A stretch of 64,000 bases of DNA. It comes from Calliopum simillimum. Its lineage: Eukaryota > Arthropoda > Insecta > Diptera > Lauxaniidae. The notes below the pieces were generated by a model, which saw nothing but the letters and a program-made list of their open reading frames with translations, was not told the origin of the DNA and searched no databases. Where the stretch lies: positions 74,434,422 to 74,498,421 of the forward strand of contig OX638368.1 of NCBI GenBank assembly GCA_951812925.1. Direction: 5' to 3'. Positions 1-64,000 of this stretch are shown here, in pieces. The translations under genes and the position numbers were made by a program. The stretch's first letter is position 1, and each line of letters begins with the position of its first letter.

Positions 1-1666
1 AAGTATCGAGAAACATCCAAAACATCGGTAAAAGTCCAAAAGTATCGAGAAACATCCAAAATATCGGTAAAAGTCCAAAAGTATCGAGAAACATCCAAAA
101 TATCGGTAAAAGTCCAAAAGTATCGAGAAAAATCCAAAAAATCGATAAAAGTCCAAAAGTATCGAAAAATATTCAAAACATCGGTAAAAGTCCAAAAGTA
201 TCGAGAAACATCCAAAATATCGGTAAAAGTCCAGAAGTATCGAGAAACATCCAAAATATCGATAAAAGTCCAGAAGTATCGAGAAACATCCAAAATATCG
301 GTAAAAGTCCAAAAGTATCGAGAAACATACAAAATATCGATAAAAGTCCAAAAGTATCGAGAAACATCCAAAATATCGATAAAAGTCCAGAAGTATCGAG
401 AAACATCCAAAATATCGGTTAAAGTCCAAAAGTATCGAGAAACATCCAAAATATCGGTAAAAGTCCAAAAGTATCGAGAAAAATCCAAAAAATCGATAAA
501 AGTCCAAAAGTATCGTAAAATATTCAAAACATCGGTAAAAGTCCAAAAGTATCGAGAAACATCCAAAATATCGGTAAAAGTCCAGAAGTATCGAGAAACA
601 TCCAAAATATCGATAAAAGTCCAGAAGTATCGAAAAACATCCAAAATATCGGTAAAAGTTCAAGAGTATTGAGAAACATCCAAAATATCGGTAAAAGTCC
701 AAAAGTATCGAGAAACATCCAAAATATCGATAAAAGTCCAAAAGTATCGAGAAACATCCAAAATATCGGTAAAAGCCCAGAAGTATCGAGAAAAATCCAA
801 GATATCGATAAAAGTCCAAAAGCATCTAGAAACATCCAAAATATCGATAAAAGTCCAAAAGTATCGAGAAACATCCAAAATATCGGTAAAAGTCCAGAAG
901 TATCGAGGAAAATCCAAAATATCGATAAAAGTCCAAAAGCATCGAGAAACATCCAAAATATCGGTAAAAGTCCAAAAGTATCGAGAAACATTTAAAATAT
1001 CGACAACAGTTCAAAAATATCGAAAAACATCCAAAATATCGGTTAAAATCCAAAAGTGTCAAAAATATCGATCAAAGTCCAAAAGCTTCGAGAAACATCC
1101 AAAATATCGGTAAAAGTCCAAAAGTAGCGAGAAACATCCAAAAAAAAAAGGTAAAAGTCCAAAAGTATCGAGAAACATTTCAAATATCGACAACAGTTTA
1201 AAAATATCGAAAAACATCCAAAATATCGGTTAAAATCCAAAAGTGTCAAAAATATCGATCAAAGTCCAAAAGTATTGAAAAACATCAAAATTATCGGTAA
1301 AAGTCCAAAAGTATCGAGAAACATCCAAAATATCGATAAAAGTCCAAAAGTATCAAAAAACATCCAAAATATCGGTAAAAGTCCAAAAGTATCGAGAAAC
1401 ATTTAAAATATCGATAACAGTCCAAAAATATCGAAAAACATCCAAAATATCGTTTAAAATCCAAAAGTGTCAAAAATATCGATCAAAGTCCAAAATATCG
1501 GAAAACATCCAAAATATCGGTAAAAGTCCAAAAGAATCGAGAAACATATAAAATATCGATAACAGTCCAAAAATATCGAAAAACATCCAAAATATCGGTT
1601 AAAATCCAAAAGTGTCAAAAATATCGATCAAAGTCCAAAATATCGAAAAACATCCAAAATATCGGT
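1..1666. repeat. 39-bp minisatellite array, about 42 units
   Basis: Tandem array of a 39-bp unit running off the left edge of the window. Each unit is a diverged dimer of two half-repeats, AAAAGTCCAAAAGTATCGAG (20 bp) and AAACATCCAAAATATCGGT (19 bp); both halves share a TCCAAAA..TATCG core. Units differ by point changes such as GGT/GAT after ATATC. Because 39 is divisible by three, long open frames appear on both strands, but they translate to a 13-residue repeat and are not taken as genes. The array ends in a flank that recurs twice more in the window, so it appears to be the internal part of a dispersed repeated unit. Confidence 0.95.
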
Positions 1667-1985
1667 GCAGAACGTCGACAGAGTGCAACGAAACAGGTTT
1701 TGTGCAAGCAAGAGAAAAACAACAACAACAAAATTTCTCTCGCTCCACTGTCTCATTCACTTTCTTAACAACACAGCATAACTCTGTGGGTGCTGTTGTT
1801 GTTGTAATTATATGGGAAACTTTGATCCTGTTTTTAAATGCCTTAATGGCAATTTATGAGGATAATTTTTGGATTCGTGGATTCTACACCACAGTACCTA
1901 TCATATAAAAAAAAAAATATCCAAATTCGGTTAAATTGTTAGCTCGCAAAAGGGAGACAAAAAAAACTGTTCACGTATTTTTATA
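1667..1985 (+). repeat. Right flank of the minisatellite unit, copy 1
   Basis: Non-satellite sequence starting GCAGAACGTCGACAGAG and ending near CACGTATTTTTATA. The same roughly 310-bp sequence follows minisatellite repeats at 13554 and 57373, which shows that array plus flank form one dispersed family. It contains CAA/GTT trinucleotide runs and no convincing coding frame. In this copy the flank is split by the Helitron at 1986; the part after 4343 resumes with TATAGATA, which matches the uninterrupted copies. Confidence 0.75.
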
Positions 1986-2166
1986 TCTACTAGAGTTCGC
2001 CTTGTGGCCGAAATTCGACCATTTCGATTTGACCATAAAATAAAGGAAAAAGTTTTTATACACTTCCTTGGTCGATAAAACACATAAAACTTTAAATATT
2101 CTTCCTTAGGGTTCGGGTTATTTGCATCGGTGCAGCAGCTAAGTTGCAATATCGTACTTTCCATTT

Positions 2167-2870
2167 AGAGGCGTGTAGCTCCTACTAAAGAGCAAACAGT
2201 TTTTGATATCTTTCTATACCAAAATTCATTAAAATCAATCATGCTATATAGTGCTAACTCTATATCTATATCAAATTTCATAAAAATCGTATGCAGTGTT
2301 TTCGCCATGAGAGCGTTTTTTTTTATTTAGGGGCGTGGCACTGCCCACTGAAAGCATAATGGCCATGTTATCGTTCCTTAGTGCTAACCCTGTCTTTATA
2401 CCAAATTTCGTTGAAATCGATGCAGCGGTTTAGCGTGAGAGCGTTTTTTTTTCATTTAGGGGCGTAGCACCGCCCACTGAAAAATATAATGTTCACATTA
2501 TCGTTCCTTAGTGCTAACCCTATCTTTATACCAAATTTCGTTGAAATCGATGCAGCGGTTTAGCTGTGAGAGCGTTTTTTTTATTTAGGGGCGTGACACC
2601 GCCCACTGAAAAACATAGTGGTCATATAATCCTTCCTTAGTAATAACCCTATCTCCATACCAAATTTCATTAAAATCGATGCAGCGGTTTAGCTGTGAGA
2701 GCGTTTTTTCCATTTAGGGGCGTGGCACCGCCCACTGAAAAACATTATGGTCATATTATCGTTCCTTAATGCTAACCCTATCTCCATATTAAATTTCGTT
2801 AAAATCGATGTAGCGGTTTAGCCGTGAGAGCGTTTTTTCCATTTAGGGGCGTGGCACCGCCCACTTGAAA
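2167..2870. repeat. 129-bp tandem repeats with a GC-rich palindrome box
   Basis: Five boxes starting at 2330, 2459, 2588, 2717 and 2846 are spaced exactly 129 bp apart. Each contains the near-palindrome GGGGCGTGGCACCGCCCAC followed by related text ending TTTAGCTGTGAGAGCG. A diverged sixth copy lies upstream at about 2167. The boxes are much more GC-rich than their surroundings. The repeats lie inside the Helitron. No gene is visible. Confidence 0.85.
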
Positions 2871-3359
2871 AAAAATATAGTCCTATGCACTGCTCCTCCT
2901 TACAACCTTTCCAACAAAAAAAAATCTAGCAAATCGGTTGAGATTTAGGTATAGAAACAGGGACTGAACCGATTTCGTTTGCCTATTTATATATAGATAC
3001 TATTTATATAAAATTGCTTATATGAAAACCCTATGTAACGATTTGGTGCAAAATATACCGAACCGATTTTAATAAATTTTTTTTTAAAACCTTCTACGTG
3101 TAATAACAAACGGGATTGTATACTTATTTTTTTTTGGTTTTTATAAGGTAAACCTTTCGTTTTTTAGTATGAAGTTGTTGAAAAAAAAATTCAATGCTTG
3201 CATAAAAATGATCGTTTGCATTTCAGTTGCTATAGCTTGCTGTGCCATGAGTTATCTGCTGCTGTTGTTGTCTTTTCCGTCTCTTTCATTTACTGTTTTT
3301 TTTATTCTTGATGTTGTGTTGTTGATGAGAGCAAAAATGAGAGTGATTTCGTCAGTGAT

Positions 3360-4215
3360 GCCAACTCAATATTTTCAATATTTTTGGACTTTTAACGATG
3401 TTTTACATGTTTCTCAATATTTTTCAATTCTTAGACTTTGACCGATTTCTTCGATGCACATATTTCACTATTTTTCGAAACTTTGGATTTTGTTTCGATA
3501 TATTGAATGTTTTGTTTTTAGACTTTTACCGATTTCTTCAATGTGTTTCAATATTTTTCAAAACTTTTGAGCTTATACCGATACATAGGATGTTTTTCGA
3601 TTTTTTTTTTTTGTAATTTTACCGATATTTTGGATGTTTTTCGATAAACTTAGACTTTTGCCGATTTCTTCGATGTGTTTCAATATTTTTCAAAACTTTC
3701 GGACCTTTAGCGATATATAGGATGTTTTTCGACGTTTTTGAACTTTAACCAATATTTTGGATGTGTTTCTATAAACTTGGACTTTACCGATTTCTTCTTT
3801 GTGTTTCAATATTTTCCGAAACTTTTGGACCCTTTTTCGATATATTGAATATTTTTCGATATATGTATTTGGACTCTCACCGATTTCTTCAATGTTTTCC
3901 AATAATTTTGGACTTTTACCGATATGTAGGATGTTTTTCGACATTTTTGGACCTTCACCGATATTTTAGATGTTTTGGACTTTTACCTATACTTTAGATG
4001 TTCTTCTATACTTTTAGACTTTTGCCGATATTATTGATGTTTTTCGATACATTTGGGCTTTTACCGATATTTTAGATGTTTTTCAATATTTTTCGAAACT
4101 TTTGGACATTTACCGATATTTTGGACGTTTTTCCATAAACTTGATCTCTTACCGATTTCTTCAATGTAAATTTTAATATTTTGCGATACTTTTGGAAACT
4201 AACCGATAAAATAAA
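3360..4215 (-). repeat. Diverged minisatellite-like repeats, inverted
   Basis: Repeated phrases such as TTTTGGACTTTTACCGATAT and GGATGTTTTTCGATA are the reverse complement of the 39-bp minisatellite unit at 1-1666. Spacing is less regular and divergence higher than in the main arrays. The block lies inside the Helitron, just before its 3' hairpin, in the orientation opposite to the other arrays in the window. Confidence 0.75.
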
Positions 4216-4311
4216 TATATCGGAGCATCTGTTAGTGGCACATTGTTTTAAAAAATAAAAAAAAGTTTTCGTTACTAGCTTTTTTGTGCAATCTGGCTTT
4301 TTATTATTATT

Positions 4312-4343
4312 AAAACCCGTGCAACGCCGGGTAAAACAGCTAG
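4312..4343 (+). other. Helitron 3' terminus: hairpin plus CTAG
   Basis: Stem ACCCG (4315-4319) pairs with CGGGT (4328-4332) around the loop TGCAACGC. Seven bases later the element ends in CTAG (4340-4343), with T next. This is the canonical layout of a Helitron end. Confidence 0.8.
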
Positions 4344-4746
4344 TATAGATATAAATAGAAACTTATAATGAGAATTTATTTTTTTTCTGCTATTTAGCAT
4401 TGCACGTGAAAATACGTGCATATCAGTGTGCTCAAAAGGCAACTTAAACTTTTACACTGGTATATGCACAAAAAAAAAAAATAAAGATGGGGGTTTCGGT
4501 TACCGTCACATGACGCTAGGGGTGGTCTGGTTCAGCGTCACTTTTTGTCACATAGGGGGGAGGGGGTTCATTTTAGCGAATTTTAGCGTCACAGAGTTTA
4601 TGGACAGCCCCTTACGAGAAAAGTGTATAAGGCAGAAAATGCTTAGAATCGTCCAAAACATATGTGTGAATTTTTAATTTTTTCGAACATTTTATAATTT
4701 TTCAAAATTAGGCTAAAATAAAAAAATCTAAAAAAAATCACACGTA

Positions 4747-5590
4747 GAGTAGAACGGGGCAATGTCGTGCACTCAACTTTGACATGCTCGTAAAGCCGTA
4801 CATCTCAAGCGAATGCGACGAGTAAGCATCCGATCGAAAGATAATTTCGTTGGTTACATCTATGTGTAACAACATTTGTGTAGCGAGAAATTGTGTTTGT
4901 GTAAGTGAAGAAAAAAAAAATGTGCACGACATTACCCCCCTCAAAATTTGTGGGGTAATGTCGTGCATTGTTTTCCGAGTATAGTAAAGGTACCAAAATG
5001 TGTGAGAAATGATAGGTAGTGGTTCTATTAGTGGAGATTTAGCATTATCATGTATTTATTCATTACTATACAAGTGTGAAGTACATAATATGTTGTGTAG
5101 AGTAGAAGGGGGCAATGTCGTGCACTCAGCTTTGACATGCTCGTAAAGCCGTACATCTCAAGCGAATGCAACGAGTAAGCATCCGAAATTGTGTTTGTGT
5201 AAGTGAATGTGCACGACATTACCCCAATGGTCGTTTTAAAGGTCAACATCGATAACTCGGTGAAGCCCAAAATTTTTTTCGAAAACCAAATACTTCTTTT
5301 CTTTGGCAGGATATTTCGTTTCAGAAAACACTTACCTGGTATATTTTCCCGGAAGGAAAATTGTTTTTCTAACCCGATAAAAAAACACTTTTATCGTCCC
5401 AAAAGCGTGCGTTTTGAAAAAAAGGTTACTCTGTAGAGACGAACTGGTGAAAATTGCTAGTATTATATGCATAAGCTCAGTAGGTCAGCAGGTCCCTACC
5501 TTACGAACAGTTGGTAAATCATTCAATTCTTTGGGCTAAAACAGCCAGTGCACGACATTACCCCCTGCACGACATTACCCCGTTCTACTC
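4747..5590. mobile_element. TA-flanked MITE with internal terminal-repeat copies
   Basis: Terminal inverted repeats begin GAGTAGAACGGGG(C/T)AATG at both ends and are flanked by TA (4745-4746 and 5591-5592). The motif GGGGTAATGTCGTGCA or its complement recurs inside (around 4930-4970, 5100-5120, 5205-5225 and 5550). A block of about 85 bp at 4747 is repeated directly at 5101, so the element looks like nested or rearranged copies of a smaller MITE. TA duplication suggests the Tc1/mariner superfamily; no transposase is visible. Confidence 0.75.
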
Positions 5591-5596
5591 TACTCT

Positions 5597-5942
5597 TTGG
5601 ACAATTCTAAGCATTTTTTGCCATATAAAATTTTTTCGTTATGCACCTTGGTTTTGAGTAAAAACCGTTTTTCCTACCGCGAACTGCTTAACTGCGTATC
5701 AGATAGGATTGACGAAGAATCATTGATGGAAACTGAAGATCTATACAATGAATTGGGAAAACTAGAACACTTAACTGAAAAAAAAAAAGAAATTTGGTGA
5801 GAAAAAAATCACAAGAAATAAGGCTGAAGAAGCACCCTGCAAGATATGCGAAAAGAAAAATAAAGGCAAACGTTATCACTCTAAATCTGCATGTTGGTTT
5901 AAAAGTAAAAATGAAGATAAAATAAAAAAAAAGTATGAGATC
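5597..5942 (+). pseudogene. Retroelement gag-like fragment with a zinc knuckle
   Basis: A short open frame (5597-5800) rich in charged residues is followed, in another frame, by a segment at about 5817-5930 reading CKICEKKNKGKRYHSKSACW, a Cys-X2-Cys-X9-His-X4-Cys cluster followed by a Lys-rich tail. This resembles nucleocapsid-type zinc knuckles of LTR-retrotransposon Gag proteins, though the spacing is longer than the classical CX2CX4HX4C. The fragment is cut off by the start of the Penelope-like copy at about 5943. No flanking LTR was recognised, so its family is uncertain. Confidence 0.4.
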
Positions 5943-6967
5943 CGAAAACGCTCCTTTAAGACCTATAATATCTTGTGTTAATTCACCTAATCATTCGCTG
6001 GCCAGTTTTCTTTATCAAAAACTTAAAAATATTTGTCTTGCACCTGCTTCTCATGTTAACAATAGCTTTGAATTAAAAGAAAAATTGAAAAATTTCAATA
6101 TTCCACAAGATTATGTCTTACTATCACTTGATGTCTGTTCTCTATTCACTAATATTCCGTGTGAACTAGCTATTCAAAGTCTTGATAAACGTTGCACCCA
6201 TATTATTGACAATTGTAATATTCCATACTGTGATATTATTGAAATCACAAAGTTCCTTTTTAACAACACGTTTTTCTCCTTCAATGGAAAGTTTTATCAT
6301 CAAATTTTTGGCACCCCAATGGGTTCTCCGATATCCCCATTTTTTGCTGATTTATGCATGGACGACTTGGAAAGAAGTTGTTTGGGCATATTAAAAAACT
6401 TATACAATTGCGATGTCCTTTTTTACTTCAGATATGTCGATGATACGTTACTTTGCGTTCATAAGGAATATATTGATACTGTTATTAATGTTTTCAATTC
6501 ATATCATGAAAAACTTCAATTCACGTATGAACTTGAAAACAATAATAGAATCAATTTTTTGGATTTAACTATCATTAGAAAAAACAACCGACTTATTACA
6601 GATTGGTATCAGAAACCTACATATTCTGGGAGAATTCTGAATTTCAAATCTAACCATCCCATCAACCAAAAACGTAATATTGTTTTTAATTTAGTAGACA
6701 GAGCTGTCTCACTTTCACATAAGTCTTTTCACAAAAAGAATATTATATATGTTAAAAGTTTGTTAACTAATAACGATTATCCGTTGCGGTTTATAAATGA
6801 TTGTATAACTGCAAGACTGAATGTCATTAAAACAAAAAAGAAAAAAGAATCAACAAATGAGTTGCAAAACTCTAAAAATCGTAATATGGTGGTGCCCTTT
6901 ATTAATAAAGCATTTTTTTCAAAGTGCAAACACACTTTAAAAAATTATGATTTAGGCACAATTCCAA
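5943..6967 (+). pseudogene. Penelope-like reverse transcriptase, partial (copy 1)
   Basis: The frame opens in the fingers region (ENAPLRPIISCVN) and runs through the palm motifs SLDVCSLFTNIP, GTPMGSPISPFFADL, RYVDDTLLC with the catalytic Asp pair, and NFLDLTI, then WYQKPTYSGRILNFKSNHP, a Penelope-family signature. The N-terminal roughly 300 residues present in copy 2 are missing. The frame reads on into the DINE insertion after 6967, adding meaningless residues. The element would copy its RNA at a target site primed by the endonuclease; this copy is truncated and interrupted and should be inactive. Confidence 0.9.
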
Positions 6968-7583
6968 CTAGTAAGGGTGTAAGGGTGCAGTATTTTGAAA
7001 AGTTTGCTTATATGGGAGGTGCCACGCCCTCTTGTCCGAGTACACCCAGTTTTTGTTCAGAGCTTGCATTTATAGTTTTTAGTGTCAGAGTGAAATTTAG
7101 TTGGATTATCTCAAAAAACTCTTTCAGTATAGCATTTTGAATCTTTTGCTTATATGGGAGGTGCCACGCCCCCTTTGTCTGATTTCACCCAATTTTTGCT
7201 GAGAGCTTTCATTTATAATTCTTAGTGTCTGAGTCAAATTTGGTTCGAATATCTCAAAAAACGCTTTCAGTATAGCGTTTTGAAGCTTTTGCTTATATGG
7301 GAGGTGCCACGCCCTCTTGTCCGAATTCGCTCAAATTTTTATTAGAGCTTGCGCTTACAATTCGTAGTACTTATATGTATTGTGGTTGCATTGTCGTGAA
7401 AAATACTCCTAAAATTGCATTTTGAATATAATTTTTGTATGGGCGGTAGGCGTGTCCGTTGACCGATTTTGCTCATTTTCAATCCCCCGAGCTAACTTTG
7501 ACGACGGAGGCAGTGTACCAAATTTCATTGAATTATCTTGCTCAGTTTTCCCAAAAAGTGTATTTCAACACACAGCCAGCCAC

Positions 7584-7647
<64 letters not shown>

Positions 7648-7781
7648 ACAGACGGACATGGCTATATCGACTCAGGAGGTGACGCTGATCAAGAATATAT
7701 ATACTTTTCTATACCTGCCACGCCTCCTTCTCTGCGTTACAAACGGAAGGACAAAGTGAATATACCCTGGGTGTAGGGTAT
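6968..7781 (-). mobile_element. DINE-1/INE-1-like element in Penelope copy 1
   Basis: Inserted in the Penelope frame; copy 2 shows the intact target (CCAAAAATTAAG). The right end reads CCCTGGGTGTAGGGTATA, the complement of the TATACCCTACACCCAGGG start seen at 10508 and 49232. Next to it are a CAGC microsatellite and a conserved GACGGACATGGCTATATCGA block typical of fly DINE-1/INE-1 elements (non-autonomous Helentron relatives). The left half is made of roughly 130-bp repeats carrying GGGAGGTGCCACGCCC. The left end is CTAG, but the terminal hairpin present in the other copies is missing. Confidence 0.7.
7572..7655. repeat. CAGC microsatellite
   Basis: About 20 copies of CAGC, or CCAG in another register, inside the DINE-like element. 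A central microsatellite is usual for DINE-1-type elements. The reading frames across it (poly Ser-Gln-Pro-Ala) are repeat artefacts. Confidence 0.9.
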
Positions 7782-7787
7782 AAAAAT

Positions 7788-8121
7788 TAAGAAAACTTTG
7801 AACCAGATTGTAGTTCTAGGCAAGGATCCAACAGAAAAATGGGAAAAAACTGGTGTTGTTTATAAGCTTTGTTGCAACAATTGTAATGCTGTCTATTATG
7901 GGGAAACCAAGAGAAGTTTAAAAGAACGCATAAATGAACATAAACGAAACAAAGATCCCGATCATGTTATTTACAATCACATTGTTACCAATAAACATAC
8001 TTTTGATTTTCAAGGTGTTAGAATTGTAGATAGTGATAAAAACAACATTAATAGACAGGAAGATGTTTGTAAATTAAATAACACCTACAAACGGCTATTA
8101 CAAAAAAACTTTCAATCTTAA
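7788..8121 (+). pseudogene. Penelope GIY-YIG endonuclease domain (copy 1)
   Basis: Downstream of the DINE insertion the frame resumes and encodes a GIY-YIG endonuclease: VVYKLCCNNC (the GIY strand with the Cys cluster typical of Penelope endonucleases), then AVYYGETKRSLKERINEH (YIG strand plus the conserved Arg helix), and a HTFDFQGVRIVD strand. In Penelope-like elements this domain follows the reverse transcriptase and nicks target DNA. The frame ends at 8121 with a Lys/Asn-rich tail. It is separated from its reverse transcriptase by 0.8 kb of inserted DNA. Confidence 0.85.
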
Positions 8122-8472
8122 AAAATAAAAATAGAAGTTCATATTAATTATATTAAAATTTTTGACTACCAGTGTAACTACTGTGAAATGTACGGTTTAT
8201 TAGCTGATGGTTGAGAATAGTTTTTTACTCTTATACATTTCAATGTTTTTTATATGTCTCTTGTTGATACACATTTTTTGATGTTGCTTTACATGTTTCT
8301 TTAAACATTTTATTGTTCACTCTTGGTTATGTTAAGAATAACTTTAATATTACTTACTTTTAATCAGAGGTCTGTGTCACTGTTTGACATTTGTGATTTT
8401 TTCAAGATTTTTTTTGTAATAATTTTGTAAGCTTTGTGCGATTAGTGTTAAAAAATATTGTATTGATTTAAC

Positions 8473-8541
8473 TATTGTATATTTATAGTGTAAACCTGAT
8501 GAGGTCAACGATTTGTTGACGAAACGTCGAAAAATATTAAA
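8473..8541 (+). ncRNA. Hammerhead-ribozyme-like motif in Penelope copy 1
   Basis: Core CTGATGA (8496-8502), stem II TCAAC/GTTGA around the loop GATTT (closed by G8503-C8520, with G8504 bulged), then GAAACGTC (8521-8528). ACGT can pair with itself, giving a palindromic stem III as in short-stem type I hammerheads; cleavage would follow C8528. Stem I is weak: only one closing pair, then possibly AUAUUU (8480-8485) with AAAUAU after an internal loop. Hammerheads are known from Penelope-like elements, which supports the call; the bulge and weak stem I lower confidence. Confidence 0.55.
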
Positions 8542-8624
8542 GAAAATTAAAATTAATGCACTAGTGTTTTAATAACCTAGGCAAGTTTGCTCCAACAGAT
8601 CGAACAAAAACAATTTAATCAATA

Positions 8625-10507
8625 GTGGAGAGCAATATTCTTCCAAATAATAATTATTCCGGACTTAGATCAGAGTCAGTCCAAAATACTACATCAACAC
8701 AAACTACTGAAAACTTTTTCTACTTGATATCACAACAATACGGAATTGTTAAAACATCGTTGTTCAAAAAATACATGAAATTCAACCAACAACTAGCACT
8801 AGCTGTAAGTCGTCGACATTTTCTTTTACGCTGCCGAACTGAACAACTTCTTCCAAGTCATCTTAGAAGTATTTCCAATTCTATGAATATGAGAACTTAT
8901 TATAGCAAGTTCTGTAAAAAACTACACTATGATTCCTTAGAAAAATTTAAATGGAAATTGCTAAATCTTGAAATTAAGGATATTAATATTCATATAAAAT
9001 TTTTAACCTCAAAACTGAACAAAAATAAGTTACTTTTAGAGAAGACTAACATAGAAAATTATCTTTTGACGGATTTTTTTGAAAATAACTTGACATATTT
9101 TTCTAATATAAAAGAAAGAAACCAATCTCAACTCATCAGAAAATTCAATAGTCTCCAATCAACAAGTTTATATGGTAACAATATGGTTAGTAATAGAAAC
9201 TTGAATAATAGAAACAGGGATAATTTTTTTACGAATTTGAGTGACATTACAGTGCCCGATGCGGTTATTGATGTTATATCTCTTGGTCCAAATTATAGTC
9301 AGTCTACAAACATGTCAAAACTAGACACTATCAATGCGGTTAAAAACTTAGAATCATCTCTAGAATCTGTGCAATTAAGTTTTGAACGGAAGTGTGATAT
9401 TCGAGAAAAAATGGTCAACAATATTCAAATTGCATTACACCAAAATGTACACCAAAAATCCACAATAGAAGGTAGAGATTTCTTAAAAAATTTAAGGGCG
9501 ACAAAAACTTTTTTAAAAAACAATGATGACATTTTTTTCACAGTTGCGGACAAGGGTAACCAAAGCTAATTTACTTCTGAATGACACCACAGTATATAAT
9601 CAAATAAACAAGAATCCTTTAAAAAGACTGCAAACTGAAGTCAAAAACTTCTTCATTGACTTAAATGACAAAGGTTTCTTGTCGAACAAGTTTCACAAAA
9701 ATGCTCTTTCTCAGACAGACACCTCATTGCCTAAGTTTTACGGTTTACCAAAAATTCATAAGGAAAACGCTCCTTTAAGAACTATAATATCTTGTGTTAA
9801 TTCACCTAATCATTCGCTGGCCAGTTTTCTTTATCAAAAACTTAAAAATATTTGTCTTGTACCTGCTTCTCATGTTAGCAATAGCTTTGAATTAAAAGAA
9901 AAATTGAAAAATTTCAATATTCCACAAGATTATGTCTTACTATCACTTGATGTCTGTTCTCTATTCACTAATATTCCGTGTGAACTAGCTATTCAAAATC
10001 TTGATAAACGTTGCACCCATATTATTGACAATTGTAATATTCCATACTGTGATATTATTGAAATCACAAAGTTCCTTTTTAACAACACGTTTTTCTCCTT
10101 CAATGGAAAGTTTTATCATCAAATTTTTGGCACCCCAATGGGTTCTCCGATATACCCATTTTTTGCTGATTTATGCATGGACGACTTGGAAACAAGTTGT
10201 TTGGGCATATTAAAAAACTTATACAATTGCGATGTCCTTTTTTACTTCAGATATGTCGATGATACGTTACTTTGCGTTCATAAGGAATATATTGATACTG
10301 TTATTAATGTTTTCAATTCATATCATGAAAAACTTCAATTCACGTATGAACTTGAAAACAATAATAGAATCAATTTTTTGGATTTAACTATCATTAGAAA
10401 AAACAACCGACTTATTACAGATTGGTACCAGAAACCTACATATTCTGGGAGAATTCTGAATTTCAAATCTAACCATCCCATCAACCAAAAACGTAATATT
10501 GTTTTTA
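8625..10507 (+). pseudogene. Penelope-like N-terminal region and reverse transcriptase (copy 2)
   Basis: The first frame (to 9569) holds the Penelope N-terminal region with an ITVPDAVIDVISLGPNYS segment and ends in the conserved FTVADKGNQ motif, where a frameshift occurs. The second frame (overlapping, from 9523) continues with FYGLPKIHKENAPLR, SLDVCSLFTNIP, GTPMGSPIYPFFADL and RYVDDTLLC, and reaches the DINE insertion at 10508. In the first frame a stop codon directly precedes the GTG at 8625, so the true start may be a downstream ATG. The catalytic residues of the reverse transcriptase are intact, but the protein cannot be made in one piece. Confidence 0.88.
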
Positions 10508-11333
10508 TACCCTACACCCAGGGTATATTCACTTTGTCCTTCCGTTTGTAACGCAGAGAAGGAGGCGTGGCAGGTATAGAAAAGTACATATATTCTTGAT
10601 CAGCGTCACCTCCTCAGTCGATATAGCCATGTCCGTCTGTCTGTCTGGCTGGCTGGCTGGCTGGGTGGCTGGCTGGGTGGCTGGCTGGCTGGCTGGCTGT
10701 GTGTTGAAATACACTTTTTGAGAAAACTGAGCAAGATAATTCAATGAAATTTGGTACACTGCCTCCGTCGTCAAAGTTAGCTCGGGCGATTGAAAATGAG
10801 CGAAATCGGTCAACGGACACGCCTACCGCCCATACAAAAAATATATTCAAAATGCAATTTTAGGAGTATTTTTCACGACAATGCAACCACAATACACATA
10901 AGTACTACGAATTGTAAGCGCAAGCTCTGAGAAAAAACTGAGCGAATTCGGACAAGAGGGCGTGGCACCTCCTATATAAGCAAAATCTTCAAAACGCTAT
11001 ACTGAAAGCGTTTTTTGAGATATTCGAACCAAATTTGGCTCAGACACTAAAAATTATGAATGAAAGCTCTCAGCAAAAATTGGGTGAAATCGGACAAAGG
11101 GCGTGGCACCTCCCATATGAGCAAAAGATTCAAAATGCTATACTGAAGGAGTTTTTTGAGATAATCCAACTAAATTTCACTCTGACACTAAAAACTATAA
11201 ATGCAAGCTCTGAACAAAAACTGGGTGTACTCGGACAAGAGGGCGTGGCACCTCCCATATAAGCAAACTTTTCAAAATACTGCAGTGTAGGGTATTTAGT
11301 TTTTGGCCAGGCCAAAAGTTACACCCTAACTAG
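10508..11333 (+). mobile_element. DINE-1/INE-1-like element in Penelope copy 2
   Basis: Begins TACCCTACACCCAGGGTATA, a small hairpin-forming end, carries a CTGG microsatellite at 10635-10702 and roughly 130-bp repeats with GGGCGTGGCACCTCC, and ends in CTAG (11330-11333). A perfect hairpin TTTTGGCC-A-GGCCAAAA (11301-11317) lies 12 bases before the end, as in Helitron/Helentron 3' termini. Its orientation and site differ from the copy in the neighbouring Penelope element, so the two are independent insertions. TTA is present on both sides. Confidence 0.75.
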
Positions 11334-11815
11334 TTAATTTAGTAGACAGAGCTGTCTCACTTTCACATAATTGTATAACTGCAAGACTGAATGTCATTAA
11401 AACAAAAAAGAAAAAAGAATCAACAAATGAGTTGCAAAACTCTAAAAATCGTAGGATGGTGGTGCCCTTTATTAATAAAGCATTTTTCAAAGTGCAAACA
11501 CACTTTAAAAAATTAGGCACAATTCCAAAAATTAAGAAAACTTTGAACCAGATTGTAGTTCAAGGCAAGGATCCAACAGAAAAATGGGAAAAAACTGGTG
11601 TTGTTTATAAGCTTTGTTGCAACAATTGTAATGCTGTCTATTATGGGGAAACCAAGAGAAGTTTAAAAGAACGCATAAATGAACATAAACGAAACAAAAA
11701 TCCCGATCATGTTATTTACAATCACATTGTTACCAATAAACATACTTTTGATTTTCAAGGTGTTAAAATTGTAGATAGTGAAAACGACTACAAAAAAAGA
11801 TTACTGTCTGAGTGA
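11334..11815 (+). pseudogene. Penelope linker and GIY-YIG endonuclease (copy 2)
   Basis: After the DINE insertion the Penelope sequence resumes (TTAGTAGACAGAGCTGTC). It lacks 80 bp relative to copy 1 and then encodes the linker and the GIY-YIG domain with VVYKLCCNNC and AVYYGETKRSLKERI. The frame ends early at 11815 because of a short sequence near 11785 not found in copy 1; the lost C-terminal tail can still be read further down in another frame. It is interrupted and therefore a pseudogene. Confidence 0.85.
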
Positions 11816-12252
11816 TAAAAACAACATCAATAGACAGGAAGATGTTTGTAAATTAAATAACACCTACAAACGGCTTTTACAAAAAAACTTTCAATCTTAA
11901 AAAATAAAAATAGAAGTTCATATTAATTATATTAAAATTTTTGACTACCAGTGTAACTACTGTGAAATGTACGGTTTATTAGCTGATGGTTGAGAATAGT
12001 TTTTTACTCTTATACATTTCAATGTTTTTTATATGTCTCTTGTTGATACACATTTTCTGATGTTGCTTTACATGTTTCTTTAAACATTTTATTGTTCACT
12101 CTTGGTTATGTTAAGATCTAACTTTAATATTACTTACTTTTAATCAGAGGTCTGTGTCACTGTTTGACATTTGTGATTTTTTCAAGATTTTTTTTGTAAT
12201 AATTTTGTAAGCTTTGTGCGATTAGTGTTCAAAAATATTGTATTGATTTAAC

Positions 12253-12321
12253 TATTGTATATTTATAGTGTAAACCTGATGAGGTCAACGATTTGTTGAC
12301 GAAACGTCGAAAAATATTAAA
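12253..12321 (+). ncRNA. Hammerhead-ribozyme-like motif in Penelope copy 2
   Basis: Same core as at 8496: CTGATGA at 12276-12282, stem II to 12300, GAAACGTC at 12301-12308. The core is unchanged between the copies although other parts of the elements have diverged. The same caveats apply: a bulged G in stem II and a weak stem I. Confidence 0.55.
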
Positions 12322-12677
12322 GAAAATTGAAATTAATGCACTAGTGTTTTAATAACCTAGGCAAGTTTGCTCCAACAGATCGAACAAAAACAATTTAATA
12401 AAATAAATATAATTTTTGTACGAACGAAGGACTCTTGTGGGTCATGTAATCAGAACGGACGCTATAGCAGTACTAAGTCAAAAATAACAAACATGTTGAC
12501 AGTTTTGCTTCTTACTGTATATACATTAGGGCTGTTAAAAAAAAAAAAAAATTCGAATTTCTTGCTGAAGCAAAAATATATTTTTATTATTTTTATTTTT
12601 AGAATTAATTATAAAATGTTGTCAAACAATTTGAAAAATTTGTTTTAGAGTAATTTAGAAACATTCATTTTGTTTAA

Positions 12678-13092
12678 CTAGCTGCCAACAAATCACGTGT
12701 CAAGTGGTGTTGTGGTGTGTTTTTGAGTAAAAACTCCAACATTATATTGCGCTTTGCAAGAAAAGTATAATATCAACGACTTACAAACAGAGGGGCGATG
12801 CATAACAGGGGAAAAAACAATAAATTAGAACTTTGCATATGCTGCATTGAATTTTTTGCTGTGATTCTCGTCTAATCTATGCAAAAAATGAATAAAGCAT
12901 GCTTGGTCGAGTTCTTGGTTTGCAGGTGAATTCGACTGAAGATCCCATATGGTTATGGGTGAAACGTATCGAAAACCAACCTACCAACAATTTTTTGGTT
13001 TTTTTACCTATGCATTTTGCCTTGTTTTTGTAATGTTGGAACAGTAAGCTCACACCACAAAACCACTTGTCACGTGATTTGTTGGTAGCTAG
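12678..13092. mobile_element. TTAA-flanked foldback MITE
   Basis: Long inverted repeats start CTAGCTGCCAACAAATCACG on the left and GGTAGCTAG on the right, each bordered by TTAA (12674-12677 and 13093-13096). TTAA target sites are used by piggyBac- and Kolobok-type transposases. Related copies lie at 32818-33055, 33060-33490 and 59273-59870, so this is a multi-copy family. No coding capacity. Confidence 0.8.
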
Positions 13093-13096
13093 TTAA

Positions 13097-13465
13097 TGTT
13101 AATCATTATTTGTTAGTACTACATGAAAAAATATGTTTTTTTTTTTTATGTATTGAGTTTGGCCACAGTTCTCCGTCAAACATGATGCACCTAAAAATTT
13201 GATGCCAGTGGCGTTGACAGCATTGCAGTAAAACGGAGCGTCTAATAGCAAAAAACCAAAAATATTTTTAAAGTACATATAAATGACTATAGCTTGACGT
13301 AGGGGATTTTGAAAATATCAATTAACAAAAAAATTACAACCGATTAAAAAAATGTCATGAAATTTTCTCTAAATAAAAGTTCATAAGAAAAGATTAAAAA
13401 ATATGAAAAAAAACCGCTACGTCCTGCCGTAGAGACATGTTTTTTCTACAAAATGCCATCAGGAT
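13097..13465. other. Unassigned AT-rich sequence
   Basis: No gene, RNA or clear transposon was recognised here. The stretch contains A/T runs and a short palindrome around ACGTCCTGCCGTAGAG just before the next minisatellite repeats begin. Confidence 0.6.
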
Positions 13466-13868
13466 CAATATCGGTAAAAGTCCAAATGTATCGAAAAACA
13501 TCCAAAATATCGGTAAAAGTCCAAATGTATCGAAAAACATCCAAAATATCGCTGCAGAACGTCGACAGAGCGCAACGAAACAGGTTTCGTGCAAGCAAGA
13601 GAAAAACAACAACAACAAAATTTCTCTCGCTCCACTGTCTCATTCACTTTCTTAACAACACAGCATAACTCTGTGGGTGTTGTTGTTGTTGTAATTATAT
13701 GGGAAACTTCGATCCTGTTTTTAAATGACTTAATGGCAACTTATGAGGATAATTTTTTGTTTTGTGCATTCTACACCACAGTACCTTTCATACAAAGAAA
13801 ATCGGTTAAATGGTTAGCTCGCAAAAGGGAGGCAAAAAAAACTGTTCACGTATTAATATATAGATATG
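13466..13868 (+). repeat. Short copy of the minisatellite unit plus flank
   Basis: About two 39-bp minisatellite units (13468-13553) are followed by the same right flank as at 1667 (from 13554, ending CACGTATTAATATATAGAT). This copy has only about two units where the others have dozens. The repeat number inside the family is therefore highly variable. Confidence 0.8.
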
Positions 13869-13935
13869 TCAAGCCAATTTTTCTTAATTAATAAAATAAA
13901 AACCACCTGAAATTAAAACATTTACAGTGTTCAAA

Positions 13936-14009
13936 CCCCTTAATTATATTAATAATATTAATTATATTAATAATATTAATTATATTAATAATATTAATTA
14001 TATTAATTA
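13936..14009. repeat. 9-bp TA-rich microsatellite, left part
   Basis: Repeats of TATTAATTA and near relatives. The same array continues at 14900 on the other side of the mariner insertion. Confidence 0.85.
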
Positions 14010-14899
14010 TTGGGTGTACAACTTAAAAACCGGAATTTGACGGTGGATGTCCGTACTAACAAATATCGTGAAAGTTGAACTTTATATATATGTCATTTTG
14101 AAGGTACATTTGACAGCTTACAAAATCAGTCAACAAAACAATTTTATCTTGTGTGCATCATTATTATTTTTCACGATGAATAACTTCAAAAATTGGAGAA
14201 AAAGATAGCATTTGCGGGGGGGTTCTAGTGGGTCATTTTTTTGCAAAGAAAACAGCTGCCGAAAGTCATCGCATTCTTGTAGAAGTTTATGGGGACTATG
14301 CTCCAGCTGAGTCAAGCTGTCGTGAGTGGTTTAAAGTGGTTATTTTGATGTCGAAGACAAAGAACGTCCTGGTCAGGACCAGCTAGGTGTGATCCATTAT
14401 GAGCTGTTGCCAGGTGGCCAAACCATTAATGCTAAATTCTATCGTCAACAATTGATCCAATTGAAGCAAAAAATCCAGGCAGAGCGGCCAACGTATGCGA
14501 CCAGACATGAGTCAATCATTTTCCACCACGATAACGCTCGGCCACATATTGCTGCCCCAGTCAAAAATTACCTGGAAAACAACGGATGGGAAATTTTGCC
14601 TCACCCGCTTTATAGCCCAGACCTTGCACCATCAGACTACCATTTGTTCCGATCGATGCAGAATGCCCTATCAGGAATACGCTTCACTTAAAATCAAGAT
14701 ATCGAAAATTGGCTCGATTCATTTTTGGCCGCCAAGCCGGCGCAATTTTTTTGGGATGAAATTCATTAATTGCCTGAAAGATGGGGAAATGTTGTAGCTT
14801 CCAATGGACAATACTTTGAATAAAATATATTGTAACATTTTTCCACAATAAAGCATCAAATTTCGCTAAAAAATTCCGGTTTTTAAGTTGTACACCCAA
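14010..14899 (+). mobile_element. Deleted mariner element
   Basis: Perfect terminal inverted repeats TTGGGTGTACAACTTAAAAA (extending to ACCGGAATTT) at both ends, with TA on each side. Length is 890 bp against about 1.3 kb for complete mariners, so the element has internal deletions. It sits inside a TA-rich microsatellite, which offers many TA target sites. Confidence 0.92.
14155..14815 (+). pseudogene. mariner transposase relic
   Basis: Fragments in several frames resemble mariner transposase: an N-terminal YGDYAPAE..CREWF piece near 14288, then from 14389 a C-terminal piece with FHHDNARPH (second catalytic Asp) and YSPDLAPSDYHLFRSMQ (third Asp of the D34D triad), ending in an LPERW-like tail after a stop at 14690. 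The middle section with the first catalytic Asp (TGDE motif) is deleted between about 14380 and 14389. Not functional. Confidence 0.88.
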
Positions 14900-15236
14900 T
14901 ATATTAATTATATTAATTATATTAATTATATTAATTATATTAATTATATTAATTATATTAATTATATTAATTATATTAATTATATTAATTATATTAATTA
15001 TATTAATTATATTAAATATATTAATTATATTAATTATATTAATTATATTAATTATATTAATTATATTAATTATATTAAATATTAATTATATTAATCATAT
15101 TAATTGTATTAATTATATTAATTATATTAAATATTAATTATATTAATCATATTAATTGTATTAATTATATTAATTATATTAATTATATTAATTATATTAA
15201 TTATATTTATTATATTAATTATATTAATTATTAATA
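14900..15236. repeat. 9-bp TA-rich microsatellite, right part
   Basis: About 37 copies of TATTAATTA with a few variants, continuing the array at 13936 across the mariner. Open frames through it (Tyr-Ile-Asn repeats) are artefacts. Confidence 0.92.
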
Positions 15237-15325
15237 ATTAACATAATTAACAAGCGTAATTATGGTGTCCGGGAATATTCAACCTGCTCTAGTGAAAAGT
15301 TGACTAGAATGACATAGTGCAGTAT

Positions 15326-15899
15326 TAGGCATGCGCTTATTTTACGATTTTCTGATTTTCGTTCATGCCGCCCCCTGAAATCCTTCTAATGGTCATAAAA
15401 ACAAATACTATGAAGTTTCACGGCGATCGGATAACGATAACCCGGCCCGCAAGAGAGGTCAAGGTCAAGTTGAGGTTTCAGGCAAAAAATAATGAATATT
15501 TTTTTAAACTTAATTAAATTAGTCAAAGCATAACTTTATCTTATAGCAAATTGAAATACCTTTCCAACAAGCTATAATTGTTTAAAATCGGGTAATAAAT
15601 ACGAATTCTATGAATTTTACTTTTATCGACATTAACAAAATTGCCGCAAAATGCTATTCTACTACATATGGTATTTTGCGGCAATTTTGTTAATGCTTTG
15701 ACTAATTTAATTAAGTTTAAAAAAAATTTTCATTATTTTTTGCCTGAAACCTCAACTTGACCTTGACCTCTCTTGCGGGCCGGGTTATCGTTATCCGATC
15801 GCCGTGAAACTTCATAGTATTTGTTTTTTTGACCATTAGAAGGATTTCAGGGGGCGGCATGAACGAAAATCAGAAAATCGTAAAATAAGCGCATGCCTA
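15326..15899. mobile_element. Foldback element with 9-bp target duplication
   Basis: Two inverted arms of about 205 bp start TAGGCATGCGCTTATTTTAC and are nearly identical. The 9-bp direct repeat GTGCAGTAT flanks the element (15317-15325 and 15900-15908). A second inverted repeat sits at the centre (AAAATTGCCGCAAAAT, 15638-15695). Long terminal repeats plus 9-bp duplications suggest a Mutator-like (MULE) non-autonomous element. No transposase. Confidence 0.85.
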
Positions 15900-15908
15900 G
15901 TGCAGTAT

Positions 15909-16959
15909 ATCTCCGAGGGTCTGATCTGTTCCAAAAAACACTTAAAAATACAAAATCTCTGAGGCCAACACGTTGATAACTTACTACTTAGTTTTGTCTT
16001 GCCAAATAAGCTTGCAAACGAAGCGCTATGCAAGAAAAGTATCAACTTTTTCAACAGCAAGGTCATGCAAAGTATCAACTTTTTCAACAACAAGGCCATG
16101 AATTTTTTCAACGAATCAATGCAAAAGGTTAAATAAAGTATGCTTGTAACTTCTTCTGGATGTAGGCAAATGCGTCTAATGAAGTTCACCTATGGTCTTC
16201 CAATAAATTTGTTGTTTCTCTTTTATGCATTTTGATTTGTTTTTGTAATTTTGTTGGTGTTTTACATAAACGCACTGAATAGTAAACTTAACCAACAATG
16301 TCATCTGATCCAAAAAACAATTAAAATTAAAACTAACAATTAATAGTGTAAAGTTTAATAATTAAATATTATTGTTAGGTTAAAGTTATTACAAGTATTT
16401 TATCGACAAGTGTGTCAAAGTTAAAAATTTGAGATATTGTGAAACCCGATATTTCGCATATAGATTTCTGGCATGTTATTTTTAGAAAATGGATTACATT
16501 TAAAATGACTTGACATTCTGGAGACAAATTTCTTTGAAATCGTGCATATGTAAGCGCACTGCAAATTAATCGCTTTCTTTATTTTATGCTCCTTTGCCGT
16601 TGTGCCAAAAATCGGTTTTGCCATTCTAATTAGTTTTCCCTTCGTCGACACTATGATACACGAATAGTCAGAGTTTTAATTCTATGCGTGTTTTTTGTTT
16701 GATATTAACTTCAAGACTAAAAACTAATTTACAATTGCTTATTACAAGACTTACTAAAGAGCGAGAGAGAATGCGTGGTGAATTTACCATTGACAGTTAT
16801 TTACATATTTGCGTATTCCACATTTTGAATATTTATATTTCTTCACATTCGTTTCGGCCTTATGGCTTATAAATGAATAGACTAAAATTTTTTAAAAGAA
16901 TTTAATTTAATTTAATAAAATTGCTTGTACGTATAATTAATGAAAATTTATTTGCACAG
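15909..16959. other. Non-coding sequence upstream of the MAEA exon
   Basis: AT-rich sequence without a recognised gene. It includes a short imperfect duplication of a phrase around AAAGTATCAACTTTTTCAAC (16036-16110). It ends in the 3' splice site TTTATTTGCACAG. It is presumably intronic if further MAEA exons lie upstream; none was recognised. Confidence 0.55.
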
Positions 16960-17084
16960 CTATTGAACCTTACAAAAGTCTTTTCGACTTAAGTCGCTGG
17001 GATCAGTTGGTTTTAAACTTTCGGAATGAAAATTATCGTCTATTTCAACTGTCATCACAATCTTTGTTGAGTGTTGCAATACAG
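16960..17084 (+). CDS. Kaz/MAEA: MAEA/Katazuke exon, CRA region
   Basis: Internal exon between TTTGCACAG and GTAAAT. After a 2-nt split codon it encodes IEPYKSLFDLSRWDQLV, then NFRNENYRLFQL and SLLSVAIQ. This matches the segment of animal MAEA (macrophage erythroblast attacher) between the CTLH/CRA domain and the RING-like domain, aligning residue by residue with the vertebrate ISPYKDLLDPARW..FRY.NYRLHQL pattern. MAEA (yeast Gid9, fly Katazuke) pairs with RMND5/Souji as the catalytic RING pair of the GID/CTLH E3 ubiquitin ligase, which in flies drives protein turnover at the maternal-to-zygotic transition. Single-copy host sequence amid repeats; the upstream exon was not found. Confidence 0.9.
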
Positions 17085-17162
17085 GTAAATTTGTTATATA
17101 AATGTTAATGAAAATATTATGATTTTGTAATGAAAAAATTTACTTAATTTTGTTTAACGTAG

Positions 17163-17305
17163 GCTGGGCTTTCATCTTTAAAAACACCACAATGTTATTC
17201 TGCTAACTGTAAAAATTTGAACTGTCCGGTTTGCCAGGAAGATTTCAATCATATTGCTAAGAAATTGCCCTATTCCCACTGCGTTCAAAGTCGTCTTATT
17301 TGCAG
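17163..17305 (+). CDS. Kaz/MAEA: MAEA/Katazuke exon, RING-like domain
   Basis: Follows a 78-bp intron (GTAAAT...AACGTAG). It encodes AGLSSLKTPQCYSANC, CPVCQEDFNHIAKKLPYSHC and VQSRLIC, ending with a split codon AG before GTAAGG. The CPVC pair and the later His-Cys belong to the degenerate RING of MAEA, which contacts RMND5 and the E2 enzyme. The phase joins cleanly to the exon above (phase 0) and to the exon at 62075 (AG + G = Arg). No disabling change, so this is a functional exon rather than a pseudogene. Confidence 0.93.
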
Positions 17306-17481
17306 GTAAGGTAAAAAGCATTTCTCAGTTTTCTTAAAAAATAATAATAAAAAAAAGACTGCAAATGAACTGCAATGCAAGAAAATTATAATATTAACGG
17401 CTAACTTAAACGGGGCGATGCACAATATAGGAAAAAAATTTGAACATTTGCGTTGATTTTGATTTCTCTTTGATGTGATGT
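17306..17481. other. Kaz/MAEA: Start of the 44.8-kb MAEA intron
   Basis: Donor GTAAGG at 17306. Within about 60 bp the sequence becomes a diverged fragment of the TTAA-flanked MITE family (for example GGGGCGATGCACAATAT; compare GGGGCGATGCATAACAGG at 12792). It ends at the copia target site GATGT (17477-17481). Confidence 0.7.
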
Positions 17482-19584
17482 TGTTATTAGAGTATAATAA
17501 CACAGCGGTTTTATTAAAAACTTGTTTATTGTATCGAAATTTAAAATTTAATAAGAAAATATTTTATACTACAAAGAAAAATGTTTTCTATCACAAACAA
17601 TAAATTATTAGCTCCTATGTTTTTATAAAACATAGCGCCTTGTTTTTGCCCACAATAGCAACGAGAATCAACGCTACCATGAATTATTTATGATTATAAT
17701 TAGTATTTAATTTTTCTTTGCAAACGAGAACTGAATCTCGATTTATTTTATTCTTATTCTTAAGCATTTAATTCATTTCTTTAAAATAAGTAAAAAGTAC
17801 ACACTCATGAATTCAATTATTGTCGTACGATTGTTCAATTATTGTCGCACGATTATTTCATAGTACTAAACATAAGTTTGGTTATTAAACTTAGCTCAGC
17901 ATAGTATATTAAGATATCACAAGCGAACAGAACTATGGTATGCCAGAAACAGCTGCGTGTCAGAAACAGCTGATCCCATTTTGCTACTGCTATGATCATG
18001 AAAAATAACTTCAAGTGAACAGCGTCAGTTCAGTTCAAGTCAGTTCTTCGCGGGCCAGCAAGCCGAGCAGTCGCACAGAAAAATCAGCGGATCAACAGGT
18101 TGATAATTAATTTATTTTTCTTTTCCCTTTTTAGGAATGAGACCTAGCGAGCTCAATACCGACCACGGGTAAACACTTGTGGTCACCTAGTGTTCTCCTG
18201 GTAGGAATTGCCTCTCGTAAAAGTATGTGTGAGGGTGTCCGTAGGTAACACCCTTTCTCTCTCAACCAGACTACGATTTAGCAAGAGACAAACGCGAGTA
18301 TAGAGTAGTCGTGCGAGGTATCACTCGGGTAGAGGTAAAGTCTGCGCTCACCTACAGCCGAGCGTGCCGCCGCTTAACTTAACATATCTGGTGACCCAGT
18401 GTGAGTGTAAGGCGAAGCGCAATAGACAAAACCCTAGGAAGAGAAAACATCAGCCACAGAGAACGTAACCTAGGTGCAGATATTCGCCAGAGAGTGTATA
18501 GATTTGCCTCACAAATCACCTGAACTCACTTGACATCGAGCGTGTTGGTGGCTGTACTCCACTCTCATCTTCGGTATCCCAGTGGTAGAGAGCGAAGTGC
18601 AGCGCAAAAGCAAAAACTCGCAGGAGAAAGAAATAAATAGGTATCAGAGAACATTAGCCGAGCATACGTAACTCACAAGAGCTTCGATAGCTTTGTACTG
18701 TAGGGAGGGGTTACGTCTGCGTTCACCAGACTCACGTATAGTTACCAGTGACGCGTTTTACTGAACTCTTGCAGTCATAAGAGAATGAGAATAGGCAGAA
18801 GTTATTAACTGAGCATAAGATAAAGTATTTTTATTGTGCAGGCGGCAACTGTGCTCACCAGTTTTGCCTAGAGCCGAAAGCAAAAGATATAGCGTGGTAT
18901 TTTATTCCCGTAAAGGGGAACGCAAGGCAGACTCACAAGATAAGGGGAAAAGCAAACATAGCAGGCACTCAGAGAGAAAGTTTTAGCCGGTCTCGTGTAA
19001 CACTGAGCGGTTGTAGGTGTCGTCTGTGTTCACCAGCTTCACCTACAATCACACACGCTGCCCATGACGCCCCTTGTGAGTTGAAAGAGAACGAAGTGAT
19101 CATAGATAGAGTAGTAGAACATGAGATACCCCTGCAGACAAAGAAAACACAAAGGTCACGTATGCAGACAAGACAAAGCGACTAGAGGAGAAAAAAAGTA
19201 AAGAGACTGCGGCGGCCCGCAGAACGACGTCATCACACGGATCGAAGAAAATATACCTCGCAACGCGCTATTCGGTCAGTGTCCGCCATTTTGTGAAAAG
19301 ATAAACTAAGGAAAAAGACTAAGAACACCAGAGATAGATTTAAGAAAACAAAGTGAATCATAGAACTAGCATAAGAAAATCAAGAACAGTGAAGTGATAA
19401 ATAAAAATTTAAGTTAAACTAATCAAGAATATTGTATTGAAGTATTGAAGGTAGGTGACTGCGAATAAATAAATTTTTGTGGTACGAAACCCGAACACGG
19501 CGAGCTAAAACCTCGGCTTCAAAAAGGTTCGTCACAGTAGAATTAGGTAAAGTACAATATTTAGTTATAAATTGAATTATATCA
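17482..19584 (-). repeat. copia 3' LTR, interrupted
   Basis: Matches the LTR at 26700-26895 in two pieces: 17482-17631 and about 19533-19584. The LTR begins TGATATAATTC on the minus strand. The intervening 1.9 kb is foreign. Confidence 0.85.
17640..19532. other. GC-richer insert in the copia LTR, possible retroelement leader
   Basis: The insert interrupts the LTR phrase AAAACACAGTAG, with only CA shared at the junctions. From about 18040 the composition is clearly richer in G+C than the surroundings. It contains loose repeats of a phrase like GTCTGCGTTCACCAGACTCA (18345, 18710, 18845, 19020) and a possible primer-binding-like TGGTGACCCAGTG at 18391 after AACATATC. A spliceable TTTTTAG/GAATG occurs near 18132. 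No long coding frame. It may be the LTR and leader of another retroelement, but the family was not recognised. Confidence 0.35.
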
Positions 19585-19593
19585 CCCCTTCTC
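19585..19593 (-). other. copia polypurine tract
   Basis: GAGAAGGGG on the minus strand lies immediately before the 3' LTR (TGATATAA). This is the expected position for the plus-strand primer of reverse transcription. Confidence 0.75.
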
Positions 19594-19637
19594 AATGTTA
19601 CAAATATTGTACAAAGATTAGGTTCAACAAAACATTA

Positions 19638-21571
19638 AGGGGATACCTTTAATCTCGTAAACTCGTAAACCATGAAAAACTCGAAAGTTTACGAGCTTGT
19701 TTTCAGGAACACACAGTTCTAAAAACGTGTAAGCAACGTATCAGCTGTCATATAATTCGAAAAATATTTAATTCAAATTCAATTTTCAAAACAAAAAATT
19801 TTTTCAATGCATTTATTTGACAACAATCGCTCTCGTACTTTTTCGAGGCTATTTACCAGACTTGGGGGTAATGCACTAAATTTTTTAGTTCATTGAGCTT
19901 TTCACTAATATTTAATGAATAATTTGATAGTGAAACTTTTTCCACTACCACTAAATCTAATTAGAGATAGTGAAAATTTTCTCCATTAAATTTACTGATA
20001 GTGGAAATTTTTTCACCATGAAAAAATTCATTTGATGGTAATGAAAAATTTTTCACTATCTAACAATTCATTAAATGATAGTGGAAAGTTTTTCACTATC
20101 ATTAAAATTTAATTAAAATATCCAATAAAAATTGCACTAAATTTAGTGATAATGAAAATTTGTTTCATTGAATTTAATGAAACATTAGTGGAAATTTTCA
20201 TTAAAGTTTCATTAAAATCAATGAAACAAAATTTTTTTATCACTAAATTTAATGAAGCTTTTAATGAAACTTCTAAATAAAATTTTCATTAAAGTTTCAT
20301 TAAATTCAATGAAACAAAATTTTACTATCACTAAATTTAATGAAGCTTCTAATGAAACTTCTAAAGAAAATTTTCATTAAATTCAATGAAACAAAATTTT
20401 ACTATCACTAAATTTAATGAAGCTTTTAATGAAACTTTTAATACAATTTTTCATTAAAATCCAAGCTGTTTGTTTACTCCAAGGTTTTGCAAGTTTTTAG
20501 CCGAAAAGCTCTCGTTTAAGCATAAAACGTACATGAATGAGAGCTTTTCGGGTAAAAACTTGCAAAATCTTCGAGTAAACAAACAGACTGCTTAAATTAA
20601 ATTTATTGAAAGAGTTAGAATGAGTGGGAATAGTATCAGTTTGAAGTAGATTCATTAAAGTCAAATGCAAACACGACTTTTAGTTTTTGAAGTTCTTCAG
20701 ACCCAAATAATTTCTGCCCTTTGTCAACTAAATGCTTAAAACAGCTTTCGTAAGCTTTTTTAAGTACTAGTAGGATTAATGTTCACGAAATCGTCTCGTA
20801 CAAGATCTCGAAGGAAAAATTTAAAGATATCAAAATATTTTGACCTACACGACACATTTTGTTTTAATTGAATTGAAATTTCCAATAAAAAAATCACTGA
20901 AGTTATTGAAAGTGAACATTTATTCATTGAATTTAATGAAACATTAATGAAGATTTTCATTAAAGTTTCATTAAATTTAGTGATAGTGAAAATTTGTTTC
21001 ATTGGATTTAATGAAACATTAATGAAAATTTCCATTAAAGTTTCATTAAATTTAATGAAAGTGAAAATGTTTCATTAAATTTATTGCAACATTTATTGAA
21101 AATTTTCATTAAAGTTTCATTAAATTCAATGGAACAAATTTTCACTTTCAATAGATTTAGTGATAATGCAAAATTTGCCATTACCACTAAATCAATTTTT
21201 TGATAGTGAATGAATTTTCACTATCACTAAATTTAGTGGAAATATTATTTAAAACTTTTAACTAAATTTAGTGATAATGAAAATCTTTTTCATTACCACT
21301 TAATGAATTTTTTGATAGTGAAGGATTTTGCACTAACACTAAATAAATTCCTTGATAGTGAATATTTTTTCACTAGCACTAAGTTTAGTGAAAAATAAAA
21401 TCTAATGCAAAACCCCCAAGTCTGCTATTTACGCATCGAATTTGCCTCGTAAGTTTTCGAGGCCTGGTAAACTTTATTTTCATAGAAATTTTTAAATTTT
21501 GTTTACGAGACTCGAAAGTTTTCGAGGTTTACGTGCTTTTCGAGGCTTTTACGAGTTTAAAGGAATCCCCT
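19638..21571. mobile_element. TA-flanked foldback inside copia
   Basis: Inverted termini AGGGGAT(A/T)CCTTTAA are bordered by TA (19636-19637 and 21572-21573). The interior is almost entirely short direct and inverted repeats of phrases such as TTTCATTAAAT and GATAGTGAAAATTT. There is also a strong central hairpin whose arms carry GCAAGTTTTTAGCCGAAAAG (20486-20580). No transposase. Situated in the 3' untranslated part of the copia element. Confidence 0.75.
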
Positions 21572-21653
21572 TATTGTAATTAACATTAAAAAAGATTAAT
21601 TATTTAAATCAATTAATTCTCTGAATTTAACAATTTTAATTTTCTGTAAGGGT

Positions 21654-23040
21654 TTAGGGTTTAGTAAGAATATCTGCCTGCATTTGATCGGTAGGACAGT
21701 ATTCATACGAAACTTGTTTTGAGCTTAGCAAATCTCGAACAAAAAAATATTTAACATCAATATGCTTGCTTCTAGGATTTATCTTTTCTTCTTGAAGTAT
21801 TTTGAGACAGCTTTGATTGTCTTCGAATATTACTGGCTCACGTATTTCAATTTTAAGTTCACTCATTAGTTGTTTAATCTACAATAGTTCTTGAGACGCT
21901 TCAGCTAGAGCAACCAATTCAGCTTCGGTAGAAGACAAAGTTACAGTTTTTTGTTTGCGACTTGCATAACTTATAGTAGCATCACCAAGTTTGAATATTA
22001 ACCCACTAGTAGACTTGCGACCATTTATATCTCCGGCCCAGTCTGCATCAGCAAAACCTTTCAGTTCTAAGCTTGATCTCGTACCAACACAAAGCTTCAA
22101 ATTTTTCGTGCCTTTTATATACCTACTTCATAATTCTTTTCACTTCTGACCAATCCCTTTGATTAGGATTGCTTACCTTACGAGAAAGAATTGATACTGC
22201 TACAGAAATATCAGGGCGCATTTTATTTGATAGATATAATAACGATCCAATAGCTTTCCTGTATAAATTATTATCTTCGAGTAAAACATCAGAATTATCT
22301 TTGAAGTAACCAGGATCCATCGGTATTGAGGAAGATTTTGCATCGGTAAGATGAAATGTACTTAAGATTTATTGATATAATCCTCTTGAGATAAATAGAA
22401 TATACCATCAGCACCATAGCTAACTTCCATCCCCAAATACAATTTGATTCCCTAATTCGGTTATTTCAAAATTTCTTGTTATTTCAGCATGATTTTGACT
22501 TGCAACGATTATATCATCCACATAAATTAAAATATAAATTAATGGATCGCCATTACTTTTTACATATAAACAGGGCTCGGCCTTTCCCCTTCTGAATCCA
22601 GAATTGATAAGGATATCATTTATTAGCAGATTCCAACAGCGAGCCGATTGTTTTAACCCATAAATACTACGCTTTAATTTACAAACTAGGTTTTCGCTAC
22701 CTGGTTCAATAAAGCCTTTGTGTTGTCTTAAATAAACTTCAGTATCCAACTCACCATTGAGGAATGCCGTCTTAACGTCAATATGTTGTACCTTCATGTT
22801 TTTGTAACTTGCGATAGCCAACAAACTTCTTAGAGTGGTTTGCTTTACCACCGGTGCAAAGACTTGATCATAGTCCTCGCCGTATTTTTGGGAAAACCCC
22901 TTAGCAACCAATCTAGCCTTGTACCTTTTGTTACCTTCAATCGTTTTCTTTAACTTGAAAACCCATTCCGAACCGACCAGTTTACGACCTTTAGGCATCT
23001 CAACGATTTTCCATGTTTCATTATCATGCATTGATTTCAT
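21654..23040 (-). pseudogene. copia reverse transcriptase and RNase H
   Basis: On the minus strand, 23040-22420 encodes the Ty1/copia reverse transcriptase: WKIVEMPKGRKLVGSEWVFK, ARLVAKGFSQ, HIDVKTAFLNG, YGLKQSARCWN and the catalytic YVDDI. 22320-22123 holds the connection (AIGSLLYLSNKMRPDIS). 22100-21654 holds RNase H with GFADADWAGD, TLSSTEAELVAL, EDNQSCLKI and KHIDVKYFFVRD. Frame breaks near 22420, 22120 and 21875 make it a pseudogene, although the catalytic residues remain. Confidence 0.93.
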
Positions 23041-23124
23041 CCTGCATAGCTATCAACCATTCTTTACTATCCGGCCTTAACATAGCTTCTTTATATGTTA
23101 CAGGATCATCTTAACAGCTAATTT

Positions 23125-23385
23125 TTAAATCGTACCTTTCAGGGGCAATCCCTTGTTCAACCTTGTTGATCTTCTAGGACCATCGACCGAACTAGAACTT
23201 GGCGTAGTCTCTTGTGTTTCCTCTTCACTAGATGATTTAGTATCGGGCGATGATGCTGCAAATTCTTCAGCGGATTCAAAACCCAAGAACTCGTCAACAC
23301 TACTCACTTCCTCATATTCTAAATCTGCTGTTATTTGAGAAGTAACAGAATTACAATTCGAATTTTGAAAGTTTACGTTTACCAC
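23125..23385 (-). pseudogene. copia integrase-RT linker
   Basis: Ser/Glu-rich low-complexity segment (SSPDTKSSSEEETQ, then RRSTRLNKG) typical of the variable linker between integrase and reverse transcriptase in copia polyproteins. A stop at 23414 and a frame break before 23040 separate it from its neighbours. Confidence 0.75.
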
Positions 23386-23412
23386 ATTATCTTCTGAATT
23401 CTTAGTATCATC

Positions 23413-24127
23413 TTAAACGTTTCTTGAAAGAAATTGATTTGACTCCAAAAACTTGACATCTCTATTAATAACTATCTCATTAGTATTAGGATTCAGTAAA
23501 CGAAATGCCTTGGATTCTTCACAATAACCAATCAGATTGCATTTCACGGCAATTATTAACAGATTCAGCCCAAAACTTAATATGCATATCCGCGGCATAT
23601 AACATGGACCTGGCCATCTCCATCAAACTCCGATTTTTCCTTTCAGCAGCTCCATTCTGCTCAGGAGTGTAAGGAGCAGTGAGTTGATGTTTTATACCCT
23701 TAGCTTTGAAATAGCTCTCCGTTTGCTTGTTTACAAATTCGCCACCTCGGTCAGTCCTTAGTACTTTCATTTGCTTACCAAATTGATTTTCATTCAATTC
23801 AACAAATTCCTTTATTTTATCGAATGCTTGATCGTTTGATTTTAGGAAGTAGACTGTGCAATATCGACTAAAATCATCAATTATAGTTATAAAATAACGA
23901 TTAGCACCAGGAGTAGGATTTTGCATAGGCCCGCACAAATCACAATGCACTAAATCTAATGTTCCTCTTGATCTAGATTCTGATGCCTTTGGAAATGGTT
24001 TTCTAGTTAACTTAACACATACCTCGCATTCAGAAGAACTACAACATTTCTTTATATTGACACCATCAACTAATCCGTTCTTAACAGTTAACTTAATATC
24101 TTGAATATTTCTGTGACCAAACCGACG
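23413..24127 (-). pseudogene. copia integrase, core domain
   Basis: Begins at the Transib-like insertion with RRFGHRN, the second His of the HHCC zinc finger, and CEVC with its two Cys. The catalytic triad is visible: Asp in LVHCDLCGPM, Asp in LRTDRGGEF and Glu in PEQNGAAERKNRSLMEMAR. The frame shifts near 23560, and the last section (YCEESKAFRLLNPNTNEIV) is read in another frame. The first His of the zinc finger (CIHVWHRR) lies on the far side of the insertion. Confidence 0.92.
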
Positions 24128-25454
24128 CACAGTGGTTCAAAACATACATTTAATGCGAATAAATTCTTTTCTTCGTAGAAACATCATAAAATGTGTAGAT
24201 TTGATTTCCCATAATAGTTTGACTTTAACTGAAGCTCAATGCAAGGGCGTGGCACCTCCCTTGGCGCACCCTTGTAATTATAAAACGCTATATTAAGAAA
24301 ACTATTGAAGCAATTATTATGATATTTCATACAGCAGGTCTACTTGCTATAGTATTTATCTGAGGTAAAAGTGAGCGCAATGGTACCAATGGGTGTGGTA
24401 CGTCTCATATAAAAAATGCACCTTTAATGTTATATTTAGTGTATTATGCAAGCAAACATTCTTAAATTTAGTACCAGATTGTTGACTATTAAATTTATTG
24501 AATGAATTCTTTGTTTTGTTAAACAGTTGCAAAAATACCAGTAGATTTTTATTTAATTAAAACCTATCAATTTAAAATTAAAAATTTTTCAGTAATAAGA
24601 AATTAGATTTAAAAGGTTAAATTTTTATTAAATTCATAAAGTTTTTCGATGGACTTCCAACTCTTGATGTTGTTGGTTGTACTTAATTGTCGTCACTGAC
24701 AGACAAAGCTATATATATGTTTCCAGCCATACTTTATTAGCTGTAATAAATTTTGACTTGTTTCCTTATTTTTTCCAGCGACATTTAATATTTTTGGCAA
24801 ATTTATCTCTTTGGTCTTGTTCCATGTTCTTTATATAAGTAATTCCTAGGGGCCAACATAATCAGATCTAGTAAAATTTTTGAATTCTTCAAACAATTCG
24901 AAGTTAGTTATTTTGGACATGTCTAAAGAAAAAAGTTCCGAAAATGTACAAGGCAGGAGGATGGCAATAATGTTTTTTCTAATAATTAAAATGCAGTATA
25001 TAGACTACCAAACGGGATACATTTTAATATCTGTAATTGTCTGCAATTTTTTTAAAGTTTCGATGAATTAATTTTTTTCAGTCAAAATTACTGTACATCT
25101 TAGGCATGTTTTTTATTGATAATAAAAAAGATGAACTTACCGTTTTTTCTTGTAGAAGTTAAGCTTATAGTGCTGACAATTCAATAACAGATTGAGAAAA
25201 TAAATTACATCAAACAAGTCAAATAAATCTGTGAGTGATTGTTACTATCTATTTTCACTACAAAAAAAAAAAAATGTGAACAGTTTGTTAAGTTTGATGA
25301 TACCATACTACAAAAATACTAACTTGTGTTAGTATATTTATACGTTATATCATAGTTTGGTTATTAAACATTAGATATGAAGCATGTTTTTAAATTTTTA
25401 GAGATGTAAAAAATTTAATTAATTCGCATTAAATGTGAACTTGGAACCACTGTG
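24128..25454. mobile_element. Transib-like non-autonomous element
   Basis: Termini CACAGTGGTTC and GGAACCACTGTG form inverted repeats, with further inverted similarity over about 35 bp (ACATTTAATGCGAAT). The 5-bp duplication CGACG flanks it (24123-24127 and 25455-25459). CACAGTG-like ends and GC-rich CGNCG target sites with 5-bp duplications are the hallmark of Transib transposons, relatives of RAG1. The insertion splits the copia polyprotein precisely (WHRR/FGHRN when removed). No transposase frame. Confidence 0.82.
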
Positions 25455-26274
25455 CGACGATGCCAAACGTGAATACATTCAGACTTGCATACTGAAGCTT
25501 TGTTAGTGATATTAGATTGATTCAAAACATATAAATTATTTTTCAAGTTTGCCGTTGCATGAACATGACCATCAAGAGAAATTGAGCATTGGGTTGAATC
25601 GAAAGCCATCAAGAAACCATCACCAGTCAATTTACGTACAGACAACAAGCTTCGATCTAATTCCGGAACAAATAGCACATCCCGAACACGAATCATCTTG
25701 CTCTGACAAATCAATTGACATTTACCAGTTCCACTAGCTTTTAATTCTCTACCATCAGCTAGGTAAATCACCTGATTATAATGCTTATCCAATTTTGTAA
25801 AAAAATTTTGTTCACAGCACATATGGCATGTTGCGGCTGAATCAATAAACCATTCCTTATTCGATTTCGAGTTGGTGACACCAAAGCAAACGTTCTTGTC
25901 TTCATCGTTTTTGGCAATATTAGCACCATTATCTTTAAATTTCTTATTTGGACAATCCTTTTTCATATGTCGCAGCTTACCACGTGAAAAACATTTAGGC
26001 TTGAACTTTTTCTTTTCAGCTTTAAAAGCCACATCTCCATCTTGCTCGCAATTAGATTTTCGCTTGAATTCCTGCAGCAATTTTTCCTTAACTAAATCCA
26101 TAGTCAAATCTGCTTCTGAACGCATTTCTAAAGATGAAACCAGCGTATTATATTCTTCAGGCAGGCTTCCTAAAAAGAAGGCAATAGATTTGTGCTCTTC
26201 TATTTCTTCACCCAAATCTAGTAATCGATCCACAATATTCAAAAATTCAGTGATGTGTTATTCCATGGTTTGAC
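25455..26274 (-). pseudogene. copia gag C-terminus, protease and integrase zinc-finger start
   Basis: Contains the UBN2/Gag segment (FFLGSLPEEYNTLVSSLEMR), a zinc knuckle CFSRGKLRHMKKDC, the protease active site WFIDSAATCHMC and a GAG-pre-integrase region ending at the Transib junction (ECIHVWHRR). The zinc knuckle is defective: Arg replaces the second Cys of the CX2CX4HX4C pattern. This part was read as one open frame from 26242, and gag continues upstream in another frame. Confidence 0.9.
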
Positions 26275-26374
26275 CAACAGTCATCCTTTTTGTTGAGAGC
26301 TGTCGAAGGATGTTAACTTTATTTGTTAAATTTGACTTTTCGTGATGTTTTTTTAAGGTATTCCAAAATTCTTT

Positions 26375-26605
26375 TTATGTCTTCAATTTCTTTACGTGAA
26401 CTTTTTGAGACTCCTTTACTGCTAATCCAATAGTCGCTCTTGCCTTTCCATCCCGTGCTAACCATTTTTCATCAGGAGTTCCTGGAGTATCCGCAATTAT
26501 TAAATCCCAAAGTTCCCTTTCCAACAGCAGCAGCTCCATATTAAATTTCCAAATATGATAATTGCTGTTTGAAAGTTTTGGATATTGCAAACAAGATCCA
26601 TTCAT
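26375..26605 (-). pseudogene. copia gag N-terminus
   Basis: Starts MNGSCLQYPKLSNSNYHIWK and continues with MELLLLERELWDLI, matching the N-terminal part of copia-family Gag. The ATG at 26605 is preferred to the one at 26632 because conserved gag sequence begins there. It is joined to the downstream gag section only after a frameshift and stop between 26375 and 26274. Confidence 0.85.
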
Positions 26606-26683
26606 CTTTATGGTGATTAATACGAAAAACAAATTACAAATTTAAGCTCGACAATATTCCAACACGATTTAATTCGCGAGACG

Positions 26684-26699
26684 TAGGACCATAACCTGT
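26684..26699 (-). other. copia primer-binding site
   Basis: Directly inside the 5' LTR the minus strand reads ACAGGTTATGGTCC. Drosophila copia uses a similar GGTTATGGG-type site complementary to an internal fragment of initiator Met-tRNA. Confidence 0.65.
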
Positions 26700-26895
26700 T
26701 GTTAGAGTATAATAACACAGCGGTTTTATTAAAAACCTGTTTATTGTATCGAAATTCAAAAGTTAATAAGAAAATATTTTACACTACAAAGAAAATATTT
26801 CTATCACAAACAATAAATTATTAGCTCCTATGTTTTCATAAAACACAGTAGAATTAGGTAAAGAACAATATTTAGTTATACATTGAATTCTAACA
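26700..26895 (-). repeat. copia 5' LTR
   Basis: 196-bp LTR beginning TGTTAGA and ending TCTAACA, a short terminal inverted repeat. It is the uninterrupted partner of the LTR at 17482. The outer flank is GATGT. Confidence 0.88.
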
Positions 26896-26929
26896 GATGT
26901 TACGAAAATCTGAAGGGTATTTTTTTTTT

Positions 26930-27300
26930 CTATCATGTCTGCGGTCTGAGTTATCCTTGATTTTAAAGTGCTGTTTTAAGACATACATGGCGTTAATCCA
27001 GGAAGTAGTATAGTTCACTTTTGCCAGCGGCTTCGAATAGTCCTAAATTTCCTCCTTAAACCATAGTTTCCCTTTTTTTCATTTGAATCATTACTTTCTG
27101 CGGTATCATCCATTAAAATAAAGGTATCTCAACTCCATACAAATTAATTGTAGCCCTTTACTTGGATTTTTGATACTTTTCTTCAATGGATGTTATATCG
27201 GAAAGTAATGATCCAATTAAAAAAAAGTTAAAGACATGGTTTAAGGAGGAAGCTTAGGTCTATTCAATGCCGTTAGCAAAAATGCACTAAACAGAAATCT
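26930..27300. mobile_element. Diverged foldback MITE
   Basis: Shares blocks with the foldback at 33642-34259 (GAGTTATCCTTGATTTTAAAG, TTCCTCCTTAAACCATA and their complements). It has a palindromic centre around AAAGGTATCTCAACTCC. The boundaries are eroded. Confidence 0.6.
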
Positions 27301-30300
27301 CAACCCAACAGGTCATTTCATCAGGACTGCAAACCGGGCTAAAAATCGATGTGATTTGGTTCAGAGGTTCGAACCATTTTACGAAAACGGTGGAAGAACC
27401 GATTCGTAAATTGCTCTGAACCATAATTCGGTTTAGTTTACGTCTTTTGAATTACATATGAGCATTAGCTGTGTTTTAGACGGCAGTTTTCAGTGCTTAA
27501 TTATGGAAAAGCAACCACAAATGTGCTTAATTCAAGACAGAAAAATTTGCGTGTTTAATTTTTAAGCACGAAGTAGGTCTGTTAATGTTGTTGTTTTGCA
27601 CTGAATATTAATCGGATTTTAACATAGTAGCCACACATTTTTACATTAACATATGATGGCAAAGGGTGGGAGCGGTGTGGAAACGAAAAGCAAAACAAGA
27701 TGAAGAAGATTGCACACAAAGTCGTTTTAAAAGAACTTTGTTAACATGCTATTGTTATCAAAACTGTAATGATTTGGGGTCCAAACACTAACCTAGATAT
27801 CTATTAATCGTCAAGCGTTTGTAAAAAAAAAAACAACACGGTTTTCCGTTATTTTTTAATACACTGGAACACAAATATTTCTAATATAATATTATAATAC
27901 TTAACCAATTGTTTATGTTATGTTATATAAAATAAATAAACAGTTCATATTTCGATACTCTCTCATGCTAGTCAAAAACTGAAGAGCTGAAGAGTGCTCT
28001 CTGCTTACAAATATTCTCACTGTTTAGTTCGTTGGGAAAGAGTTAAGAGTGTGAACGAGTGTCTGGACGAGTTCTAGCTTGCGTAGTTGACACGCACCGT
28101 TTCAAAACTTGACAGTTTTAACCAGAGAGTAGAGTTTTTGTAATATGGGGAGGACCAAAAGAGAACTGCTTGGGGGAGAAGTAAGAGGTCGTAATAGGGG
28201 GATGGCGAGACGAGTATGTTTGATAAGGCAGCGGTAGGATGTAAAATTCAGGGCTTTGGAAAGCGGGGTATTTTCGCAATGTTGCGGGAGGTACTTGAAA
28301 TCACAAAACGTTAAAAGTCCATGGTGAATACTAATCGATGTAAACAATCGAATCAAAGTTTTTCTTTATTTTTGTTTTTGATAATTGTTATAAATAAATT
28401 GCTGTGATAGTAAAAGCCATCAGTTAAATAAGTTCCTAAGTAACCATTTTAACATTTTTCTATATTTGAGGAAGTTTTAATTTTGGATTTCAATTAATAT
28501 AACCTATTTTAGATCTATTGTTTACATTTAGCAGAAATTAATTGTAATGTTGAAATTAAATCAGCTGTTTTTGACTACTACCAAAGAAGGAGATGCCAGA
28601 TTTTGCACTCGTCAATTTTGAAAAAATTTTGTTTATGTCAAATGACATAAATTCAAAAATTTCGATATTCAAAATAAATTGGAAAAATCGCATGAAATTG
28701 TTTGTCCGGCTAGTTCTATCTAAGGTTGTGTTTCTTCCATTATTAAGAACGCGTAATCATAGAAAAATTCATGCATATTTGATAGATTGAAATCAGAAGC
28801 AAAATCAAACGCTGATTTCCTAAACGTCAAATACAAAAATTCAATTCAACTTAAAGTGGCTAGATCTTAAACCACTTGCGCGCACCTATCCCACCCATCC
28901 ATGAGCAATTAAACGCGCTAAAATCAATTCTTAAATTGCTCCCTAACGCAGCCATGTACCCCCTTAACACTTACGCATTTCCTACATCAACATTCCTTTA
29001 GTGCAAAAATAATTTAAGTATTCATTTTTTCGTTTGAATTTAAATTTTAATTTAATTCATATTTCGTTTTCCTTTGTTTTTAAATCTAATTTTTGTTCTT
29101 TTTTTTCTAATCTTATTTGTCTTTCAATTTAACAGAATTAAACTTTCTTTAATTTTGTACGCGTACTATCCCCCTTAATGTATAGTTAATAATATAATTC
29201 TAAGTATATTATATGAGAAAGAAAACATACTAAGATAATACATATATAGAAAAAAATTAAAATATAAAAATACTTAAGATGCTGGCGGTGCGATGACTAA
29301 TGGGTAGCTGCTTTTTTTTTTCCCGCTGTGTGCTTAACAATAGTGTTTGCTGCTTTAAACTTTGTTGTTGTTGTTTGTTGTCTTGAATGTCGCTGTTGTT
29401 GTTTGATGCGTTGACCATTGCTTTTTCATTTTCAATCTTAATTCTTTTTTTTTTGTGTTATGTTTTTATATGAAATTATTTTTAAATCCATTGTTTTAAT
29501 TAGGTCATTTATTTTATGTTTTGTTATTATGTAGATTTATGCTTATTATTTTTTTTTTAATTTTGTTCAAATAATTCGGGTTTTCCCTTTTGTTGCACTT
29601 CTGTGCAGTTTTTTCTCTCTTTTTGTTTTATTTTGATGTTTCGTTTCTGCTTTGTTCCATTTGTCATTTTTAGTTGTGATTTTCTTTTGGGCACTCGTTA
29701 GTTATGACATTTTAGGTTTATGTTTTACTTCCTTCGTACTCTAACATACATTGGCGAACCAAACTGGAATGAACTGGCGCTCCGATAACCTTTTAGGTTA
29801 TGTTCCACATGAGGTGTCTCAGGCAGACGACAATAATTTTCTTACGGTTGGACTAGAAGTTCTTTTCTTTATATTTCATATATTAGTTTATATTGTCTTA
29901 TTGATTATTTATGAAATAAATTTGGCAAACGTTTTACATATATTTTTGTTTTGCACAAATTTATTGATTTCACACACTTTATTTTTTTGTTCGTCAATTT
30001 TAATTTACGACAAGTACGTTTAACGCAAAAAAAAAGAATATTAGTTTTTATTTCTTCAATTTACAGATATTTTATAAAATTTTTTTTCATGGAACGCTTG
30101 TATTACAACCGATATTTTTCTGCCAACCGAGACCGTATCCGAACTAATTAAATTTTAGATTCACAAACTCTTTTTTATGATGCAACCTTTTTGGTACATC
30201 CGCTATCTTGGCAACTATTTTTTTTTATTTTTGATTCGCTTTACGGAGCAGCCCGACAGCACAACGCAACTCAAGAAGATCAAAACCGCAACTGGCTGAT

Positions 30301-30570
30301 GCAATAATTTTTCCTTTGTCTCTACCCAACGTTGCTAACTGACACTAACACACTCACAGTATTCAATACTGATCACCTCATATCCCAACGGTCACCATAA
30401 AAAAAAGCATGAACAAAAAAAATTTGCAAAATTGCGCGCTTTTCAAAGTGCCGTCATTCTAATAGACGAGAGTGAGACAAGAATAGTATCGTTAAATATG
30501 TCAAGTTTTCTGTGAGAGTGTCAGTGAAAGTACCAATAAAGAATTTGACGATGAATACAGGGTGTTTCTT
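27301..30570. other. Intronic sequence without recognised genes
   Basis: AT-rich sequence with several weak open frames but no motif I can assign. Near 29747 the phrase TCTAACATACATTGGCGAACC could be the end of an LTR followed by a primer-binding site, but no partner LTR or coding region was found. T-rich runs occur between 29030 and 29700. Confidence 0.5.
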
Positions 30571-30752
30571 AATTTAGGTACGTGGTATAATTTGCAAATA
30601 CCCCAGTTGACAAAATGTTTGAATGGTGACATCCGAAACCCAGTCACCAAATTATTTGAAAAGCTATATCCGTAACATATTTTATCTCTGTTTAGTATCT
30701 AATACATTGTAAATACTTCTTATTAAAATAAATACATACATACATACATTTT
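30571..30752 (+). mobile_element. Possible 3' end of a truncated LINE
   Basis: A short segment ends in TTCTTATTAAAATAAATAC followed by four TACA repeats. Such simple tails are typical of 5'-truncated non-LTR insertions. No coding remains. Confidence 0.35.
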
Positions 30753-31014
30753 GAAAAAATACTTTTAAAATCTTTAGAATTTTTGGGATGTTTGACAAAA
30801 TCAACAACATCCGGCCAAATTTTTATGGTGGCTGTGATCAAACTCACCAAATTAAGAGATACTTCAGGGACAGTTAATACGTGAATTGAAGACTAATGCA
30901 CGATTTTTTCATAGTATTTGTGTGTTTTTTCATAGAACCTGTTACCAGGTACAAATAAAACGCTTTTGCCTCTAGTCTACTCTATGGTTTTTACTACATA
31001 ATTGTGCTGCTGAT

Positions 31015-31918
31015 CAGTGTTGTCGTTTCTACTCCTATAGGAGTATTTTACTCCTATTTGAGCAAGCGTACTCCTATACTCCCCTGAACCATTTTTGTAC
31101 TCCTTTTCAATACTTGGTACTTCACTGCAAGTTTTCAATCAAAAACCTTGTGTGATGCAAACTAAAATTTTCAATGCTGGTTCACACGACAGACAATTTA
31201 GTGTGTCTTAATGTTTGTTCAGCTTAATAATTTTGAAGTACACATACTGCACAAAGATTTTAATGTTGTCTGGCAATACCCACTTTCAAATTAGTTTTTA
31301 ATATTTGAAAAATTCGCAGTAAGTCAATGGCGATAATTTGGAAAAGCGTTAAAAACAAGTTATTTTACAGAAATATGAACAAGAAAGTGAAAAAGTTTGA
31401 ATATTTCTGCAATTAAATTTACGAATTCTATATATTTCTAACAGGTTCATAGTTCAAGCAAAAAAAAAAGCTGCAAACTCCACTGATGCTAGCAAATCAC
31501 CAGAAACGAGGAGGTAAACGATATCAGACGTGCTAAAGTATCCAGCAACAAAAGAGCACAAAAATTTCGAACTGCTTGGTTGGAAAGCTTTAGTTTGCTC
31601 GAATCAAGCATGGGTCCAAAGAATGAAGTCGTTTTGAAAATATTGCCAAGTTTCGATTCCAACCAACGTAAGGCAATTGACAAGACATGAAAGTTCAAAA
31701 TTTCATTCCAAGGTTGTGCTGCGCTTGTGGTATTGCAATATTGTCAGTTAAAAGCTTCTACAATAAACAACTTGTAATTGATACCGTCATTAAAAATCAT
31801 TTTATTCTGTGAGACGGTTAAAAAGCGAACATGTTAGCATAGTACTCCCCATTAGCCCAAAATACTCCAAAAAAATCTAAAAATGAGTACCGAGATTTTT
31901 TTTGAAACGACATCACTG
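31015..31918. mobile_element. hAT-like element with 8-bp target duplication
   Basis: Terminal inverted repeats CAGTGTTGTCGTTTC and CAGTGATGTCGTTTC (one difference) are flanked by the perfect 8-bp duplication CTGCTGAT (31007-31014 and 31919-31926). CANNG ends and 8-bp duplications define hAT. On the plus strand a remnant at about 31525-31690 reads NKRAQKFRTAWLESF, weakly similar to the N-terminal region of some insect hAT transposases. Also present are CTCCTAT repeats near the left end. Confidence 0.8.
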
Positions 31919-31926
31919 CTGCTGAT

Positions 31927-32813
31927 GTTATGATATATAAGTGCTTGTTTTTGTTATTTTCGCTTTTGTTCTGTTATCGACAACAAAAACATCTTGTTTC
32001 GGAATAAAAAATTAATACTAAGATAAAAATCATAAATACAAAAAATAAAAAATACGATCGCAATCAAGAATAATAAAATACAGTTTGTGCCATCCAAAGG
32101 TTGAAGAGTAAAATGATGTCAGTGTTGAACTTCCAAGGTTCCTTATAAGAACAATTAATTTTTATTCTTTTGTACGTTTCTTTTTTTTATTGCAAAAAAC
32201 TGGAATTCATTAAATATGTTTATATTTTGTGCCTAAATATTGTTATTAATTTATAAATAAATGTTTAATGTGCCGATTTAAGCTAAAAATTAAAAATCAT
32301 TCTTGGCTTTTCAAACATCCTAAAGAAAAAGTATTAATATTTTGAGTGGTGGCAACTCTACATTGAAAATTTTGAGAGAGCCTGTATCAAAATAATTTGA
32401 CAATCTTAAATTTTATATATTTCGTTAAAACGGTTTTTACGAGTTTTAAGGGGTTTTAGCCTTTGATAGCATACTTTCAGTGAAAATAAATTACTTAAAC
32501 ATATTAACAGTACAGAAAAGTGGCTGTGAAGTGTAAAACAAACAAAAACTTTAAAAAATATTTTGTGTGAAATGTAGTGAAACCAGGACAGCCGCAAAAA
32601 AACGTAGATACACACTTGGGAATACATTTTGTGCTTAATTTCGAACCTGACGTAAGTTTAGGAGGTGCAGTCAGAATATACCCAGTTTTTATTCAGAGCC
32701 TGGATCGACTATTCATCCGCTCTGTGTGAACTTTGGTTGCATTATCTAAAATAACTCTTGCTCCACAACGTTTGGAAAATTAAACATTTCAGCTTTCCGA
32801 GCTTGCTATGTTT
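31927..32813. other. Intronic AT-rich sequence
   Basis: No gene or clear repeat recognised between the hAT-like element and the next MITE. Confidence 0.5.
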
Positions 32814-32817
32814 TTAA

Positions 32818-33055
32818 CTAGCTACCAACAAATCACGTGTCAAGTGGTTTTGTGGTGTGAGCTTACTGTTCTATGTTTTTGAGTAAAAACACCAACATTA
32901 CAAAAACAAGGCAAAATGCATAGATAAAAAAACCAAAAAATTGTTGGTAGGTTGGTTTTCGATATGTTTCACCCATTCCCCTGTTATGCGTCGCCCCGCT
33001 GTTTGTAAGTCGTTGATATTATACTTTCCTTGCAAAGCGCCTTGTTGGTAACTAG
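32818..33055. mobile_element. TTAA-flanked MITE, internally deleted
   Basis: Starts CTAGCTACCAACAAATCACG after TTAA (32814-32817) and ends GGTAACTAG before TTAA (33056-33059). Same family as 12678-13092 but shorter, because one arm is mostly missing. Confidence 0.75.
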
Positions 33056-33059
33056 TTAA

Positions 33060-33490
33060 TGTAAATCATTATCTGTTCAAAACAACAACAAAAATTAAAA
33101 ATTTCACAGAGCCCGGTGATAAACAACCGAACGCGCTTGCTACTTCGGTTGAAACTCGCCAAAAAAGCTTGCATCCGAAGGCGCTTTGCAAAAAAAGTAT
33201 AATATCAACGACTTACAAACAGCGGGGCGATGCATAACAGGGGAAAAAACAAAAAATTAGAACTTTGCATATGCGGCATTGAATTTCTTGCTGTGATTCT
33301 CGTCTAATCTATGCAAAAAATGAATAAAGCATGCTGGGTCGAGTTCTTAATTTGTAGGTGAATTCGACTGAAGATCCCATATCGTTATGCATTTTGCATT
33401 GTTTTTGTAATGTTAGTGTTTTTACTCAAAAACATAGAACAGTAAGCTCACACCACAAAACCACTTGACACGTAATTTGTTGGTAGCTAG
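33060..33490. mobile_element. Second adjoining copy of the TTAA MITE family
   Basis: Contains the middle (GGCGCTTTGCAAAAAAAGTA) and the right arm (CACACCACAAAACCACTTGA...GGTAGCTAG). It is bracketed by a direct repeat of the phrase TTAATGTAAATCATTATCTG (33056 and 33490, one difference). A segment shared with 59650-59760 (CCCGGTGATAAACAACC and its complement) shows that the longer form of the element carries extra internal sequence. Confidence 0.65.
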
Positions 33491-33641
33491 TTAATGTAAA
33501 TAATTATCTGTTCAAAACAACAAAACATTTCTATGTTTTTGTTCAGAACTCTCCTTAAAATTTATATTTAAATCCACTTATTCCACTTATTTTCTCTTTT
33601 ACTGATAAAAATAAAATTTTAAAGTAATTAATAAATTAATA

Positions 33642-34259
33642 ACACAGTCCTGCGCTTTTGAAAAAGTAAAAAAAGTATGATATGAGAGTAAGTGATTTTT
33701 ATAGTTTTTTGATCGCTGAATCCGAATATGACCTCCGATTCGTTCCATCACGTCTGAGATCCGAGTTATCCTTGATTTAAAGTGCAAGAAACGCTATTTT
33801 CAGACATATGGCGTACATCCTGAAAGTAGTCTAGTTCACTTTTGACAGCGACATTGAATAGCCTTGAGCTTCCTCTTTAAAGCATACTTTTAACTTTTTC
33901 AGTTGAATCATTAGTTCCGAGATATCATCGATTGAAGTAAAGGTATCGCAAATTCCTGTAAAGGACTATATTCAATTTGTATACCTTTACTCGAAACTAA
34001 TGATTTAATTGTAAAAGTTAAAACTACGCATTAAAGAGGAAGCTCGGGGCTATTCAATGCCGCTGTCAAAAGTGAACTAAACTTTTTTCAGGATGTACGC
34101 CATATGTTTGAATATAGCGTTTTCTGCACTTTAAATCAAGGATAACTTGGATCTCAGACGTGATGGAGCAAATCGGAGGTCATATTCGGATTCAGCGAGC
34201 GAAAATTTATAAAAATCCCCTACTCTGATCTCATACTTTTTTTCATCGCAGGACTGTGT
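33642..34259. mobile_element. Foldback MITE
   Basis: About 300-bp arms in inverted orientation around a centre near 33960. Termini ACACAGTCCTGCG are present on both sides. Matching arm phrases include GAGTTATCCTTGATTTAAAG and its complement near 34130. No coding capacity; the target duplication is unclear. Confidence 0.75.
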
Positions 34260-34289
34260 AATTTATTTATTATGTACTTTCATTTAATA

Positions 34290-34681
34290 GCTGTGTTTCT
34301 TTTGACGCTTATATACAATTGTAGTAATTTTCAAATTGCTATAACTTATGAACGGTGAGTCGTACGATTTAAAGTCCAAGGGTCTTTTTCATTGAGAACC
34401 ATATACTCTACAATCTAATCTATATTAATCTATTGTGAAAAATAAATAATTATTTAGAAGTTATTTAAAAAAAAGTGATTTTTTGCCGTTTATCGGCGCT
34501 TAACCAGTTTTTATAGAATAAGTCCTAAAAGATAAATTTTTTTAAAAATTAAAAGTTTTTGTAGAGAACGTGATTCTCCATTAAAAAGTTCCTTAGAGTT
34601 TTATTGTGCGTTTCACTGTTCATGAGTTATCGCAATTTCAAAATATCCACAATTGTATATACGCGTCAAAAAAAACACGGC
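34290..34681. mobile_element. TA-flanked MITE
   Basis: Inverted termini GC(T/C)GTGTTTCTTTTGACGC with similarity continuing for about 60 bp (ACAATTGT, TTCAAATTGCTATAACTTAT). TA lies on both sides (34288-34289, 34682-34683). Confidence 0.72.
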
Positions 34682-35016
34682 TAATGCCTAATCGGCGCTA
34701 AATCTAACTATTAAATAGGAATTGTTTTTGTACATGCGATATATATAATAATAAAAACAAACTTATGCCAATTTTTTTTTTTTTTTTTTGGTTTAATATG
34801 TATTCTCGTTGCATTTTTGTATATAGTGCTCTTAGATAATGTTTTCACTTTTTAATGTCCTTTAACAGATTTAGCTTATTATCTTATTCTTTTCGTTTTT
34901 AATCACCCGAGCTCAATTTTGGAATGCCGACAAAGTATAAAGTTTCACTGAATTATCTTGCCTTGTTTAACAGTGAAATAATTTCAAAATACGGACGGAC
35001 ATGCTACATCGACTTA
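34682..35016. other. Diverged DINE-like fragment
   Basis: Includes CACCCGAGCTC, TTTCACTGAATTATCTTGCC and ACGGACGGACATGCTACATC, which correspond to blocks of the DINE-like elements at 6968 and 10508. Too eroded for borders. Confidence 0.45.
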
Positions 35017-37085
35017 TAGTCTAGGTGCCAGGCGACACATTGTTCTACTCATACATAACAGCTTATAACTTTTAGGATAGCTTAATTATACCTAGACCCC
35101 CAAATATCTTAATTATACCTAGACCCCCAAATATCTCTTGGGAAACTTTCTGAATCAGGGGCTTTTCCTCTCCAGCTTTTCCAAAAGTGGTCAATTTGAA
35201 GTGGTGTACCAAATTTATTAATAACATATTGCTGTTTAATGAATTCAAAAGTCGACTTCGTGAAATATCCGAAAAAAACTTGTCCGACAAAAATTTTAGT
35301 TCCATAAGGGTGTCTGCCAAACTAAACAAGCCAAAAAAATGACTTAAAAAAATTTATTACTAACAAGCTGATTTTTTCAATATCGTTTAAAAATAACGTG
35401 CAAAATAATATTTTCACATTGTCCGACACAATATACTTGCCGGTTTTTCCGTCCGACAGTGAAAATCGGCTTTTCCACGAGTTAGTGGAAATTTATTAAT
35501 AACTGTCGGACAAAAAACAAATTAGATTTGTGAAAGGCTTATATGCTTAATTGAATGTGTGTCCGACAAATATAATGCAACCAAATTGCAGTCCGACAAA
35601 AAAGGCAATTTTTTTTATATATTAAATCTATCTAAAGTTCAGATTTTACGCAAAGCTTAAATTTTATTCATAACCGTCGGACTATATACAAAGATAATTT
35701 TTTAGATAATAATTCAATGTTTAATACTATTGGTGGAAAAATCAAGTGGTGCGGGAGCGCCCCATGGCAAGCATAAGTAGATAAATACAATATTTCAATA
35801 TTTATCGTTTTTCAAGCATAACAGAATTTTATTGTAGGTTTTTATAAATAAAGTTTAGAGTACAGGTAATCCTCGTTATAAGCGTTTATTAACTAATGAA
35901 TTGCATAAAAAGCAATCCATTATTTTTTTTAATATAATTTCGTAAAATACATTAAAAGTATTAAAACACGTGCTACACTACAATACCAATGATGCATCAA
36001 CGCATTTCTCGAGTTGGAGCAGCGTGGGTATACATTAGGGTGGGCCGATTTGAAAACTGATCTCGGCTACTCCCCTATGTGAAAGTTCATTCAATTCTGT
36101 GAATATTTGCCCTAAGAACTATATCTCTGCGTTCAACTTTAGTTCGGCGCATTTTTGATCGAAAATTGCACCTTTCATCAATATTTTTTTTTGTTTTCAT
36201 ACTAAATTTTAAAAATTTTTATAAAGACAAAAGTAATGTCATTATATGATTTGGCTGGTATTCTGTCATTAAACAATTAAATTGAGTTCTTATTACATAA
36301 AAAGTTCACTTGATAAAGTGGAATTGATGCTATATATTTAAAAAAATGATATGGGTCAAATAGCCGATTATTATGACCGACTTTCAAAATAAACGATTCA
36401 TATTTTTGGATGAATTTTTTCAAACAAAATACCAACCTAGGCTGAAAGTTCATTCAATTCTATGAATATTTGCCCAAGGAACCATATCTCTACGTTCAAC
36501 TTTAGTTCGGCGCATTTTCAATTGAAAATTTTACCTTGCGTTCAATATTTATTTTTATGCTTAGTTTTCAAAATACCTATAGAGACAAAAGTAATATCAT
36601 AATATGTTTTGGCTGGTATTCTGTCAGTAATCAAAAAAATTGGGTTTCGTTTTACGAAAAGTTTACTTGATAGCGTGGAATTGATTGTATTTATTCCAAA
36701 AAATTATATCGGTCAAATAACCGATTTCAAAATAAATGAGTTATATTTTTACATGGATTTTTTCAATCGAAACACCAACCCAAGTATTTTTGGATGCTAG
36801 GATGCCGAATCTTACACTCATTTTTTTCTAGGGCAACATCTAGTGGCAGTTTTAGGAAGTAAATTAGCCGCTTTTTTAATTTTACAGAACAATATACCAA
36901 AAATCTATGTAAAAATATGAATCGTTTATCATAAATATATATAATTTAACCTATATAATTTTTTGATTTTTTATTTAATTGAACTTTTAGTCATATATTT
37001 GCAAAGATCGATTTACATATAAATCTATCAATGCATTTTTCTAACACATAATTATGACAAATCAAGGAACGGATTAAAAACACGG

Positions 37086-37134
37086 CTATAGTGACATATG
37101 TTTCGTCTTTCGCCACAAAGACTCATCAGACTAT
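37086..37134 (-). ncRNA. Hammerhead ribozyme, copy A
   Basis: All conserved parts are visible on the minus strand: stem I ATAGT (37134-37130) pairing with ACTAT (37092? downstream of the cut, 37090-37086 side); core CTGATGA (37129-37123); stem II GTCTTT/AAAGAC around the loop GTGGCG; GAAA (37104-37101); and stem III ACATATGT, a perfect palindrome, followed by C (37093), after which cleavage is expected. The palindromic stem III is too short for a hairpin, so cleavage probably needs a dimer, as in other short-stem type I hammerheads. The conserved core has no deviation. Confidence 0.85.
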
Positions 37135-37224
37135 TTTTGTTGTAATTATAATTATATTTATTTTACTAAATTAATTATAATTGAAAAATTGCAAGTTTGA
37201 AAACTTTTTGTGTTTTTGGTCTGG

Positions 37225-37292
37225 GCGGGAGACGAACCAAGGATCTCCAGGTTGGTAGCAGAAGTCGTTACCACTGCACCAGCCTTGCCCGG
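37225..37292 (-). promoter_or_regulatory. tRNA-like Pol III promoter of SINE-like copy A
   Basis: A box TGGTGCAGTGG (37281-37271) and B box GGTTCGTCTCC (37238-37228) are spaced about 32 bases apart, as in tRNA genes. GGGC near the 5' side can pair with GCCC after the B box. It does not fold into a standard tRNA with a clear anticodon arm, so it is read as tRNA-derived. Confidence 0.7.
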
Positions 37293-37367
37293 CTGCGAAG
37301 CCGACTTTTTGCCAGTTTTATTTGTGTGTTAATACGTATTGATATATCATAATTGTTGTTTTGTGTT

Positions 37368-37417
37368 ATTTATTGATATTTGGTATAGTTGTTCCTTTGG
37401 AACAAATTCAATACCGA
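37368..37417. repeat. 50-bp perfect inverted repeat around SINE copy B, left
   Basis: Exact reverse complement of 37814-37863 (TCGGTATTGAATTTGTTCC...). The pair brackets SINE-like copy B and about 100 bp of other sequence. Confidence 0.9.
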
Positions 37418-37511
37418 TTGCAGGTGTTTCCACCTTATCAGGGCATGTTCTCCCAAATAACTTTAAGAATTTTTTTTAAGTGTGTTACTTAATGACATTT
37501 TATATTGAAAA

Positions 37512-37816
37512 TTGATTTTTTATTTAATTGAACTTTTAGTCATATATTTGCAAAGATCGATTTACATATAAATCTATCAATGCATTTTTCTAACACATAA
37601 TTATGACAAATCAAGGAACGGATTAAAAACACGGCTATAGTGACATATGTTTCGTCTTTCGCCACAAAGACTCATCAGACTATTTTTGTTGTAATTATAA
37701 TTATATTTATTTTACTAAATTAATTATAATTGAAAAATTGCAAGTTTGAAAACTTTTTGTGTTTTTGGTCTGGGCGGGAGACGAACCAAGGATCTCCAGG
37801 TTGGTAGCAGAAGTCG
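37512..37816 (-). mobile_element. SINE-like element with hammerhead, copy B (5'-truncated)
   Basis: Homologous to copy A from the tail to the middle of the tRNA-like head. The head is cut at AGAAGTCG before the A box, where it joins a 50-bp inverted repeat with a 3-bp overlap TCG. The B box is kept (37787-37777). The hammerhead and tail are preserved. Truncation on the promoter side fits retrotransposition. Confidence 0.75.
37635..37683 (-). ncRNA. Hammerhead ribozyme, copy B
   Basis: Identical to copy A over all core and stem positions, shifted by 549 bp: CTGATGA at 37678-37672, stem II GTCTTT/AAAGAC, GAAACATATGTC, and flanking ATAGT/ACTAT for stem I. Confidence 0.85.
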
Positions 37817-37863
37817 GTATTGAATTTGTTCCAAAGGAACAACTATACCAAATATCAATAAAT
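37814..37863. repeat. 50-bp perfect inverted repeat around SINE copy B, right
   Basis: Partner of 37368-37417. It adjoins the truncated tRNA-like head of copy B. Confidence 0.9.
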
Positions 37864-39127
37864 AAATATAATCAATTCCACGCTATCAAGTAAACTTTTC
37901 GTAAAAACAGAACTCAATTTTATTATTTACTGACAGACTACCAGCCAAAACATATTATGATATTACTTTTGTCTCTATGAGAATTTTGAAAATTAAGCAT
38001 AAAAATAAATATTAAACGCAAGGTAAAGTTTTCAATTGAAAATGCGCCGAACTAAAGTTGAACGTAGAGATATGGTTCCTTGGGCAAATATTCATAGAAT
38101 TGAATGAACTTTCAGCTTAGGTTGGTATTTTGTTTGAAAAAATTCATCCAAAAATATGAATCGTTTATTTTGAAAGTCGGTCATAATAATCGGCTATTTG
38201 ACCCATATAATTTTTTTAAATATATAGCATCAATTCCACACTATCAAGTGAACTTTTTATGTAATTAGAACCCAATTTAATTGTTTACTGACAGAATACC
38301 AGCCAAATCATATAATGACATTACTTTTGTCTTTATAAAAATTTTTAAAATTTAGTATGAAAACAAAAAAAATATTGATGAAAGGTACAATTTTCGATCA
38401 AAAATGCGCCGAACTAAAGTTGAACGTAGAGATATAGTTCTTTGGGCAAATATTTATAGAATTGAATGAAATTTCACATAGGGGGGTAGCCGAGGTCGAT
38501 AAAATTTCCTCCATACAATTTGGCCCACCCTAGTATACATATATAACGGTATTTTGGAGCAACATGTGCACACATACTTTCTAAAATGTGCGCAGGTACA
38601 CGCCGATAGGTATAATTTTGGAGTCCAAAGCAAAAAGAAGCGCGTAATTCAAATAATTTTAAAATTCCGAAGAGAGGACCTTAAAATTTCTATTACTGCT
38701 TTAAATAAGTTGATAATTTCTTTTCTAACAAATTATGATATAAAATTATGCTATTTTTATCATTCAATATGAAATTTAATTTTATATTATAATTACCATG
38801 CAAACGGAGTAGACGTGTTTTTAAGCGGCTGCAAATCAACGCAATATAGTCATACGTAAATAATTCCAATTATCTTGAAAAAAAGACGACACAGATACAA
38901 CTATTATCGCAACGATTTCTGGAAGAATTTTTGATTTTTATACGCAATTTTCATTTAATTTATCGATATTAACTAAGATTTCTGGTTTCTGATAAAAGTA
39001 AAGTAGAAAGCAACAAAATAATAAAATTCTCCGAAGTGCATCGAACAGTGTAAAGCAACAAACCATACCTGCAACTCCGACTGGATCTAACAATGCAAAG
39101 GTCAGTAACTCATCATTTGGATCGCCC

Positions 39128-39875
39128 ATGTACTCTGATGCAACTCTTAATGCAAAACTAAAGTGTTCCGAAGAGAGAATGACAAAAACATTTACCGATG
39201 CAATAAAAGCAAGTGAGGACAGGGTAATAGAGGTTCGGAGAAATAACTGGTGAGCTGACAAATTTAAAGAAAACAATAAAAAGTGCGATGGAACGGTTGT
39301 CTGTAGTTGAAACTTTGTGCGGTGAAATTGGCGCAATCAAAGCTGAACTAAATGTACTACAGCAACAAACAGAGAACTGCATTAATGATACTAATGTCTC
39401 TTCTGGAATAAATATTTCTCTGAAAAAAGAAATCGAAGAATTGAAAGTACAAATCCGCAAATATGAAAAATATGAGGTTGCGTCTGATGTCATCTTACAT
39501 GGAATCCCTTGCAAAAAAGCTGAAGATTTAAGCAAAATCTTTTGAAGTATATGCTCTGCTGTTAGTTGTGATGTTCCGATTTTAAGAGACATTTTTAGAT
39601 TAAAGTCAAATGATAGTAGCAACATCAAACCTGCAATAGTCGTGAAACTTGTGTCGGTCTATGATAGAAACAAACTCCTGAGATCTGTTGCTGCTTTTTG
39701 CAAAACAAATAAGCGACAGCTGAGGCTTAATGACATTGAGTACATAGGAGATAGTAAGTTTTACGTACATGAGAGCCTTACGAAACCAAATCGTGAGCTT
39801 CTAAGTTATGCGATGCAGAAAAAGAGGGAAGATCGATTGTTTGCTGCTTTTCCATTTATGGTCGAGTGTATGTAA
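39128..39875 (+). pseudogene. LINE 1 ORF1 protein
   Basis: From ATG at 39128 (MYSDATLNAKLKCSEERM) the frame shifts near 39245 and continues as ITGELTNLKKTIKSAMERL with a coiled-coil-like stretch of heptads (LNVLQQQTENC, LKKEIEELKVQIRKYEKY). A segment VASDVILHGIPCKKAEDL follows, then an in-frame TGA at 39543, then PAIVVKLVSVYDRNKLLRS to 39875. A coiled coil followed by an RRM-like VILHGIP..IVVKL pattern is typical of LINE ORF1 proteins, which bind the element RNA as chaperones. Confidence 0.7.
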
Positions 39876-40146
39876 AAGTTGAGAGTAGTAGCGAACCAAA
39901 ATTAATAGAAAGTAAAGAGAGCGTTGATAGCGTAGCAAAATTAATAGAGAATATAGAGCAAATAACAACAGCTAATTAGGGTGACCGTGAAACATAAAAA
40001 AATAAAAATTATTTTACTCTGCGTTGTATGTAATTATAGTATATTTATATGATTATGGTAAATTTCTTTAAATATTTAGTTTTTAAGTTAGGAAAGTACA
40101 ACATTGTAAACTGCCAATTTAAAATGTGCAATAGTAACTTTAATTT

Positions 40147-42978
40147 ATGTTTAGTTTAAATTCTACTATCAATACTGACGAAAATAATTTAAAGACCGTT
40201 TTAAAGTTGGTAAGTGAAAATCATAAAGGGCTGCAAATTTGTCATTTGAATGCAAGAAGCTTAAATGCAACAAAACTCGACTATTTGAACTATGTATTTG
40301 AAAGTTTGTGTATTGATGTTATTTGTGTTACAGAAACATGGTTCAAGAACGATTTTGATGACGCCACATATGCTCTAAGTGACTATTTGCTTGTTAGGAA
40401 TGATAGGAAATCGTGTACAAGAGGTGGAGGGATTGCTATATACTACAAATAATATTTGCAGCAAAAGATTGTTTTCAAATCGAGTAGTAGTATGCAAGTT
40501 GAATTTGTTATGCTTGAAATAGGTGATAGTATCAGTAAAACTTTAGTCGTTTGTGTATATAATCCTAATAAGTTATATGATATGAGTTGTTTTTTTGAAA
40601 AATTGTCCGAGTACGTGATACTTTATGAGCATATAATAATGTGTGGTGATTTTAATATTGATCTTTTGCATAAAGATGCGAAGTCCGTAGAATTTTCTGA
40701 TAGTATTGCTTCATTAGGCTTAAATATTGTAAATGAGTTTGCCACACGATTTTCTCCAAACTGCACGCTAAGCTTGCTTGATCTGTTTTGTGTTGCTGAC
40801 AACTCGAAAGTACTTCATGTTGACCAATTTTCTTTGGCTGGTGTTTCCGACCATGAAATGTTATTTCTCTGCTACAATGTTGATTTTTCTAAATATCAAA
40901 ATGAAACACACTTTTGCTACAGAGACTTTAAGAGAATCAATGTTGTAAGCCTTCTTGAAGAATCAAGAATGACTCCATGGAATGAATGCTGGTTTTTTGC
41001 TTCTATCAATGAAAAAATTGACCATTTGACATTTCTCGTGAATTATTTTTTTAATAAATATGTACCATTAAAAAGAATAAAAATAAAGAACAAGAAATAT
41101 CCTTGGTTTACAGATGAAGTTCTACGGGTAATAAAGGATAGAAATAAACTTCATTCAATATGGAAAAATAATCCAGATAATGTAAATTGGGAAGCTTACC
41201 GACGATGTAGAAATAAGGTAACAATCACAGTTCGTAATTCAAAGAGATCGTACTTTAAGTCCAAACTTGATGTCAAATTATCACCTAAACTGCTTTGGAA
41301 TAATTTAAAATCTATTGGTGTGGGAAGCAAAAATAGTCCGGATTGTTCCATAGATCCCAATATAATGAATAATTATTTTTTGTCAAGTTTTCCAACAGAT
41401 AAGGGATCATCGTTCATAATGAATGAGCAATGCGAGTGCAGTTTGGAACCAAAATTTAATTTTATGACAGTAACTGAAGACGAAGTAGTAAAAAGTATCT
41501 ATGCTATCAAATCTGATGCGACGGGGCATGAAGGAACTAGCCTCAAGTTTATAGAGATCATTCTTGGTAGTATTATTGCTTGCCTTACTCATATTTTTAA
41601 TTTTGCTATAACAGCATCTGTGTATCCAGAAACTTGGAAGATAGCAGATGTTACACTAGTTCCTAAAAGAAATAATGCGACTCTGCCTCAAGATTTTCGA
41701 CCGATTAGCATACTTCCCGTTCTCTCAAAGGCGTTTGAAAAGATCTTGACACGCCGAATTATGATTCATTTAGATCAAAACAATTTGCTCACAGAATATC
41801 AGTCTGGTTATAGATCGGGACACAGTTGTGCAACTGCCGTTCTGAAAATTTTAGATGATATACGTCCTGCATATGATAGAGATGAGCTAACCATTTTGGT
41901 TTTGTTGGACTTTTCAAAAGCTTTTGATGCAGTTAAGCATAAATTATTATTAAAGAAATTAGAAAACTATTTTGGTTTTGGTTCCAATGCAACCAAACTT
42001 TTAAAAAGTTATTTGACTCATAGACAACAAAGAGATATAATAAAGAACTCATATTCTGAATTGAAAGAAGTTACGTCCGGCGTCCCGCAAGGGTCAATTT
42101 TGGGACCCATACTATTCAGTATATTTATAAATGATATAGTTTATTGTTGCAAAAGTGTTTCCATTCACCTTTACGCGGATGATGCTCAGGTCTGCCTTTC
42201 TAGACCTAGCGGACTCTGTGAGGACTTAATTGAAAGGGTGAATGAGGATCTATTTTCAATTTGTGAATGGGCCAAAAATAATAAATTGAACATCAACGTC
42301 CTGAAGACAAAGGCATTGCCCATTTCCCATTCTACTTATGATCTGGCAGACCTGTCAAATTTAAATATGATGGGAACTCATATTATGTTTGACAGTTCTG
42401 TTTTAAGTTTGGGTTTTAAAATAAATTCCAACCTAAGCTGCAGCGATCATGTGAACTATATGATATGTAGAATGTACAATGTTCTGAGGAAACTATGGCA
42501 TTCAGCGTCATTTGTGTCAGAAGATATTAAGCTGAAATTAATAAGAGCTTTGCTTGTTCCACTTTTAAATTTCGGTGAACTAGTTTACGGAAATTTGGAT
42601 GGTGGATCCAAGCAAAAAATTCAGCTAGTTCTTAATAATGCTGCAAGATATATATACTCTAAGCGAAAGTATGATCATATATCGGGTTATGCAATAAAGA
42701 TTCTAAATTGCGAATTGGTCCCATACTTAAATTTTAGAAACTTAATTTTTCTACATAGGCTCATATATGAACGTTGTCCTAAATATTTGTTCGAAAAATT
42801 AGTGTTTGCGCAATCAATTCGTACTAATAATTTAATTTTACCTATGTCCAAATTTTTAACGTCTCAAAGAATGTTTTTTGTCAGTGTTGTTAAACTGTGG
42901 AATTCTCTTCCAAGTGATATAAAATCCGAAAGAAGAAAAGCATATTTTAAATTGGCAGTATTTAGATTTTTATGTTAA
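40147..42978 (+). pseudogene. LINE 1 ORF2: endonuclease and reverse transcriptase
   Basis: 943-codon frame with a single in-frame TAA at 40450-40452. Endonuclease motifs: LQICHLNARSL, VTETWF, MCGDFNID and GVSDHEML. Reverse-transcriptase motifs: FRPISILPVLSKAFEKIL, LDFSKAFDAV, SGVPQGSILGPILF and the catalytic YADDA. C-terminal part with LLNFGELVYGN and KLWNSLPSDI. The only visible damage is the nonsense codon early in the endonuclease, so the element was active recently or is rescued in other copies. Confidence 0.9.
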
Positions 42979-43149
42979 TAGCCTGTTAGTAAAAAAAAAA
43001 ATTATATATATATTTTAAAATATTAATTAATTAATTTAGTTAGTTATATTTTAAATTTTTATTTGATAATGTGTGTACTGATTCGTTTATAATCACTGAT
43101 GTACTATTAAGAGACTCTATGTCTTATCATGAACAGTTGAAATCTTTTG

Positions 43150-43991
43150 TTTTTTCGATTGAAAATTTTACCTTGCGTTTAATATTTATTTTTATGCTTG
43201 ATTTTCAAAATTCTTATAGAGACAAAAGTAATATCATAATATGTTTTGGCTGCTATTCTGTCAGTAATCAATAAGATTGGGTTCTGTTTTTACGAAAAGT
43301 TTACTTGATAGCGTGAAATTGATTATTTTTATTCAAAAAAATTATATCGGTCAAATAACCGATTTCAAAATAAACGAGTCATATTTTGACATGGATTTTT
43401 TCAATCGAAACACCAACCCAAGTATTTTTGGATGCTAGGATGCCGAATCTGACACTCATTTTTTTCTAGGGCAACATCTAGTGGCAGTTTTAGGAAATAA
43501 ATTAGCAGCTTTTTTTAATTTTACAGAACAATATACCAAAAATCCATGTAAAAATATGAATCGTTTATAATAAATCGGTTATTTGACCGATATAATTTTT
43601 ATCATAGAATTGAATGAATTTTTAGCCTAGGTTGGTGTTTTGTTTGAAAAAATTCATCCAAAAATATGAATCGCTTATTTTGAAAGTCGGTCATAATAAT
43701 CGGCTATTTGACCCATATACTTTTTTAAATATATAGCATTAATTCCACACTATCAAGTAAACTTTATATGTAAACAGAACCCAATTTAATTGATTACTTT
43801 TGTCTTAATAAAAATTTTTAAAATTTAGTATGAAAATAAAAAAAATTTTAATAAAAGGTAAAATTTTCGATCAAAAATGCGCCGAACTGAAGTTGAACGC
43901 AGAGGTATAGTTCCTTGGGCAAATATTCATAGAATTGAATGATCTTTCACATAGAGGGGTAGACGAGATCAGTTTTCAAATTGGCCCACCC
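43150..43991. mobile_element. Partial second copy of the GGGTGGGCC foldback
   Basis: Matches the left-arm interior (36519 onward) and then the right arm of 36038-38530. It ends GGCCCACCC before TA (43992-43993). Its left part is missing; the LINE lies directly beside it. Confidence 0.7.
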
Positions 43992-44849
43992 TAATATGTA
44001 TATATATATAATAGGGTGCAACGAAAAATTTTTCAAAAGTATATAGGATATTAATAAATAAAAACGCTAGTTTTACAATTAAAAATAAAATACTCAATTT
44101 CAGTTCAAGGGTACGAAACGTGTCCGACTGAAAAATCGGAAAACGATTTTTGTCCGTCAATTCTACAATTGTATGCTACGATTTTTAATAAAACAACTTA
44201 GAAAAAATCAACTTGTTATTTATAAATAGGACGTCTACAACTTTAATGCTCATACATTCTATAAAAAAGTAATATCGACTGTACTTTTTGGAATTTTTAC
44301 ATAAAGTGCCCTATTTTTTTATCGGACAACTCATTCATTAAGTTGTACTCTTCATTTAAAAACTAAAAATCATAAAAAAACATTGTTATTAATAAATTTC
44401 CACTAACTCGTGGAAAAGCCGATTTTCACTGTCGGACGGAAAAATCGGCAAGTATATTTTGTCGGACAATGTATAAATATTATTTTGCACGTTATTTTTA
44501 AACGATATTGAAAAAATCAGCTTGTTATTACTAAATTTTTTTAAGTCATTTTTTTGGCTTGTTTAGTTTGGCAGACACCCTTATGAAACCAAAATTTTTG
44601 TCGGACAAGTTTTTTTCGGATATTTCACGAAGTTGACTTTTGAATTTATTAATAACAGCAATATGTTATTAATAAATTTGGTACACCACTTCAAATTGAC
44701 CACTTTTGGAAAAGCTGGAGAGGAAAAGCCCCCGATTCAGAAAGTTTCCTAAGAGATATTTGGGGGTCTAGGTATAATTAAGCTATCCTAAAAGTTATAA
44801 GCTGTTATGTATGAGTAGTACAATGTGTCGCCTGGCACCTAGACTATTA

Positions 44850-45090
44850 GGAAGTGAAGCTGATCGTGCTCCCTATATGCCTGTGGGTTTGCTTGGTAAC
44901 ATAGGTACTGAAAAAATAATAAATTACTTCAGATTTTTAAGTAAGTTGGACCAAATTAAGAGCTGGAATGACTTTTTCGAAAAAAGCAGACTAAACAGGA
45001 CACAAAATGTTCCTTGCACATCAAAATTGAAAACTCTAACGTCATTGCGTGAATAGGATGATCCGATAATAATGTGCTTATTAAATATAC
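44850..45090. other. Unassigned sequence
   Basis: A short region with an open frame of 81 codons starting in the repeat arm at 44811. No motif or family was recognised, so no function is claimed. Confidence 0.4.
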
Positions 45091-45580
45091 CATATAGGTA
45101 CGGTGACCATTTATTTGAAACTGAAATACAGAATGGAATTTGTATTTATTTTTTATCGTATTTCAATGTATATGTACATTAGTGTGAGCCAAATTTTCCC
45201 ACGACAAACCGTCTACCGGAAACGTAAACTACAGGATATTTTTCCAATAAACCATAGGTCTAAGATCAATATCAAGCTCCTACTTTTAACGAGAAGTTTT
45301 TTGTATCATGACTTTCATATATCAATCATTGGTTTTATCAGCTTTCTGAATCCATTGTTATCATGAACGATTTTTAATATTCAGGCCAAGTTTTGAACAG
45401 TTTTCTTGAAAAGTGGTCGAAAATTGTTGAAATAAGACCTTTCTGATCAAAAAACTAGAGCCAGCAATTTTTTTGATTGTAATCCAATGAACACAGCTGA
45501 TAGCAACAAGTGTACTTACATAAATAACAACAACAGTGTTATTTATGTGAGGATCTTTGACGAGGTAGATCGTTCCGTAG

Positions 45581-45650
45581 CGTGGCCTAAGTGGTAGAGG
45601 TCTGCTGCACTCTTTCATTAGAATGCAGAAGGCTGCGGTTCGATTCTAGT
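45581..45650 (+). promoter_or_regulatory. tRNA-like Pol III promoter
   Basis: TGGCCTAAGTGG and GGTTCGATTCT match the A-box and B-box consensus and stand 42 bases apart, within the range of tRNA genes. Between them CTGCACTCTTTCATTAGAAT with TGCAG can form an anticodon-arm-like hairpin. A standard tRNA fold was not obtained by eye. Confidence 0.7.
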
Positions 45651-45669
45651 AAGAAGCAAAGATTAACTA

Positions 45670-45753
45670 AAATAGGTCTGATGAGGCTATGTACATATAT
45701 ATATATGCAAATATATATATGTGTATATGCCGAAACATGTGTCACCAATTTCC
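45670..45753 (+). ncRNA. Hammerhead ribozyme, sense strand of the MAEA intron
   Basis: Core CTGATGA (45678-45684); stem II GGC/GCC extended by about 17 AT-rich pairs (45685-45731, loop ATGCAA); GAAA (45732-45735); stem III ACATGTGT (45735-45742), self-complementary with two G-U pairs; cleavage after C45743. Stem I: AAATAGGT with ACCAATTT, seven of eight positions paired. All invariant core residues are present. The very long stem II is unusual among hammerheads. The self-pairing stem III suggests dimer-dependent cleavage. Confidence 0.8.
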
Positions 45754-45761
45754 AAGTTAAT

Positions 45762-46797
45762 CAGGCATGTCGCAGAATCCGACTCGGTTTTGCTTTTTAT
45801 TGGAATTGTAAATCGATAACGATTTGAAATGGTGTCGTGAAATCCCATTGGATTTAAATTTTTCGAACAAAAGTAAAACCGATATTCGAATCAGACGTTT
45901 GTGAAATAAACTGTCAAAAAAATTTAATAAAAATTGAAAATAATTTGTGATTTAACTTTAAAAAGAAAATTTAAAGAAATTCGTGTTGTTTTGTTGAGTT
46001 TAACCATTTAATTTAAAGACATTTATGTTTTATTTTTTATTCCCGAAACTAAAAAAAAAAAAAGAGCTTTGGGTTGCAGCATTTTTATTGATGGGAAAAA
46101 AGCACAACAAAAAATTAAAACGGTGCACCAAAAGGCGCTGTCCAAAGCGGCTTGATTATTGTACAAAAAAAGAAAACCTGGCTTAGACGCACAGTTGGTG
46201 AAGAAGGTGAATCTACAGAGTTCAAAAACTATCAGATCGTTCTGGTGAAAAGCAATTAGTGGTCTTAAAGCAAGCCCGGAAGATATACTTATAAAGTCTT
46301 CCTGACTAAATTTGAACGATGAAAAACAGATTAAAAACAGCTACCGGGACAGCTACCCATACGGAGGAAGGGCAAAAACAGAACAAATTTAAAGAAAAGC
46401 AAAATATGGTTTAGCAAGCCATATGCACCCTGCTGACTAAGAAGTAGTTGCGCTTGGCAAAGCCTCTGGCAATATATGGACTATTTTCCATAAAATTAAA
46501 TAGAATTTTATTTTGTGTCGTTGTCTCCAAATATTTTATCCTTAAATAAATAGATTTTCTTCTTTGAAATGTTGATTAAAATAACCGTCATAATAAACTT
46601 TAAAAAACGATAGCAATGAGCTTGTCGTTTTATTTCCGAGAAGTAAATCGATAAAATCGGTTTCTGCGACACCCAAAACCGATAGCAAATCCGATTCGAA
46701 CATGAAATCGACAAAATCGGAATGCACGACACCTAGTCAAATTTTTTGTCGGATTTAAATCCGATTCCGATACATATTGGATTCTACGACATGCCTG
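45762..46797. mobile_element. Inverted-repeat element (CAGGCATGTCG ends)
   Basis: Termini CAGGCATGTCG(C/T)AGAATCC are inverted on both sides. Near the right end ATCGATAAAATCGG and ATCCGATT motifs repeat. The target duplication is not clear. No coding region recognised. Confidence 0.6.
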
Positions 46798-47742
46798 AAT
46801 ATTTGTAGCGTCGGTTGTTGTTCATTGCAAATTTGACTGTACAAGTTCGTATTAATGGAGTAGAAATCGCTTTACTTGGTGTTTAAAAACCATGTCGAAA
46901 ATCTTCATCGAGATCACTGCCGCGTAAAAAGTTGTTCAGGCTCAGAGGTCAGGAGGATATTTGCAAAAGAACTTTTAATGCGGAAGTGATATAGATGATG
47001 AATTTTGACATTTGTTATAAAACACCAAATAAAGATTCCAATCAAAAAACTGCTGTCTCTACATTTATTATCATTTAAAAAAAAAAAAAAGTTGCCAAAA
47101 CCAATGATCTGTACCATGATTATAGAGTTAGCGCCAAATTGTCAAAACGAACAAAGCGGAGACAAAATAGGTAGCAAGTTCTGTCAATAAGAACAAAACG
47201 AAGAAGAAGACCAAGAAACGTGTCAGTTACTGACGTTATCTTGTTAATTGTATCATGCCAATGATATTTTTTTTTTTAAGATGATACAATAGTGTTTTCT
47301 AAAAAAGGTATATTTTTAATATAAAAATATTTGAGAGCAATCTTCACGTCAAAAATCGGGTGCTCGATATTCATTTTAGACCAATGTTTTACTGGCCAAA
47401 TTTTCTTAGAATTTTCATATCTTTTCCATCCGAACAATTTGGCTCACACTAATGTAGATTTGAGATCATTAGAGTAAACACTGTTACCGACACCTCTTTT
47501 TTCATTTCAAATTAGTGTTTGTATGCAATATTTATGTACACGTTGGCAACATTATTTCGATTTTGCTAGTTTATTTTTATTTAATTTTTTGGTGGATACC
47601 GCTTTACAAAACAATTTTGCGAAATACAGAACACTTTCTGAAATACAGAACATTTCTATGTTTAAAAAATTATACAGAACAAAGGCCTCAAATACAGAAC
47701 TGTTCTGTATAATACAGTACGGTTGGTCACCGTGCATATAGG

Positions 47743-48229
47743 GTAAAAATGTTTCCAAAATAAATTTACTTTATTATAAAAAGTATCTCCTAAGTTTTCT
47801 TAAGCATCGTTTCTTGCTTCATTGTAAATTTTCTTGCGAAGTTACACGCGATAATAAAACCAAAATATAAATGTCACATCCCGTACGTACTATCAAATAG
47901 TGTACAGATATAAATCAATTTGTTCCACTATTATGCTCTTCACATAAATTTATAATTTCAGCTCCTCAAAATTTCAACCAATAGGAACGCGTTTAAGATG
48001 ACGTCAGTGAAGAACAAATCAAATTTCATGCGCCTGATGTCGCAATCTTTATTTTATCATTCTTGAATCGCAAGCAATCAAAGAAAAACAAATGTAAAAG
48101 TTGTTACAATTTGTAGAAAATTTCGTTTCTAAACATATATTTCGCTCTTACTCGAATTTTTAATTTTCAAGCAAAACAACGCTCTAACAGAAACTTCAAA
48201 ATTCCTCTCAGCTCTCTCCGAAAACACCT
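47743..48229. other. Intronic sequence without recognised features
   Basis: AT-rich; no gene or repeat assigned. Confidence 0.45.
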
Positions 48230-48238
48230 TATATTACG

Positions 48239-48978
48239 GGCTCCCTGAAATAACGCCATAGGAAGTAACGCCAAAACATTTTTTGGAAATAACGCCACAA
48301 AAATCTTCATACAAAATTTTGGCGTTATTTCCATTTTGTTTTGGAAATAAAGCCAAAAACTTTTCTGGCGTTATTTCCAAAACTGTGACGTTATTTCCAA
48401 AAATAATGTAGTTTAGAAAAAGGAAATAACGCCATAGGAAATAACGCCATAGGAAATAACGCCAAAAATTTTTTTGGAAATAACGCCAGAAATTTTCGGG
48501 CATTAACTTTTGGAAATAAGTCCAAAAACTAATTAGGAAATAACGCCAGAATGTTTGGAAATAATGCCATATGGCGTTATTTCAGGGAGCCAGGAAATAA
48601 CGCCAGAAAATTTTTTGGAAATAACGCCAGAAAAATCTGGATACAAAATTCTGGCGTTATTTCCATTTTGTTTTGGAAATAAGGCCGAAAACTTTTCTGG
48701 CGTTATTTCCTAGTTAATTTTTGGTTTTAATTTCAAAACAAAACGGAAAAAACGCCAGAATTTTGTATGCAGATTTTTCTGGCGTTAATTCCAAAAAATT
48801 TTCTGGCGTTATTTCCTTTTTCTAAACCATATTATTTTTGGAAATAACGCCAGAGAAATTCTGTCGTTGTTTTCTAATCAGTTTTTTGTTTATTTCCAAA
48901 AATAATGCCAGAAAATTTCTGGTGTTATTTCCAAAAATTTTTTAGGCGTTATTTCCTATTGCGCTATTTCCGGGAGCC
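48239..48978. mobile_element. Element with 9-bp target duplication built of GGAAATAACGCC repeats
   Basis: Termini GGCTCCCTGAAATAACGCC and its near-inverted partner are flanked by the perfect 9-bp duplication TATATTACG (48230-48238 and 48979-48987). The interior consists almost wholly of direct and inverted copies of GGAAATAACGCCAGAAA. An inner copy of the terminal phrase sits at 48566-48592. The 9-bp duplication suggests a MULE-like transposase in trans. Confidence 0.82.
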
Positions 48979-48987
48979 TATATTACG

Positions 48988-49230
48988 TACCTACAAAAAG
49001 GGTTAAACTAAACAATTACTCACTAAATATACAAGTCAGACATTACGTCGCACAGTGCGTTGAGCCCATACAAGCAATGGTCAAAAATAGGAGGAGTGCG
49101 TGGATATCGATGAAATTTGGTACTTTAAGTAATTTGGGGTCGGTGAGCTCAAAAATGTTGTAAACTTTATTGTTTTGCTAAAAACCAGGTATTTAGGACG
49201 ATTTTCTTAAGCCCCATACATAACAATTTT
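48988..49230. other. Short unassigned stretch
   Basis: No feature recognised before the next DINE-like element. Confidence 0.45.
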
Positions 49231-49231
49231 T

Positions 49232-50671
49232 ATACCCTACACCCAGGGTATATTCACTTTGTCCTTCCGTTTGTAACGCTGAGAAGGAGGCGTGGCAGAT
49301 ATAGAGAAGTATATATATTCTTGATCAGCGTCACCTCCTGAGTCGATATAGCTATGTCAGTCGGTCTGGTTAGCTGGCTGGCTGGGTGGCTGGCTGTGTG
49401 TGGAAATACATTTTTTGGGAAAATTGAGCAAGCAAATTCAATGAAATTCGGTGCACAGCCTTCTTCGGGGATGAGCGAAATCGGTCAACGGACACGCCTA
49501 CCGCCCATACAAAAAATATATTAAACTTTTGGAGTATTTTTCACGATAATGCAACCAAAATACACATAAATACTATAGTATGAATTGTAAGCGCAAGCTC
49601 TGAGCAAAATGTGGCCAAATTCGGACAAGAGGGCGTGGCACCTCCCATATAAGCAAAAGCTTCAAAACGCTATACTGAAAGCGTTTTTTGAGATAATCGA
49701 ACTAAATTTTACTCAGACACCAAGAACTACGAGGGGTCTAACAAAAGTTCGCTTAGTTGAATTGAAAAAACTTTTAAATTTATTTTTTTAAATTTTTAAA
49801 TTTATTCTTCATGTATTTGTATTTTTTCAACGTAATCGCCATTTATTTTGATAAATTTTTAAAGTCGATAAATCCATCTTGAAAAACAGTCTTCAAAATC
49901 GGCTTTTTGCAGTTTTGCAATTTCATCATTAACCGCATTTATTATCTTCTCATTGCTGTTGAAGACTCTCCCTCTCAAATTTTTTTTTATTTTTGGAAAC
50001 AACCAGAAGTCACAAAGCGCTAGATCTGAGGAATAAAGAGCTGGACGGATTTCTTCGACGCCAGAAAGAAAAATAAAATCGGTCATTTTTTCAGCAGTGT
50101 GCGCTGGCGCATTATCGTAATGTAGAAAGTAGCAGCGTAGCTCCTTTTTTTGGCGTTTTCCCAATAAACTTTGGAAAACTTTTGGTAAGCAGGTTTCAGT
50201 ATATCACTTAGCAGTAATCGTCTGACTTTTTTTCAAAGGACTAGCAGCTACAACTTTCTCTCTGTTGAAGTAAACTGACATCATTACTTTTGTTGCTGAC
50301 TTTTTTTTTGCTTTACTTTAACAGGTCGACTTGCACTTTCTGGGCTCCATACCATGGATTGTTGTTTGGTTTCAGGGTTGTACTTCTAAAACCATGCTTC
50401 ATCACCTGTTACAATTTTCTTGAAGGTGTTAGACCCTCCGTTTTTGAATTTTTCAAGAAAATACTTAGCAAAACGCACACATGCCTCTTTTTGAGCATCA
50501 CTTAAAATTCTAGGAACCCATCGTGCAGATTTCTCCGCGTATCCAAGATCATTATTTAATATTTGCGATACAGCCATGGCATTCAAGCCCAGTTCCTCAG
50601 CAATGATTTCCTGGGTCAATCTTGGATCTTCGTCAATTTTAGACTTGGCCAGGCCAAACCACCCTTACTAG
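49232..50671 (+). mobile_element. DINE-1/INE-1-like element with a nested mariner
   Basis: Starts TATACCCTACACCCAGGG, carries the TATAGCTATGTCAGTCGG and GGCTGGCTGGGTGG blocks and one GGGCGTGGCACCTCC repeat. It ends with hairpin TTGGCC-A-GGCCAA (50645-50657) and CTAG (50668-50671). TTTTA occurs on both sides. A mariner-type element occupies 49730-50645. Confidence 0.72.
49730..50645 (-). pseudogene. mariner element and transposase relic (CGAGGGGTC family)
   Basis: The 3' end has the terminus CGAGGGGTCTAACAAAA preceded by TA (49728-49729). On the minus strand the protein starts truncated (SKIDEDPRLTQEIIAEELG), continues with helix-turn-helix text (NAMAVSQILNNDLGYAEKSA) and VTGDEAWF (first Asp), and after breaks HYDNAPAHTAEK (second Asp) and YSSDLALCDFWLFPKIK (third Asp). 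An in-frame stop follows VTGDEAWF (50384-50386), and more occur near 50200. The N-terminal third and the other terminal repeat are missing. Confidence 0.85.
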
Positions 50672-51744
50672 TTTTATTTATTTTTAAAATATACGTTTTT
50701 GAAATATACGTTGTAGAAATAATGTTTTTTGTACTTTTGAGACCATTTGTGTTAGTAAAAACAAAAAAAAATTTTATATTTCATGCAAATATTTCATTTT
50801 AAGCATTTTAAAAAAAAGAAAAATTCCTGGCTATATAGAATACGGACTAGAAGATTAAAAAAAAAAACGGCACTAAGTTTTATAGTATTTTTTTTCTTCA
50901 TCGAAATTTGTCAATTTCTGAAGTTTTTCATTTGATAATATCATATATTGAAATCACTACAATATATATCAAATTATATTTTTTTGAAAATTTTTTAATT
51001 TTATTTATTTACTCAAATATTGTTTATAATAAAAAACTTTAATTCGTTTAGTTTAGTTTAATCAAAACACAAATTTTTGATAATAATTTGTTTAAGAGAA
51101 CCCAAAACGAATTGAACAAAACATGACACTTTGAAGTGTAACAGCCTAACCAAAACTGAGTTTTTCCCCTTTAGTTTTATTTTATTGATAATTACCTGTC
51201 GATTGATACCAATATTGTTAGGTTTCGAGTCACAAAAAATTTTTATTTTTGTCCATGGGTCAACGCAGTGTGCGTCGCCTGAGTTATCTTTTGTCCCTTA
51301 CTACCCTTCATTAAAAAGGCAAAAGCTTATAACTAGTTCTTGTATCGATACTGGTTTTGCCATTTTAACGAATATCGACGCTAACGGTCGCGTCAATGTT
51401 TTTTACGGCATTTCCTTAAACATACAGTGAGCGTCAAAATAAAGTAAACACTTTGCTTTCAAATTTTCAAAATCTGATTGCGACAAAGCAATTAGTTAAA
51501 AGTAATAATGCATAGCTCAGCAGTCATTTATTGAGAGTTAAACTAATTATAAAGACTAGTATCGCCGGTGGCCAAAATTTGGCCTTTTACTTTGAGATAG
51601 ATACACTTCTTCCGAGTACCGTTTGGTAAAAAACAAAGCCATAACATTGAGTATTCATTAGTTGTAGCAACATTTTTTATATGCAGCAGGCTCAGTATAT
51701 CTTAAAACCGAATAACATAAAAATTGGTGTAGTGCTTGTGCCAA
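50672..51744. other. Intronic AT-rich sequence
   Basis: No gene recognised. Long A and T runs; one plus-strand open frame (51131-51430) has no family resemblance. Confidence 0.45.
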
Positions 51745-51885
51745 AAAATATAGGAAAACATCCAAAATATCTCAAAAGTATCGACAAACATCGGTATGTA
51801 TATCAGTAAAAGTCCAAAAGTATCGAGCAACATCCAAAATATCGGTAAAAGTCCAAAAGCATCGAGAAACATCAAAAAAGTCGAG
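51745..51885 (+). repeat. Minisatellite fragment left of LINE 2
   Basis: Diverged 39-bp units (ACATCCAAAATAT, AAAAGTCCAAAAGTATCGAG). The array resumes at 55066 after the LINE, in the same orientation, so the LINE appears to have landed inside an array. Confidence 0.8.
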
Positions 51886-52250
51886 TAACTGAATGAAGGT
51901 GGACGTGCCGCGCGGTCCCCTGTTTTAAATTCGTTGATATTTTATGTTCTATTTAATGTTCAATGTTTGTTTTAAAATAAATCATTTTACCGTGCCGCGC
52001 GGCCTCACAAAAAAAAAATAATAACTAATAAAAAGAAATAAAAATTGACAACAACAACATTAGCTGCAGCTTATAACAAAAAAAAAAAAAAAATAATAAA
52101 ATAAAAAAAAACAAACGCAAACCAAGCAAAGGGCTTTTCTATAGCTCCAACTTGCTTGTACTGTTGTTGTTTTTGTTTTTTTTACACATTCCGTCTTCTC
52201 CCTTTCCCATGCAGTTGTTGGTGTAATTAAGACTGCACTTAGAGCGTAAA
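51886..52250. other. Sequence before the LINE 2 coding region
   Basis: Two GTGCCGCGCGG boxes (51905 and 51993) contain the palindrome CCGCGCGG, followed by A-rich tracts and GTTGTTG/CAACAAC trinucleotides. It may be the 5' part of the LINE or another insertion; not resolved. Confidence 0.4.
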
Positions 52251-53243
52251 GTGTTTGTGCGACCTGGGTATCACTTATTGCCATTGTTCTCTGCCCATAG
52301 GGGTCTCGCCCTTTATATTCGCAGTGATGTTGCGTACCAGTGCCAGCAGCAGTTAATCACGACGGACGCCGAATTTAGCTCCATGTGGGTTAAGTTCAAA
52401 GTCCAGTCGCACATCCTGTATTTTTGCTTCATTTATAGAAGCCCAAATTTAGGGAGGAATCCTACTTTTGATAAAGTGGACTTCCTCTCTGATTCGATTT
52501 CCCAGATTTTGGAGTCGTACCCGGACAGTGAAATCGTTGTTGCTGGAGATTTCAATGTCCATAACTCCAATTGGCTGCGCCACTCCAGTCGTACAACTCC
52601 TGAAGGCCGTTATGTTGAGCTCTTTGCCGAGTTAAACCAACTAACTCAACTAGTGAATGACCCCACATATATACCTCGTGTTGGGGGGCATAGCCTTAGT
52701 ATTCTAGACCTTTTTCTGACATCGCATCATGAGAAATATGATGTTTCTGTCTCTGCACCTCTTGGTAATTCGGACCATTGTACCATTTCCGCTGCTTTTT
52801 CATATACTAGCTTGGACCCCGTTTCGCCCAAATCCCCGAAACGAACGGTATGGCTTTATGATAAAGCAAATTGGGATGCGTTAAATAATTTTTATCGCAG
52901 TTTCAATTGGAAATTGTGTTTTGCTGACAGAAACATAAATGCCGCGGCTTTAATGGTGCAGGAAATTATTTTATTGGGTATGAGGTCCTTCATTCCTAAT
53001 AAAAAAAATAGCATTAAACCTAAGGACCATTCTTGGTTTAATGAGACTTGCAGGATTGCAGTCAGGTCCAAAGAGGAAGCGTTTCAAAATTGGCGTTTCA
53101 ACAGGAATGCCGATACTGAAAGACTTCGCAGTGAGGCTAGAAATCGCTGTAATGCCACGATTCAGCGCGAAAAGCATCTTCACGAGCTCGAAATGCGCAA
53201 AAGAATCCTTTTACTGCCGAAAGGTAGTAAAAGCTTTTGGTGA
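52251..53243 (+). pseudogene. LINE 2 endonuclease domain (5'-truncated)
   Basis: Opens inside the endonuclease (RGLALYIRSDVAYQC) and shows IVVAGDFNVHNSNW, SILDLFLTS and GNSDHCTISAAF, the later catalytic motifs of the apurinic-type endonuclease. The first conserved motifs are missing. The frame ends at SKSFW with a TGA at 53241. The reverse transcriptase continues in another frame that overlaps the end, indicating a one-base frameshift. Confidence 0.87.
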
Positions 53244-55060
53244 AGAATCAGTCTTCATCGTCTATTCCAACTCTCTTAATGAACGACCAAATCTTCACTG
53301 ATCCTGTTGATAAAGCTAATCTTTTGGCACGCATATTTTCTAAGAATGCTACTCTGCCTGATAGCAATCAAATACCGCCCAACATCGAGAGAAAGTACTC
53401 GGCTATGCCAAGGATCTTCTTTCGAACTAGGGCGGTAAAAAAGGTCCTTGCTAACCTCAATATTAACAAAGCGTCAGGGCCGGATGGCATATCAGCCCAT
53501 GTGTTGCGAAAGTGTGCCGCAACACTGGCTCGCCCATTGAGGAATTTATTTAGCATTTCCTATACTTGTGGTGAATTTCCATCATGTTGGAAGGTTGCTA
53601 ATGTCCAGCCAGTACCCAAAAAAGGCGAGGCTACCAACCCCAATAATTATCGACCCATTGCAATATGCTTAGCGCTCTCCAAAGTTATGGAAAGCGTTAT
53701 AAACTTTCACTTTATGAATTATCTGGAGTGCAACGAATTACTTAATGATCGCCAATATGGCTTCAGGAGAGCTCGCTCTACTGGTGACTTAATGGCGTTC
53801 GTCACTGAGAGGTGGAACCAATGTGTCCACCTTCTTGGTGAAAGTATGGTTGTTGCTCTGGATATTTCTAAAGCTTTTGATCGTGTGTGGCATAGCGCCC
53901 TCCTAACAAAACTAATTGCATATGGCGTCGGTGATTCCTGCGCTCGTTGGGTAACGAGCTTTTGCAGTGGCCGTTCTATTCGTGTTGTCGTAGACGGTTT
54001 CACATCTAGCGAATACTCCATTAACGCTGGAGTTCCTCAGGGTTCGGTCCTATCCCCGTCTCTTTTTCTTGTTTTCATCGATGACCTTCTGTCATCGACC
54101 ATTAATCCAATCCACTCCTTTGCGGATGACAGCAGCATTTGCCATTCATATTGCTTCAAAAAGCGTCCAAGCGCTGAGGAGATTGAGAGAAAAAGGCGGT
54201 ATATGAATGTCACACTCACAAATGACCTCAAAACAATCTCCGAGTGGGGTCGAGCTAATCGGGTCGAATTCAACGCTAGCAAAACCCAATTCTGTCTGTT
54301 GTCTCACAAACAAGTGGATTGTCCAACTCCACCCCTCAATATGGCCGGCGTAGACATTATGAGATCAGCAACTCTTGACGTTCTGGGCATATCGATTCAA
54401 ACTGATCTGAGGTGGACAGACCATGTATTCGATGTGTCGAAAGAAGCTGCCAAGTGTTTAGGTTATCTAAAACGGTGTAAGAAATACTTCACTCCTGTTG
54501 ATCTTCGGACTGTCTATTTCGCCTATATTAGACCTAAGCTAGAGTACAATTCGCACATCTGGGCCGGGGCTCCAAAAACTGCTTTGGAGCTGCTAGACAG
54601 AGTTCAACGTCGTGCGATGAAGTTGATTGGGGATGCGGATGTTGCATCCTCTATTGATTCTCTTGAACACCGTCGCAAAGTTGGGTGTGTTACTCATTTT
54701 TATAGATATTACCATGGGATGTGCTCTAGAGAAATTTATGGGCTGGTTCCATCAGTTCGTATATTTTCTCGCAGCACTCGGGCGTCCCATCAGGCCCATC
54801 CCTACTGCATTGCAACGGTGTTTAACAGAACATCGCACTATCGTGATAATTCGTTTTTTGGTCGTACGATTAAGTTGTGGAATAATCTCCCTGCGAGCGT
54901 TTTTGTGACATCGGTAGATTTAAGAAAAATGTTCATCGACACTACTCCTCTTCTCCCCCATCCCTCTAACCCATTTCCTTTTCTACAAATCAACACGGTG
55001 CATTGCATTTATAGGGGCTATCCCCTGAGCGTTGGTTTAAGTAATAAAAAAAAAAAATAA
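53237..55060 (+). pseudogene. LINE 2 reverse transcriptase
   Basis: Full reverse-transcriptase domain: NKASGPDGISAHVLRKC, NYRPIAICLALSKVME, ALDISKAFDRVWH, AGVPQGSVLSPSLFLVF and the catalytic pair in SFADDSS. The C-terminal part has LEYNSHIWAGAP, LLDRVQRRAMKLIGD and IKLWNNLPASVF. The frame ends at 55060 in an A-rich tail that passes straight into the minisatellite. Jockey/CR1-like group; exact clade not determined. The domain itself has no stop but is out of frame with its endonuclease. Confidence 0.9.
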
Positions 55061-55065
55061 AAAAA

Positions 55066-57372
55066 AATATCGAGAAGTATCGAGAAACATCCAAAATATC
55101 GATAAAAGTCTTAAAGTATCGAGAAACATCCAAAATATCGATAAAAATCCAAAAGTATCGAGAAACATCTAAAATATCGTTAAAAGTCAAAAAGTATCGG
55201 AAAACATCCAAAATATTGGTAAAAGTACAAAAGTATCGAGAAACATCCAAAATATCGATAAAAGTCCAAAAGTATCGAGAAACAGCCAAAATATCGGTAT
55301 GAGTCCAATAGTATCGAGAAACAACCAAAATATCGATAAAGGTCCAAAAGTATCGAGAAACATCCAAAATATCGATAAAAGTTCAAAAGTATCGAAATAC
55401 ATCCAAAATATCGATAAAAGTGCAAGAGTATAGAGAAACATCCAAAACATCGATAGAAGTCTAAAAGTATCGAGAAACATCCAAAATATTGGTAAAAGTC
55501 CAAAAGTATCGAGAAACATTCAAAATATCGATAAAAGTCCAAAAGCATCGAGAAACATCCAAAATATCGATAAAAGTCCAAAAGTATCGAGAAACATCCA
55601 AAATATCGGAAAAAGTCCAAAAGTATCGAGAAATATCCAAAATATCGGAAAAAGTCCAAAAGTATCGCGAAACATCCAATATATCGAGAAGTATCGAGAA
55701 ACATCCAAAATACCGATAAAAATCCAAAAGTATCGATGAAAGTCCAAAAGTATCGAGAAACATCTAAAATATCGGTTAAAGTCCAAAAGCATCGAGAAAC
55801 ATCCAAAATATCGATAAAAGTCCAAAAAAATCGATGAAAGTCCAAAAGTATCGAGAAACATCTAAAATATCGGTAGAAGTCCAAAAGCATCGAGAAACAT
55901 CCAATATATCGAGAAGTATCGAGAAACATCCAAAATACCGATAAAAATCCAAAAGTATCGAGAAACATCCAAAATTTTGGTAAAAGTCCGAAAGTATCGA
56001 GAAACATCCAAAATATCGATAAAAGTCCAAAAGTATCGAGAAACATCCAAAATATCGGTATGAGTCCAATAGTATCGAGAAACAACCAAAATATCGATAA
56101 AGGTCCAAAAGTATCGAGAAACATCCAAAATATCGATAAAAGTATCGAAATACATCCAAAATATCGATAAAAGTGCAAGAGTATAGAGAAACATCCAAAA
56201 CATCGATAAAAGTCTAAAAGTATCGAGAAACATCCAAAATATCGGTAAAAGTCCAAAAGTATCGAGAAACATTCAACATATCAGTAAAAGTCCAAAAGTA
56301 TCGAAAAACATCCAAAATATCGGTAAAAGTCCAAAAGCATCGAGAAACATCCAAAATATCGATGAAAGTCCAAAAGTATCGAGAAACATCTAAAATATCG
56401 GTAAAAGTCCAAAAGTATCGAAAAACATCCAAAATATCGGTAAAAGTCCAAAAGTATCGAGAAACATCCAACATATCAGTAAAAGTCCCAAAGTATCGAA
56501 AAATATCCATTATATCGATGAAAGTCCAGAAGTATTGAGAAACAGCCAAAATATCGATAAAAGTCTAGAAGTATCGAGAAACATCCAAAATATCGATAAA
56601 AGTCCAAAGGTATCGAAAAACATCCATTATATCGATAAAAGTCCAGAAGTATCGAGAAACATCCAAAATATCGATAGAAGTCTAGAAGTATCGAAAAACA
56701 TCCAAAATATTGGTAAAAGTCCAAAAGTATCGAGAAACATCCAAAATATCGATAAAAGTCCAAAAGTATCGAGAAACATCCAAAATATCGGTATGAGTCC
56801 AATAGAATCGAGAAACAACCAAAATATCGATAAAAGTCCAAAAGTATCGAGAAACATCCAAAATATCGATAAAAGTTCAAAAGTATCGAAATACATCCAA
56901 AATATCGATAAAAGTGCAAGAGTATAGAGAAACATCCAAAACATCGATAAAAGTCTAAAAGTATCGAAAAACATCCAAAATATCGATAAAGGTCCCAAAG
57001 TATCGAAAATCATCCAAAATATCGGTAAAAGTCCAGAAGTATCGAGAAACATCCAAAATATCGATAAAAGTCCAAAAGTATCGAAAAACATCCATTATAT
57101 CGATAAAAGTCCAGAAGTATCGAGAAACAGCCAAAATATCGATAAAAGTCGAGAAGTATCGAGAAACATCCAAATATCGATAAAAGTCCAAAAGTATCGA
57201 AAAACATCCATTATATCGATAAAAGTCCAGAAGTATCGAGAAACATCCAAAATATCGATAAAAGTCTAGAAGTATCGAAAAACATCCAACATATCGATAA
57301 AAGTCCAAAAGTATCGAGAAACATCCAAAATATCGACAAAAGTCTGGAAGTATCGAGAAACATCCAAAATAT
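55066..57372 (+). repeat. 39-bp minisatellite array, about 59 units
   Basis: Same unit and orientation as at 1-1666. Local higher-order structure is visible: the run around 55140-55700 recurs with small changes at about 55930-56300, and again around 56720-57000, including the shared variants GGTATGAGTCCAATAG and GTGCAAGAGTATAGAG. This indicates segmental duplication of multi-unit blocks. Long open frames on both strands are artefacts of the 39-bp period. Confidence 0.93.
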
Positions 57373-57666
57373 CAGAACGTCGACAGAGCGCAACGAAACT
57401 GGTTTCGTGCAAGCAAGGGAAAAACAACAACAACAGAATTTCTCTCACTCCAATGTGTCATTCACTTTCTTAACAACACAGCATTTGTTGTTGTAATTAT
57501 ATGGGAAACTTTGATTCTGTTTTTAAATACCTTAATGGCAACTTATGAGGATAATTTTTGGATTCGTGGATTCTACACTACAATACCTTTCATATAAAAA
57601 AAAATCGGTTAAATGGTTAGCTCGCAAAAGGAGGCAAAAAAAAAACTGTTCACGTATTTATATATA
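57373..57666 (+). repeat. Right flank of the minisatellite unit, copy 3
   Basis: CAGAACGTCGACAGAGCGC through TTCACGTATTTATATATAG, matching 1667-1985 and 13554-13868. It lacks about 20 bp (the CTCTGTGGGTG segment) present in the other two. Confidence 0.8.
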
Positions 57667-57912
57667 GATAAAACAAAACCAAAACACAACCAGAAATATT
57701 TCACCAAAATTAAAAATGACCAGATTTAACGCGTCAAAAAAAAGCAAACAGATATTAATATAAAAACAAAAACTATCTTTATGTTACAGATTAATTTTTG
57801 ATTTGTCTTCCTTTAGTCTTAAATTCCACATTCAGTCTTTCAGGAATAGAACCGACCAGATTTTTCGTAATATCAGGGGAGATTTCTCTCAATTATTCTT
57901 TAAACACCTGTC

Positions 57913-58173
57913 TTAAATTCTTCTTGACAGAAATGATCCTTTCTCTAATTTTCCTGTCAACATTTTTCTACAAATGTTCACTAGGGCTACGATCTTGAGA
58001 CTGAGGGGGTAACTGAGGGTGTTAAGAGTGTGGTGTTGTAACCATTCCTTGATTATTTTGAAGTTTTGCTTTATATTGTTGTCCTGTTGGAAGATACTGT
58101 TACTTGATACATCTAATAGAGCTTCAAGTGCAATTAAAATCTCGGAAAAAAAATTTACAGACATCATGTACAT
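57913..58173 (-). pseudogene. Tc1-like transposase fragment, C-terminal part
   Basis: Minus strand: SIFQQDNNIKQNFKIIKEWL, which corresponds to the FQQDNDPKHTS..V..W region of Tc1 transposases holding the second catalytic Asp. The sequence then degenerates (NTLSYPLSLKI) where the family has a WP..SPDLNPIE pattern. Confidence 0.75.
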
Positions 58174-58287
58174 TAATGAGTGTCACAACCGTCAGGAGAG
58201 ATCTAAATAAAATCGGCTAACATGGAAGATAGCCACTCAATATGCAATTCATATCAAAAATAAACAAAGAAGAAGCGTATAGATGTC

Positions 58288-58440
58288 GCTAATAAATACA
58301 GAAATGGGGATCCAACTTTTTGGGAAAACATTTTGTTTACTGACGAAAGCATATTTGAAATTTTTGGCGCGAAAAATTCAGCAAAAATATGGCGAACCAA
58401 AAATGAAACCTTCAGTAAAGCATGTGTTATAAACACTCTT
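58288..58440 (+). pseudogene. Tc1-like transposase fragment, central part
   Basis: Plus strand: FWENILFTDESIFEIFGAKN and KIWRTKNETFSKACV, matching the VLFTDESKF..FG....VWR block with the first catalytic Asp of Tc1 transposases. It is on the opposite strand to the C-terminal fragment. Confidence 0.78.
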
Positions 58441-59216
58441 AAACTTGATAGAGAGGATCAGTTATGACATAAATTGTATATCGAGTGGTTATCTTCCATG
58501 TTAGCCGTTTTATATAGTTCTCTCCTGACGGTAATGACACTAATTTTTTCCGAGATTTTAATTGCACTTGAAGCTCTATCTAGTCTAAGGGCCAGCGCTC
58601 AAAAAAAACTTTGCGTTTCTAAAAGCTGGCTTTGTTACAGTTGGTTATAGTAGTTGTGTACACACATAAACTGTCGGTCAGTCAAGCGAACTCTAGAACA
58701 AGCGGCTGATATATGGTCTTAAACATGCCATAATTTCGATGGTGATAAAATGAACTTCTAGAGGCTGAAAATTAATGCATGTAAAAAACAATTTTGTCGA
58801 TCAGTCAGTTAAACGTTAGAACAAGGCTGGTCAGCAGCTCCGTGGAAGGCAAAACGCTTTTTTTACTCAAGAGGGAGGCATCTTACGAAAAAAGTGTACG
58901 TGGCATAAAATGCTAAGAATCGTCCAAGGAATACGAATAAATTTTTTTGTAATTCTTTTTTTTTTTTTTTAATTTTTAACGTCATTTTTAATAAATTTTT
59001 CAGAACCCTAGTGAACATAATAGAGCGATATCTCCCCTGATATTACGAAAAACTGGTTGGTTCTCTTCCTAAAAGACTGAATGTGGAATTTAAGACTAAA
59101 GGAAAACAAATCAAAAATTAATCTGTAATATAAAGATAGTTTTTGTAATTATATTAATATCTGTTTACTTTTTTTTTGACGCGTATTTCTGGTTGTGTTT
59201 TGGCTTTGTTTTATCT

Positions 59217-59272
59217 TTATGTTTAGTTCAACTCTCCATAAATGACTGCTGTGTTATGCATTATTACATTAA
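59217..59272. other. Spacer before TTAA MITE
   Basis: Short stretch without features. It ends in TTAA (59269-59272). Confidence 0.4.
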
Positions 59273-59870
59273 CTAGCTGCCAACAAATCACGTGTCAAGT
59301 GGTTTTGTGGTGTGAGGTTACTGTTCTAAGCTTTTGAGTAAAACCACCAACATTACAAAAACAAGGCAAAATGCATAGGTAAAAAAACCAGAAAAAAAAT
59401 TTAGTAGGTTGGTTTTCGATACGTTTCATCCATAACCATATGGAATCTTCAGTCGAATTCACCTACAAACCAAGAACTCGACCAAGCATGCTTTATTCAT
59501 TTTTTGCATAGATTAGACGAGAATCACAGCAAAAATTCAATGCAGCATATGCAAAGTTCTAATTTTTTGATTTTTCCCTGTTATGCATCGCCCCGCTGTT
59601 TGTAAGTCGTTGATATTATACTTTTCTTGCAAAGCGCCTTCGGATGATTTTTAACCGAAGTAGCTAGCGCGATCGTTTGTTTATCACCGGACTCGGTGAA
59701 ATTTGTAATATTTTTGTTGTTTTGTACAGATAATGATTTACATTAACTAGCTACCAACAAATCACGTGTCAAGTGGTTTTGTGATGTGAGCTTACTGTTC
59801 TATGTTTTTGAGTAAAAACACCAACATTACAAAAACAAGGCAAAATGCATAGGCAAAAAAACCAACAAAA
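59273..59870. mobile_element. TTAA MITE family, complex copy
   Basis: Starts CTAGCTGCCAACAAATCACG after TTAA and runs through the middle section (GCGCCTTCGGATG). It then meets a second left arm at about 59750 (CTAGCTACCAACAAATCACG) that ends abruptly near 59870. Related to 12678-13092 and 32818-33490. Looks like one long copy followed by a truncated one. Confidence 0.7.
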
Positions 59871-60029
59871 AAATTTTATTTAAAGTGGATTGCTTTGTTG
59901 CAATTAGATTTTGAAAATTTGAAAGCAAAGTGTTTAATTTATTTCGACGCTCAATGTACATTCACAAATTTTTTTCTGCCTGTGATCATTTACAAATTTA
60001 TATTTTACCGTCTTTGCATGCGTTCCAAA

Positions 60030-61987
60030 TAACACTAGTTTACAGCAAAAATGTGATCTGGTTGCCACTATAAAATTCTTATGTAAAATGACTCCCTGAT
60101 TCCGAAAATCACTTTTTTTTTTTTTTCTACGGAGAGGTTTTCGAGAAATCCCCCTTTTCCTGTTTTTGAAGGGGGGAATATATGATCTCATATAATCACA
60201 TATATCTCGTAAACCAGTAAAGCCAGCTTAACATGTAAGACAACAAAAGAAAGGTAATACAATTTTACATCACTTTTCGATCAGTTTTTTAGTTTCTGCG
60301 TTATTAATAAACATTTCGAAAAACTTTGATTTTTCTTTTAAAAAATCGAAAAAAAAGTTTTTCAATTGGGATATTTTCTTGAAAAAAGATTCGGTAAAAA
60401 TAAAAAACTTCATTGTGCAAAGTCTGAAGAACCCCAGTAAAAAAAAGATACCAATCGAGAAAATCGATGGGTAAATAACGGAGTTATAATCAATTAAGTG
60501 AAAATACCAAAAGTCAAATTTTTCTCTATTTTTGTAATTTTCCTTGCATAAGGGTACAATTTTGAAATTTTTTTTTTCCGATTCGACCTATTCATATTTT
60601 TTTGATTAGGTGGACCATCATTAGTAAAAAAAAATTATTTGTATTTTTTTCGCTCGTGTAGTGTTGCCATATTAGAAAAAAAAATCATTTGAGGTGTCAC
60701 TTAACCTCAACTGATATGTAAAGAGAAAGTCATATTCTTCTCCTTATCTGAGGATCTCATTGAAAAGGCAAATAAATTAACATTGGGTCATTTGTTGATA
60801 TCAGATGAAAATAAGCCAATCTATAGTAAACCAAATTTAAAATTTAAAGCAAATTTCGATGATTTTCAGAATCTTTCCTTAACGACGTTAACATTTTCTT
60901 GTTCGAAAAAATAGAAAAGTGAAGTTTTATTCTTTTTGTCATTAATATATTTTATTACAAAAATTTTGAGTTAATGCGGACCAAGATCGGATGAAAAATG
61001 ACAGCTCTATTCTAGATTTAGTGAGTGAACATACTAAATTACTGTCTATTTAATTAACAAAACAAAAATTTCATATGTTTATTCACTAAATCTCGAATAG
61101 AGCTGTCATTTTTCATCCGACCTTAGTCCGCATTGGCTCGAAATTTTTGTAATAAAATATATTATTGACAAAAATAATAAAACTTCACTTTTTCTATTTT
61201 TTCGAACAAGAAAATGTTAATGGCGTTAAGGAAAGATTCTGAAAATCATCGAAATTAGCATGAAATAAATTGGCTTATTTTGATTTGATATCTACAAATG
61301 TCCCAATGTTAAAAAAGCAATTTATTTGCCTTTTCAATGAGATCCTCAGATAAGGAGTAGAATATGACGTTCTCTTTACAGATCAGTTGAAGATAAGTGA
61401 CACCTCAAAAATATGGCAACACTACACGAGCGAAAAAATAAAAATAATTTTTTTTTACTAATGATGGTCCACCTAATCAAAAAAAAAATGAATCGGTCGA
61501 ATCGGAAAAAAAAATAATTTCAAAATTGCGCCCTTATGCAAGGAAAATTACAAAAATAGAGTAAAATTTGACTTTTGGTATTTTCACTTAATTGATTATA
61601 ACTCCGTTATTTATCCATCGAATTTCTCGATTAGTATTTTTTTTTTTACTGGGGTTCTTTAGACTTTTGCACAATGAAGTTTTTTATTTTTACCGAATCT
61701 TTTTTCAAGAAAAGTGAAGTATGTGGCGTTTATGTAAAATTGTATTACCTTTCTGTTGTTGTCTTATATGTTAAGCTGGCTTTACTGGTTTACGAGATAT
61801 ATGTGATAATATGAGATCATATTTTTTCCCCCCTTCAAAAACAGGAAAAGGGGGATTTCTCGAAAACGTCTCCGTAGAAAAAAAAAAAAAAAAAAATTTT
61901 CGGAATCAGGGAGTCATTTTACATTAGAATTTGATAGTGGTACTCAGATCGCAGAAAAAAATAATTAATTTGTAAACTAGTGTAATT
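60030..61987. repeat. 2-kb palindrome (foldback) before the MAEA exon
   Basis: Two arms of about 0.96 kb are inverted copies with scattered differences. For example CCTGATTCCGAAAATCAC at 60095 mirrors GGAATCAGGGAGTCATTTTA at 61904, and TAAAGCCAGCTTAACATGTA at 60220 mirrors 61761-61780. The centre is a short spacer near 61040 between the arms of ATGACAGCTCTATTC. Near the ends both arms read CACTAGTTTAC. No coding frame. The transcript would form a very long hairpin. Confidence 0.9.
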
Positions 61988-62074
61988 ATCTCATTAGCCT
62001 TAGTTTTGCAGAACATAATACATTTTTTTAAACATTAAATTATTCTGAAGCAAATAAATTTTTTTTACTTTTAG

Positions 62075-62147
62075 GATAACTGGGCTACCACTTAACGAAC
62101 ACAACTTACCTATGATGTTACCAAATGGACAAATTTTTGGACAATTG
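62075..62147 (+). CDS. Kaz/MAEA: MAEA/Katazuke exon, C-terminal region
   Basis: Bounded by TTTTACTTTTAG and GTAAGA. Its first G completes the Arg codon split at 17305. It encodes ITGLPLNEHNLPMMLPNGQ then IFGQL, aligning with the MAEA segment [20 protein letters not shown] directly after the RING-like Cys-His cluster. Phase ends at 0. The last part of MAEA (the VCPRT region) should follow in another exon, which was not found before the end of the window. This exon is separated from the previous one by 44,769 bp of transposon-rich intron. Confidence 0.9.
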
Positions 62148-62743
62148 GTAAGAAATATATCGGGTATTCCTTGCCAAATCTTCCATTTGGCTTTACATTT
62201 CAGATATTTTTCTTATACATAGTTCTCGCGAGACTAGATTCCATGATTTTTTAATTTTTATGTCAAGCATTTTAAGAAATATGTAAATACATTTGAGGCG
62301 TTGCATGCAATATCGTCCTAATTCGACTTAAGGCGTTTTTGCGACATTAATTTTTTTGAAAAGTTTGGGTCTTAAACTATATGTGTACTTAATTGCAATT
62401 TTCAATTCTAATAATAAAATGCAATAGAGAAATATTTAGGCCCTATTGCATAAATTACATGCTATTCGTCATTCGGCAAGATTTAAAAAATTCTTTAATT
62501 TGAGTTATTATTCTACAAAACTATGAAAATAGATTTGTTTTCTTAATTATTAAAGAAAAATTTAGTTTTTAGTGTTATTTATTTAATGAAATCAAGTATT
62601 ATATGCAATAGTCATACGGATTTATGCAAGAAGGCCCTATTATTCAGATTTTCTTTCTTTGATAATTTTGTCAATATACATAAGCATTGCATTATAAAAG
62701 TGGACTAAGTTTAAACAATTTTTTTTCATATACCAAAATAACT
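62148..62743. other. Kaz/MAEA: Following intron, unassigned
   Basis: Begins with the donor GTAAGA. AT-rich, no exon or repeat recognised. Confidence 0.5.
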
Positions 62744-62861
62744 TTATTGAGTCAAATATTGTCCATTGTTATTGACCACCTCCCGCCATCTTTCGGGCAA
62801 AACCATTACACCGTCCTTAAAGAATTTCTGTGGTTTCAGCTCGAAAAACTCGGACAAGACC
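62744..62861 (-). pseudogene. mariner transposase C-terminal fragment
   Basis: Minus strand: FFELKPQKFFKDGVMVLPER then WREVVNNNGQYLTQ and a stop, matching the LPERW..V....GQYF tail of mariner transposases. The rest is cut off by the next mariner element at 62864. Confidence 0.75.
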
Positions 62862-62863
62862 TA

Positions 62864-64000
62864 CGAGGGGTCTAACAAAATTTCGCTTAGTTGAATTGAA
62901 AAAACTTTTGAATTTAATTTTTTATATTTATAACTTTATTCTTCATCTATTTGTATTTTTTCAACGTAATCGCCATTTATTTTGATACATTTTTAAAGTC
63001 GATAAGTCCATCTTGAAAAACAGTCTTCAAAATCGGCTTTTTGCAGTTTTGCAATTTCATCATTAACCGCATATATTATCTCCTCATTGCTATTGAAGAC
63101 TCTTCCTCTCAAATTTTTTTTTATTTTTGGAAACAACCAGAAGTGACAAGGCGCTAGACCTGAGGAATAAGGTGCTGGACGAATTTCTTCGATGCCTGAA
63201 AGCGCAATAAAATCTGTCGTTTTTTCAGCAGTGTGCGCTGGCGCATTATCGTGATGTAGAAAGTAGCGGCGTAGCTCCTTTTTTTGTCGATTTCCCAATA
63301 AATTTTTGAAAACTTCTGGTAAACAGGTTTCATTATACCATTTAGCAGTAACCGTCTGACCTTTTTCCAAAGGAATAGCAGCTACAACTTTCTCTCTGGT
63401 GAAGTAAACTGACATCATTACTTTTGTTGCTGACTTTTTTTTGCTTTACTTTAACAGGTGGACTTGCACCTTCTGGGCTCCATACCATGGATTGTTGTTT
63501 GGTTTCGGGGTCGTGCTTCTAAAACCATGCTTCATCATTTGTTACTTTTTTCTTGAAAGTGTTAGACTCTCCGTTTTTGTATTTTTAAAGAAAATACTTA
63601 GCAAAACGCTTACGTGCCTCTTTTTGAGCATCATTTAAAATTCTAAGAACCCATCGTGCAGATTTCTTCGTGTATCCAAGATAATTTTTTAATTTTAGCG
63701 ATACAGCCATGGCATTCATGCCCAGTTCCTCAGCAATGATTTTCTGGGTCAATCTTGGATCTTCGTCAATTTTAGACTTCACCAGCACTACACTTGCATA
63801 ATTAGTCGAAGATTTTGGGCGGCCTTCTCGAGGTTCGTCCTCCAAAGAAAAATGACCTGTCTGGAATCTTCGGAACCACTTTGAAGTAGTTACGAGGGAT
63901 TGCGCATTAACTTCAAATGTTATTTGGCTTTCACTAAATGTTTCCACAGGCTTGAGCTTACGTCGAAACCCAAAAAGAAAAGCAAACCGAATCTCTTGTT
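62864..64000 (-). pseudogene. mariner element and transposase (CGAGGGGTC family), runs off the window
   Basis: Terminus CGAGGGGTCTAACAAAA after TA (62862-62863). The transposase is on the minus strand: the N-terminal frame is open to the right edge (RRKLKPVETFSESQ), then WFRRFQTGHFSLEDEPREGR (the typical HTH-to-catalytic linker) and a stop near 63585. The C-terminal frame runs from 63418 with HHDNAPAHTAEK (second Asp) and GLAPCHFWLFPKIKKNLRG, where His replaces the third catalytic Asp (PCDF in relatives). More complete than 49730-50645 but inactive. Confidence 0.87.

Follow-up and report, generated by a model that had tools for sequence, protein, structure and literature searches.

How does an insect genome come to carry two identical hammerhead ribozymes 549 bp apart on the same strand? 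In the window analyzed here (the whole stretch of 64,000 nucleotides from Calliopum simillimum), a first-pass annotation made from the sequence alone had read the pair as two copies of a SINE-like family and as part of a mobile class of ribozyme elements. We examine the architecture of this locus, its relatives elsewhere in the genome, the scars left by their insertion and an RNA pseudoknot held in common with Penelope-like elements (PLEs).

Two hammerheads within one insertion

The hammerhead cores (CTGATGAG) lie at 37129 and 37678, both on the minus strand, and the type I hammerheads built around them occupy 37088–37134 (lower copy, cleavage predicted between 37093 and 37092) and 37637–37683 (upper copy, cleavage predicted between 37642 and 37641). 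Each has a GTCTTT/AAAGAC stem II, ACATATGT as stem III and an ATAGT/ACTAT stem I, and the sequence bears out the earlier description of two identical canonical hammerheads with an intact core and three stems. Both score 21.5 bits against Rfam Hammerhead_1, and since this is below the gathering score of 34, neither is listed at Rfam's own threshold. In the window, a scan that asks for a full hammerhead (core plus three stems) picks out this pair and no other, and 150 dinucleotide-shuffled windows give no hit; its stem rules are strict enough to pass over the hammerheads at 45678 and in the window's PLE, which are described below. A possible second, degenerate hammerhead in the spacer (CCCTGATAAGG...) was set aside by eye, since its core is broken and it extends into the P3 region.

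The sequences at 36963–37270 and 37512–37819 form a 308-bp direct repeat on the minus strand (99.7% identity, 549 bp from start to start), and 37814–37865 is the 100% reverse complement of the spacer segment 37366–37417 between the two copies. We number the unit from the predicted cleavage site (u1 = 37641 or 37092), so that 37093–37641 on the minus strand is a full 549-nt unit bounded by two cleavage sites. In this numbering, the whole insertion of 903 bp (36963–37865, minus strand) consists of a direct arm of 854 nt, or 1.56 units, from u375 to u130 (36963–37816, minus strand), and an inverted 5′ arm of 52 nt, u225–u276 (37814–37865, plus strand). The host sequence is an inverted-repeat family, and a paralogous copy at 43152–43625 has no interruption (compared by eye). 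The locus is thus one insertion of 1.56 turns of a noncoding unit plus a 52-nt inverted piece; the inverted 5′ arm and the single 1.56-turn direct arm lead us to reject two independent SINE insertions, and the “two copies” of the first-pass annotation are turns of a single arm. No ORF of 110 or more residues is found in the insertion, and because it is without a long ORF (no telomerase-like reverse transcriptase [RT], no GIY-YIG), its sequence marks it as a probable non-autonomous dependent rather than a PLE. The unit folds strongly (MFE z −5.5 and −6.0 in two computations), which is suggestive only, since folding of equal or greater strength occurs in 3 of 53 control windows; taken by itself, the hammerhead stretch has no folding advantage over its shuffles (z +1.3).

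Two multicopy families of ribozyme elements

The genome searched, of which the window is part, comprises 690,472,685 bases (334 contigs). A 358-bp query gives at least 51 matches (best 40 of 1,472 first-look candidates scored) and a 125-bp query at least 41 (best 40 of 738 candidates scored). About 40 insertions, ranging in length from 0.5 to almost six units, were examined, comprising 34 fetched stretches, the window and six further loci from the 125-bp query; two of the 34 stretches (L020 and L021) look like halves of one insertion, and two 125-bp-query matches (C2:76419258 and 76419812; L045 and L046) lie outside the analyzed set. The first 34 stretches are biased toward uncut junctions because the query spanned the cleavage junction. 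The cyclic unit recurs in all 34 fetched stretches and in the window, in whole insertions of 402 to 3,129 bp (34 measured) and, at C1:72457k, in a tandem array of 5.6 units. In the first 35 loci, 57 arms measure 60 nt or more; 51 of them match the window's unit at 98% identity or better, and the least similar arm stands at 93.7%. A pattern of core plus stem I finds 67 matches where 69–73 unit copies span those positions, and variation among the copies is too small for covariation within the family. The family is real, multicopy and recent, and the elements are indeed mobile, as had been proposed; the first-pass annotation would have been abandoned had the repeat occurred nowhere else or had other copies lacked the core, and what we find is about 40 insertions with the matches just given. 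In two collections other than insect genomes, the exact element or the head-plus-hammerhead pattern has no match among viral contigs, and genome contigs give 0 and 2 matches, the two being from an archaeon and a bacterium.

A second element, around 45575, had been noted as sharing the head-plus-hammerhead design in a distinct family, and this too is upheld. It has at least 46 matches, the window copy included (best 40 of 668 candidates scored), most of them 94 to 96% identical; some form tandem pairs at a spacing of 607 bp, and several pairs are head to head. The window copy runs from u340 to u18 of a 607-nt unit (45483–45761, plus strand), with its core at 45678 and predicted cleavage at 45743/45744. 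The 607-nt unit (family 2) has the same palindromic stem III as the 549-nt unit (family 1); the two units have the hammerhead region in common and otherwise only a weak 36-nt match.

The tRNA-like head

In family 1, the A-box-like motif TGGTGCAGTGG (37271–37281, minus strand), read by eye, fits the consensus, and the B-box-like motif GGTTCGTCTCC (37228–37238, minus strand, and also 37777–37787) departs from its consensus by one mismatch. The annotation was accurate in placing both boxes before the hammerhead, with the A box before the lower copy only. The head has no Rfam tRNA match in family 1 or in family 2. Transcription by RNA polymerase III (pol III) through the ribozyme is doubtful in family 1 because runs of TTTT and TTTTT, possible pol III terminators, stand between the B box and the hammerhead (37184–37203, minus strand). 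The promoter is more credible in family 2, where both boxes fit by eye and, in the window copy, no T-run of four precedes the hammerhead.

Insertion scars reveal two internal start sites

The 3′ ends of 70 arms mark the points where reverse transcription began. Twenty-nine lie at u120–140, 29 at u169–191, two between and 10 elsewhere, so that 58 of 70 arms start at two internal sites ~50 nt apart; in an earlier count, 50 of 59 ends fell in the u120–191 zone, with 7.7 expected. On the minus strand of the window, site 1 (u126–134) corresponds to 37508–37516, the lower end of the insertion at 36963 being u130, and site 2 (u170–187) to 37455–37472, just 5′ of the P3 hairpin described below. These sites are A-rich, and such sites could suit a LINE as well. 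The arm counts leave out two 24-nt chance matches in L037, an edge fragment of L040 and L021, which ends in site 2; the other, broken half of the L021 insertion (u291) was kept, against the PLE reading developed below. The 10 ends outside the sites also count against that reading, and the window's inverted arm is among them; with this arm beginning at u276, outside both sites, and flanks that have only 7 nt in common, the window's insertion is one of the less typical.

All 22 two-arm insertions are joined head to head with both 3′ ends outward, and where both ends of a doubly primed insertion fall in the sites there is one end per site, in 18 of 18 cases (15 of 15 computed and 3 of 3 later loci counted by hand, with L032, at 172 and 143 across a run of N, and the interrupted L060 excluded). 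Independent draws of a site at even odds would give this one-of-each pairing about 4 times in a million. A flank word of 11–15 nt is common to both sides in 16 of 22 two-arm insertions, and the flanks of all 11 single-arm insertions have at most 9 nt in common. Over 34 insertions, the mean flank word is 8.9 nt versus 4.5 nt for shuffled pairing (largest of 50 shuffles, 5.4); these lengths are approximate, since a word could lie at any position within 22 nt of flank and 6 nt of arm, and simple AT sequence makes up part of the set. The flanks are 81% AT, and the retrozyme has target-site duplications of more than 4 bp. A satellite-like tandem duplication or gene conversion in place of retrotransposition, which the 5.6-unit array might recall, is scarcely credible for insertions that are dispersed over unrelated AT-rich sites and have target-site duplications and preferred 3′ sites.

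The ends are likewise unlike those of a SINE-like insertion, which the locus had been taken to be. Instead of one fixed 3′ terminus or tail on monomeric copies, we find cyclic, multi-unit inserts that begin at two internal sites, with both target strands primed. An ordinary tRNA-derived SINE mobilized by a LINE, with a chance hammerhead, neighboring insertions and an inverted piece produced by L1-like twin priming, would account for the A- and B-box-like motifs and the A-rich start sites, and the window has LINE RT frames; we nevertheless judge it improbable, as it is opposed by the multi-unit inserts with two internal start sites, by the outer ends of most inverted arms, which fall in the same two sites and use one of each where both are there, and by a head with no Rfam tRNA match and with T4 and T5 runs before the hammerhead. 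The element is an animal “retrozyme,” not two SINEs. Among the 120 relatives listed for a LINE in the window, Ceratitis capitata supplies the top-scoring one with a name (42% identity); Phlebotomus and Diaphorina supply other named relatives, and one comes from an archaeal bin.

A pseudoknot common to these retrozymes and Penelope-like elements of this genome

The window's PLE (5944–12402, plus strand) is a partial dimer with RT and GIY-YIG domains and minimal hammerheads at cores 8496 and 12276. Counted by eye, the 3′ end is ~94 nt beyond the cleavage site; the element terminates immediately ahead of its GGAGAGCAA motif. The RT has at least 118 matches in the genome (7,698 candidates), many in open frames of more than 700 residues and some in tandem. 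In a sample of 41 PLE regions (40 fetched regions and the window's PLE), 17 have a pseudoknot in the leader between hammerhead and ORF; among the 17 regions in which a hammerhead is recognized, 15 have it. Its P1, often GACC/GGTC, encloses a 4-nt strand that forms P2 with a strand inside P3, a small hairpin of the form xGG A NNNN NNN CCx′. The full motif is missing in 24 of the 41 regions, including L081 and the window's PLE despite their hammerheads; stretches without motif or hammerhead probably miss the leader. Over 15 rows (14 distinct), nine of 11 pairs change on both sides, and none of 500 shuffles reaches the observed scores. Pairing holds in 99.4% of cells, under a pattern derived from these same PLEs that fixes the inner pairs of P3, with filler as alignment linkers and with row L081 and P1 of L092 chosen by eye; the 100% pairing in P1, and in some rows P2, is partly by construction because the strands were picked to pair.

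The retrozyme unit carries a knot in the PLE order with its own compensated base pairs. All on the minus strand, P1 pairs ATGAC (u99–103; 37539–37543) with GTCAT (u146–150; 37492–37496), P2 pairs GTTC (u109–112; 37530–37533) with GAAC, and P3, which holds that GAAC between GGG and CCC, reads GGG A GAAC ATG CCC (u188–201; 37441–37454); u197 is C in 33 of the 40 unit copies covering that position. The only other places in the window that match the pattern are 27504, where the site is weak, and a stretch of simple repeat (48333–48957). By itself, the knot is not improbable in shuffled units: 114 of 20,000 shuffled family 1 units carry it, 81 with a P1 of at least 5 bp, when a position beside the start sites is not required and the frequency is measured on retrozyme units rather than PLE leaders. 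In the retrozyme, the knot adjoins the two start sites. We compared downstream and upstream leader copies in 10 PLE families, the tenth of which (L078) is uninformative since the match ran on; five of nine end inside the P1 loop and four of nine 5–8 nt before P3, and in all nine informative families the PLE ends are the equivalents of retrozyme sites 1 and 2. There is no clear homology between the retrozyme and 21 PLE leader regions (the best match, 68% over 88 nt in an AT-rich coding part, has an E value of 7e-6 with the low-complexity filter off), and for this reason we name no partner PLE.

In family 2, the knot reads GACTG/CAGTC, GTTC/GAAC and AGG/CCT, with T replacing the A of P3. At two loci, arms end at u80 (L128) and u78, and one arm runs past u112, the limit of the L129 stretch; as in family 1, these positions correspond to the P1 loop and the P1–P3 interval. 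The looser pattern needed here turns up in 406 of 20,000 shuffled family 2 units (445 of 20,000 for family 1) and yields nine alternative solutions in that unit, and the family 2 knot therefore rests on its position and on the end sites.

Hammerhead cleavage and the template

Some inserts cross more than one junction, which requires either a multimer or a circle as the template. Of the 70 arms, five stop no more than 3 nt from the cleavage site, against an expectation of 0.8 (P ~0.001 if uniform; post hoc), an excess that is a possible trace of cleaved templates; this footprint is suggestive only because eight of the 70 arm 5′ ends also gather at u260–273, beside a hairpin, and hairpins seem to stop arms too. 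A serious contender, which we place somewhat short of an even chance, is that the PLE copies uncleaved linear multimers from genomic tandem arrays, with the hammerhead as a passenger and no circle. The 5.6-unit tandem insert is a possible source of such RNA, and a linear multimer would well explain the window's inverted arm, which derives from spacer upstream of the truncated unit; furthermore, the hammerhead may be dispensable, because hammerhead mutants of the lizard PLE PAc still insert in vitro (PMC11167929). Weighing on the other side are the arms that stop at the cleavage site, the circles reported for animal retrozymes (PMC7229834) and the identity of 65 of the 67 matched family 1 hammerheads, though the family is young throughout.

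Proposed mechanism

We hold it highly probable that the locus is the retrotransposition product of a non-autonomous, metazoan-type retrozyme moved by a PLE protein by way of the knot. The 549-nt RNA unit combines a tRNA-like head and a type I hammerhead with a version of the PLE-leader pseudoknot, through which a PLE protein would bind multimeric or circular retrozyme RNA. The protein would cut AT-rich DNA, and one or both cut strands would prime reverse transcription at the two internal sites that adjoin the knot; it would then pass around or along more than one unit and stop at scattered places or hairpins, and the two arms would be joined head to head. The observations comprise the unit and its copies, both start sites and the way they pair, the target-site duplications, the covarying knot and the matching PLE ends; the PLE protein as mover, hammerhead cleavage in vivo, the existence of circles and the transcribing polymerase are parts of this scheme that we infer. 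In PAc, initiation is internal to the RNA at two adjacent sites with a “tail” between them, both strands are cut and extended, and AT-rich DNA is preferred (PMC11167929); the genomic scars of the retrozyme display the same PLE-type trait of two internal start sites with both target strands extended.

We lean, by a small degree, toward the further proposal that the PLE pseudoknot is a recognition and start-setting element for the telomerase-like PLE enzyme, that at least two knot-bearing ribozyme families parasitize PLEs and that there are two fixed strand sites. The enzyme might hold the two target strands at two fixed sites on the knot, and a doubly primed insertion would then use one of each. 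Telomerase and PLE RTs are placed in a common clade, and the template of telomerase RNA is bounded by a stem-loop or pseudoknot (PMC12632851); by analogy, a deeper PLE–telomerase link via the pseudoknot may be entertained as speculation. On the question of which autonomous element serves animal retrozymes, the scars and the covarying knot contribute support for PLEs, and the one-of-each-site rule would newly constrain the way in which a PLE enzyme primes both strands. This insect, having two recent retrozyme families and many PLEs with long open frames, would make a good model.

Relation to known systems

Animal retrozymes, with insects mentioned, are described as making circular RNA and as having PLEs for a strong candidate partner (PMC7229834); elsewhere, LINEs or PLEs appear as possible movers, and an origin by PLE reduction is suggested (PMC11722881). 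Like metazoan non-LTR retrozymes, the element described here is noncoding, has a type I hammerhead, forms AT-rich, partially tandem repeats in many copies and has target-site duplications of more than 4 bp, whereas its unit of 549 or 607 nt exceeds the ~170–400 nt given for them (PMC7229834, PMC7761336). It has a tRNA-like head where promoters are seemingly absent from retrozymes, and a PLE-type knot with start sites where no motif reveals the partner (PMC7761336).

With PLEs, both PAc and those of this genome, it has in common a hammerhead within a repeated leader, inserts in partial tandem, a pair of internal start sites and priming of both strands (PMC11167929); the pseudoknot likeness concerns the PLEs of this genome. 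Unlike PLEs, it is without an RT or GIY-YIG ORF, its stem III is an 8-nt palindrome in contrast to their minimal hammerheads, and it has no clear leader sequence similarity to them. By description, it also resembles schistosome SM-alpha, a SINE-like repeat that likewise has a type I hammerhead, in a different host (PMC8490949), and cave-cricket pDo500, an insect repeat with a hammerhead described as a satellite (PMC6155905). The word “pseudoknot” is absent from PMC11167929, and its mentions in the available parts of PMC7761336, PMC11722881, PMC7936874 and PMC12632851 concern RNAs other than PLE leaders; among the titles and abstract openings retrieved by literature searches, there is neither a PLE pseudoknot nor a demonstrated PLE–retrozyme partnership. 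The kind of element and the idea of PLE help are thus already known; as far as the literature covered shows, the insertion scars, the knot and the one-of-each-site rule are new.

Hairpin and arm ends of the retrozyme

By eye, the 549-nt retrozyme unit contains a hairpin, GGTAT...TTGTTCCAAAGGAACAA...ATACC, at u226–260 (37382–37416), counting from u1, the first nucleotide after the predicted cleavage site. The 5′ ends of 8 of the 70 retrozyme arms fall at u260–273, as if this hairpin stalls the enzyme. Outside the window, loci L020 and L021 (C1:70272700–70280100) look like a single retrozyme insertion split at ≈u287–291 by another element.

Surrounding repeats and Penelope-like elements

A large inverted repeat (91%; 35013–35503 versus 44385–44850) encloses the host repeat of the retrozyme together with a LINE ORF (40456–42978). 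Arrays of a 39-bp satellite occupy 1–1666 and 55075–57373, and at 48333–48957 GGAAATAACGCCA recurs in short repeats, the fit of which to the pattern of P3, the third pseudoknot helix, reflects simple sequence. A repeat family with two copies, at 12936 (+) and 59452 (−), may carry a further minimal hammerhead (CTGAAGA...GTGAAACGTATCG or ATGAAACGTATCG).

The stretch at 5944–12402 is a partial dimer of a Penelope-like element (PLE) with minimal hammerheads of its own; another repeat is nested within it, with stretches at 6986–7786 and 10502–11284 in both orientations. Elsewhere in the genome, two PLE reverse-transcriptase frames lie head to head (G000, C5:73389069–73392208), perhaps representing a doubly primed PLE insertion that resembles those of the retrozyme.
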